Positions 1-37,364 of a stretch of DNA of 37,364 bases are shown piece after piece. This stretch comes from Clostridiales bacterium (GTDB taxonomy: Bacteria > Bacillota > Clostridia > Christensenellales > Aristaeellaceae). Both the position numbers and the translations under genes were made by a program. Where the stretch lies: assembly GCA_015056055.1 (NCBI GenBank), contig SVHC01000028.1, positions 1 to 37,364 on the forward strand, in the 5' to 3' direction. Under the pieces are notes generated by a model. The model ran no database searches, was not told where the DNA came from, and saw only the letters and a program-made list of their open reading frames with translations. How positions within the stretch are numbered: position 1 is the first letter of the stretch; each line of letters begins with the position of its first letter.

Positions 1-179
1 AGCATCGCAACGTGATCGGCGTTCACATGCTGGGCAGCTATTCTTCCGAAATCATCTGGGGCGCTGCCGCAATGGTTGAGGGCGAACTGCGCGTGACCGA
101 CGCTCGCGAGATCATCTTCCCGCATCCGACCGTAAGCGAAATCATCCGCGAAACTCTGTGGGAGTTTGGCGATAAGTAA
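1..179 (+). CDS. lpdA: Dihydrolipoyl dehydrogenase (E3), C-terminal end only
   Basis: Partial gene: the reading frame enters from the left edge (first full codon at base 3) and stops at 177-179. The visible 58 residues are the end of the C-terminal dimerisation domain of flavoprotein disulfide reductases. The segment FPHPTVSE matches the HPT-[LV]-SE signature in which the conserved His acts as the acid/base residue of dihydrolipoamide dehydrogenase across the dimer. In this family the enzyme reoxidises lipoyl groups of 2-oxoacid dehydrogenase complexes with FAD and NAD+. The next gene encodes the E1 component, which supports an E3 of that complex rather than glutathione or mercuric reductase. 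The redox cysteines and FAD domain lie outside the window, so the assignment rests on the C-terminus and the neighbour. Confidence 0.85.
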   Translation, partial: HRNVIGVHMLGSYSSEIIWGAAAMVEGELRVTDAREIIFPHPTVSEIIRETLWEFGDK

Positions 180-193
180 TCCTGTTATCCCGG

Positions 194-217
194 GCGGGCG
201 CCGTGCCTGGCGCCTGC
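194..217 (+). promoter_or_regulatory. GC-rich hairpin between lpdA and the E1 gene
   Basis: A 9-bp stem (194-202 with 209-217, one G:U pair) closes a 6-base loop. Only a short T run follows (CTTTAA), so it is a weak terminator at best. It may be an mRNA stabiliser or partial attenuator that sets the E3:E1 ratio within one transcript. A TATAAT at 233-238 has no -35 at normal spacing and is not called as a promoter. Confidence 0.4.
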
Positions 218-269
218 TTTAAGGATAGTTTCTATAATTAAGCAAGAAAAGATTGAGGAGGAGATTCCC

Positions 270-2738
270 ATGCCTAAGTCGCAATATATCGATCCTGCAG
301 TCGTGCGTGCACCCGGTGCTATTACTTTCACCGATATCCCCGTAAATACCTACCAGAAGACCGTTAAGGACGAGCTGGGCAACTTCACCAAGGAGCAGTT
401 CATCAACATTTATCGTGACATGCTGACCCTGCGTGAGTTCGAAACCATGATCAACCTGATCAAGACCACCGGCGAGTACAACGGCGTTGCCTACAACCAT
501 CCCGGCCCGGCTCACCTGTCCATGGGTCAGGAAGCTGCCGCAGTTGGTCAGGCTTTCCATCTGGATGCTGATGACTTCATCTTTGGTTCTCACCGTGGCC
601 ACAGCGACATCCTCGCTAAGGGTCTGAGCGCCATCGAAAAGATGTCCGATGATGAGCTGATGGACATCATGAAGAACTTCCTCGACGGCAAGACTCTGGC
701 CGTTGTTGAGAAGCAGCCGCACGAGACTGTTAAGGATCTGGCTATCGATTTCCTGCTCTACGGCGCAATGGCAGAAATCTTCGCCCGCGAGACCGGTTTC
801 AACCGTGGTCTGGGCGGATCCATGCACACTTTCTTCACTCCCTTCGGCATCTACCCGAACAACGCTATCGTTGGCGGTTCCGGTACCATCGCCATGGGTG
901 CTGCTCTGTATAAGCGCGTAAACCGCAAGAAGGGTATCGTTATCGCCAACCTGGGCGACGGTTCCCTCGGCCGCGGCCCCGTTCTCGAGGCACTGAACAT
1001 GTCCGGCATGGGCCAGCTGAACGAGCTGTGGGAAGGCGACATGAAGGGCGGCCTGCCTGTAATGTTCAACATCGTAAACAACCAGTACGCCATGGGCGGT
1101 CAGACCGTCGGCGAGACCATGGGTTACGATGCTCCCGCTCGTCTGGGTGCAGGCTTCAACCCGAATCAGATGCATGCTGAGCGCGTTGACGGTTACAATC
1201 CGCTGGCTGTTATCGAAGCATACTCCCGCAAGAAGGATCTGCTCCTGAAGGGCGAAGGTCCGGTTCTGCTGGACGTTGTAACCTACCGCTACGCCGGTCA
1301 CAGCCCGTCCGATGCTTCTTCCTACCGCACCAAGGAAGAAATGGCTGCATGGGAAGCAATCGATCCGCTGAACACCTATCGCGATCAGCTCATCGAGGCC
1401 GGTGTTGCCACCGCCGAAGAGTGCGACGCCATCATCGCACACGTTAAGGAAATCAACTTCCGCAACTTCATGCTCGCCATCAATGACGAGGTTTCCCCGC
1501 GCATGGATCTGAACGCAGATCCCAATGCTATCGCAGATCTGATGTTCTCCAACGGCCATGTCGAGGCTTTCGACGATGCACAGCCCGATGTTCTCATGCC
1601 CATGGAAGAGAATCCGCGCGTTCAGGCAATTGCCAAGAAGGAACGTTTCGGCTTCGATGCCAATGGCAAGCCGGTTTCCAAGAACAAGGTTTACCAGCTG
1701 CGTGACGGTCTGTTTGAGGCCATTATCGATCGTTTCTACAAGGATCCCACTCTCGTAGCCTACGGCGAAGAGAACCGTGACTGGGGCGGCGCTTTCGCAG
1801 TATACCGCGGCCTCACCGAAGCGATCCCGTATCATCGTCTGTTCAACTCCCCGATCAGCGAATCTGCTATCGTCGGCAGCGCCGTAGGTTATGCTATGGC
1901 CGGCGGCCGCGCTCTGGTAGAGCTGATGTACTGCGACTTCCTCGGCTGCGCCGGTGACGAAGTATTCAACCAGATGGCTAAGTGGCAGGCTATGTCTGCT
2001 GACATCCTCAAGATGCCCATCGTTCTGCGCGTTTCCGTTGGCTCCAAGTACGGCGCACAGCACTCTCAGGACTGGTCTGCTCTCGTAGCACACATCCCGG
2101 GCCTGAAGGCTGCTTTCCCGGTAACTCCCTACGATGCAAAGGGTATGCTGGCCACCGCTCTGGCAGGCACTGACCCGGTAGTATTCTTCGAGAGCCAGCG
2201 CATCTACGACGTGGGCGAGCAGTTCCACGAGGGCGGCGTTCCGGCCGAGTACTACGAGATCCCGTTCGGCAAGGCTGACATCAAGCGTGCCGGTAAGGAT
2301 GTTACCATCCTGACCTTCGGTGCAGTTATGTACCGCGCTCTGAAGGCTGCCGATATGCTGAAGGATAAGTTCGGCCTCGAGGCAGAAATCATCGACGCAC
2401 GTTCCATGGTTCCGTTCGACTATCAGACCGTTCTGGATTCCGTCAAGAAGACCGGTCGTCTGGTCGTTGTTACCGATGCATGCGAACGCGGCTCCTTCGC
2501 AAGCGAAGTTGCCCGTCAGATCACCGAAATGGCATTCGACGAGCTCGATGCACCGCCGGTAGTAGTTGCTTCCCGCAACTGGATCACTCCCGCTCACGAG
2601 CTGGAAGAGTCCTTCTTCCCGCAGCCGGAGTGGATCCTCGACGCTATCGATGCTAAGATCCTGCCGCTTAAGGGCTGGGAGCGCAAGACCAACCAGACCC
2701 TCCTGCACAAGATCGACTGCGAATCCAAGGGCGTGTAA
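270..2738 (+). CDS. 2-oxoacid (pyruvate/acetoin-type) dehydrogenase E1, fused alpha and beta subunits
   Basis: An 822-residue thiamine-diphosphate enzyme. Residues 1 to about 440 are the E1-alpha half, with the ThDP/Mg2+ motif GDGS (229-232) followed about 40 residues later by NNQYAMGG (N270/N271). Residues from about 475 are the E1-beta half, with the cofactor-activating glutamate in YGEEN (E500 or E501), the pyrimidine-binding beta domain and the transketolase C-terminal domain. Most bacteria encode alpha and beta separately; single-chain fusions occur in some Clostridia. The reaction is oxidative decarboxylation of a 2-oxoacid, or acetoin cleavage, onto an E2 lipoyl arm. Substrate cannot be fixed from sequence alone. 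The start ATG follows GAGGAGGAG at 256-264. E3 lies just upstream and E2 is not in the window. Strong codon bias suggests high expression. Confidence 0.9.
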   Translation: MPKSQYIDPAVVRAPGAITFTDIPVNTYQKTVKDELGNFTKEQFINIYRDMLTLREFETMINLIKTTGEYNGVAYNHPGPAHLSMGQEAAAVGQAFHLDADDFIFGSHRGHSDILAKGLSAIEKMSDDELMDIMKNFLDGKTLAVVEKQPHETVKDLAIDFLLYGAMAEIFARETGFNRGLGGSMHTFFTPFGIYPNNAIVGGSGTIAMGAALYKRVNRKKGIVIANLGDGSLGRGPVLEALNMSGMGQLNELWEGDMKGGLPVMFNIVNNQYAMGGQTVGETMGYDAPARLGAGFNPNQMHAERVDGYNPLAVIEAYSRKKDLLLKGEGPVLLDVVTYRYAGHSPSDASSYRTKEEMAAWEAIDPLNTYRDQLIEAGVATAEECDAIIAHVKEINFRNFMLAINDEVSPRMDLNADPNAIADLMFSNGHVEAFDDAQPDVLMPMEENPRVQAIAKKERFGFDANGKPVSKNKVYQLRDGLFEAIIDRFYKDPTLVAYGEENRDWGGAFAVYRGLTEAIPYHRLFNSPISESAIVGSAVGYAMAGGRALVELMYCDFLGCAGDEVFNQMAKWQAMSADILKMPIVLRVSVGSKYGAQHSQDWSALVAHIPGLKAAFPVTPYDAKGMLATALAGTDPVVFFESQRIYDVGEQFHEGGVPAEYYEIPFGKADIKRAGKDVTILTFGAVMYRALKAADMLKDKFGLEAEIIDARSMVPFDYQTVLDSVKKTGRLVVVTDACERGSFASEVARQITEMAFDELDAPPVVVASRNWITPAHELEESFFPQPEWILDAIDAKILPLKGWERKTNQTLLHKIDCESKGV

Positions 2739-2749
2739 TTCCATAATTA

Positions 2750-2776
2750 AAAGGACGGCGAAAGCCGTCCTTTGAT
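2750..2776 (+). terminator. Rho-independent terminator of the E1 gene
   Basis: A perfect 10-bp stem (AAAGGACGGC with GCCGTCCTTT) and a GAAA tetraloop start 12 bases after the E1 stop codon. The T run is short (TTTG). It coincides with the left end of the palindromic element. Confidence 0.8.
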
Positions 2777-3016
2777 TGTCAAAAAACGCGAATATCGTTT
2801 AGCTGGAAAAGAAAAATTTAATCCGCAGCGGCGGCATGTACGGCGCGAGGAGCGAATTTTTCGAAGGAGAGCCAGCGAACCGAAGAAAAAATCGCTACAT
2901 TGCAGATTTCACGCCCGAAATCTTTATGATTTCAGTGAAATCTGGTGAGGGTGGCAGTGGCGGGGGAGCTTGCTTCCCCGTCCACAAGTCTGGCAAAAAT
3001 ACTTTTTGACAGACTG

Positions 3017-3040
3017 AGGACGGCGAAAGCCGTCCTTTTT
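3017..3040. terminator. Second copy of the same terminator hairpin
   Basis: AGGACGGC, GAAA, GCCGTCCT and a run of five T. The hairpin is identical to that at 2750-2773 and forms the right end of the palindromic element. It lies 14 bases beyond the end of the convergent AraC-type gene and could stop transcription from either side. Confidence 0.75.
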
Positions 3041-3054
3041 GCATACGATAAGAA

Positions 3055-3936
3055 CTATTTATACAGCTGCAAATATGCCTGCGTGGTATAGCCTGTGATC
3101 TTTTTGAATATCTGGATGAAATAGGGGACATTTTGAAAGCCGCTTTCATAGCAGCATTCTGAAACACTCTTTCCGGCAAGCAGGCATTCTACCGCGTGGG
3201 AAATGCGAATTTGATTCAGGTACTGGATATATCCGGTACCTGTTTTTTCTTTGAAATAGCGGCAGAAATAGCATCGGCTGAGATGGATATGATTGGCTGC
3301 GTCTTCAAGGGTAATGTGCTCGCGGTAATGCTGTTCTGTCCAGAGGAGAAGTTCATGAAGATTGGCGTTCGATGAGTCCAGTGCGCCTGATTTTTTGTCC
3401 TCTGACGGGATGCCCTGTTCAAACAGATCAAATAATCTTAGCACCTGACAGTTTCGTTCGTACAGAAGGTCGTCTACGTCTATAAGGCGTTCCAGCGCTT
3501 CGAGTACCCGTGGATAATCAGGCTTGCTGAAGGCAAGGTCATGCAGCGTGTGTCCGTTTATGTTCAGCAATTTTTCAACATTGATAACGGGGTTCAGCTG
3601 CTCCATGGAGAATTTCAGGTTGTAGACGAAAGCGTTGTCCGGCACGGAAAATCTGCCGCCGTGAATAACATGCGGAAGAATAAAAATAATTCCGTCTTTT
3701 GCAAGGGGAACACTCTGATTTCCGAGAGAAATCATTCCTTCCGCGCCGTATGAGATCATGATTTCAAGAGTGTCGGCAAAATGCAGAGGAATAAGCATGG
3801 GATTTTGTTGTTTGACTATACTGTATGGAATATCCTGTGAATAAACAATGCGTTCGTTGGCGGAATGCGGGCGATAGGAGTTCATGCTGTCGCCTATTAA
3901 ATCCACACGCTGTTTACGAATGGCAATATAATCCAT
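3055..3936 (-). CDS. AraC-family transcriptional regulator
   Basis: A 293-residue cytoplasmic DNA-binding regulator. The N-terminal half is a cupin-type ligand-binding domain, with PLHFADTLEIMI followed by short beta strands and an HVIHGG turn. The last 100 residues are the double helix-turn-helix of the AraC/XylS family; helix 1 starts LEDAANHIHLSRCYFCRYFK and the second HTH contains SECCYESGF. The start chosen is the ATG preceded by AGGAGGTGAGAATCCC, ten codons inside the longest frame. It is transcribed divergently from three Gfo/Idh/MocA oxidoreductases across a 193-bp gap with a good promoter, so it probably controls that operon in response to the sugar those enzymes handle. The ligand cannot be read from sequence. 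Confidence 0.88.
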   Translation of the reverse strand: MDYIAIRKQRVDLIGDSMNSYRPHSANERIVYSQDIPYSIVKQQNPMLIPLHFADTLEIMISYGAEGMISLGNQSVPLAKDGIIFILPHVIHGGRFSVPDNAFVYNLKFSMEQLNPVINVEKLLNINGHTLHDLAFSKPDYPRVLEALERLIDVDDLLYERNCQVLRLFDLFEQGIPSEDKKSGALDSSNANLHELLLWTEQHYREHITLEDAANHIHLSRCYFCRYFKEKTGTGYIQYLNQIRISHAVECLLAGKSVSECCYESGFQNVPYFIQIFKKITGYTTQAYLQLYK

Positions 3937-3982
3937 GGGATTCTCACCTCCTGAACAATGTAGCACATATTGGCTGCTGTGT

Positions 3983-4057
3983 CAATTGTGAAGGTAAATA
4001 TCGCAACATAATTCCGCAATATTAAGAATTGTTATGTGCCGGTAGTGCGGATATAAT
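3983..4057 (+). promoter_or_regulatory. Promoter of the oxidoreductase operon with a possible AraC-type operator
   Basis: TTGTTA (4029-4034), 17 bases, TATAAT (4052-4057): a good sigma-A promoter pointing at the gene starting at 4130. Just upstream and overlapping the -35 are two imperfect facing motifs, GCAACATAATTC and GAATTGTTATGTGC. This is the right place for the divergent AraC-family protein to bind. The operator role is inference. Confidence 0.65.
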
Positions 4058-4129
4058 GTAAAGTAAAGAATTGTCGATATGTGTAAAGTGATAACTGTTT
4101 GATTTATACGCAAGAAGGAGGAATGACAC

Positions 4130-5137
4130 ATGTTTAGAGTTGCTTTGCTGGGCAGGTGGCATGTTCACGCTATGAAACCGGACGAACGGTATTTGAGGGA
4201 GTTTTTGCAGATACCGGACTGCGCTGTAACCTGCGTTTGGGATAAGAATCCTGAGGTTGCGGAAAAATGGGGCGCAGAGCACGGATACCCGGTTGAATAT
4301 GATCTTGAAACGCTCCTTTCGCGCGAGGATGTTGATGGTGTAATTGTTACCGCGGAGCCCAAAGCACATCGTGAAATCCTTGTCGCGGCGGCAAATCACA
4401 AAAAGCATATTTTTACGGAAAAAGTCCTTGCGCTCACGCTGGAAGATGCCTATGCAATCAAGGATGCTGTGGAAAAAAATGGGGTAAAATTTGGCATCTC
4501 GTTCTATAGGATGGCAGAAAAGCCGATGGCATATGCGAAAAAACTGATAGAGGATGGAACGATAGGCAAGCCTTCCATGTTCCGCTGCATGTGCAACGTG
4601 CCTGTTGGGCTGGTTCCGGGAGCTGTGCCGGATTACTGGTTTGAGCCGGAAATCTGCGGCGGCGGTTCTATGCTGGATTTGGGATTCAATTCCGTATACA
4701 TTGCGAGATACATTCTGGGTGAGGCAGAGTCTGTCGTATCGGCATTCAGCAATTCCATTCTTCAGGGAAAGGCAGAAGACTGCGGCACCAGCGTTATCAA
4801 ATTCAAAAGCGGTGTGATCGGCGTAATTGATACCGCGTATACGGCGGCGCCGATAAGCACGTTTGAGCTTACTCTTTATGGTACAGAAGGAACGTACAAT
4901 GTGCGCTTTGGCGGCAATGATATTATAGAATTGCAGCATTTCGGCGGAGCGAAAGAAATCCTGAATGCGGCTGATCTTCCGGAAGCAGATGTTGCTCACG
5001 TCATGCAGGCTTGGGTAGATGCCTGCACAAAGGGAACTTCCGACAAGGATTATGGAATTGATGCGGCTGTCGATATGGTAAAAATTATGGTCGCCGCCTA
5101 TGAATCGGATAAGGATGGAAAACGCGTATACATTTAA
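4130..5137 (+). CDS. Gfo/Idh/MocA-family oxidoreductase, divergent member
   Basis: 335 residues with an N-terminal Rossmann-like half and a C-terminal alpha/beta half, as in glucose-fructose oxidoreductases and inositol dehydrogenases. The start ATG follows AAGGAGG at 4115-4121. The usual dinucleotide-binding GxGxxG is replaced by LLGRWHVHA (residues 7-15). The usual EKP active-site motif is EKV. The downstream DIGTHALD-type segment, which normally supplies the catalytic His and Asp, reads DLGFNSVY. It may be a variant subfamily with altered chemistry or a binding/scaffold protein. It is first in an operon with two canonical paralogues. The family is clear; the reaction is unknown. Confidence 0.82.
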   Translation: MFRVALLGRWHVHAMKPDERYLREFLQIPDCAVTCVWDKNPEVAEKWGAEHGYPVEYDLETLLSREDVDGVIVTAEPKAHREILVAAANHKKHIFTEKVLALTLEDAYAIKDAVEKNGVKFGISFYRMAEKPMAYAKKLIEDGTIGKPSMFRCMCNVPVGLVPGAVPDYWFEPEICGGGSMLDLGFNSVYIARYILGEAESVVSAFSNSILQGKAEDCGTSVIKFKSGVIGVIDTAYTAAPISTFELTLYGTEGTYNVRFGGNDIIELQHFGGAKEILNAADLPEADVAHVMQAWVDACTKGTSDKDYGIDAAVDMVKIMVAAYESDKDGKRVYI

Positions 5138-5174
5138 TTGCGCAGGAATGGATCAACGGAAGGAGCAGATAAAA

Positions 5175-6245
5175 ATGAAAGTTGGAATCATTGGATGCGG
5201 ATGTGTTTCGGGCAAACATCTGCCGGAACTTGCAAAAATTCCGGAAGCGCAGGTTGTGGCGTTTTGCGATCTTGATATTGCGAAGGCTGAAGCGGCTGCA
5301 AAACAGTATGGAACGCCGGATGCAAAGTGCTATACGGATTATCATGAATTGCTTGCCGATCCGGAGATTGATAATGTGCGCGTTCTGACCTGGAATCCGA
5401 CGCACTGCGAGATCACTGTTGCTGCTTTGCGTGCCGGAAAGCATGTTCTGTGCGAAAAGCCGATGGCTTTGACAGAAGCAGAGGCGCAGATGATGATCGA
5501 TGCCGCAAAAGAAGCGGGAAAGGTACTTACGATCGGCTATCAGCACCGGTATGACCCGGATGTACAGTATTCGAAGAGCGTTGTGGATGCCGGAGAACTG
5601 GGCGATATATATTTTGCCAAGGCACGCGTGCTCTGGCAGAGGAAAATGCCGGTTTGGCGCAATCTGTGCATGGCGGAACATGGCGGCGGTTCGTTTATTG
5701 ATATCGGTACACATGCTTTGGATACGGTGCTGTGGCTGATGGATAACTATAAGCCGAAGTACGTGAGCGCAACGATGTATCATGCATTTGGCAACAGGCC
5801 GGATTGCGGAAATGTATTCGGCAAATGGGAGAAAGGCAGCATTGACGTTGAGGACAGCGGCTTTGCGTTCCTTGTAATGGAAAACGGTGCTACGATTCTG
5901 TTTGAAACGGCATATACGCTGAATACTTCGGAGGAAACCAATTCGATCCAGTACATGCTTTGCGGCACGCGTGCAGGTATTGACAACTTTGGCGAAGTTC
6001 TGAAGATGACGGGCGACGATCACGATATGCTCTATGTGAAAACACCCAAGCTTGCACAGGGCGGCGTTTCTTACGTCAGCGCAGGCGGCGGTACTACGGC
6101 AGGATGCGAGGAACACAATTTCCTGGCTGCTACGCAGGGGAAAGCAGAACTTACCGTCAAGCCGGAGCAGGCGGCAGTCGTCGTAAAGATTCTGGAAGGA
6201 ATCTATGCATCGGCAAAAAGCGGCAAACCGTACTATTTTGAATGA
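5175..6245 (+). CDS. Gfo/Idh/MocA-family NAD(P)-dependent oxidoreductase
   Basis: 356 residues. The Rossmann motif is IIGCGCVSG near the N-terminus, the catalytic lysine lies in CEKPMA, and the C-terminal active-site segment is DIGTHALDT, so it has the full canonical set for oxidation or reduction of a sugar or cyclitol hydroxyl. The start chosen is the ATG at 5175, preceded by AAGGAGCAG and followed directly by MKVGIIG; a longer frame begins at 5100 but overlaps the previous gene and lacks a binding site. It clearly resembles the next gene (shared GTPDAK, HVLCEKPMA, TIGYQH and VEDSGF). The operon position suggests successive redox steps on one substrate. Confidence 0.9.
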   Translation: MKVGIIGCGCVSGKHLPELAKIPEAQVVAFCDLDIAKAEAAAKQYGTPDAKCYTDYHELLADPEIDNVRVLTWNPTHCEITVAALRAGKHVLCEKPMALTEAEAQMMIDAAKEAGKVLTIGYQHRYDPDVQYSKSVVDAGELGDIYFAKARVLWQRKMPVWRNLCMAEHGGGSFIDIGTHALDTVLWLMDNYKPKYVSATMYHAFGNRPDCGNVFGKWEKGSIDVEDSGFAFLVMENGATILFETAYTLNTSEETNSIQYMLCGTRAGIDNFGEVLKMTGDDHDMLYVKTPKLAQGGVSYVSAGGGTTAGCEEHNFLAATQGKAELTVKPEQAAVVVKILEGIYASAKSGKPYYFE

Positions 6246-6265
6246 TGCACGCGGAGGAAGCGGAA

Positions 6266-7351
6266 ATGGAAAAGTTGAAAGTGGGAATTATCGGCTGCGG
6301 CGGTGTTGCAAACGGAAAGCATCTGCCGGCGCTGAAACACATTCCCGAGGTAGAGATAACGGCTTTTTGTGACATAATTCCTGAAAAGGCAGAAAGGGCA
6401 GCAAAGCAGTTCGGTACGCCGGATGCAAAGGTATATACGGATTACAGGGAACTTCTGAAGGACGAAAGCATCAATAATGTTCGTATCACTACGCCCAATC
6501 GCTGTCATGCGCCCATAGCAATCGATGCCATGCGTGCCGGAAAACATGTTCTGTGCGAAAAGCCTATGGCTATGAACTATGCGGAAGCGAAACAGATGGT
6601 GGAAGTTCAGAAGGAAACAGGATGCCTTCTGACAATCGGCTATCAGCACAAATTCGATGCGGATGTCATTTATGCCAAAAAAGAAGCCGAAAGCGGAGTC
6701 TTTGGCGAAATGTATTTTGCAAAGGCGAATGTCATGCGCAGACGCGGTGTTCCGACATGGGGTGTATTTACGGAAAAGAGCGAGCAGGGCGGAGGAAGCC
6801 TTATTGATATTGGAACCCATGCACTGGATACCGTTCTGTATATTCTGGGCAACTATAAGCCGAAAATGGTAATGGGAACGACCTATGATAAGCTGAAGTA
6901 CCAGAAAGAACCTGCAAATGCATCGGGACCGTGGAATGTGGACAAGTACGACGTTGAAGACAGCGGATTCGGCTTTATCGTGATGGAAAATGGTGCGACC
7001 ATTATTCTGGAAACAAGCACGGCGCTGAATACGACTGATGAAGCCGGTGTGCGTTACATGGTCTGCGGAACGGAAGCCGGTGTGGATAATTACGGCGGAA
7101 AATTCAAAATCAACGGCGTAAAGCACAATAAGCAGTATATTATCGAACCGGATCTTTCCACCGGCGGCGTTCCGAATTATGGATATGCACATAACAATGC
7201 CGTGGAAGAACAGCGCACGTTTATCAATGCCATTCTCGGAAAAGGCGAACTTGTGACAAAACCCGAAGAGGCGGCAGTCGTTGCGCAGATTCTGGATGGA
7301 ATCTATACTTCGGCAGAAACGGGAAGAGCATATTACTTTAACGAAGAATAG
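6266..7351 (+). CDS. Gfo/Idh/MocA-family NAD(P)-dependent oxidoreductase
   Basis: 361 residues and a close paralogue of the preceding gene. It has IIGCGGVANGK as the dinucleotide-binding loop, CEKPMA with the catalytic lysine, and DIGTHALDT in the substrate domain. The ATG at 6266 is chosen because GGAGGAAG lies just upstream; the ATG at 6242 overlaps the previous stop but has no binding site of its own. It is the last gene of the operon and is followed by a strong terminator. Paired dehydrogenases of this family often carry out oxidation and re-reduction (keto-sugar intermediates); that role here is inference. Confidence 0.9.
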   Translation: MEKLKVGIIGCGGVANGKHLPALKHIPEVEITAFCDIIPEKAERAAKQFGTPDAKVYTDYRELLKDESINNVRITTPNRCHAPIAIDAMRAGKHVLCEKPMAMNYAEAKQMVEVQKETGCLLTIGYQHKFDADVIYAKKEAESGVFGEMYFAKANVMRRRGVPTWGVFTEKSEQGGGSLIDIGTHALDTVLYILGNYKPKMVMGTTYDKLKYQKEPANASGPWNVDKYDVEDSGFGFIVMENGATIILETSTALNTTDEAGVRYMVCGTEAGVDNYGGKFKINGVKHNKQYIIEPDLSTGGVPNYGYAHNNAVEEQRTFINAILGKGELVTKPEEAAVVAQILDGIYTSAETGRAYYFNEE

Positions 7352-7365
7352 GTCAGCATTGTAAG

Positions 7366-7398
7366 ACGAAGCTCCTTAATTAAAAGGAGCTTCGTTTT
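7366..7398. terminator. Rho-independent terminator between convergent genes
   Basis: A 12-bp stem ACGAAGCTCCTT / AAGGAGCTTCGT (7366-7377, 7384-7395) with a 6-base loop and T run. It ends the oxidoreductase operon and, with A residues on the other side, may also serve the convergent gene that ends at 7441. Confidence 0.9.
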
Positions 7399-7440
7399 GT
7401 AATTCTGCAGGAGGGACAAATAGAATTCGTGGAATAGCCT

Positions 7441-8028
7441 CTATGCATTATAGCAAAAAAGTATTTTTACAAGATCATATAAGGGGTGGTTGTTTTTTAG
7501 CGGATGAACGAAGCCAATAGAATAAACAAAGGAAACGGTATGCATGGTTGCCTGAGGATTCCATAACTTTGGGGATGCTATGTCGGCATATTCGCATTGT
7601 TCGGAATTGGCTATGTATTTCAGGTGTTTGTTCAGTTCTTCTATGAGAGGATCACCATTGTAATTTTTTAAGGACACAATGCAGATACGGCATTTTTTAT
7701 TTTGAGACTTGATAGAAGAGATAAACTGTCGATAGTTGTTGTCAAATTCGGAAGCGGTTTCCTCAAAAACATTCAAATCGGCTTCTCCAAGATGCAATAA
7801 TACTGTTTCGGGAGAAAGGGGGACAACTGTTTCGCTATAGATACTTGTTGCCTCTTTAATGGTAAGATTCTCAAAACTGCGATTATAGATTTTGGATTCG
7901 ATGGAAAATGCCTGACGAAGTTCGCAGGTGGGAATGCCTTTATCCTCTTTGCAACCGAAAATTACGATTCCACCCTGATCGGCAAATTCGTTGAGTTTTA
8001 CATAATTCTGGATTTCTGACAGGAGCAT
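7441..8028 (-). CDS. Hypothetical protein, possible SGNH-hydrolase-like fold
   Basis: 195 residues, no signal peptide or membrane segment. Alternating hydrophobic strands (GGIVIFGC near residue 20, VLLHLGEADLN near 90, CRICIVSL near 115) and a C-terminal segment with conserved-looking His residues recall the block order of SGNH/GDSL hydrolases. The block I serine (GDS) is FGCKED here and the block III GxND is LGEAD, so the normal catalytic set is not apparent. It starts 3 bases after the stop of the PQ-loop gene and is probably co-transcribed with it. It lies in an A+T-rich stretch. Function unknown; the SGNH resemblance is a weak reading by eye. Confidence 0.6.
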   Translation of the reverse strand: MLLSEIQNYVKLNEFADQGGIVIFGCKEDKGIPTCELRQAFSIESKIYNRSFENLTIKEATSIYSETVVPLSPETVLLHLGEADLNVFEETASEFDNNYRQFISSIKSQNKKCRICIVSLKNYNGDPLIEELNKHLKYIANSEQCEYADIASPKLWNPQATMHTVSFVYSIGFVHPLKNNHPLYDLVKILFCYNA

Positions 8029-8031
8029 GGA

Positions 8032-8319
8032 TTATACCTCCGAGTTTTGTAAACGCTTTTTATCCAAAGAAACATTGCGGAAATAAATGATTACATTCAA
8101 AGACACGATTGCAAGATTCAGTACATAGGCAATCAAAACGTAGTTGATTTGACCTGAAATAAGTTTCGACGAGATTCCGGCGATATAGCCCGAGATGATA
8201 AGAAGAATAAACGGCAAACTGGTTCCTTTTGCTGTTTTTGCTCTGTATGCCTTAAGAACATTCAGTGGCCAGGAAACGCCGAAGCACATGAGCATAATTG
8301 TTTCAAGAATAGATCCCAT
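8032..8319 (-). CDS. PQ-loop / SemiSWEET-like small membrane protein
   Basis: 95 residues with three predicted membrane helices (about 4-20, 35-55 and 60-80). The sequence WPLNVLKAYRAKTAKGTSL has the spacing of the PQ-loop motif (WPQ-x4-YR-x4-KG-S), with the proline kept and glutamine replaced by leucine. Bacterial SemiSWEETs are about 90 residues, have this three-helix unit and work as dimers in sugar transport, so length and topology fit. The start ATG is preceded by AAAGGAGA. It is divergent from a CitA-type sensor kinase, which suggests, but does not show, that the two-component system controls it. The substrate is unknown. Confidence 0.7.
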   Translation of the reverse strand: MGSILETIMLMCFGVSWPLNVLKAYRAKTAKGTSLPFILLIISGYIAGISSKLISGQINYVLIAYVLNLAIVSLNVIIYFRNVSLDKKRLQNSEV

Positions 8320-8520
8320 AACATGTCTCCTTTGCAGTGTTTTTTAGCTGTAGACAGGATAACATGAAGGAGCCTGAATGACAATTTTTCGAAAAATAGA
8401 AATGCGAAAATAGGAATCTGCTTACTTTTTTTACTTTCAAAAGGATTTTTGAAAGGTGAAAAACTGAAATTTTTATCTGTGTATGATAAAATGTCAAAAT
8501 GACAAGGAGGAGAAAATGAT

Positions 8521-10155
8521 ATGAGCGCAGATGAAAAGAAGCTTGCTGCAAAGAAAATATCATTAAAGAGGATTCAACAATTGTTTTTTCGGATGCAGTT
8601 TATACTAATTGTTTCGTTGGCTCTTATTTTGTGTGTTGCAGGAATTGCTATTAATATTCAGTTTGAAACGGAAAAGAGAGATCAAAATCTTCAGAATGTG
8701 GCAGAGACAATTGCGTATTCACCGATGCTGACCGGTAAAGGTACAGTGCATGCTGAAGATCAAGAGGTATTCTCGGAGTATCTCGATGCCTTGAAAGATA
8801 CTCTTGATGATATTGATGTTATTTCGGTAGTGAATAAAGATGGTATTCGTATGTACCATTCCAATCATGATTTGATTGGGACAAAATATGATGGTAATAT
8901 GCCCGATTTTGCAGCAAATACGAGGGGATACTATGCGGTGGACGAAAACGGACCTTCGGGAAGTCAACGCAGAGCCTATGCTGCTATCTATAATGCAAAC
9001 GGAGAATGCATTGGTGTGGTTATGGCAATTATGCTGATGAAGAATATTAACGATGAAACAGCGCAGATGTTGTTTATTTTTCTTATAATTACCGTTGTTG
9101 CTGTATTGATTGAAATGATTGTTGCGGATGAACTTTCGGGGCGGGTAAAAAAAAGCCTTATGGGATATGAGCCTGATGCATTTGCGGCAATGTACAAAAT
9201 CCGTGATAATATTCTGGAAACGCTGGCAGAAGGAATTCTTGCAATTGATTCCGAAGGAACTATACAATTTGCAAATGAATCTGCTGTACGCATGCTCTGT
9301 AACAATTCGTGGAACGGGCTGGTTGGGCAAAATGTAGATGTGATAGGTGATGAAATACTCTCTCGCATGGTTAGAAAGGGTAGTAAGGAACTGAACATCA
9401 ATCTCGCAAAAGCAGATATTATTCTGGATTGCGTACCTATCAGGGAAGAGGGACAAACGATTGGGGGAGTTGCTATTCTTCATAACCGTGCCGAATATGC
9501 GAAGTTGATGGAGGAACTTTCGGGAACGCGCTATCTTATCGATTCCATGAGAGCAAACAACCATGACTTTACCAATAAGCTGCATGTAATTTTGGGCCTT
9601 ATACAAATGGAGATGTATGAGGAAGCGATTTCGTACATTCAAAATATAACGATGGTGCAGCGGGAAAACATAAGTAAGATTATGAATGCCGTCAGTGAAC
9701 CTGCGGTTGCGGCACTTTTGATTGGTAAGATTGCGCGGGCGGCAGAGCTCAATATAGATTTCGTTCTGCACGAAGGGTGTTACTATTCGCAGACTGATTT
9801 GAAGTTGCCTTCGGAGATGCTTATAACAGTTATAGGCAATTTACTCGACAATGCTTTTGATGCTATGAATGAAAATAACGATTACGAAACCAAAAAAGAG
9901 CTGATGCTTGGGATTTATTCTAAGCCTGATGCAGTGTTGATTACTGTTGACGATACGGGAACGGGTATCAAAGAGGCATGCCTGGATTATATTTTTGAAA
10001 AAGGATATTCCACGAAAGGGGAAGGGCGAGGAACAGGGCTGTATCAGGTGAAAACGATGGTCGAAAATTTTGGCGGTAAAATTACTGTGGAATCGCAACT
10101 GGGTATAGGCACCTCTTTCGCGGTGAGCTTTACGAAAGGGAAAATGAATGTATAA
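8521..10155 (+). CDS. CitA/DcuS-family sensor histidine kinase
   Basis: A 544-residue membrane sensor. Helix 1 is at about residues 25-46, followed by an extracellular PDC/Cache-like ligand domain of about 135 residues, helix 2 at about 183-203, a cytoplasmic PAS domain (about 220-330), a SpoOB-type dimerisation helix with the phospho-acceptor in NNHDFTNKLH (His348), and an HATPase domain with NLLDNAFDA (N box), DDTGTGI and GRGTGLYQ. This architecture is that of kinases sensing citrate, C4-dicarboxylates and related acids. AAGGAGG lies upstream of the start. The stop overlaps the response regulator start by 8 bases. No C4-dicarboxylate or citrate transporter is adjacent, which is unusual for the family. 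Confidence 0.92.
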   Translation: MSADEKKLAAKKISLKRIQQLFFRMQFILIVSLALILCVAGIAINIQFETEKRDQNLQNVAETIAYSPMLTGKGTVHAEDQEVFSEYLDALKDTLDDIDVISVVNKDGIRMYHSNHDLIGTKYDGNMPDFAANTRGYYAVDENGPSGSQRRAYAAIYNANGECIGVVMAIMLMKNINDETAQMLFIFLIITVVAVLIEMIVADELSGRVKKSLMGYEPDAFAAMYKIRDNILETLAEGILAIDSEGTIQFANESAVRMLCNNSWNGLVGQNVDVIGDEILSRMVRKGSKELNINLAKADIILDCVPIREEGQTIGGVAILHNRAEYAKLMEELSGTRYLIDSMRANNHDFTNKLHVILGLIQMEMYEEAISYIQNITMVQRENISKIMNAVSEPAVAALLIGKIARAAELNIDFVLHEGCYYSQTDLKLPSEMLITVIGNLLDNAFDAMNENNDYETKKELMLGIYSKPDAVLITVDDTGTGIKEACLDYIFEKGYSTKGEGRGTGLYQVKTMVENFGGKITVESQLGIGTSFAVSFTKGKMNV

Positions 10156-10819
10156 GGTTTTGATTATAGAAGATGATCCTATGGTTGCAATGATAAATGA
10201 GCAATTTATAAAGAAAAACAAGAACTTTGAGATTGTTGGGAAGTTTGGCAACGGTGGGAGTGCGCTGGATTTTCTGGAAAATAATGCTGTAGATCTTGTG
10301 ATTCTGGATGTATATATGCCTAAAATGGATGGCTTTGAAATGCTCAGAAGAATTCGCAATAAGCAAATTGCGGTGGATGCCATTATGGTTACTGCGGCAA
10401 ATGATAGGGAAGCGTTGGAAGAAGCGCTGCATCTTGGTGTTGTAGATTATCTTGTAAAACCGTTTACGTTTGATCGTTTTCAGATGGCACTTGAAAAATA
10501 TATGGCTCAAAATAATGCGCTCAAAGATGTTGATACACTGAGCCAAAGGAGTATTGATCGCATTATTGATAATTTTCGGAAGAAGAGCGAGGAACTATTT
10601 CCGAAGGGGATTCAGGAACGTACTCTGATGTTGATTATGGAACATTTGAAAAGTAGCAGTGGTGTATGGCTTACGGGCGATGAAATTGCCGAAAAAACAG
10701 GTCTTACCGGTGTGACGATAAGGCGGTATATGAATTACCTTGCTGAAACGGGTAAGGTGACTGGTGAAATGAATTATGAAACCGGCGGCAGACCGTGTAT
10801 GCGGTATAAGATAGAATGA
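10148..10819 (+). CDS. CitB/DcuR-family response regulator
   Basis: 223 residues. The receiver domain (1-120) has acidic residues EDD at 8-10, the phospho-acceptor Asp54 in ILDVYMPKMDG, and the conserved Lys in VKPF. The C-terminal 60 residues form a winged HTH of the CitB/DpiA type (GDEIAEKTGLTGVTIRRYMNYL), followed by a basic tail with GGRP. It overlaps the end of the kinase gene, so the pair is translationally coupled. Targets probably include the divergent PQ-loop/SGNH-like pair or loci outside the window. Confidence 0.93.
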   Translation: MYKVLIIEDDPMVAMINEQFIKKNKNFEIVGKFGNGGSALDFLENNAVDLVILDVYMPKMDGFEMLRRIRNKQIAVDAIMVTAANDREALEEALHLGVVDYLVKPFTFDRFQMALEKYMAQNNALKDVDTLSQRSIDRIIDNFRKKSEELFPKGIQERTLMLIMEHLKSSSGVWLTGDEIAEKTGLTGVTIRRYMNYLAETGKVTGEMNYETGGRPCMRYKIE

Positions 10820-10832
10820 ATGCAAGATGCAG

Positions 10833-10877
10833 TTGTCAAGAACTTTACTTGACAAGTCTCTTGCTTGCGTGTATACT
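10833..10877 (+). promoter_or_regulatory. Strong sigma-A promoter of the ylxM-ffh operon with overlapping palindrome
   Basis: TTGACA (10849-10854), a 17-base spacer and TATACT (10872-10877): a near-consensus promoter 35 bases before the ylxM start. An 8-bp inverted repeat TTGTCAAG / CTTGACAA (10833-10840 and 10848-10855) overlaps the -35, and a third TGTCAAG sits at 10879-10885. The palindrome could be an operator, or a weak terminator for the upstream two-component genes (it has no T tail). Confidence 0.85.
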
Positions 10878-10912
10878 ATGTCAAGTGGAAAAGCTTTGCA
10901 GGGGGCGAGTGT

Positions 10913-11263
10913 GTGGAGGAGATCATTGAGCTTGGCTGGCTCCTGGATTTTTACGGTCCGCTGCTCACTGAAAAGCGCCGCCAGATCGTCGACATGCGTG
11001 TGAATGAGGATATGACGCTTGCCGAGATCGCCGAAACCTGCCAGATGACGCGTCAGGGTGCATACGATGCATTTGCACAGGCGCGCAAGCAACTGAAAGA
11101 ATATGAGAATGCGCTCGGTCTTCTGGAGCGCTACCGCAAAATTCATGCGGAATTGGATAAATGCCTGGAAGCGCTGGAAGGCGTGAAGGCAACCCCGGAA
11201 ACGCAAACGGCTCTGGATGAAGCCAGACGCGCTCTCGGGCAGATTGAGAGGATAGAGAGGTGA
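10913..11263 (+). CDS. ylxM: YlxM-family putative DNA-binding protein of the SRP operon
   Basis: 116 residues from the GTG at 10913. The GGGGG at 10901-10905 is the likely binding site. A longer TTG frame from 10865 would run through the promoter, so it is rejected. LLDFYGPLLTEKRRQIVDM followed by an HTH (LAEIAETCQMTRQGAYDAFAQ) is the hallmark of UPF0122/YlxM, a sigma-70 region 4-like fold. The rest is a coiled coil (about 60-116). YlxM is almost always found next to ffh in Firmicutes and is thought to influence SRP function or expression. The 6-bp spacing to ffh supports co-transcription. Confidence 0.93.
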   Translation: MEEIIELGWLLDFYGPLLTEKRRQIVDMRVNEDMTLAEIAETCQMTRQGAYDAFAQARKQLKEYENALGLLERYRKIHAELDKCLEALEGVKATPETQTALDEARRALGQIERIER

Positions 11264-11269
11264 CCGCCC

Positions 11270-12613
11270 GTGGCATTTGAAGGATTAAGTGAAAAATTGC
11301 AAAATGCTTTTAAAAAGCTGGGCAGCAAGGGTCGGCTTACCGAGCAGGATGTCAAAACGGCAATGCGCGAAGTGCGCATGGCTCTTCTCGAAGCTGACGT
11401 TAACTATAAAGTAGTAAAAGACTTTGTCGCCACGGTTACGGAGCGCGCGGTAGGCGAGGATATCATAAAGAGCCTCACTCCCGGTCAGCAGGTCATCAAG
11501 ATCGTAAACGAAGAGCTGACCAAGCTCATGGGCGGTTCCAGCGCAAGGCTGACCTACTCTCCGCAGAATCCCACCATCTACATGCTGTGCGGTCTGCAGG
11601 GTGCAGGTAAAACGACGATGGCCGGTAAGCTCGGCTACATGTTCAAGAAGCAGGGCAAAAAGCCGCTTCTGGTAGCGTGTGACGTTTACCGTCCGGCTGC
11701 TATCAAGCAGCTGCAGGTCGTTGGCGAAACCGCAGGCGTTGAGGTTTTCGAACGCGGACAGGGCAATCCGGTTGAGATTGCAAAGCAGGCAATCGAGTAT
11801 GCACGCTATTATGGCCGCGACCTTGTGATCATCGATACCGCCGGTCGTCTGCATATCGACGAAAACCTGATGCAGGAACTGCGCGATGTGCGCGATACCG
11901 TAAAGCCGCAGGAAATCCTCCTGGTTGTCGACGCGATGACCGGTCAGGATGCGGTAAACGTTTCGGATACATTCAATAAGGAACTCGGCGTTGACGGCGT
12001 TATCCTTACCAAGCTCGACGGTGATACCCGCGGCGGTGCTGCGATTTCCGTCAAGGCTGTTACCGGAAAGCCCATCAAGCTCATCGGTACCGGTGAAAAG
12101 GTTACCGAGCCCGAGGTTTTCCACCCCGACCGTATGGCTTCCCGAATCCTCGGCATGGGCGACGTGCTCTCCCTGATCGAGAAGGCGGAAAATACGATCG
12201 ATGAAACTTCCGCAAAGGATCTCGAGCGCAAGATGCGCACGCAGTCCTTTACGCTGGAAGATTATCTGGAGCAGATGGGACAGCTTTCCAAGATGGGAAG
12301 CCTTACCGACGTTCTGAAAATGATCCCCGGTCTTGGTACCAAAATCAAGGACATTGACATCGACGAGGATAAGCTCGTCAAGGCGCAGAAGAAGAATGAA
12401 GCAATCATTCTTTCCATGACCCGCATGGAGCGTCGCAATCCCGATATCCTGAACGCCAGCAGAAAGCGCCGCATTGCAGCAGGCAGCGGCACTACTGTGC
12501 AGGAAGTAAACCTTCTTCTCAAGCAGTTTGAGCAGGCTCGCAGCATGATGAAGCAGTTTATGGGCGGTATGCGCGGCAAGAAGCGCATGAAGATGCCGTT
12601 TGGCATGAAGTGA
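11270..12613 (+). CDS. ffh: Signal recognition particle GTPase Ffh
   Basis: 447 residues, full length for the family. The N domain (1-90) includes ALLEADVN. The G domain has the P-loop GLQGAGKTT (from residue 108), DTAGR, and TKLDGD as the G4 element. The methionine-rich M domain (about 300-447) ends in MKQFMGGMRGKKRMKMPFGM and binds 4.5S/SRP RNA and signal peptides. It directs nascent membrane and secreted proteins to FtsY/SecYEG. The start is the GTG at 11270, 6 bases after ylxM. It heads the conserved string to rpsP, khpA, rimM and trmD. Confidence 0.97.
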   Translation: MAFEGLSEKLQNAFKKLGSKGRLTEQDVKTAMREVRMALLEADVNYKVVKDFVATVTERAVGEDIIKSLTPGQQVIKIVNEELTKLMGGSSARLTYSPQNPTIYMLCGLQGAGKTTMAGKLGYMFKKQGKKPLLVACDVYRPAAIKQLQVVGETAGVEVFERGQGNPVEIAKQAIEYARYYGRDLVIIDTAGRLHIDENLMQELRDVRDTVKPQEILLVVDAMTGQDAVNVSDTFNKELGVDGVILTKLDGDTRGGAAISVKAVTGKPIKLIGTGEKVTEPEVFHPDRMASRILGMGDVLSLIEKAENTIDETSAKDLERKMRTQSFTLEDYLEQMGQLSKMGSLTDVLKMIPGLGTKIKDIDIDEDKLVKAQKKNEAIILSMTRMERRNPDILNASRKRRIAAGSGTTVQEVNLLLKQFEQARSMMKQFMGGMRGKKRMKMPFGMK

Positions 12614-12680
12614 TCCATAGGAGTCTAATTGATTCTTTAGGATATATACAACTCAACAACACATTTGGGAGGAAACAACA

Positions 12681-12920
12681 ATGGTCAAGATTCGCCTCAA
12701 GCGTATGGGCATGAAGAAAAAGCCCTTCTACCGCATCGTTATCACCGACAGCCGTTCCCCGCGCGATGGCGCTTTCATCGAGGAGATCGGTTACTACAAT
12801 CCGCTGGTAAACCCGGCTGAAATCAAGGTTGACGGCGAGCGCGCCAAGTACTGGCTCGGCGTTGGCGCACAGCCCAGCGACACCGTTCGCGCTCTGCTCA
12901 AGAAGGGCGGCGCTCTGTAA
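12681..12920 (+). CDS. rpsP: 30S ribosomal protein S16
   Basis: 79 residues, normal length. It begins [20 protein letters not shown] and has [19 protein letters not shown], both diagnostic of bS16. The binding site is GGGAGGAAA. It sits 67 bp after ffh and 24 bp before khpA, the standard arrangement. The 5' gap contains TTGATT and TATATA-like words that could be a weak internal promoter. Confidence 0.98.
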
Positions 12921-12944
12921 GCGTCTGCGACTGGAGGCAGCGCC

Positions 12945-13172
12945 ATGCAGGAGTTGGTCAAGTACATTGCCCAGGCCATGGTAGAAAAGCCTGAAGCAGT
13001 CGAAGTTACGCTGACCGAGAAGGACAACGAATTCGTCGTGCATCTGCAGGTGGATCCCGATGATATGGGCAAGGTTATCGGCAAGCAGGGCCGCATCGCA
13101 AAAGCGATCCGTACTGTCGTAAAGGCAGCATCGCCCAAGAACGAAAAGCCTTATTTCGTCGAAATTCAGTAA
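12945..13172 (+). CDS. khpA: KH-domain RNA-binding protein KhpA
   Basis: 75 residues forming a single type II KH domain. The RNA-binding GxxG loop is in GKVIGKQGRIAKAIR, at about residues 45-59. The Firmicutes homologue (YlqC/KhpA) forms a complex with KhpB/Jag and affects cell division, elongation and small RNA function. Placement between rpsP and rimM is the conserved one. The start is preceded by CTGGAGGC. Confidence 0.95.
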   Translation: MQELVKYIAQAMVEKPEAVEVTLTEKDNEFVVHLQVDPDDMGKVIGKQGRIAKAIRTVVKAASPKNEKPYFVEIQ

Positions 13173-13368
13173 GGTACGGGCGGCTGGGGAACCGGCTGTC
13201 CGCCCGCCGCAAAGGCGGAATTTATGAAGCTTTCCTGCATGTCGGGAAGGCTCATTCTTCATTCGAGAAGTCTTATGACTGCATTCGATTCGCATGCGTG
13301 AGGAAATGCGGCAGCGCCGCCCTTACGCACGCAGGATCGTTTTTGCCATTTTGGGGGAGGAGCGCAAC
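13173..13368 (+). promoter_or_regulatory. Structured 196-bp spacer before rimM
   Basis: No gene is seen here. The spacer is much longer than the others in this operon and is rich in pairing sequence. One hairpin lies at about 13178-13205 (GGGCGG with CCGCCC and an inner CTGG/CCGG). A second has arms at 13296-13303 and 13321-13328 (8 bp with one G:U) enclosing GCGGC-AGC-GCCGC. A T-rich stretch follows at 13340-13352. It could be a leader or attenuator between khpA and rimM-trmD. It does not match any riboswitch class I can recognise by eye. Confidence 0.45.
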
Positions 13369-13896
13369 ATGCTCGACGCGTATCTTGTGATTGGCGAGGT
13401 ATTGAAACCGCAGGGCGTACGCGGTGAGATTAAAGTACGGCCGCTGACCTCGGACCCGGAGCGTTTTTACGACCTGGAACAGGTCTTTTTCAAAAAGGGA
13501 CAGGATTATAATGCCTGTGAAGTGGAAGCCTGCCGCGTAAGCGACGAGGCGGTATTTTTGAAGCTGGACGGCGTGAATGATCGCGATGCAGCGGAAATGC
13601 TGCGCGGTCAGATGCTCTATGTAGACAGGGAAAATGCCGTGGAGCTGTCTGAAGATGAGAACTTCATCGTTGATTTGATCGGATGCATCGGTACGGATAC
13701 CAATGGCCGCGAAATCGGAAAACTGGTGGACGTTATGCAGCCGGGCGGAAACGATGTGTATATATTTAAAGGTGCGCTGGGCGAGGTTCTTGTGCCTGCG
13801 CTGCGCAGTGTTGTATTAAAGGTGGATGTTCACAGCAAGACCATGCTGCTGGATGCAAAGCGCCTTGGCGAGGTGGCTGTTTTCGATGAAAATTAA
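13369..13896 (+). CDS. rimM: Ribosome maturation factor RimM
   Basis: 175 residues from the ATG at 13369 (GGGGGAGGAG upstream). The N-terminal domain opens LVIGEVLKPQGVRGEIKVRPLTSDPERF, the RimM signature. The C-terminal half is a PRC-barrel (NFIVDLIGCIGTD and a later VYIFKG strand). RimM binds S19 and assists 30S head assembly. A longer in-frame start at 13294 is rejected because it has no binding site and would translate the structured spacer. Its stop overlaps the trmD start by 11 bases. Confidence 0.95.
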   Translation: MLDAYLVIGEVLKPQGVRGEIKVRPLTSDPERFYDLEQVFFKKGQDYNACEVEACRVSDEAVFLKLDGVNDRDAAEMLRGQMLYVDRENAVELSEDENFIVDLIGCIGTDTNGREIGKLVDVMQPGGNDVYIFKGALGEVLVPALRSVVLKVDVHSKTMLLDAKRLGEVAVFDEN

Positions 13897-14647
13897 GGTG
13901 CTCACTACGTTCCCGGAAATGATTCGACCGGTGGTATCGCAAAGCATACTGGGACGAGCTATGGAAAACGGCCTTATTTCCATCGAAGCGATTGATATTC
14001 GCCCCTATGCGGAAAATAAGCATCACAATACGGATGATTATCCCTTCGGCGGCGGCGCAGGAATGGTAATGATGGCTCAGCCGATTGTGTCTGCTTTCCG
14101 CGAAGCACAGGGCGAGGATTTTAAGGGCAAGCGCATCTATATGTCGCCCAAGGGGCAGACGCTTACGCAGAAAAAGGCGGAGGAGCTTGCAAAAGAGCCG
14201 GAGCTGATTTTTCTGTGCGGTCATTATGAGGGCGTTGACCAAAGGGCAATTGACCTTTGCATTGATGAGGAACTTTCCATCGGCGATTATGTGCTTACGG
14301 GCGGCGAAATGGCGGCTCTCGTGGTCATTGATGCCGTGGCCCGCCTGATTCCGGGTGTTCTGGGCAGCGAGGAATCTCCGGTGGATGAGAGCTTTTCTTC
14401 GGGTCTTTTGGAATATCCGCAGTATACCAGACCGCGCTCTTTTGAAGGTATGGAAGTGCCGGAAGTGCTTCTGAGCGGAAACCATGCGCTGATTAACAAA
14501 TGGCGCCGCGAGGAATCCATCCGCATTACTTACGAAAGAAGACCGGAGATGCTTTCCGGTATTGAGCTGAATAAAAAGGAACGCGCATTTCTGGATGCGC
14601 TGATTCGCGAAAAAGAGGAAGGGGACAACAACCATGCAGACGATTGA
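13886..14647 (+). CDS. trmD: tRNA (guanine37-N1)-methyltransferase TrmD
   Basis: 253 residues, usual length. It starts MKIKVLTTFPEMI inside the end of rimM. The SPOUT trefoil-knot SAM site is visible as PFGGGAGMVM, then LCGHYEGVDQR, then SIGDYVLTGGE. The C-terminal RRPEML segment belongs to the tRNA-binding domain. It methylates G37 next to the anticodon, preventing +1 frameshifts. The last 14 bases overlap trpS. In most Firmicutes the next gene is rplS; here it is trpS. Confidence 0.97.
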   Translation: MKIKVLTTFPEMIRPVVSQSILGRAMENGLISIEAIDIRPYAENKHHNTDDYPFGGGAGMVMMAQPIVSAFREAQGEDFKGKRIYMSPKGQTLTQKKAEELAKEPELIFLCGHYEGVDQRAIDLCIDEELSIGDYVLTGGEMAALVVIDAVARLIPGVLGSEESPVDESFSSGLLEYPQYTRPRSFEGMEVPEVLLSGNHALINKWRREESIRITYERRPEMLSGIELNKKERAFLDALIREKEEGDNNHADD

Positions 14648-15644
14648 AAAGAAAAAGACGGTATTTTCGGGCATTCAGCCTACCGGTAATCTGCATCTGG
14701 GTAACTATATTGGCGCTCTGCGCAATTTCGGACCGCTGCAGGAGGAATACAATTGCCTGTATTCCATCGTAGACCTTCATGCAATCACTGTCCGCCAGAA
14801 TCCCACCGAGCTTCGCCAGAACTGCCTGAAACTGATGAGCCTGTATCTGGCATGCGGTCTTGATCCGCAGAAGAGCCTGATCTATTTCCAGTCCCACGTG
14901 GCTGCACATTCCGAGCTTGCATGGATTCTGAACTGCTATACCTATATGGGAGAGCTTTCCCGCATGACGCAGTTCAAGGACAAGTCCCAGAAGCATGCTG
15001 AAAACATCAACGTCGGTCTGTTTGCATATCCCGATCTGATGGCTGCAGATATCCTTCTGTACCAGACGGATCTGGTTCCGGTCGGAAACGACCAGAAGCA
15101 GCATATCGAGCTGACCCGTGACGTTGCCGAGCGCTTCAACTCTGTCTACGGCGATGTATTCACCGTTCCGCAGCCGCTGATTGGTAAGGTTGGCGCACGC
15201 GTTATGAGCCTTTCCGATCCGAACCGCAAGATGAGCAAGTCCGATCCCGAGGATACCTTCATTGCAATCCTGGATGATCCGGCTATCATCCGCAAGAAGG
15301 TTCGCCGCGCGGTGACCGATTCCGAGGCTCTGGTAAAGTTCGATGTAGAGAACAAGCCCGGCGTATCCAACCTGATGAGCATTTATTCCGCAGTGACCGG
15401 AAAGGCTTTTGACGCTATTGAGGCTGAATTTGAGGGTCAGGGCTACGGCACCTTTAAGGATGCAGTTGCCGATGCAGTTATCGCAGAGCTTGAGCCCATC
15501 CAGAACCGCTATAAGCAGATCAGTGCCGATAAGGCATACCTCAACGAGGTTATGACCAGCGGTGCCGAGCGCGCAGCCAAGATTGCTGCACGCACGATGA
15601 GCAAGGTTCGCCGTAAGGTGGGTCTGGCTCCCACTCAGCTGTAA
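14634..15644 (+). CDS. trpS: Tryptophanyl-tRNA synthetase
   Basis: 336 residues, a normal bacterial TrpRS (class Ic). The HIGH-equivalent HLGN is at residues 21-24 after GIQPTGNL, and KMSKS is at 199-203. It charges tRNA-Trp in the cytoplasm. It overlaps the end of trmD, so translation is probably coupled. No T-box leader is present, as expected for an internal gene, so it is likely expressed constitutively with the ribosome-related operon. Confidence 0.97.
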   Translation: MQTIEKKKTVFSGIQPTGNLHLGNYIGALRNFGPLQEEYNCLYSIVDLHAITVRQNPTELRQNCLKLMSLYLACGLDPQKSLIYFQSHVAAHSELAWILNCYTYMGELSRMTQFKDKSQKHAENINVGLFAYPDLMAADILLYQTDLVPVGNDQKQHIELTRDVAERFNSVYGDVFTVPQPLIGKVGARVMSLSDPNRKMSKSDPEDTFIAILDDPAIIRKKVRRAVTDSEALVKFDVENKPGVSNLMSIYSAVTGKAFDAIEAEFEGQGYGTFKDAVADAVIAELEPIQNRYKQISADKAYLNEVMTSGAERAAKIAARTMSKVRRKVGLAPTQL

Positions 15645-15663
15645 TCCGGTGAAAAGTACATAT

Positions 15664-16908
15664 ATGGAAAGCTATACGCTTGAACGCGCCGTGGACTGGA
15701 TACACGGCGCGCGTTATCAAGGTCAGAAAAACGGACTGGAAAATACACGCGCACTGCTGAAGGAACTTGGCAATCCGCAGGAGAGCCTCAAAATGGTTCA
15801 TGTTGCGGGTACGAACGGAAAAGGCTCCGTTTGTTCCATGATTGAGCGCGTACTGCGCGAATGCGGATACAAAACGGGTCTGTATACTTCGCCGTATCTG
15901 TGCGAATATGCCGAGCGTGTGCGCATTGACGGCGTGCCGATGGAGGATGAAGCGCTTCTTGCGGTGATTCTGCGCGTTAAGGACGCGGCGGAAATGCTGG
16001 TAGAGCGCGGAATCTGCCCGACAGCATTTGAACTCGGAACTGCGATTGCATTTCTTGCTTTCAAAGAGGCGGGCGTGGATTATGCTGTGATTGAGGTCGG
16101 AATCGGCGGCAGGCTGGATTCTACCAACGTGATTACACCCTGCGCCTGCGCAATTGCTGCTATTGGTATTGACCATACCAAAACACTTGGCAATACTATC
16201 GAGGAGATTGCGTCCGAAAAGGCAGGCATCATAAAGCCGGGTATTCCCGTGGCAATCCATCCGGCAAACGGACGGGTGATGCATGTGTTTGAGAATGCAG
16301 CTGCGGAGCGCGGCGCTCATCTGGACCGAGTGGAGATGCCGGAGATTCTTTCGGAAAATGCCCGTGGAGCGGCTTTTTGCTTCCGTGGAGAGGAATATTC
16401 CATCGGACTTCCGGGAAGATACCAGATTGAAAATGCGGCGCTTGCGATTGCGACGCTGAAGCTTCTGGGCATCACAGATCAGAAGGCATTGCATGCCGGA
16501 ATTGAAAAGGCAAAATGGCATTGCCGGTTGGAATGGGTGAAGGGTGTTCTGATTGACGGAGCACACAATCCGCAGGGTGCGCAGATGCTGGCAGAATTCC
16601 TGGAAAAACATGTTTCTGGAAAACGCACTCTGGTAGTCGGTATGATGCATGATAAGGACATCAGCGAATGCGTGCCGCATTTCAGCCGCGTGGCTGACAG
16701 AGTAATTGCAACGCAGATTGATGATCCGCGCGCAGCAAACGCGCAGGAACTGGCAGAGATGTTCGCGAATGCGGAAGCGGTGCCGAATGTGAAAGCGGCA
16801 ATTGAAACTGCGCTGGCGGATGACAGCACGGTAATCGTGTGCGGCTCTTTGTATCTGGCGGGAGAAGCACGGGCGATTCTTTGCCCGGGCGAACGACTGA
16901 GTTTGTAG
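15664..16908 (+). CDS. folC: Folylpolyglutamate synthase / dihydrofolate synthase
   Basis: 414 residues from the ATG at 15664; a GTG at 15649 would add five residues. The Mur-ligase-like ATP loop is GTNGKGS (from residue 49), followed by the SPYLCEYAERVRIDG substrate loop typical of FolC. Later come VEVGIGGRLDSTNV, IGIDH and a C-terminal ligase domain with DGAHNPQGA. It adds glutamate to dihydropteroate and folates. It follows trpS after a few bases and has only a weak binding site (GGTG), suggesting coupling. Confidence 0.95.
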   Translation: MESYTLERAVDWIHGARYQGQKNGLENTRALLKELGNPQESLKMVHVAGTNGKGSVCSMIERVLRECGYKTGLYTSPYLCEYAERVRIDGVPMEDEALLAVILRVKDAAEMLVERGICPTAFELGTAIAFLAFKEAGVDYAVIEVGIGGRLDSTNVITPCACAIAAIGIDHTKTLGNTIEEIASEKAGIIKPGIPVAIHPANGRVMHVFENAAAERGAHLDRVEMPEILSENARGAAFCFRGEEYSIGLPGRYQIENAALAIATLKLLGITDQKALHAGIEKAKWHCRLEWVKGVLIDGAHNPQGAQMLAEFLEKHVSGKRTLVVGMMHDKDISECVPHFSRVADRVIATQIDDPRAANAQELAEMFANAEAVPNVKAAIETALADDSTVIVCGSLYLAGEARAILCPGERLSL

Positions 16909-16914
16909 GAATAT

Positions 16915-17835
16915 ATGGAATTTGAACATATCAGCGTTCTTTTGAACGAAACGGTGGATGCCCTTGAGGTAAAAGAGGGCGGCTTGTATCTGGATGGTAC
17001 GCTGGGCGGCGGCGGGCACTCGCAGGCGATTTTGGAGCGCGGCGGACGCGTGATCGGAATTGATCGTGATCCGAATGCGATTCAGGCAGCGAGTGAGCGT
17101 TTGAAGGCGTACGGAGACCGTTTCCGCGCGGTTCGCGGTAATTTTCACGATGTGAAAATGCTGATCGATGAAGAACTTGACGGTGCGGTACTGGATTTGG
17201 GCGTTTCGTCGCATCAATTGGATGTGCGCGAGCGTGGCTTTTCATACCACGACAATGCGCCTCTTGACATGCGTATGGATACGGATGCTCCGCTTACGGC
17301 GGCAAATATTGTGAACGAATGGTCTGAAAGCGAAATTGCGCGCGTTATACGTGATTTCGGCGAGGAAAACTGGGCCGTTCAGATTGCGCGCGTGATTTGC
17401 GACCGCAGAAAGCAGGCGCCTATTGAAACTACGGCGCAGCTGGTTGCAATCATTGATGCGGCAATTCCGAAAAAGTTCCGCGCAAAAGAGGGCGGAGCAC
17501 ATCCTGCCAGACGTACGTTCCAGGCACTCAGAATTGCCGTAAACGATGAACTGGATCCTCTGAAAGACGCGCTTTTTGACATTATGGACATGCTCAAAAC
17601 CGAAGGCAGGCTGAGTGTAATTGCCTTCCATTCACTGGAAGACAGAATTGTAAAAACGGCATTCCGTACCATGGCGGATCCGTGCACCTGCCCGAAAAAC
17701 ATGCCGATTTGCGTATGCGGAAAGAAGCCTGTTGCCAATATCATCACGCGTAAGCCGATCACCGCATCGGAAGAGGAACTTACTGCAAATCCGCGTGCAC
17801 GCAGCGCCACTTTGCGCGTTGCCGAAAAGATTTAG
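16915..17835 (+). CDS. rsmH: 16S rRNA (cytosine1402-N4)-methyltransferase RsmH
   Basis: 306 residues. It begins HISVLLNETVDAL, then has the SAM-binding loop DGTLGGGGHS, VIGIDRDPNAI, DLGVSSHQLD and, at the end, RSATLRVAEK, all diagnostic of RsmH/MraW. In many bacteria it starts the dcw cell-division cluster; here it sits between folC and rsmI. RsmI modifies the same nucleotide (C1402), so the adjacency makes functional sense. Confidence 0.97.
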   Translation: MEFEHISVLLNETVDALEVKEGGLYLDGTLGGGGHSQAILERGGRVIGIDRDPNAIQAASERLKAYGDRFRAVRGNFHDVKMLIDEELDGAVLDLGVSSHQLDVRERGFSYHDNAPLDMRMDTDAPLTAANIVNEWSESEIARVIRDFGEENWAVQIARVICDRRKQAPIETTAQLVAIIDAAIPKKFRAKEGGAHPARRTFQALRIAVNDELDPLKDALFDIMDMLKTEGRLSVIAFHSLEDRIVKTAFRTMADPCTCPKNMPICVCGKKPVANIITRKPITASEEELTANPRARSATLRVAEKI

Positions 17836-17844
17836 GAGGCAAAA

Positions 17845-18714
17845 ATGCCGGTACTTTATGTTGTTGCAACGCCGATCGGAAATCTGCATGATCTTTCCGA
17901 ACGCGCGCGGGAGATTCTTACAAATGCGGATTTGATCTGCGCTGAGGATACGCGCGTTACCATGAAGCTGACCAATTCGCTTGGTATCAAAAAGCCCATG
18001 ATTTCCTGCCACAGACACAATGAGGATGTGCGCGTGGAGCCGGTGATTGAGCGAATGATCGCAGAAGATCTCACCGTGGCGCTGGTAAGCGATGCGGGTA
18101 CGCCGGCAATTTCCGATCCGGGTCAGATTCTGGTGGATGCCGCATGGAAAGCAGGAATTCAGGTGATTCCCGTAAGCGGTCCCTGTGCTGCCGTAACGGC
18201 GATTTCCGCCACGGGATTTGATGCGCGTGAATTTGCTTTCGTTGGCTTCCTGCCGCGTGAAAGAAAGCCGCTGCGCGAAAAATTGACGGCACTCAGAAAA
18301 ACAGGCATTCCTGTGATCGCTGCTTATGAATCGCCGCATCGTGTGCGCGATTTGATCGCCGAGTTTGGCGCGCTGTATCCGGAGTGCCAGGTGATGGCTT
18401 CCTGTGATCTTACCAAAAAATTTGAACTGCTTCTGCGCGGAACTCCTGCCGAAATCGTGGCAAAGCTTGATGCGAATCCCAATTCGGAAAAGGGCGAATA
18501 TACGGTTGTATTCGACTTTTCGTCGCTTCCGAAGGAAGAGGAAGTTGTGCAGAAAAAAAGCGCCGAAGAGTGGATTCTGTCAGCGCTGCTTGAAGGACTT
18601 TCCTTTGAAGACGGCGTAAAGCGTGCGCATGAAAACTGCGCCCGGAACGAAGTCTATAAGGCAAAGCTTGCCATGCTGGAGCTCTTTGAAGCGGAAGACG
18701 AGGATGAAGAATAA
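17845..18714 (+). CDS. rsmI: 16S rRNA (cytidine1402-2'-O)-methyltransferase RsmI
   Basis: 289 residues. It starts MPVLYVVATPIGNLHDLSERA and contains AEDTRV and SDAGTPAISDPG, the SAM-binding signature of the tetrapyrrole-methylase-like RsmI family, plus AYESPHRV. The C-terminal HTH-like tail (about 245-289) is present. Together with RsmH it makes m4Cm1402 in the ribosomal P site. AGGAGG lies directly upstream. It is the last gene of the plus-strand translation block and is followed by a terminator. Confidence 0.96.
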   Translation: MPVLYVVATPIGNLHDLSERAREILTNADLICAEDTRVTMKLTNSLGIKKPMISCHRHNEDVRVEPVIERMIAEDLTVALVSDAGTPAISDPGQILVDAAWKAGIQVIPVSGPCAAVTAISATGFDAREFAFVGFLPRERKPLREKLTALRKTGIPVIAAYESPHRVRDLIAEFGALYPECQVMASCDLTKKFELLLRGTPAEIVAKLDANPNSEKGEYTVVFDFSSLPKEEEVVQKKSAEEWILSALLEGLSFEDGVKRAHENCARNEVYKAKLAMLELFEAEDEDEE

Positions 18715-18718
18715 AAAG

Positions 18719-18755
18719 TGGTCTCCTGTATCGTAGTGATACGGGAGACCATTTG
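18719..18755. terminator. Bidirectional terminator between rsmI and the threonine aldolase gene
   Basis: The stem TGGTCTCC-T-GTATC pairs with GATAC-G-GGAGACCA (18719-18732 and 18738-18751) around a 5-base loop, with T bases on the plus strand and AAAA before it. It sits between two convergent genes. Confidence 0.88.
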
Positions 18756-18768
18756 TATACCGGAATGA

Positions 18769-19776
18769 TCAGAGCAGGGAAATCAGCGTTTCCACATCTT
18801 CGGGTCTGGTGGACCACGAGGTCACAAAACGCCAGGCGTTCTGATCTTTGCTGCGGGCTTCGCCCAACTGAAAAATTACGTTCTGGGCAATTTTTTCTGC
18901 CTGAGCATCGCTCATAATCACAAAGAGCTGATTGGAAACAGGGGGATAGGCAAAGACATAGCCTTTTTCAAGCATAGCAGCTGCAATTTTTTCTGCCATA
19001 GCGTTTGCATGGGCTGCGATGGAGAAATATGTACCGTCCTTCAAAAGGGCTTCAAACTGTGCGCCGAGCAGCCAGCCTTTGGCAAGCATACCGCCGTTTT
19101 GCTTGATGATATAGCGGAAATCGCGCTGCAGTGCAGGATGGATAAGTACCATAGCTTCGCCGAAAAGAGCGCCGTTCTTGGTGCCGCCGATGGTGAAAGC
19201 GTCGCAGCAACGTGCAAGCACATCAAGGGGTGCGCCGCCGGCCTGAATGGCGCTGCCGATGCGTGCGCCGTCCAGATACAGGAAGAGCCCAAGCTTTTTG
19301 CAGCATGCGGAAATTGCTTCGATTTCCTGCGCAGTGTATACTGTTCCGACTTCCGTCGTATTGGAAATGTACACCAGTGCGGGTTTGACCATGTGCTCGT
19401 CGGGATGGCGTGCAACCATTGCTTCAATCGTTTCAGGGGTGATTTTTCCGTCATTCGTGGGGATTCCCAGCACCTTATGGCCGATTGCTTCGATTGCGCC
19501 GGTTTCGTGCACGTTGATGTGGCCGGTTTCGGCGCAGATTACGGCTTCGTGCGGGCGAAGGGCAGCAGCGATAAGCGTAAGATTTGCCTGCGTGCCGCCG
19601 ACAAGAAAATGAACCTGGGCGTCGGGAGCGTTGCAGAGTGCTTGGATGGTTTTTTCGGCGCGGGCGCAGTCTTCATCCGTGCCATACCCCTTGGTACTGC
19701 GCAGATTGATTTTTTCAAGTGCCTCAAGAACAGACGGATGCGCACCGGTAGTATAATCGCTTGCAAAGCTAATCAT
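18769..19776 (-). CDS. ltaE: Low-specificity L-threonine aldolase (PLP enzyme)
   Basis: 335 residues, fold-type I PLP enzyme. It opens with FASDYTTGAHP and YGTDEDCARAE, then HFLVGGTQANL and the PLP-binding lysine in IGGTKNGALFG (Lys200). LDGARIGSA carries the PLP-contacting Asp. It cleaves threonine or allo-threonine to glycine and acetaldehyde; some relatives act on other beta-hydroxy amino acids. GGAGG precedes the start. It begins 3 bases after the nitroreductase stop and is the last gene of a minus-strand run. Confidence 0.93.
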   Translation of the reverse strand: MISFASDYTTGAHPSVLEALEKINLRSTKGYGTDEDCARAEKTIQALCNAPDAQVHFLVGGTQANLTLIAAALRPHEAVICAETGHINVHETGAIEAIGHKVLGIPTNDGKITPETIEAMVARHPDEHMVKPALVYISNTTEVGTVYTAQEIEAISACCKKLGLFLYLDGARIGSAIQAGGAPLDVLARCCDAFTIGGTKNGALFGEAMVLIHPALQRDFRYIIKQNGGMLAKGWLLGAQFEALLKDGTYFSIAAHANAMAEKIAAAMLEKGYVFAYPPVSNQLFVIMSDAQAEKIAQNVIFQLGEARSKDQNAWRFVTSWSTRPEDVETLISLL

Positions 19777-19779
19777 GGA

Positions 19780-20319
19780 TCAATCCTCCACAAAACGTGC
19801 AATATCTTCCATGGCCTTGCGCTTTTTGGCGCGGGGCTCTTTTTGCTCATTCTGGTATCCTACGGCGAGTACCAGACGAATGCGCTTGTCCTTCGGAATA
19901 TCCAGAAGCTTGCGCAGCTTGTCCTCATCAAACCAACCGAGGATGCAGGTGGAAAGTCCCTGCTCAGCGGCAGAAAGTGCGAGGTGGGAAACAACAATGC
20001 CGATATCCATCTGCGCATAGTGCTGGGAATGCAGAGCACCTGCAATACGGGAGGCGAGGGTGGCCTTTTCTTCGTTGATGACGATAAAGGCGGGGCAGTT
20101 GTCGGTGAACTTGTTCATGCCCAGATCCTGCAGACATTTTGCGAGCTCAGCGGCCGTTTCCTTTTTAGTAACAACGGTGAAGTTCCAGGGCTGGCTATTG
20201 CAGGCAGAGGGGGCAAGACGTGCGCATTCCAGCATATTTTCCAACTTTTCGCGCTCGACGGGAGTGGCGGCATAGTCGCGGCAGCTTTCACGCCTGAGAA
20301 CGAGATCCTTGAAATTCAT
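19780..20319 (-). CDS. Nitroreductase-family FMN oxidoreductase
   Basis: 179 residues. The N-terminus has RRESCRDYAATPVEREKLENMLECARLAPSACNSQPW in spirit: the RxSxRxY and SxxNxQPW pieces contact FMN in this family. LAVGYQNEQKEPRAKKRK near the C-terminus is also typical (GY-x-KRK). No ferredoxin domain or signal peptide. It probably reduces nitro compounds, quinones or flavin-linked substrates; the true substrate is unknown. AGGAGG lies upstream. It is tightly packed before ltaE. Confidence 0.9.
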   Translation of the reverse strand: MNFKDLVLRRESCRDYAATPVEREKLENMLECARLAPSACNSQPWNFTVVTKKETAAELAKCLQDLGMNKFTDNCPAFIVINEEKATLASRIAGALHSQHYAQMDIGIVVSHLALSAAEQGLSTCILGWFDEDKLRKLLDIPKDKRIRLVLAVGYQNEQKEPRAKKRKAMEDIARFVED

Positions 20320-20364
20320 ATTGAATTCCTCCTGTTTCTAAATAACCTGTAATCGGTAAATGTG

Positions 20365-21660
20365 TTATTCGATCACCGCATATACGAGAGGCGGAGTTTC
20401 GACGGGTTCCTTTGATATCCGGATTGCATTCAAAAGGAGCTTTTTAGCAGATTCCACATCTGACGCAGGATTTGCGTGCAGGAAGGCAACGGGCTCTCCT
20501 TTTTCGATGGATTCACCGATGCGGCGCGTCATGATAATACCGACTGCCGGGTCGATTTTGTCGCTTTTTTGAATGCGGCCTGCGCCGAGGGCTATAGATG
20601 CGCGTCCGATGTCGCACGCAGTCATGGAGCAAATCCAGCCGCTTTCGGGGGCGGGAACAGGAATGATTTTTTCTGCCTGCGGAAGCAGAGAAATATCTTC
20701 GCATACGCGGGGATCGCCGCCGAGCGCTTCAATCATTTCGGCGAGCTTTTTCAGACCGGCGCCGCTCGTAAGCGCTTCTTCGATACGTTCACGCGGACGG
20801 TCAAATCCGGCAAGCCGCAGCATATGGGTTCCGATATCGAGGGAAACTTCCTTCAGTGCGCCGCCGGTTTTTCCGGCAAGGATTTCAATGGCCTCGCGTA
20901 CTTCGAGTGCGTTTCCGATGTTCATACCCAGCGGCTGATTCATATCTGTAACAAGCGCGCAGAAATGACGACCGGTTGCATTGCCGATGTTGACCAGCAT
21001 GCGGGCGAGTTCTTCGGATTTTTCCAGCGTTTCCATAAGGGCGCCGGAACCGCTCTTTACGTCAAGAACGATATTCTGCGCTCCCGAGGCCAGCTTCTTG
21101 GAAAGAATGGAAGAAACGATCAGGGGCAGCGAATCCACCGTTGCCGTTACGTCGCGCAGGGCATAGAGAACCTTATCTGCCGGGGCAAGGTCGCCGGTCT
21201 GCGAAATGATGGCACAGCCGATGGTTTCAACCGTGCGGATAAAATCATCAATTTCCATTGCCGGATTTGCACCGGGAATGGATTCGATTTTGTCCAGCGT
21301 GCCGCCGGTGAAGCCGAGTCCGCGACCGGACATTTTTGCTACCTTTGCGCCGCATGCCGCTACCAGCGGAACCAGAATCAGTGAAGTGGTATCGCCCACG
21401 CCGCCGGTGGAATGCTTATCTACGGTGGGACCGCTCAGCGATGAAAGATCCAGCATATCGCCGGAATGTGCCATTGCCATGGTAAGATCGCGTGTTTCCT
21501 CGGCGTTCATGCCATTTATGCAGATTGCCATGAGAAGTGCGGCGGTCTGATAGTCCGCAAAGCTGCCATCCGTACAGCCGCGTACGAACTGTTCAATTTC
21601 TTCGCGATTCAGCGCTTTACCCAGACGTTTTTTCTGAATAATATCTACGGGAGTCGGCAT
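20365..21660 (-). CDS. pdp: Pyrimidine-nucleoside phosphorylase
   Basis: 431 residues. It starts MPTPVDIIQKKRLGKALNREEI and carries KHSTGGVGDTTSL, SGRGLGFTGGTLDK and DVKSGSGA, the signatures of thymidine/pyrimidine phosphorylases. Domain order is all-alpha N-terminal, glycosyltransferase alpha/beta, then the C-terminal domain. It cleaves uridine, thymidine or deoxyuridine to base and (deoxy)ribose-1-phosphate for salvage. An upstream ATG (21664-21666) is only one base from AAGGAGG, so the second ATG is preferred. Confidence 0.95.
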   Translation of the reverse strand: MPTPVDIIQKKRLGKALNREEIEQFVRGCTDGSFADYQTAALLMAICINGMNAEETRDLTMAMAHSGDMLDLSSLSGPTVDKHSTGGVGDTTSLILVPLVAACGAKVAKMSGRGLGFTGGTLDKIESIPGANPAMEIDDFIRTVETIGCAIISQTGDLAPADKVLYALRDVTATVDSLPLIVSSILSKKLASGAQNIVLDVKSGSGALMETLEKSEELARMLVNIGNATGRHFCALVTDMNQPLGMNIGNALEVREAIEILAGKTGGALKEVSLDIGTHMLRLAGFDRPRERIEEALTSGAGLKKLAEMIEALGGDPRVCEDISLLPQAEKIIPVPAPESGWICSMTACDIGRASIALGAGRIQKSDKIDPAVGIIMTRRIGESIEKGEPVAFLHANPASDVESAKKLLLNAIRISKEPVETPPLVYAVIE

Positions 21661-21697
21661 GTACATTCCTCCTTGCGATTTTTATGGATCTGCATCA

Positions 21698-22774
21698 TTA
21701 CGGAATCCAGCGGCTCCAATGAAGAGAAGCCAAATTGTCTCCGTCGCATTTCTGGTAATATACCGTTAAAACAGAACCGTCTGAAAGCTCGACGGAAGCG
21801 GGATAACCCAGATCGGCATCCGGTGCATTATCGAAAACAATATATTCCTGTGACCAGGTTACGCCTTCGTCCCGGCTGATAAGGGCTCTTTCTCCAAACG
21901 GAGAAACGCGGCGTCCGTATACAAGGATAATAGCGCCGGAAGAATGGCGCATAAGATGCGGCGGAGAGCCATAAACGCCTGTGGGTGTCATTTCTGTCCA
22001 TGTGCGTCCGCCATCATCTGAGAAGGACTGGTAAATGGTGAAATAAGGCGGTTCAGGAAGGTTTTGTGCGCGGATCATACCCAGAATGCGGCCGTCTTTG
22101 AGTTCGATCGCATGAGGTTCATGAAAGTTATCCCAGGTGCTACCTTCCGGCTTGGGAATGTCGCCGATATGCAACCATGTTTTTCCTTCATCGCGGCTTT
22201 CATAGGCTGCGATTACGAAGGGCTGATCTTCATCGTGGTTGTACATTTCCTTGCCAAGATACAAAAGAGAGCCATCCTGACGCAGAATGGGGCCGTGCGG
22301 CGATGATACGGGTACCTTGATGGTTTCTCCCCAGGTTATACCTCCGTCGTGTGAAATGCGGATGTAGGAACCGCCTGCGCGCCCGGATTCCGGAATGGTG
22401 TTATAGCGATTCAATATACTGTCGGAAAGGGGCGGGAGAATATCTTGTTCACGGAAGCGGAAATATACTTCTGTGGGGTGGCAGAACCATGAAACAAGAA
22501 GCGTGTTTCCACCAAGACAGATGATGCCTGCGTCGCGATCGTCCAGCCACGTGTCATTGATGACCATGGGCGGAGACCAGGTTTTTCCTTCATCAAGGCT
22601 TTTGAAAAGTACGGTTTTTCCGAAAGCGCAGACATGGCTTGCTCGGAAACCGGAACAAACTGCATAAAGAACGCCGCTGTCATCCTTGCACACGGAAGGC
22701 CATCCGCAGTATCCGAAAAAGGAATCCGGGTTGCGGTAGATCAGACCGTGTTCTGTGTTTGTGGGAAGATGCAT
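21698..22774 (-). CDS. Sialidase/BNR-repeat-like six-bladed propeller protein
   Basis: 358 residues with no signal peptide or membrane anchor, so cytoplasmic. Five Asp-box (BNR) motifs of the S-x-D-x-G-x-T-W form are visible: SLDEGKTW, SHDGGITW, SRDEGKTW, SDDGGRTW and SRDEGVTW. True exo-sialidases also need an arginine triad, a Tyr/Glu pair and a FRIP motif; candidate arginines exist but FRIP is not evident. It could be a hydrolase acting on imported oligosaccharides or a non-sialidase propeller. AAGGAGG precedes the start. It lies 37 bp before pdp and 21 bp after the broken glycosylase gene. Confidence 0.8.
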   Translation of the reverse strand: MHLPTNTEHGLIYRNPDSFFGYCGWPSVCKDDSGVLYAVCSGFRASHVCAFGKTVLFKSLDEGKTWSPPMVINDTWLDDRDAGIICLGGNTLLVSWFCHPTEVYFRFREQDILPPLSDSILNRYNTIPESGRAGGSYIRISHDGGITWGETIKVPVSSPHGPILRQDGSLLYLGKEMYNHDEDQPFVIAAYESRDEGKTWLHIGDIPKPEGSTWDNFHEPHAIELKDGRILGMIRAQNLPEPPYFTIYQSFSDDGGRTWTEMTPTGVYGSPPHLMRHSSGAIILVYGRRVSPFGERALISRDEGVTWSQEYIVFDNAPDADLGYPASVELSDGSVLTVYYQKCDGDNLASLHWSRWIP

Positions 22775-22795
22775 ATACAGGCCTCCTTCTAAATG

Positions 22796-23285
22796 CTATA
22801 TGCACGAAAATGCGTCCTGCCATGCGGAAAGTTTTTGAGAGTAGGGCATTGTATGCGCAGGACTTGTACTTGGAAGGGAAATACAAAGTTTTTCCTTTTC
22901 CAATTCCGGGAAAAAACGATGGAACAGGCGAAATGCTGTCTGACCGTTCAAAAGTATTCGTTCTATGGGAAGAGATTTTATAAAAGAAGGAATATCGTTA
23001 GGCGAAATATTTCGCATGGAACTGTCCAGCGAACCTTCGCGCATGCAGCTTTCTGCCACATCCCAAAGAGCAAGTGCATGCGTTTTGATAAGAAGATGTT
23101 TATCAGGCACAGTATTGACCGGAGAAGAGAAAATTTCGCCCAGAATCGGCCAGAAGGCGTTGCGCGGATTGGCATAATAAAAAGGATTCTTCAAGGGATT
23201 TAACCGAGGGCATGGTGCCCAGAATCAGTATTTTTGCATTTTCTGCAAACAGCGGCGCAAACGAATGAATTTGAAAATCCGGCAT
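22796..23285 (-). pseudogene. DNA-deoxyinosine (UDG-superfamily) glycosylase, broken by a 1-base insertion
   Basis: Two frames together give a complete glycosylase of about 163 residues. The first, from the ATG at 23285 (AAGGTG upstream), runs FAPLFAENAKILILGTMPSVKSLEESF and then leaves frame. The second continues YYANPRNAFWPILGEIF, LWDVAESC, SSMRNISPNDI and LPSTSPA, the order of the uracil/hypoxanthine-DNA glycosylase superfamily. Frame is lost at 23179-23183, a run of five A on the plus strand where four would keep the frame. The total length, 490 bases (3n+1), agrees with a single insertion. It may be a recent mutation, phase variation or a sequencing error in a homopolymer. Confidence 0.85.
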
Positions 23286-23301
23286 ACAAATCACCTTCTA
23301 T

Positions 23302-23330
23302 ATTATATCAAATATTTTACCTGATTGGAA
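23302..23330 (-). promoter_or_regulatory. Minus-strand promoter for the glycosylase-sialidase-pdp run
   Basis: Read on the minus strand: TTCCAA (23325-23330), 17 bases, TATAAT (23302-23307), 17 bases before the start codon of the glycosylase frame. The -10 is perfect and the -35 is partial. Confidence 0.6.
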
Positions 23331-23346
23331 CCGGATTTGAACATTT

Positions 23347-23387
23347 AATGCGGATGTGCATTGGCTTTGAAGCACTATATCCGCATT
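23347..23387. other. Long imperfect hairpin between divergent genes
   Basis: AATGCGGAT-GTGC (23347-23359) pairs with GCAC-(TAT)-ATCCGCATT around a 12-base loop: 13 bp with one 3-base bulge. It has no T tail and no gene ends into it, so a normal terminator role is unlikely. It may be an operator for the divergent SASP and glycosylase units or part of a small RNA. Confidence 0.5.
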
Positions 23388-23471
23388 TCCGAACAGCTTA
23401 AATATTGCCAGTTTGAAATCATCTTTCCGGGTTCACAATAGTGCCAGACCGAAACGAGGAGGTGATTTTGC

Positions 23472-23675
23472 ATGAGCACCAAGAACAATCGCGTGAATGT
23501 TCCCGAGGCCAAGAACGCGCTGAACAGCATGAAATATGAAGTTGCGCGCGAACTTGGAATCAACCTCAAGGAAGGCTACAACGGCGATCTGAGCGCCCGT
23601 GAAAACGGCTATGTCGGCGGCTATATGGTCAAGAAGATGATCGAAGACTATGAGCGCGCAAACAGCAACAAGTAA
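23472..23675 (+). CDS. Alpha/beta-type small acid-soluble spore protein
   Basis: 67 residues. After a short polar N-terminus come NVPEAKNALNSMKYEVARELG, then GYNGDLSARENGYVGGYMVKKMIE, the two conserved helices and G-x-VGG-x-MVK signature of alpha/beta SASPs. The Glu in KYEVARE marks the region cut by the germination protease GPR. These proteins coat spore DNA, shift it towards the A form and protect it from UV and heat. CGAGGAGGTG precedes the start. It is expected to be transcribed in the forespore by sigma-G; I cannot fix that promoter with confidence. Confidence 0.95.
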   Translation: MSTKNNRVNVPEAKNALNSMKYEVARELGINLKEGYNGDLSARENGYVGGYMVKKMIEDYERANSNK

Positions 23676-23697
23676 TTGTGCAAAGGAGTGCATGGAC

Positions 23698-23916
23698 ATG
23701 AACAATAACGGTACCAACAAAAACCAGATCAATGTTCCGGAAGCCCGTCAGAGCATGTATAACATGAAGCACGAAGTTGCCAACGAACTGGGCATCACCC
23801 TGAACAATGGCTATAACGGTCAGCTGTCCTCCCGCGATGCAGGCAGCATCGGTGGTCAGATGGTCAAGAAGATGATCGAGGCACAGGAACGTGCCATGGC
23901 TCAGAATCAGCGCTAA
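23698..23916 (+). CDS. Alpha/beta-type small acid-soluble spore protein, second copy
   Basis: 72 residues from the ATG at 23698, 9 bases after AGGAG; the ATG six bases earlier is too close to that site, and a longer frame from 23650 would start inside the previous gene. It has the same plan as its neighbour: NVPEARQSMYNMKHEVANELG then NGQLSSRDAGSIGGQMVKKMIE. N-terminal Asn-rich and C-terminal Gln-rich tails differ. It is a tandem paralogue 22 bp downstream and probably in one sporulation transcript. Confidence 0.95.
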   Translation: MNNNGTNKNQINVPEARQSMYNMKHEVANELGITLNNGYNGQLSSRDAGSIGGQMVKKMIEAQERAMAQNQR

Positions 23917-23947
23917 AACAATTTTGCTGTACTGAGCACTGTATAAA

Positions 23948-23984
23948 AATATCCGGGTCTCCCTATCGGAGATCCGGATATTTT
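23948..23984 (+). terminator. Terminator of the SASP pair
   Basis: AATATCCGG-G-TCTCC pairs with GGAGA-T-CCGGATATT around a short loop, then TTTT. The A run on the other side means it could also stop transcription from the convergent gene that ends at 24001. Confidence 0.88.
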
Positions 23985-24000
23985 GTGCCGTGCAAACGCG

Positions 24001-25530
24001 TTATGCAAAAACTGCAGTGATGCGTCCGTTTTCGGAAAGAATAGCAGTGGCGCTTTCGAAGCGTCCGCTTTCCAATTGGACGGAATATTTGGTTCCATTA
24101 TAGGAAAGATCCAGACGAGAATCGCTTTGGGCGAGAATGGAAGGGGTGTGCACTACGCCGGAAACAATGCGGTTTTCGAGAATGAAGTCCTCGGCTGCGG
24201 TGATTTCCATGCGATCCTCAGACAGGAGAATGGATACTGTGCCGAAATCGACTTTAGCCTGTCCGTTTTCCAGATCGGTAAATTTCATATCGCTGCAGGG
24301 AAGCGTACTTCCGTCGGGACGCCGGAAATGCAGTCCGCCGGGGATGCCGTTCGCGGTATGAAGATGGCCGTCGGCGAGAGGCAGCGTGTCATAGCAGGCC
24401 TCGTTTGCGGTGCATACGATATCTTCGAAAGGATCGGGATATTGTTCATCAAACAGATGCAGGTCGCGGATTCGCATAGTGTCGTTGTCTGCATACAGGT
24501 TGGTGCGGTAGAAACGGCTGCAATACCATACGCTGCGTTTTTCGGGATCATCCCATGCGCTGTGAGCGGTGATGGCAGAGGCGGGAGTCTGTTTGTATTC
24601 TGATTTGAACCAGCGCCCTGTTTCACCGAGGGGTTCTACGGTGATGCGGCCTTCTTTTTGCAAACGCTCAAATTCGGCGAACTGGTAGATAAGGCCGTCT
24701 TTCATGCTTTCCCAGCCAAAGCTGTTTTCCTGTCCGGCTTGTGCATAACCGAAGGAAAGACATTCGCCGTTATAGTTTTCTTTCAGATACCAGTCTATCC
24801 ATTCGGGTACGCCGCCGCCTGCTTCGTGATAAACCGGCTCCAGAGTGATAACAGCCTGATGCCCGGCGGCATTTTCGATATCGCCGAAATCATACTGATA
24901 CACAGGATCACTGCCAAGCATGCGAAATACAGGAACGGGAAGCTGCTCTTTTTCTGTTTGTGCGGGCATGAAAATGTTCGTACGGCTGGGATAATATCCC
25001 TGACCATAGTAACCACCCCAGAGGGTGTAACCATCCGTGCCGTACTGTTCCTTACAGTTGCAGAAGGCATCGGCACCGTATGTATCGGAAATATAGCGGG
25101 CAGTATGGGAATCAAAGATCCACGAGCCGAATACGCGGGGATAATAACCGAATACGCTGCGGAATTCTTCGTACAGGATATGAATCAGCGCTTCGCGTTG
25201 AGATTTGGTATAGCCCTGCGCAAAACCGCAGTGCACGTGCCAGTCCCAGGGGAAACGTCCTGTCCAGGGGATTTTTGCCTTATTGACAAGGGGCTCCACA
25301 ATTTCAAACCATACGCCGATTTCAAACTGCTCGGGATCGAGTGTTTTGAGAAGATCGGTATATTCCGGCCGAATCAATGCGTCATATTGCAGAAGAAACG
25401 TGCCTCGAAGATTATGCTTTTTCATCAGCTTGATCTGCTCGGCAACGGGTTCCAGAAGATCCATTTCATGACGGGGTTCACAGGCGCGGATGAAATTGAT
25501 GATATTAACAATTTGCCGTTTATCGTTCAT
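24001..25530 (-). CDS. Polysaccharide-deacetylase/glycosidase-like TIM-barrel protein, function unknown
   Basis: 509 residues, no signal peptide. The first 330 residues look like a (beta/alpha) barrel of the NodB/GH38-57-like class: NIINFIRACEPRHEMD, RGTFLLQYDALI, EIGVWFEIVEP and WDWHVHCGF, then YYPRVFGSWIFDSHT. The last 150 residues are beta-rich. Acidic and His residues in these strands could bind metal, but the canonical NodB triad (D-D, H-x3-H) is not clear. The start ATG at 25530 is chosen because TAGGAG lies 10 bases upstream; a longer frame from 25557 overlaps the previous gene. It follows a DprA-like gene and ppk. Intracellular carbohydrate metabolism is a guess. Confidence 0.7.
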   Translation of the reverse strand: MNDKRQIVNIINFIRACEPRHEMDLLEPVAEQIKLMKKHNLRGTFLLQYDALIRPEYTDLLKTLDPEQFEIGVWFEIVEPLVNKAKIPWTGRFPWDWHVHCGFAQGYTKSQREALIHILYEEFRSVFGYYPRVFGSWIFDSHTARYISDTYGADAFCNCKEQYGTDGYTLWGGYYGQGYYPSRTNIFMPAQTEKEQLPVPVFRMLGSDPVYQYDFGDIENAAGHQAVITLEPVYHEAGGGVPEWIDWYLKENYNGECLSFGYAQAGQENSFGWESMKDGLIYQFAEFERLQKEGRITVEPLGETGRWFKSEYKQTPASAITAHSAWDDPEKRSVWYCSRFYRTNLYADNDTMRIRDLHLFDEQYPDPFEDIVCTANEACYDTLPLADGHLHTANGIPGGLHFRRPDGSTLPCSDMKFTDLENGQAKVDFGTVSILLSEDRMEITAAEDFILENRIVSGVVHTPSILAQSDSRLDLSYNGTKYSVQLESGRFESATAILSENGRITAVFA

Positions 25531-25543
25531 TGCGTGTTTTCTC

Positions 25544-26515
25544 CTACATAAAATCAAAGATATTCAGCTGCGTTCCCTTGGCAAGTTCCCAGTTGCGGCT
25601 GGCAGAAACAAAATCGAATTCATCCAGAGATTTCAGGGCAATTGCTCCGCGGGTCAGGAGACTATTGGTATTGCACTGAGCGTCAGGCGTAAATGCGTAG
25701 ACCCATTTGCAGCTCTGTGCGCGCAGAGCATCCGCTTCTCCGCGTTTAAGATCGGTATTCATAATGAATACGGCGTCCGCCAGCGAAAAGAGGAAGCGCA
25801 TGCGCGCTGCCGCGTGGCTGATGGTGAAGAGAGATTCGGGATGGGCAAGCGACAAACAAAGCGCGTCACCGCAGGCGATACGCTCGGCAAATCCGTCGCT
25901 GTAAGCTTTTTTGATCATATCTCCGGCCACAGCGCATATGATCTTGCCGCCGCATTCGGCTGCAGCTTTTTCGGCTTCGTGCATTACGCCGAGTTCGCCG
26001 CCGGTGATAATGGCATAGCCGTTTTCGACGGCTGTACAAACCAGATTGCGTATGGATTCACGCAGCGACTGCGAAAGCTTGATGCCGCTGACGCCGATAA
26101 TGGCGATGGCACGCTGCTTGAGCAGGGCAAGGTTTCCGCAGGAATAGATTACCGGCGGTGCGGAATCGGGAAGCGCGCGTTTTACATGATCGGGATACTG
26201 CGGATCGTAGTATGCGATCATCTGCACGCTTTTTTCCGTCAATCCTTCCATCATATAGGAAAGCGGCAGGATGCGTCCCAGAAGAATGCACAACCGGTAT
26301 GCGGTCATCTCATCCACTTCGGTTTGATTCGTGATGCCGCTCATATCCATTCCGATCAGATGCCCGAGGGATATAGTGTTGCTGCGCGAAACGATCTGAC
26401 GCAGTTGGTGAAATTCCAATGCGGAAAGCGGGTGCACAAGCTCCTCTCTGTCGGGCGAGAGCGCGCAGGTGAGCAGCATAGTGGCGAAAGAATCATCGCG
26501 GTGATTGATGGACAT
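25544..26515 (-). CDS. Divergent DprA/Smf-like Rossmann protein
   Basis: 323 residues. YYDPQYPDHVKRALPDSAPPVIYSCGN closely follows the entrance of DprA (YPxxL, APPVLYxxG), and AIAIIGVSG starts its Rossmann-like domain. The DprA hallmarks VGSR and SGxARGID-x2-AH are replaced by IIGVSGIKLS and ITGGELGVMHEAEKAA, so the ssDNA-binding arginine and the RecA-loading surface are probably altered. It could be a DprA paralogue, or an SLOG-type nucleotide-sensing protein. It starts 12 bp after the ppk stop and is followed by the deacetylase-like gene, not by topA or other recombination genes. Confidence 0.72.
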   Translation of the reverse strand: MSINHRDDSFATMLLTCALSPDREELVHPLSALEFHQLRQIVSRSNTISLGHLIGMDMSGITNQTEVDEMTAYRLCILLGRILPLSYMMEGLTEKSVQMIAYYDPQYPDHVKRALPDSAPPVIYSCGNLALLKQRAIAIIGVSGIKLSQSLRESIRNLVCTAVENGYAIITGGELGVMHEAEKAAAECGGKIICAVAGDMIKKAYSDGFAERIACGDALCLSLAHPESLFTISHAAARMRFLFSLADAVFIMNTDLKRGEADALRAQSCKWVYAFTPDAQCNTNSLLTRGAIALKSLDEFDFVSASRNWELAKGTQLNIFDFM

Positions 26516-26527
26516 TTGTGCACTTCC

Positions 26528-28579
26528 TTACTTGCGTTTGTTTTTCATCAGGATTTCCTGCGCGCAAACGGGATCTTCTCCCTCGGCAGGCATCAGGTGT
26601 TCGTATTTTCCGCTGGCGGTGAGTTCACAGGCTTTGCGGTTGTCTTTCCATTGAAGTTCCATAAGGTCATACAGGCGATCACGAAGCATCGGCTTTTCGA
26701 TAGGGAACATCAGCTCAACACGGCGGTCCAGATTGCGAGGCATCCAGTCAGCACTGGAAAGATAGACTTCGCGGCGACCGTCGGCATGGAAGCAGAAAAT
26801 GCGGCTGTGTTCCAGATAACGTCCCACAATGGAACGCACGCGGATATTATCGCTGATCCCCGGAATTCCGGGACGCAGGCAGCAAATTCCGCGCACAATC
26901 AGGCGGATTTTTACGCCGGCAGAGGAAGCGTCGTAGAGATGACGGATAACCTCTTCATCCACAAGAGAGTTCATCTTTGCAAAAATTTCGCCTTTGCGCC
27001 CTGCACGGGCGTTTTCGGCTTCATGGTCTATGCGCATGAGCAACTCTTCCCGCAGACGATTGGGGGCAAAAATGAGCTTTTTGAGCGTTGGCGGCTGCGA
27101 AAGACCGGTAAGCATATTGAAAAATGCGGATGCATCGTCGCACAGCACAGGATCGCAGGTGAAAAAACCGTGATCGGTATAAATGCGTGCGGTAACATCG
27201 TTATAGTTGCCGGTGCCGAGATGCAGATAGCGGCGGATGCCGTCATCTTCTTTGCGCACAACAAGGGCAATTTTGGAATGCGTTTTCAGTTTGGCAATGC
27301 CGTAAATTACATGCGCCCCTGCACGTTCCAGGCGACGTCCCCAGTGAATGTTGTTTTCTTCGTCAAAACGGGCTTTCAGTTCAAGCAGAACTGTGACCTG
27401 CTTTCCGGCATCTGCCGCTTCCATAAGTGCCTGCACGATGGGGGAATCACCGCTGACGCGATAAAGGGTCTGCTTGATTGCGAGTACATTTTTGTCCCGC
27501 GCGGCAAGGCGGATAAAGTTTACAACGGGATCGAAACTGTCATAGGGGTGGTAAAGCATCACATCCGTGCGGCGGATATGGGAAAAGAGGCTTTCGTCGT
27601 CATCAAGCTGAAGTTCGCGCGGTTTATAAGGCGGATACTTGAAAGCCTCAAAACCGGAAAGCGGATAAATCTGCTTCATCAGGAAATCCAGATTGATAGG
27701 GCCGTTAATCGGGTATGCGTCACCGGCTTCCAGCTCCAGCGCATCTTCGAGTACGGTAACAAGGCGGGAATCGGCACGCTGATCGATTTCGAGGCGCACG
27801 GCGTTTCCCCAGCGCCGCTTTTTAAGCTGCTTTTCAATTTCCTGCAGAAGATCAACTGCATCGTCTTCGTCGATAGAAAGATCTGCATTGCGCGTGATGC
27901 GATAGGCGTGACAGCACAATACCTTTTGCCCCACAAAAAGCTTATCGATTTTGAGGGCAATTGCGTCTTCCAGGAGCATAAAGTCCATGCCGGTTTCAGA
28001 CGGTAAACGAATCAGGCGTTCGAGACCGGAAGGTACCTGCACCGTGGCGAAAATCGGCTCGTCGCCGTTTTCATTTTCCAGCAGAAGTCCAAGATTGAGG
28101 GAACGATTGTAAATCAGCGGAAAGGGACGGGCTGCGTCTACTGCCATAGGAGTGAGAACAGGATAGATGCTTGCGTCAAAATAAACGTCCAGAAATGCAG
28201 CCTGTTCTGCGGTGAGGTCTTTGGAGTCAACCAGACGAATTCCGTTTTTATACAGTTCGGGCAGGATACAGCTGCGCAGCACATCATACATGGTGCGCAT
28301 CATGACGCGAACACGTGCTGTTATGGCGGAAATCTGCTCCAGCGGATTAAGTCCGGCAGCATCCAGTCCCATATATCCTGCATCGATCTGGTCCCAGATG
28401 GATGCGACACGAATCATAAAAAATTCATCCAGATTGGAGGCTGCGATAGAAAGGAATTTCATTCGTTCAAACACAGGATTGGTATCGGTAACGGCCTCGT
28501 CAATAACACGCTGGTTGAATTCCAACCAGCTGAGTTCACGGCCGATAAAGTGCGCCGGAGAATAGTTTTTTTCGTTCAT
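26528..28579 (-). CDS. ppk1: Polyphosphate kinase 1
   Basis: 683 residues, normal PPK1 length. The N-terminus has FIGRELSWLEFNQRV and SNLDEFFMIRVA. The catalytic histidines are in KLKTHSKIALV (His434) and YLEHSRIF (His591), matching E. coli His435 and His592, in the two phospholipase-D-like C-terminal domains. It makes polyphosphate reversibly from ATP, linked to stress survival and sporulation. The start is the ATG after CAGGAGCAACAC; upstream in-frame sequence is low-complexity hydrophobic and runs across the promoter, so it is excluded. Confidence 0.97.
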   Translation of the reverse strand: MNEKNYSPAHFIGRELSWLEFNQRVIDEAVTDTNPVFERMKFLSIAASNLDEFFMIRVASIWDQIDAGYMGLDAAGLNPLEQISAITARVRVMMRTMYDVLRSCILPELYKNGIRLVDSKDLTAEQAAFLDVYFDASIYPVLTPMAVDAARPFPLIYNRSLNLGLLLENENGDEPIFATVQVPSGLERLIRLPSETGMDFMLLEDAIALKIDKLFVGQKVLCCHAYRITRNADLSIDEDDAVDLLQEIEKQLKKRRWGNAVRLEIDQRADSRLVTVLEDALELEAGDAYPINGPINLDFLMKQIYPLSGFEAFKYPPYKPRELQLDDDESLFSHIRRTDVMLYHPYDSFDPVVNFIRLAARDKNVLAIKQTLYRVSGDSPIVQALMEAADAGKQVTVLLELKARFDEENNIHWGRRLERAGAHVIYGIAKLKTHSKIALVVRKEDDGIRRYLHLGTGNYNDVTARIYTDHGFFTCDPVLCDDASAFFNMLTGLSQPPTLKKLIFAPNRLREELLMRIDHEAENARAGRKGEIFAKMNSLVDEEVIRHLYDASSAGVKIRLIVRGICCLRPGIPGISDNIRVRSIVGRYLEHSRIFCFHADGRREVYLSSADWMPRNLDRRVELMFPIEKPMLRDRLYDLMELQWKDNRKACELTASGKYEHLMPAEGEDPVCAQEILMKNKRK

Positions 28580-28596
28580 GTGTTGCTCCTGTTTCG

Positions 28597-28613
28597 GCTG
28601 TCTATAAGACAGC
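28597..28613. promoter_or_regulatory. Small palindrome in the ppk1 leader
   Basis: GCTGTCT-ATA-AGACAGC, a perfect 7-bp inverted repeat about 20 bases before the ppk1 start codon. It may be an operator or an RNA hairpin near the ribosome binding site. The role is inferred. Confidence 0.45.
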
Positions 28614-28661
28614 ACACGGCGTTTCGCGTACGCGAGAAAAGCGCACGGAGAGTTCTTATAT

Positions 28662-28690
28662 ATTATACACGAAAAAAGAAGCAAGAACAA
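28662..28690 (-). promoter_or_regulatory. ppk1 promoter
   Basis: Minus strand: TTGTTC (28685-28690), 17 bases, TATAAT (28662-28667). This gives a leader of roughly 75 bases before the ppk1 ATG, containing the 28597-28613 palindrome. Confidence 0.7.
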
Positions 28691-28847
28691 CCTGAGAAAA
28701 TGGCTTTTGAAGAATTTCTGCACAAAACTGTGCGATAAAATGACTGAGAGCTTCAAGAAGAAACACGGTAGTATGTGTAAACATCCCAATGAATGGAGCG
28801 GGATAGAATATGTTTTGCTGAAAATGACGGCAATTTGCTATTTTCGC

Positions 28848-28876
28848 TTGACGCGATATGCTGAATTTGGTACAAT
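28848..28876 (+). promoter_or_regulatory. Strong promoter with a long leader
   Basis: TTGACG (28848-28853), a 17-base spacer and TACAAT (28871-28876). It points rightwards, 333 bases before the membrane protein gene at 29209. Confidence 0.75.
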
Positions 28877-29208
28877 ACTATACAGAGTTAGTGTGATAAT
28901 AAGGAGGGTCGAAAGGTCCGCGGGCTTGCCGGTTGCAGGTCGCACCGCAATGGAAAACAGGATAATGCGGCAGTATCCGGAAGAAATTTTGCGATATGGA
29001 GCCGCAATGGGGGAATGTGGAGGTCATGTGTTGTTTTGCTTTAAAATGACACAATGATGACACAGATTCTTTCATCTTGCTTTATAATTGCTGTGTATAA
29101 TAAAGGCAAGAGCTCTTTGTAATGAGAGTAGAGGTTCCCGTGATGCAAAGTGATGTCTGTGAGCTGCTATGTATCTGAATGGTTTGATTCGATGGGAGGA
29201 AATGTGAC
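28877..29208 (+). other. Long untranslated leader or small transcript, no assigned gene
   Basis: About 330 bases after a good promoter. It contains a Shine-Dalgarno-like AAGGAGG at about 28902-28908 with no ATG, GTG or TTG at proper distance. A 35-codon frame from an ATG at about 28950 lacks a binding site, and a tiny ATG frame of 7 codons follows GTGGAGGTC. A perfect TATAAT at 29096-29101 has no good -35. CCGCAATGG occurs twice. I do not recognise a riboswitch, RNase P, 6S or SRP RNA. It could be a regulatory leader, a small RNA or decayed coding sequence. Confidence 0.4.
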
Positions 29209-29817
29209 ATGAGTAAAGCTAAGTTTCAATTCGCTCGTCCCCGTATGCTGGATATGCTGTGCGCAGTTCTGCTGATCGTTATGATCTGCCTGCAGTTTAC
29301 CCCCTTCTGGTCCTATTATAGCTTCACCGATGATAAGGGCAAGGAAAAGGGTTCTATCGTTGAGTTTGAAGGTTCTGAGCTCATCACCCGCTGCATCAGT
29401 GAGTACGTTTGGCTGCCCACTTCCTATGCAGGTCTGAAGAATGCTATCAATGAGAAGCTGACCGAGCAGTTCCCCGAACTGATTCCGGAAGGCAAAGATA
29501 TGGTTGAAGCAAACATCAACGCACACGTTGGTTATTCCATCGCCATTCTGGCTGCTTCCCTCGTTGGTACCGCTCTCTTCCTCGTTAAGATGAGCAAGTC
29601 CAAGGTCAGCCTGCTGGCTATCATCGCTGGTCTTCTGACCGTCGTTGGTTACCTGCATGACTATGTTCTGCGTGTTGGTGAGACCACTGCATGGACCATC
29701 AACTTCGTTCTTGGTTTTGTAATCCTTGCTGCAGGCGTTTTCGCTGCTATCAAGTACAAGACTTGGGATCCCCGCACCTGGGAGAAGAAGCAGGGTGGCG
29801 GCGGAGTTATGTCCTAA
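29209..29817 (+). CDS. Hypothetical four-helix membrane protein
   Basis: 202 residues, not recognised. Helix 1 is at about 13-32, followed by an extracellular or lumenal segment of about 70 residues with many charged residues. Three helices follow (about 106-124, 132-150 and 160-180). The tail is TWDPRTWEKKQGGGG. The start ATG follows GGGAGGAAATGTGAC. Codon use is strongly biased towards the preferred set seen in the E1 and ribosomal genes, which suggests high expression. It stands alone between ppk1 and the integrated element, with its own promoter region and terminator. Confidence 0.85.
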   Translation: MSKAKFQFARPRMLDMLCAVLLIVMICLQFTPFWSYYSFTDDKGKEKGSIVEFEGSELITRCISEYVWLPTSYAGLKNAINEKLTEQFPELIPEGKDMVEANINAHVGYSIAILAASLVGTALFLVKMSKSKVSLLAIIAGLLTVVGYLHDYVLRVGETTAWTINFVLGFVILAAGVFAAIKYKTWDPRTWEKKQGGGGVMS

Positions 29818-29942
29818 GCTATTGCATGCGGCCAATCATCACAGAAGAATGAATCACGGCGAAGCAAAAATAAACGGAACCTCGGACAAAGCCCATGTGT
29901 CAACAGCTCTGATGCAAGGCGGCTTATAAGCCCGAATAAATT

Positions 29943-29976
29943 ACCGGCAGGATCGAAAGATTCTGCCGGTTTTTTG
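29943..29976 (+). terminator. Terminator after the membrane protein gene
   Basis: ACCGGCAGGATC-GAAA-GATTCTGCCGGT followed by TTTTTT: a 12-bp stem with one G:U pair. It lies 125 bases beyond the stop codon; nothing else is seen in that gap. Confidence 0.9.
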
Positions 29977-30073
29977 TAATCAGAGTGAAGAATATAGCCG
30001 GTGTTTTCTGCGGCGGGTACAGATATGTTATCGCCTGTAAATGATGTGTATGGCATGAAACCATTTGGCTAAG

Positions 30074-30181
30074 ATAGCATTTAGGGGCTCATGGCATTCA
30101 GGGGGCTCTATGGCATTTAGAGGGCTTATGGCATCTGGGAGGCAGATGGCATTTAGGGGGCTCATGGCATCTGGGAGGCCG
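30074..30181 (+). repeat. Tandem array of 17-19-bp units based on the tRNA-Ala anticodon loop
   Basis: Six head-to-tail units start at 30074, 30091, 30110, 30128, 30146 and 30164 and run straight into the tRNA 3' half at 30182. Five begin with ATGGCAT (the first has ATAGCAT). ATGGCAT is exactly the 7-base anticodon loop (anticodon GGC) of the adjoining tRNA fragment. The next bases vary: TCAGG, TTAGA, CTGGG, TTAGG, CTGGG, against TCAAG in the tRNA, and then an RGG-x3 block. Units are mostly 18 bp, so a frame stays open by chance. No start or binding site supports translation. Confidence 0.85.
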
Positions 30182-30222
30182 ATGGCATTCAAGAGGTCAG
30201 CGGTTCGATCCCGCTTATCTCC
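30180..30222 (+). other. Left attachment site (attL-like), 43-bp direct repeat
   Basis: This 43-bp sequence recurs at 33452-33494 with a single change (C30212 versus T33484). It spans the anticodon loop to the acceptor stem of tRNA-Ala. Direct repeats of a tRNA 3' half that bracket a tyrosine recombinase gene are typical integration scars. Confidence 0.88.
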
Positions 30223-30226
30223 ACCA
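30182..30226 (+). pseudogene. 3' half of a tRNA-Ala(GGC) gene
   Basis: Anticodon loop ATGGCAT, 3' anticodon strand TCAAG, variable AGGTC, T-arm AGCGG-TTCGATC-CCGCT, acceptor strand TATCTCC, discriminator A and encoded CCA (30224-30226). The 5' half (acceptor strand, D-arm, 5' anticodon strand) is missing upstream, where the tandem units lie instead. It cannot make a tRNA by itself. An intact Ala(GGC) gene must be elsewhere if that tRNA is used. Confidence 0.85.
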
Positions 30227-30230
30227 AAAA

Positions 30231-30264
30231 GACCTGAAATCGTAAGATTTCAGGTCTTTTTTTC
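30231..30264 (+). terminator. tRNA terminator next to the left attachment site
   Basis: A perfect 11-bp stem GACCTGAAATC / GATTTCAGGTC with a GTAA loop, then eight T. It lies 4 bases after the tRNA CCA, so it looks like the original tRNA gene terminator. Confidence 0.92.
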
Positions 30265-30312
30265 GTCTGAAATCTGCCATTTTTGTCCATTCTGTGTGAT
30301 TTTTTCCAAGAG

Positions 30313-30366
30313 CCGCGGAACACTTGCACTCCGCGGAACTTTTAGTACCAGAATTAGTACCAGAAT
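30313..30366 (+). repeat. Arm-type repeat cluster, left copy
   Basis: CCGCGGAAC occurs twice, 18 bp apart (30313 and 30331), followed by two GTACCAGAAT words separated by TA (30345-30366). The same arrangement recurs at 32203-32263 and 33286-33340 in the same orientation. Its distance from the att core (about 120 bp) suits an integrase arm site. Confidence 0.75.
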
Positions 30367-30397
30367 GACCCTGTCACATAATGGACGGATTATCATG

Positions 30398-30946
30398 TTA
30401 TCCAACGTTCGGGAACTTGATGACCCTGCAGGAAGGTTCATCCGGACCGTCCGGGTCGCTGTGGCCTGTTGGAAAGGCTTTGCTGAACCGGTCAACGGCA
30501 TCCATCCGAATACTTTCCTGAACGTGTAAGTAGTGCTGCGTCATGCTCACATCGGCATGTCCCACGATACTCTGGATGGTAGAGAGGTCTACGCCCAGCG
30601 CCTGCATCTGGCTGACATAGGTGTGTCGACAGGAGTGAGGTGTCAGCAGTCTCACCTCAGGTATGGCTTCCAGTGCTTTGCGGAACTGATCCCGGAAGTA
30701 GGTGGGGTTGCAGGGCTGATCTACCTTGCGGGCTTCCCAGATGTACTTCCTGTCCGTCTCCCGTAATGCCACCGCGCAGTACCGCAGACTTTTGGGAACC
30801 GGGATATTCCGGTAACTGTCGCGGGATTTTGGAACGCCGATGGTGGCAGTCCCTTTCTGCATGTTGATGGCCTGCTCTACATGGATGACCGAGCCATCCG
30901 GTTCGATGTGGCGAGGCTCCAATGCAAGCAGCTCCTGAGATCGCAT
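30398..30946 (-). pseudogene. Tyrosine recombinase (integrase), catalytic domain only
   Basis: 182 residues of a phage-type integrase catalytic domain. MRSQELLALEP is the box I arginine region (normally preceded by TG), HSCRHTYVS is the H-x-x-R box, and GHADVSMTQHYLHV has the final His and the nucleophile Tyr. The arm-binding and core-binding N-terminal domains are gone. In the same frame a TGA lies just upstream. A ribosome binding site AAAGGAG followed by an ATG in another frame (30965) abuts the break, as if the start of a different gene was fused here. The protein is probably not functional. It sits next to the left att site, in the usual place for an integrase. Confidence 0.88.
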
Positions 30947-31093
30947 AGGTCATAGTTTCGGTCATATAGGAACTCCTTTCATGGGTAAAAATGTAGACAG
31001 ATTAAAACGGATTTTGTAGGTGTCATGGGAAAACATTCAACCACCTTTGATGTGGCTTCCGGAAACCCTTGAAATGACTGGCTTTTTGAGGGG

Positions 31094-31194
31094 TTAATTG
31101 TCTACGCTCGACCTCTTTTTTCGGGCGTAGTCGGCCTTTTGTTTGCGGTGTACTTCCGCAGCACAGTCGGGGCAGTATTTGGAATCCCAGAGTT
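31094..31194 (-). pseudogene. C-terminal fragment of a small zinc-ribbon protein
   Basis: Minus-strand reading gives LWDSKYCPDCAAEVHR, KQKADYARKKR and a stop at 31094-31096. A CxxC followed by a lysine/arginine-rich end is common in small proteins of Firmicutes mobile elements. An in-frame stop precedes it at about 31192-31194, where the Z1-like sequence of the other strand begins. It is therefore a remnant cut at a deletion junction. Confidence 0.45.
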
Positions 31195-31197
31195 ACT

Positions 31198-31767
31198 GCA
31201 ACATTGGACAAGGTCTCTGATGAGATCGTTGATTTGCTTGGCGATCCCAAAAGCAAGGAACCCTTCCAGCGCCGTGGTCTGGTTTTGGGTGATGTGCAAT
31301 CCGGAAAGACCGCCAACTATACTGCAATCAGCAACAAAGCTGCTGATACCGGATATAGGATTATTATCGTTCTGGCTGGCATGATGGAAAATCTGCGTCA
31401 GCAGACCCAGTCTCGTTTGGATGCCGAGTTCTCTGGTCGAAAGAGTGAATATTATCTGGATCCGAAAGCGGAACAGGAAATTAAGAACCTGCCGGTTGGT
31501 GTTGGCAGATACGGCGTACAGAAACGCATAGCTGCTTTTACTTCCGTCTCCAAAGATTTTGATATCAATGTTCTGAAGAGTAATGATTTGAACCTTCAGA
31601 GTGTGTCTGATCCTGTTGTTCTGGTTGTAAAAAAGAATAAGAGAATCCTGAACAATTTGATTAAATGGCTCTCTAAGAGTCGAGATGATGCCACCGGGAA
31701 AATCATGCTGCCGATGCTTCTGATTGACGACGAGGCCGATAACGCATGTTGGTTACAAGGAAATTGA
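31198..31767 (+). pseudogene. Z1-domain ATPase, N-terminal part, truncated
   Basis: About 190 residues with no proper start; a TTG at 31204 lacks a binding site. RGLVLGDVQSGKTANYTAISNKAADTGYRIIIVLAGMMENLR in outline: the Walker A is GDVQSGKT. The Walker B-like IDDEADNA comes at the end, where intact proteins continue with several hundred residues. Here the frame runs into CWLQGN and stops. Z1-domain proteins are helicase-like ATPases found with methylases, GHKL/MutL-type ATPases and PD-(D/E)XK nucleases in restriction-like systems. This copy lacks both its start and most of its length. Confidence 0.75.
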
Positions 31768-31987
31768 CCAAAAGACATTGGTAATCGTATCCGATAAGGA
31801 ACCAGAATTACTTCCGTCTTCGAAGTCAATTGTTGTGACTAAAGGCCGCCGCGTGGATGGGCGCTGGGCGCTTTCCTTTGCGCTTATGCGCATTGAACAG
31901 GATAGTGTTTTTGCTGTCCCGAAAACTAAATCCAAGCAATCAACTAATAGGTTCCCGAACCAACTTTGGGACTATGCAGAAGCATGA
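31745..31987 (+). pseudogene. Fragment of a second gene, possibly PD-(D/E)XK-motif (DUF4420-like) protein
   Basis: After the end of the Z1 similarity, a frame one step away reads VGYKEIDQKTLVIVSDKEPE, then GRRVDGRWALSFALMRIEQDSVFAV, and ends PKTKSK...WDYAEA. The middle resembles the N-terminal part of PD-(D/E)XK-motif proteins that often follow Z1 genes. No start signal exists, and the part after VFAV looks unrelated, suggesting another junction. The identification is tentative. Confidence 0.35.
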
Positions 31988-32066
31988 TATGGTGGTGGAG
32001 TTTAGGAATACGGAATAGAGTGAACATGGTAAGCGAAATCAATGCTAATAGAGGTCAGAACATAGA

Positions 32067-32115
32067 AAAACTGGCAGTTACCAACCATTAAAAGCTTGGC
32101 AACTGCCGGTTTTTA
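32067..32115 (+). terminator. Terminator inside the element
   Basis: ACTGGCAGTT-A-CCAA pairs with TTGG-C-AACTGCCGGT around a short loop, then TTTTT. It probably ended the lost restriction-like operon. Nothing else was found between 31988 and 32200. Confidence 0.85.
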
Positions 32116-32202
32116 TTATGAGGTTAGCGGTTAATTTTGCTTTGTGCGCATATTTATGCAACGAAAAAAACTGGTGTTTTCAATGGTTTGCAGCGTTTTT
32201 GT

Positions 32203-32263
32203 GCGGAACAATGCTTTCACGCGGAACTTTTATACTGGAGTTATACCAGAATAGTACCAGAAT
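32203..32263 (+). repeat. Arm-type repeat cluster, middle copy
   Basis: GCGGAAC occurs at 32203 and 32221 (18 bp apart, as in the left copy), then a degenerate TACTGGAG, TACCAGAAT (32244-32252) and GTACCAGAAT (32254-32263). GTTCCGC follows in inverted orientation at about 32271-32277. It lies just beyond the end of the Fic gene, so Fic is bracketed by two of the three clusters. Confidence 0.7.
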
Positions 32264-32298
32264 TGGAAAAGTTCCGCAGAAACACAAAGGTTCCGCGC

Positions 32299-33234
32299 TC
32301 AGTCCTCAGCTCCTGATTTTTGAAGCCTTCGAAGGATCCGCGCCTGTGCTTCCAGCAGTTTTTCTAGTTCGATCTGAGACTGAAAACGAGCTTGGGCTTC
32401 CATGCAGACCTGCATTAGCGGCAGCGGATCCTTTTCCCAGCAACGGATACCGTCCAAATAGGCACTTCGGCGCTTATCATCCAGTATAAAAGGCGTAATC
32501 CCGTGGCGCAGACACTCTTTCAGCATCAGTAAACGGCCAATTCTGCCATTCCCATCATCGAAGGGATGAATATTTTCAAACTGTACATGGAGCTCCAGAA
32601 TATCCTGAAGGGTGACGGTGCGTAATTTCTCGTATTCCTGACACATGGCGGTTAGATTTGTGCTGATTTCTGAAGCAGGAATTTTGGCACCGGTTTTGAA
32701 GGGAACGCCTCCTGCGCGGTATACTCCGGCCTTGATTGGTTTGAACTTATGTCCACAGGTATCACTGAAAAGTGTGCTGTGCCATTTGAGGAACATGGCA
32801 GGCTTCAACTTCTTCATTGCCTCGGCGAGAACTGCGTCGACGCACAGAAAATGATTGCGCACTTCGATGAAATCATTGAGTTTCATGTTCTCGTTAGTAG
32901 ATAAAATCTTTCCTTTTTTGAAGAGATATTCTACGTGATTTCGCGTCAAACGGTTGCTGGACATGCGATTTGAGCTGTAAGACATATTAATTTGCAGATA
33001 ATTGTACAAATCTGCGTAACCGGAGCTGCGTTGCCGATGCAGCCTTCTAAGAAGTGAAGGCATGGCCGCGGGCTCAGATTCCTCGCGCTCCGGGCGAGGG
33101 GCATCATCTGGGATAAACCAGATCCCGTCATATATAACGGCCTCCGGAATGCGTTTTTCGCGGCAATAGCGCCGCACCAGCTGAACGGAAATGCCCCATT
33201 TCTCTGCGGCTTCCGCAACGGTGATCATACTCAT
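32299..33234 (-). CDS. Fic-family protein with N-terminal helix-turn-helix
   Basis: 311 residues. Residues 1-45 are a MerR/excisionase-like HTH (VAEAAEKWGISVQLVRRYCRE), then a helical linker. The Fic core has HPFDDGNGRIGR at 223-234, the complete catalytic motif HxFx(D/E)GNGRxxR with His223. Fic enzymes attach AMP or other nucleotide groups to target proteins. The inhibitory motif [ST]xxxE[GN] should fall at YSSNRMSSN (86-94), but the glutamate position is Ser92. The start follows AAGGAAG. It is intact while its neighbours in the element are broken, which hints at retained function as a toxin-like or regulatory enzyme. Confidence 0.92.
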   Translation of the reverse strand: MSMITVAEAAEKWGISVQLVRRYCREKRIPEAVIYDGIWFIPDDAPRPEREESEPAAMPSLLRRLHRQRSSGYADLYNYLQINMSYSSNRMSSNRLTRNHVEYLFKKGKILSTNENMKLNDFIEVRNHFLCVDAVLAEAMKKLKPAMFLKWHSTLFSDTCGHKFKPIKAGVYRAGGVPFKTGAKIPASEISTNLTAMCQEYEKLRTVTLQDILELHVQFENIHPFDDGNGRIGRLLMLKECLRHGITPFILDDKRRSAYLDGIRCWEKDPLPLMQVCMEAQARFQSQIELEKLLEAQARILRRLQKSGAED

Positions 33235-33285
33235 TTTGATTCTTCCTTTCGACTGTTTAGATTTTCTGGCGGTTCGATGGAAACA

Positions 33286-33340
33286 CCGCGAAACTTTTTA
33301 AACCGCGGGAAACTTTTCGTACCAGAATTAGTACCAGAAT
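33286..33340 (+). repeat. Arm-type repeat cluster, right copy
   Basis: CCGCGAAAC (33286) and CCGCGGGAAAC (33303), then GTACCAGAAT-TA-GTACCAGAAT (33319-33340), the same pair as on the left. A further GTACCAG is at 33357. It ends 112 bp before the right att core. Confidence 0.75.
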
Positions 33341-33451
33341 AAAAGCAAAACGTCCTGTACCAGTCGAAACGTAATGGAATTCAAAATAGCCATTCTGTGT
33401 CGTTTTGTCCAAGTATTCATATCATATTCACTTGTATGCATAACCTCATGA

Positions 33452-33494
33452 CGATGGCATTCAAGAGGTCAGCGGTTCGATCCTGCTTATCTCC
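33452..33494 (+). other. Right attachment site (attR-like), 43-bp direct repeat
   Basis: A copy of 30180-30222 with one mismatch. It runs from the base pair before the anticodon loop to the acceptor strand TATCTCC, then departs (GGC instead of the ACCA end). No 5' tRNA half and no tandem units precede it. A box CCATTCTGTGT...CCAAG at 33390-33413 also occurs at 30287-30310 near the left core. Confidence 0.88.
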
Positions 33495-33738
33495 GGCAAG
33501 AAAAACCTTGAAACTCTCATTTCTACATAAAAGAGATTGCAGATATGATTGTTGGTGCAACAGATAGCAGTCTTGATAAATGGGATAGTTCTTTCTTACG
33601 CGGGATAATAGTTGTGCACATGGATTGCTTACGCTGTTGAACATGGCTTGTGTGCACAGCGTCACGCTCAAAGACGGTTTCCGGTATCTGCGCGGGTGTA
33701 ACAATGTCATGACTCCGTCCGCGCTGTTATGGATATTA
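33495..33738. other. Intergenic DNA with no recognised feature
   Basis: No credible gene. Apparent minus-strand translation includes the familiar chance peptide produced by reading through tRNA sequence. A loose inverted pair GTGCACA / TGTGCAC lies at about 33614-33660. Presumably old chromosomal flank or element debris. Confidence 0.5.
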
Positions 33739-33768
33739 AAAAGTCCCCCGACTACTGTCGGAGGACTT
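33739..33768 (-). terminator. Terminator of the D,D-carboxypeptidase gene
   Basis: Minus strand: AAGTCC-T-CCGAC, loop AGTAG, then TCGG-G-GGACTT followed by TTT. It starts about 20 bases after the stop codon at 33788. Confidence 0.85.
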
Positions 33769-33787
33769 AAAAGGAAGCGGGGGAGGA

Positions 33788-35209
33788 TTACCATTTACCA
33801 CGGCTGCGCTGCTCCTGACGATAGCGCTCCAATTCACGACGTCTGCGCTCCATAGCGATCTTGCGTCTGCGATTGCGGCGAATGGTGACACGGATACGAA
33901 GGATAATGATGAGAACTGCGAGAACGGCAAGAATGATTACCAATGCGCGGAAAATGGGATTGATGGAAAGCTTGTACCAGAAGGACTGGGCTTCAACGCC
34001 ACGGGAAGCAATCAATACACCGGACATGGTATTGCCATTTTTGTCGCTGTAGGAAATGGTACCCAGCGTCTGACCGTTGATAACGGGGGCTACAACGTTC
34101 TGTTCAATATTGATGACGAGGTTCTGCCTGAAAGCAGCCACAGCTGCATCGATTGCGGACTGTTCGCCATACACCATGGTGGAAAGATCTGTTCCGGTAA
34201 GCTGAGAGGGCATCAGCGTGAGCTGACCGCCGTAGGGATCATTCTGATGGGCATCGATTACATTGAGATAGAGCGAATTGGCGGTTGCGAGTTCGAACAG
34301 TTCTGCGAAGTTGTATTCGTCATACTGGCTGAAGCCGTAGTCCAGAAGGCGGGTTGTGTCAATGAACTTTGTGCGTTTGGCTGCGGCATCGTTGGCGCTG
34401 GAACAATTCAGGGCTACAGATATAAGAAGAAGATCATTCTGTTCAGCTGCACCTACAAAGCACTGACCTGCGTGCGAGGTGAAACCGGATTTTATACCGA
34501 TACAGTTTTCATAATACAGATCACTGAGCGGATTGTACAGGTCATAGGTGCTGGTGAGCCAGAGGGGACCACGCAACTCGGTGGCGGACATTTCGTATTC
34601 CGAGGTGGATACGATCTTGCGGAAAGTTTCATTCTGCATGGCTACGATTGCGAGCTTGGCCATATCTGTTGCGGTGGTATAGTGCTTCGCATCGGTAAGG
34701 CCGTGCGCGTTGGAGTAACTGGTATTCGTCATACCGATCTCACGTGCGCGTGCATTCATCATGCTTACAAAGTCCGATATGGATCCGCCGACGATTACGG
34801 CAATTGCATTTGCGGCATCATTGCCGGAGTGCAGCTCCAGACCGTAAAGCAGATCGATAAAGGGCATCTGTTCGCCGGGCGTTACAGGGACTACAGAGGA
34901 ATCGGCAGCGATTTCAGCTGCTTCCTTGGGGACAGTGACGATTTCATCCAGATGGCCATATTCGCATGCAAGCAACAGGGTCATGATCTTGGTAGTGCTG
35001 GCAGGCGACATGCGGGCATCGGGATTTTTGGTGAAAAGGACACGGCCGGTTCCGTCAATAACCAGGGCAGACTGCGCATTCAGATGGTCGGCAGAAAGCG
35101 CAAAGGGATATGTGGGATCGTATGCGGCACTTTCTGCCATGGCGCTCAGCGGAGAAATCAGCGCAAGCAGCACCGCAAATAGAATCAGCAAGGATTTACG
35201 CATATTCAT
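33788..35209 (-). CDS. D-alanyl-D-alanine carboxypeptidase (PBP5/DacA-DacF type)
   Basis: 473 residues. A signal peptide (MNMRKSLLILFAVLLALI..., probable cleavage after AMA, residue 25) is followed by the penicilloyl-serine transferase domain. Catalytic SxxK is STTK (Ser71, Lys74), SGN is at 128-130, and the third motif is KSG in GIKSGFTSHAG rather than the common KTG. A C-terminal beta domain follows, then a membrane helix at about 425-445 and a very basic tail (RRNRRRK). It trims the terminal D-Ala of peptidoglycan pentapeptides outside the membrane. The transmembrane anchor replaces the usual amphipathic helix. It is divergent from a two-component system. Confidence 0.94.
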   Translation of the reverse strand: MNMRKSLLILFAVLLALISPLSAMAESAAYDPTYPFALSADHLNAQSALVIDGTGRVLFTKNPDARMSPASTTKIMTLLLACEYGHLDEIVTVPKEAAEIAADSSVVPVTPGEQMPFIDLLYGLELHSGNDAANAIAVIVGGSISDFVSMMNARAREIGMTNTSYSNAHGLTDAKHYTTATDMAKLAIVAMQNETFRKIVSTSEYEMSATELRGPLWLTSTYDLYNPLSDLYYENCIGIKSGFTSHAGQCFVGAAEQNDLLLISVALNCSSANDAAAKRTKFIDTTRLLDYGFSQYDEYNFAELFELATANSLYLNVIDAHQNDPYGGQLTLMPSQLTGTDLSTMVYGEQSAIDAAVAAFRQNLVINIEQNVVAPVINGQTLGTISYSDKNGNTMSGVLIASRGVEAQSFWYKLSINPIFRALVIILAVLAVLIIILRIRVTIRRNRRRKIAMERRRRELERYRQEQRSRGKW

Positions 35210-35241
35210 TGATTAGCACCATCCGTTTCTTTAGTAATTCT

Positions 35242-35270
35242 ATTATAACGCAATCGTCGGAGTTTGTACA
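35242..35270 (-). promoter_or_regulatory. Promoter of the D,D-carboxypeptidase gene
   Basis: Minus strand: TGTACA (35265-35270), 17 bases, TATAAT (35242-35247), 32 bases before the start codon. The -10 is perfect and the -35 is partial. Confidence 0.65.
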
Positions 35271-35306
35271 GACATATGTAAAATCCTAACATTGAAAAAA
35301 CCATAC

Positions 35307-35335
35307 TTGCAATGGATGCGAATTTGGTATATAAT
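35307..35335 (+). promoter_or_regulatory. Promoter of the response regulator-kinase operon
   Basis: TTGCAA (35307-35312), 17 bases, TATAAT (35330-35335), 44 bases before the start at 35380. It is back to back with the carboxypeptidase promoter, about 40 bp apart. Confidence 0.75.
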
Positions 35336-35379
35336 AAGTTCGTGTAGTATGCACTCTCAAATAAGGAGAATGATAGTAT

Positions 35380-36072
35380 ATGCCAAGGAAAATTTTGATC
35401 GTCGATGACGAGCCTTTGATCGTAAAAGGGTTGAAATACAGCTTGGAACAGGATGGCTATGAAACGGATTCTGCACAGGATGGCGAAGAGGCACTTGCCA
35501 AATTTTCATCTGAGCAGTTTGATCTGATTCTTCTTGACGTTATGCTTCCCAAAGTTGACGGCATTGAAGTGTGTCAGCGAATCCGTGAAAAGAGCAATAT
35601 CCCGATCATCATGCTCACTGCCAAGGGCGAGGATATGGATAAGATCCTCGGTCTGGAATACGGTGCAGATGACTATATGACCAAGCCTTTCAATATTCTG
35701 GAAGTCAAGGCACGTGTAAAGACGATCCTGCGCCGTACCTCTATGGTGCAGAAGGAGACTGCTCAGCGCGTTCTTGCTGTGCGTGACATGCAGATCAACC
35801 TCAACAACCGCTCTGTCAAAATTGCGGGTAAAGAGGTTAATTTGACTGCAAAAGAATTCGATCTTCTTCAGTTGTTCGTTGCAAACCGGGGCAAGGTATT
35901 CAGCCGCGAGAATCTTCTGGAAGCAATCTGGAAATATGACTATCTCGGCGATCTGCGCACGGTAGACGTACATATCCGTCGTCTGCGCGAAAAGATTGAG
36001 AAAAACCCTGCTCAGCCGGAATTCATCCATACCAAATGGGGAGTGGGCTACTATTTCACGGATAAAGATTAG
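35380..36072 (+). CDS. OmpR/PhoB-family response regulator
   Basis: 230 residues. The receiver domain has DDE at 9-11, the phospho-acceptor Asp53 in LLDVMLPKVDG, LTAKGED and the conserved Lys in MTKPF. The C-terminal winged HTH (about 130-228) has VNLTAKEFDLLQLFVANRG and VDVHIRRLREKIE. It resembles the PhoP/WalR group. AAGGAG lies upstream. The next gene is the cognate kinase. The divergent cell-wall carboxypeptidase raises the possibility of an envelope-stress role (inference). Confidence 0.95.
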   Translation: MPRKILIVDDEPLIVKGLKYSLEQDGYETDSAQDGEEALAKFSSEQFDLILLDVMLPKVDGIEVCQRIREKSNIPIIMLTAKGEDMDKILGLEYGADDYMTKPFNILEVKARVKTILRRTSMVQKETAQRVLAVRDMQINLNNRSVKIAGKEVNLTAKEFDLLQLFVANRGKVFSRENLLEAIWKYDYLGDLRTVDVHIRRLREKIEKNPAQPEFIHTKWGVGYYFTDKD

Positions 36073-37364
36073 AACCGTACTGTACTCCATTCGCTGGAAA
36101 ATTGTACTCGCCTATCTGCTGGTCATCAGCATCGCCTTTTTTGTTGTAGCGGCGATGCTGGTGCAGTTGGTAGGCGAATATCTGTTTACGCAGCGGGTAC
36201 GGGACGAACAGAGAATTACACAGGAGCTGTCCCAGCATGTATCGAACAGTTTGCTGCGCTCCGATGCGGACGGCTTATTTGCAGAAGCGGTTAGTCTGGC
36301 GGAAAGCTACGACAGCCGCGTTCTTGTGTTGGATTTGCACGGCGTTGTGCAGATGGATTCGCAGTCACTGCTCAATGGTCAGAGACTTGCTGTACGCGAA
36401 GTGGCAGAAATTCTTGCGGGAAAGAATAATGCCTACGGATTTTATCGGGATACGGCCTCGGATGGATCACTTTTCAGTGACAGTACAACAACGGGGTTTT
36501 ATACGGCTGCAATTTATTCCCAGAATACTGTGATCGGCATGCTGGCGTATGTGTCAAATGTGCAGGAAGTGTATGATTCCATGCGCGATATACAGGCACA
36601 GATCATAACATGGCTTATGATAGTGGCGCTTTGCGTTGTTATTATCAGCCTGTTTATTTCCAGCTTTATTACAAAACCCATTGAAGCGTTGAACCAGGGA
36701 ATTCTGCGGATGACTAAGGGCGACTTTTCCAGTCGGGTGAATATTCGCGGAAACAATGAATTTGCGCAGGTAGGTCAGGCATTCAACATGATGTCCGAGC
36801 GCCTGGAAAATCTGGATCGTTCGCGCAACCAGTTTGTATCCAATGCTTCGCATGAGCTGAAAACTCCCTTGAGTACCATCAAAATACTGATCGAAACGTT
36901 GATTTATCAGGATCCGATGGATGAGGGAATGGTGCGCGAATTTCTGGGCAACATCAACAGTGAAATTGATCGCTTGAATGGGATCATTTCCGATTTGCTT
37001 TCGCTGGTTGGTATGGACAGCGGCGAGATGCGCCTGAAGAAAGAAAAGCTTCGTGTGGACGAACTTGTGCGCGAGTGTGTGCGCAAGCTTGCGCCGCTTG
37101 CACGTGAACGTGGTCTTGAGATGAGTGAATCCGTGCGCGATACCGTAGAATTCCTGGGCGATAAGAGCAAGATCACACAGGTGGTTTATAACCTGATTGA
37201 CAATGCGATCAAATATACGCCCCGAGGCGGTAAGGTGCGCGTTGAGATGATGCGTGCAGGAAAACGCGTATTTATTCGCATTTCGGATACCGGCATCGGT
37301 ATTCCGCATGAGGATCAGAAGCACATTTTCGACCGCTTCTATCGCGTTGATAAGGCACGTTCCC
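36062..37364 (+). CDS. Sensor histidine kinase with HAMP domain, right end cut off
   Basis: 434 residues visible; the frame is open at the window end. Helix 1 is at about 12-35, then an extracellular domain of about 140 residues, helix 2 at about 188-208, a HAMP linker (ITKPIEALNQGI), a HisKA box with SHELKTPLSTIK, N box NLIDNAIKYTPRGG, G1 box DTGIGIP and F box FDRFYRVD. It is the partner of the preceding regulator. No ATG, GTG or TTG occurs at the expected start: the frame begins IKIRTVLYSIRWK with ATA at 36062, overlapping the regulator stop, and the first ordinary start (ATG 36155) falls inside helix 1. The start at ATA is inferred. Confidence 0.85.
   Translation, partial: MKIRTVLYSIRWKIVLAYLLVISIAFFVVAAMLVQLVGEYLFTQRVRDEQRITQELSQHVSNSLLRSDADGLFAEAVSLAESYDSRVLVLDLHGVVQMDSQSLLNGQRLAVREVAEILAGKNNAYGFYRDTASDGSLFSDSTTTGFYTAAIYSQNTVIGMLAYVSNVQEVYDSMRDIQAQIITWLMIVALCVVIISLFISSFITKPIEALNQGILRMTKGDFSSRVNIRGNNEFAQVGQAFNMMSERLENLDRSRNQFVSNASHELKTPLSTIKILIETLIYQDPMDEGMVREFLGNINSEIDRLNGIISDLLSLVGMDSGEMRLKKEKLRVDELVRECVRKLAPLARERGLEMSESVRDTVEFLGDKSKITQVVYNLIDNAIKYTPRGGKVRVEMMRAGKRVFIRISDTGIGIPHEDQKHIFDRFYRVDKARS

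Follow-up and report, generated by a model that had tools for sequence, protein, structure and literature searches.

An array of 18-bp units abutting a tRNA-Ala(GGC) 3' half at the border of a decayed integrative element

The stretch of DNA analyzed here (the window) comprises 37,364 nucleotides from a Clostridiales bacterium and represents contig number 30 of 80 in a genome assembly of 2.83 Mb. It harbors a decayed integrative element that is flanked by chromosomal genes encoding a polyphosphate kinase and a D-Ala-D-Ala carboxypeptidase (Table 1). A tRNA fragment stands at each border of this element (30182-30226 and 33454-33498), and the left one is directly preceded by an array of six head-to-tail units (30074-30181) with lengths of 17, 19, 18, 18, 18 and 18 bp. 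The first unit is headed by ATAGCAT and the other five by ATGGCAT, while the copy of ATGGCAT that follows the array at 30182 already forms the anticodon loop of the tRNA fragment. According to their tail sequences, the units follow the order A, A, A, B, A, B. Number, lengths, heads and positions of the units had been given correctly to the base in the original prediction, which did not yet include the second tRNA half at 33454, a 36-bp period of the array and a further ATGGCAT at 30050.

Table 1. Features of the array and of the decayed element in the window.
Feature	Position	Strand	Remarks
Possible decayed unit 0	30050..30073	+	Head ATGGCAT, 24 bp ahead of the next one
Unit 1	30074..30090	+	17 bp, head ATAGCAT, type A
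Unit 2	30091..30109	+	19 bp, head ATGGCAT, type A
Unit 3	30110..30127	+	18 bp, head ATGGCAT, type A
Unit 4	30128..30145	+	18 bp, head ATGGCAT, type B; folds with the next head as hairpin CATCTG-GGAGG-CAGATG
Unit 5	30146..30163	+	18 bp, head ATGGCAT, type A
Unit 6	30164..30181	+	18 bp, head ATGGCAT, type B; adjoins the tRNA half
3' half of tRNA-Ala(GGC), anticodon loop to CCA	30182..30226	+	Candidate attachment core, left copy; 100% identity over 45 bases to a tRNA-Ala of G161
16-bp perfect inverted repeat with T run	30226..30261	+	After the core; stretch common to G268
Pair of 11-bp direct repeats TAGTACCAGAA	30343..30365	+	12 bp apart, arm-like, left end; same pair at L081 4487-4509 (G268)
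Tyrosine integrase fragment	30398..30946	-	C-terminal catalytic part only; PF00589, E 2.1e-16, profile 36-170
MzaC fragment (MZA anti-phage system)	31204..31767	+	NCBIfam NF041933, PADLOC MzaC
Third, internal arm-like repeat cluster GCGGAACTTTTA / TACCAGAA	32241..32262	+	Within 32209-32280; repeat search
Fic/DOC family protein	32299..33234	-	Right part of element; PF02661; 68-70% DNA identity to G268 in two stretches
Arm-like repeat pair (TCGTACCAGAA, TAGTACCAGAA)	33317..33339	+	Right end; repeat search
Second tRNA 3' half	33454..33498	+	Right border, no array; 3272 bp downstream of the left copy

The tRNA fragment has the appearance of an attachment core used by a tyrosine-recombinase element. 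The anticodon loop is described as one of three crossover subsites in tRNA genes (PMC4383910), and the 7 bp of the loop, together with the stem, correspond to the common arrangement of a 7-bp overlap and core sites (PMC8371274); a crossover in the anticodon loop is consistent with the borders of the element. At both ends, in the window as well as in a related element of genome G268, two TAGTACCAGAA repeats (up to one base off) lie 12 bp apart, and these paired 11-bp repeats are putative integrase arm sites. The exact repeat pair was found in none of the viral contigs. The internal GCGGAACTTTTA / TACCAGAA cluster looks as if two element ends had been fused. Of the integrase, a fragment of 182 aa is left that covers only positions 36-170 of the 172 positions of PF00589 and thus falls short of a complete enzyme. 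The MzaC-like fragment (187 aa; 145.9 bits compared to a cut-off of 1500; positions 110-293 of 806) appears to be a cargo remnant. No transfer gene was found among the subset of element ORFs that was scanned, and the integrase is broken. Having kept attL and attR in the form of two candidate cores with paired repeats at both ends, the locus resembles the CIMEs, i.e. decayed elements that retain both attachment sites, as they are portrayed in PMC5704250; the likeness extends to the missing full integrase, the cargo remnants and the signs of stacking. With the tRNA-borne islands assigned to subsite A by Islander, as described in PMC4383910, it shares the tyrosine integrase, a tRNA 3' fragment as core, the anticodon-loop subsite and a fragment at the border. 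Unlike the islands described there, the window has no intact tRNA copy at the borders or elsewhere in the assembly, its integrase is truncated, and an array lies ahead of the left core.

The relative in G268 measures 16 kb, and both of its ends are common with the window element. Its left end matches 30178-30946 with 92% and 30945-31183 with 89% identity; between these two pieces, G268 contains 923 bp (L081 5091-6013; L081 denotes G268:C30:1-20000) that are missing in the window. The right end matches 33306-33494 with 80% identity. Two ORFs that adjoin each other in one frame make up the split integrase of G268 and were scanned separately, and a ResIII/DEAD helicase gene is located left of the core there. 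A search for viral relatives of the C-terminal integrase ORF gave 16 pattern matches, none of which was confirmed. The unit is absent from both G268 borders. Instead, a long palindrome accompanies the left core there and pairs through it (z -7.5); at L081 4274-4340, this palindrome lies between two ATGGC copies within the CTTGA...TCAAG of the core. As an empty-site comparison, genome G001 (same genus, 83% complete) was considered, in which the polyphosphate kinase and carboxypeptidase genes are located on one contig. Since other genes lie between them and this contig contains neither a tRNA nor a core, G001 does not show the ancestral state.

Over all of its 45 bases, the left core is identical (100%) to positions 32-76 in an intact tRNA-Ala from genome G161, for which ARAGORN assigns the anticodon GGC. 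The same program detects no tRNA in the window, in agreement with the initial statement that the 5' half is absent. The copy at the right border is 92% identical to the left one over 51 nt, BLAST matches it with 98% identity over 41 nt, and the best in-register unit match at this core reaches 7/18. In the own genome, 63 places match tRNA families. Neither the 44 distinct ARAGORN-called sequences covering these places nor BLAST yielded an intact source tRNA in this possibly incomplete assembly. The source is foreign, lost or unassembled, because the closest 3' end among the 44 sequences has only 34/45 bases in common with the core and the own GGC tRNA is of another type. An intact target tRNA restored at a border was found neither in the window nor in the own assembly. 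Viral contigs contain the core at 106 sites, distributed over 104 stretches. After exclusion of five sites with a flank of less than 40 nt, the tRNA 5' half was present at 31 and absent at 70 of the remaining 101. Hence, an unpartnered 3' half is nothing out of the ordinary for attP or attR. It is the array that is unusual. Provided that the slippage reading given below is right, the locus is also a reminder for annotators that an isolated tRNA 3' half often represents an attachment core rather than a broken tRNA gene.

The array exceeds chance by a wide margin. TRF reports a period of 18 (5.9 copies, score 105) and, with a better score of 151, a period of 36 (3.3 copies), and units 3 and 4 are 92% identical to units 5 and 6 over 36 bp. 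Among 1000 dinucleotide shuffles of 30040-30200, 111 gave a TRF score of at least 30 and the best one reached 65; a pattern derived from the units gave five matches in the window but none in 100 shuffles. With tandem units beyond chance, the locus is a candidate minisatellite, and the proposed in-register continuation into the 3' half of tRNA-Ala(GGC) stands well beyond chance. On its + strand, the window contains 12 copies of ATGGCAT. Five of these copies are array heads and two belong to the cores, while the others are confined to 2529, 4526, 16515, 26010 and 30050. The heads are less variable than the tails (p 0.012 when every choice of 7 of the 18 columns is considered; p 0.001 if the core is counted as a unit). 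It had been suggested that the tails still roughly follow the 3' anticodon strand, which holds only weakly: tails and core agree at 28/66 positions (column-permutation p 0.044) and, in purine/pyrimidine terms, at 60/66 (p 0.003). From this purine/pyrimidine resemblance it follows that the first unit may be an old duplicate of the core.

According to a related idea, the array would be what rearrangement has left of the absent tRNA 5' half or of anticodon arms arranged in tandem. A model of tandem anticodon arms scores 88, a value reached by 3.1% of 1000 tail-column shuffles and by none of 300 dinucleotide shuffles, and by eye the GGGGG..CTGGGAG of units 5 and 6 resembles the 5' half. However, an anchored alignment to the 5' half scores only 17, which is equalled by 14/70 control flanks and 11/200 shuffles, and the unanchored score is equalled by 144/500 shuffles. 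With these non-significant alignment scores, derivation from the 5' half was rejected, and the remnant explanation as a whole is improbable.

The open frame 30065-30529 spans the array, which raises the possibility of a piece of a coding repeat, and the fragmentation of the assembly into 80 contigs that of an artefact. In addition, 26 viral contigs contain three ATGGCAT heads spaced by 18 bp, in many cases as apparent coding repeats of a hexapeptide type. Yet, the frame has no Pfam match and overlaps the integrase fragment on the opposite strand, the units differ from each other with two of them being off-length, and relatives with a single unit exist independently. Furthermore, a T-arm was found near the first match per strand, to which this check extended, in 0/26 viral contigs. 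The coding reading was rejected on the basis of the viral look-alikes, the missing Pfam match and translation by hand, and either form of this explanation is very unlikely. The viral loci themselves (L218-L243), with ATGGCAT heads, 18-bp spacing and often apparent coding repeats of the DGI-K/E-AG hexapeptide type, are an unrelated look-alike.

Searches started from the sequence of the window itself uncovered two genomes, G143 and G382, with a single B-type unit 18 bp ahead of a partial tRNA core. In G143 (contig 23), the match extends over 41 nt at 90% identity with the phase kept, and its unit agrees with unit 4 at 15/18 positions, a level that none of the 37,046 other + strand 18-mers of the window reaches against any of five units. 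In G382, 25/27 nt match and the unit agrees with unit 4 at 17/18 positions. This match runs on beyond the query into a tRNA-like core, AAAAGGTCGGCGGTT, and therefore provides independent support. One head is one base off in each genome. Both sites (L245 about 1484-1527 in G382; L055 about 1500-1541 in G143) are intergenic and combine a unit with a cut-short tRNA-Ala(GGC) anticodon arm. The one in G143, where the core is shortened, lies just beyond a putative 5S rRNA gene, as read by eye, and the one in G382 lies 3' of a transketolase gene and a terminator-like hairpin. No integrase was found among the 6/11 listed ORFs scanned on the G382 contig and the 10/25 on the G143 stretch. Relatives with the array but without tRNA fragment or integrase had been regarded in the original prediction as evidence against its proposal; G143 and G382 correspond to this in part, in carrying one unit and no integrase in the tested ORFs, but they do so with a partial core present.

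The one-unit composite ATGGCAYCTGRRAGGCNNNTGGCATTCAARAGG is common to three genera. The unit-plus-core pattern was found in 2/309 family genomes (own and G143), the array pattern in 2/396 order genomes (own and G382), and among 391 class genomes only the own one matched; these three draws overlap. A two-unit pattern matched one contig, equal in length to contig 23 of G143, in the genome collection, a search that possibly did not include the own genome. No second array of this kind emerged from the genome, family, order and class searches. One further genome search scored at most two candidates per genome, which makes an absence there weaker than in the search of 309 genomes. Unit-plus-core patterns were absent from the viral contigs, and in phage and plasmid collections the tRNA part alone matches, among the matches listed. 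An unrelated dispersed minisatellite, the other finding named beforehand as adverse, is not what was encountered: the own genome holds one place with the array, and a 400 kb sample contains no unit-like 16-mer, so that a dispersed repeat family in this genome was rejected.

With a probability of roughly 0.6, we regard the array as a small noncoding minisatellite that arose at the left attachment junction of the decayed element by local amplification through slippage, and we take it that it has no required function. Replication slippage seeded at the junction was among the origins initially considered, and it fits best with the 36-bp repeat, the hairpins on one strand and the single-unit relatives. 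On the + strand, the array together with the first bases of the core folds at -22.7 kcal/mol (z -4.8; 0/200 shuffles as good), and unit 4 with the next unit gives a z of -6.7, whereas the - strand reaches a z of only -1.0. Slippage is favored because of this strand difference and the heptamer shared 18 bp apart. Since a single B-type unit with a partial core occurs in two other genomes, one unit would be older than this genome. In this scenario, the B unit and the anticodon loop would share ATGGCAT at a distance of 18 bp, and hairpins on one strand could let the polymerase slip; slippage or unequal exchange may then have proceeded in 18-bp and 36-bp steps to give six units. Stepwise duplication is suggested by the fact that period 36 beats period 18 and that the pairs 3+4 and 5+6 are near-identical.

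Bacterial minisatellites or VNTRs consist of short head-to-tail units with higher-order periods and one-base indels. Here, unit 1 is one base short and unit 2 one base long; in contrast to such repeats, the array abuts an attachment core in register. Strong tandem arrays are no rarity in the own genome, as seven TRF rows with a score of at least 100 mark them at six places within the 400 kb sample. These are imperfect parallels, because all cross open frames of at least 135 codons, including one of period 18/36 in a frame of 1036 codons. Against the slippage reading, the low variation of the heads could mean a constraint on the heptamer. Moreover, that the array ends exactly on the anticodon loop is explained by slippage only if the loop belonged to the seed. 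The purine/pyrimidine resemblance of tails and core and the fit to tandem anticodon arms, which is better than in 96.9% of the tail-column shuffles, count against it as well. The array was seen in one genome, and a change of its copy number between strains is only presumed.

The low variation of the heads also speaks for a functional docking array, in which additional core-type sites would catch integrases or raise the integration frequency. A 7-bp overlap and an 11-bp core site add up to the period of 18, and direct repeats are enriched beside such cores: TRF scores of at least 30 occur in 28/70 viral flanks compared to 40/597 background stretches. At a score of at least 50, however, these figures become 3/70 and 9/597. 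Moreover, 24 of the 27 listed flank repeats with a score of at least 40 have a period of 10-12 and all 27 lie 20-177 bp from the core, so that they resemble the element's own TAGTACCAGAA pairs; no 18-bp array abutting the core is among them. One viral flank (L195) contains an 18-bp repeat of different sequence (1.9 copies, 169 bp from the core). A unit head with up to one mismatch is in register in 0/102 viral flanks, after exclusion of four of the 106 sites with less than 20 nt, and the best in-register unit match is 11/18; several of these sites are near-copies of one another, and the flank counts are therefore not independent. An array beside other tRNA-Ala att sites, for which the original prediction suggested a search, was not encountered in the viral flanks. 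As the right border and both G268 borders are devoid of the unit, the integrase is truncated and paired 11-bp repeats, of the kind usual for docking, are found at other positions at both ends of the element, the docking function put forward earlier is disfavored and appears unlikely.

Tyrosine recombination is conservative, and excision restores the site. This bears on the proposal that the array is a pile of scars, in which each round of integration and excision at the anticodon loop left one 18-bp unit. The unit heads indeed correspond to the 7-base overlap expected of an anticodon-type site, and elements seem to be stacked, as indicated by the third arm-like cluster (32241-32262) and the helicase gene left of the G268 core. 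Tandem tRNA islands described in PMC4383910, however, each keep their own fragment and integrase. Likewise, for the ssrA repeats of Dehalococcoides, PMC3146451 describes several RNA-gene 3' fragments per chromosome that are read as serial integration, but there islands lie between the copies, which match the gene and involve a serine-family integrase, whereas the window has 18-bp units that directly follow one another in head-to-tail order and for the most part differ from the tRNA. Given a conservative exchange and the DNA retained between the fragments of stacked islands, scars of repeated integration are very improbable, in line with the low identity of tails and core and the lack of in-register heads in viral flanks. 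An array of this kind was not found described in the open-access literature, which leaves out most subscription papers.

As a speculative alternative that we consider most unlikely, the B unit and the anticodon arm might constitute a tiny hairpin insertion that would target and duplicate the 7-base overlap of tRNA-type cores, with repeated insertion or copying leading to a decoy array. G143, G382 and the window contain 11-bp versions between two loop copies, comparable to the palindrome between two ATGGC copies in G268. If this were true, an array of overlap regions would poison or decoy an integration hotspot. If, on the other hand, the slippage reading is right, a tRNA fragment of a mobile element can seed a minisatellite that resembles a designed docking array, and the locus would show how attachment scars age. 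The one-unit composite may serve as a small marker to trace an extinct or undiscovered family of elements that use tRNA-Ala(GGC).

The cargo of the two related elements differs, with the MzaC fragment in the window and DndC/D/E/F/G-like genes in G268. There, DndF-, DndG/DndC-, DndD/PbeC- and DndE-like genes are arranged in a row (L081 9395-14933) inside the tRNA-Ala(GGC)-bordered element. One ORF of this row (L081 10350-12422) matches DndG, and its last third matches the C-terminal part of DndC.
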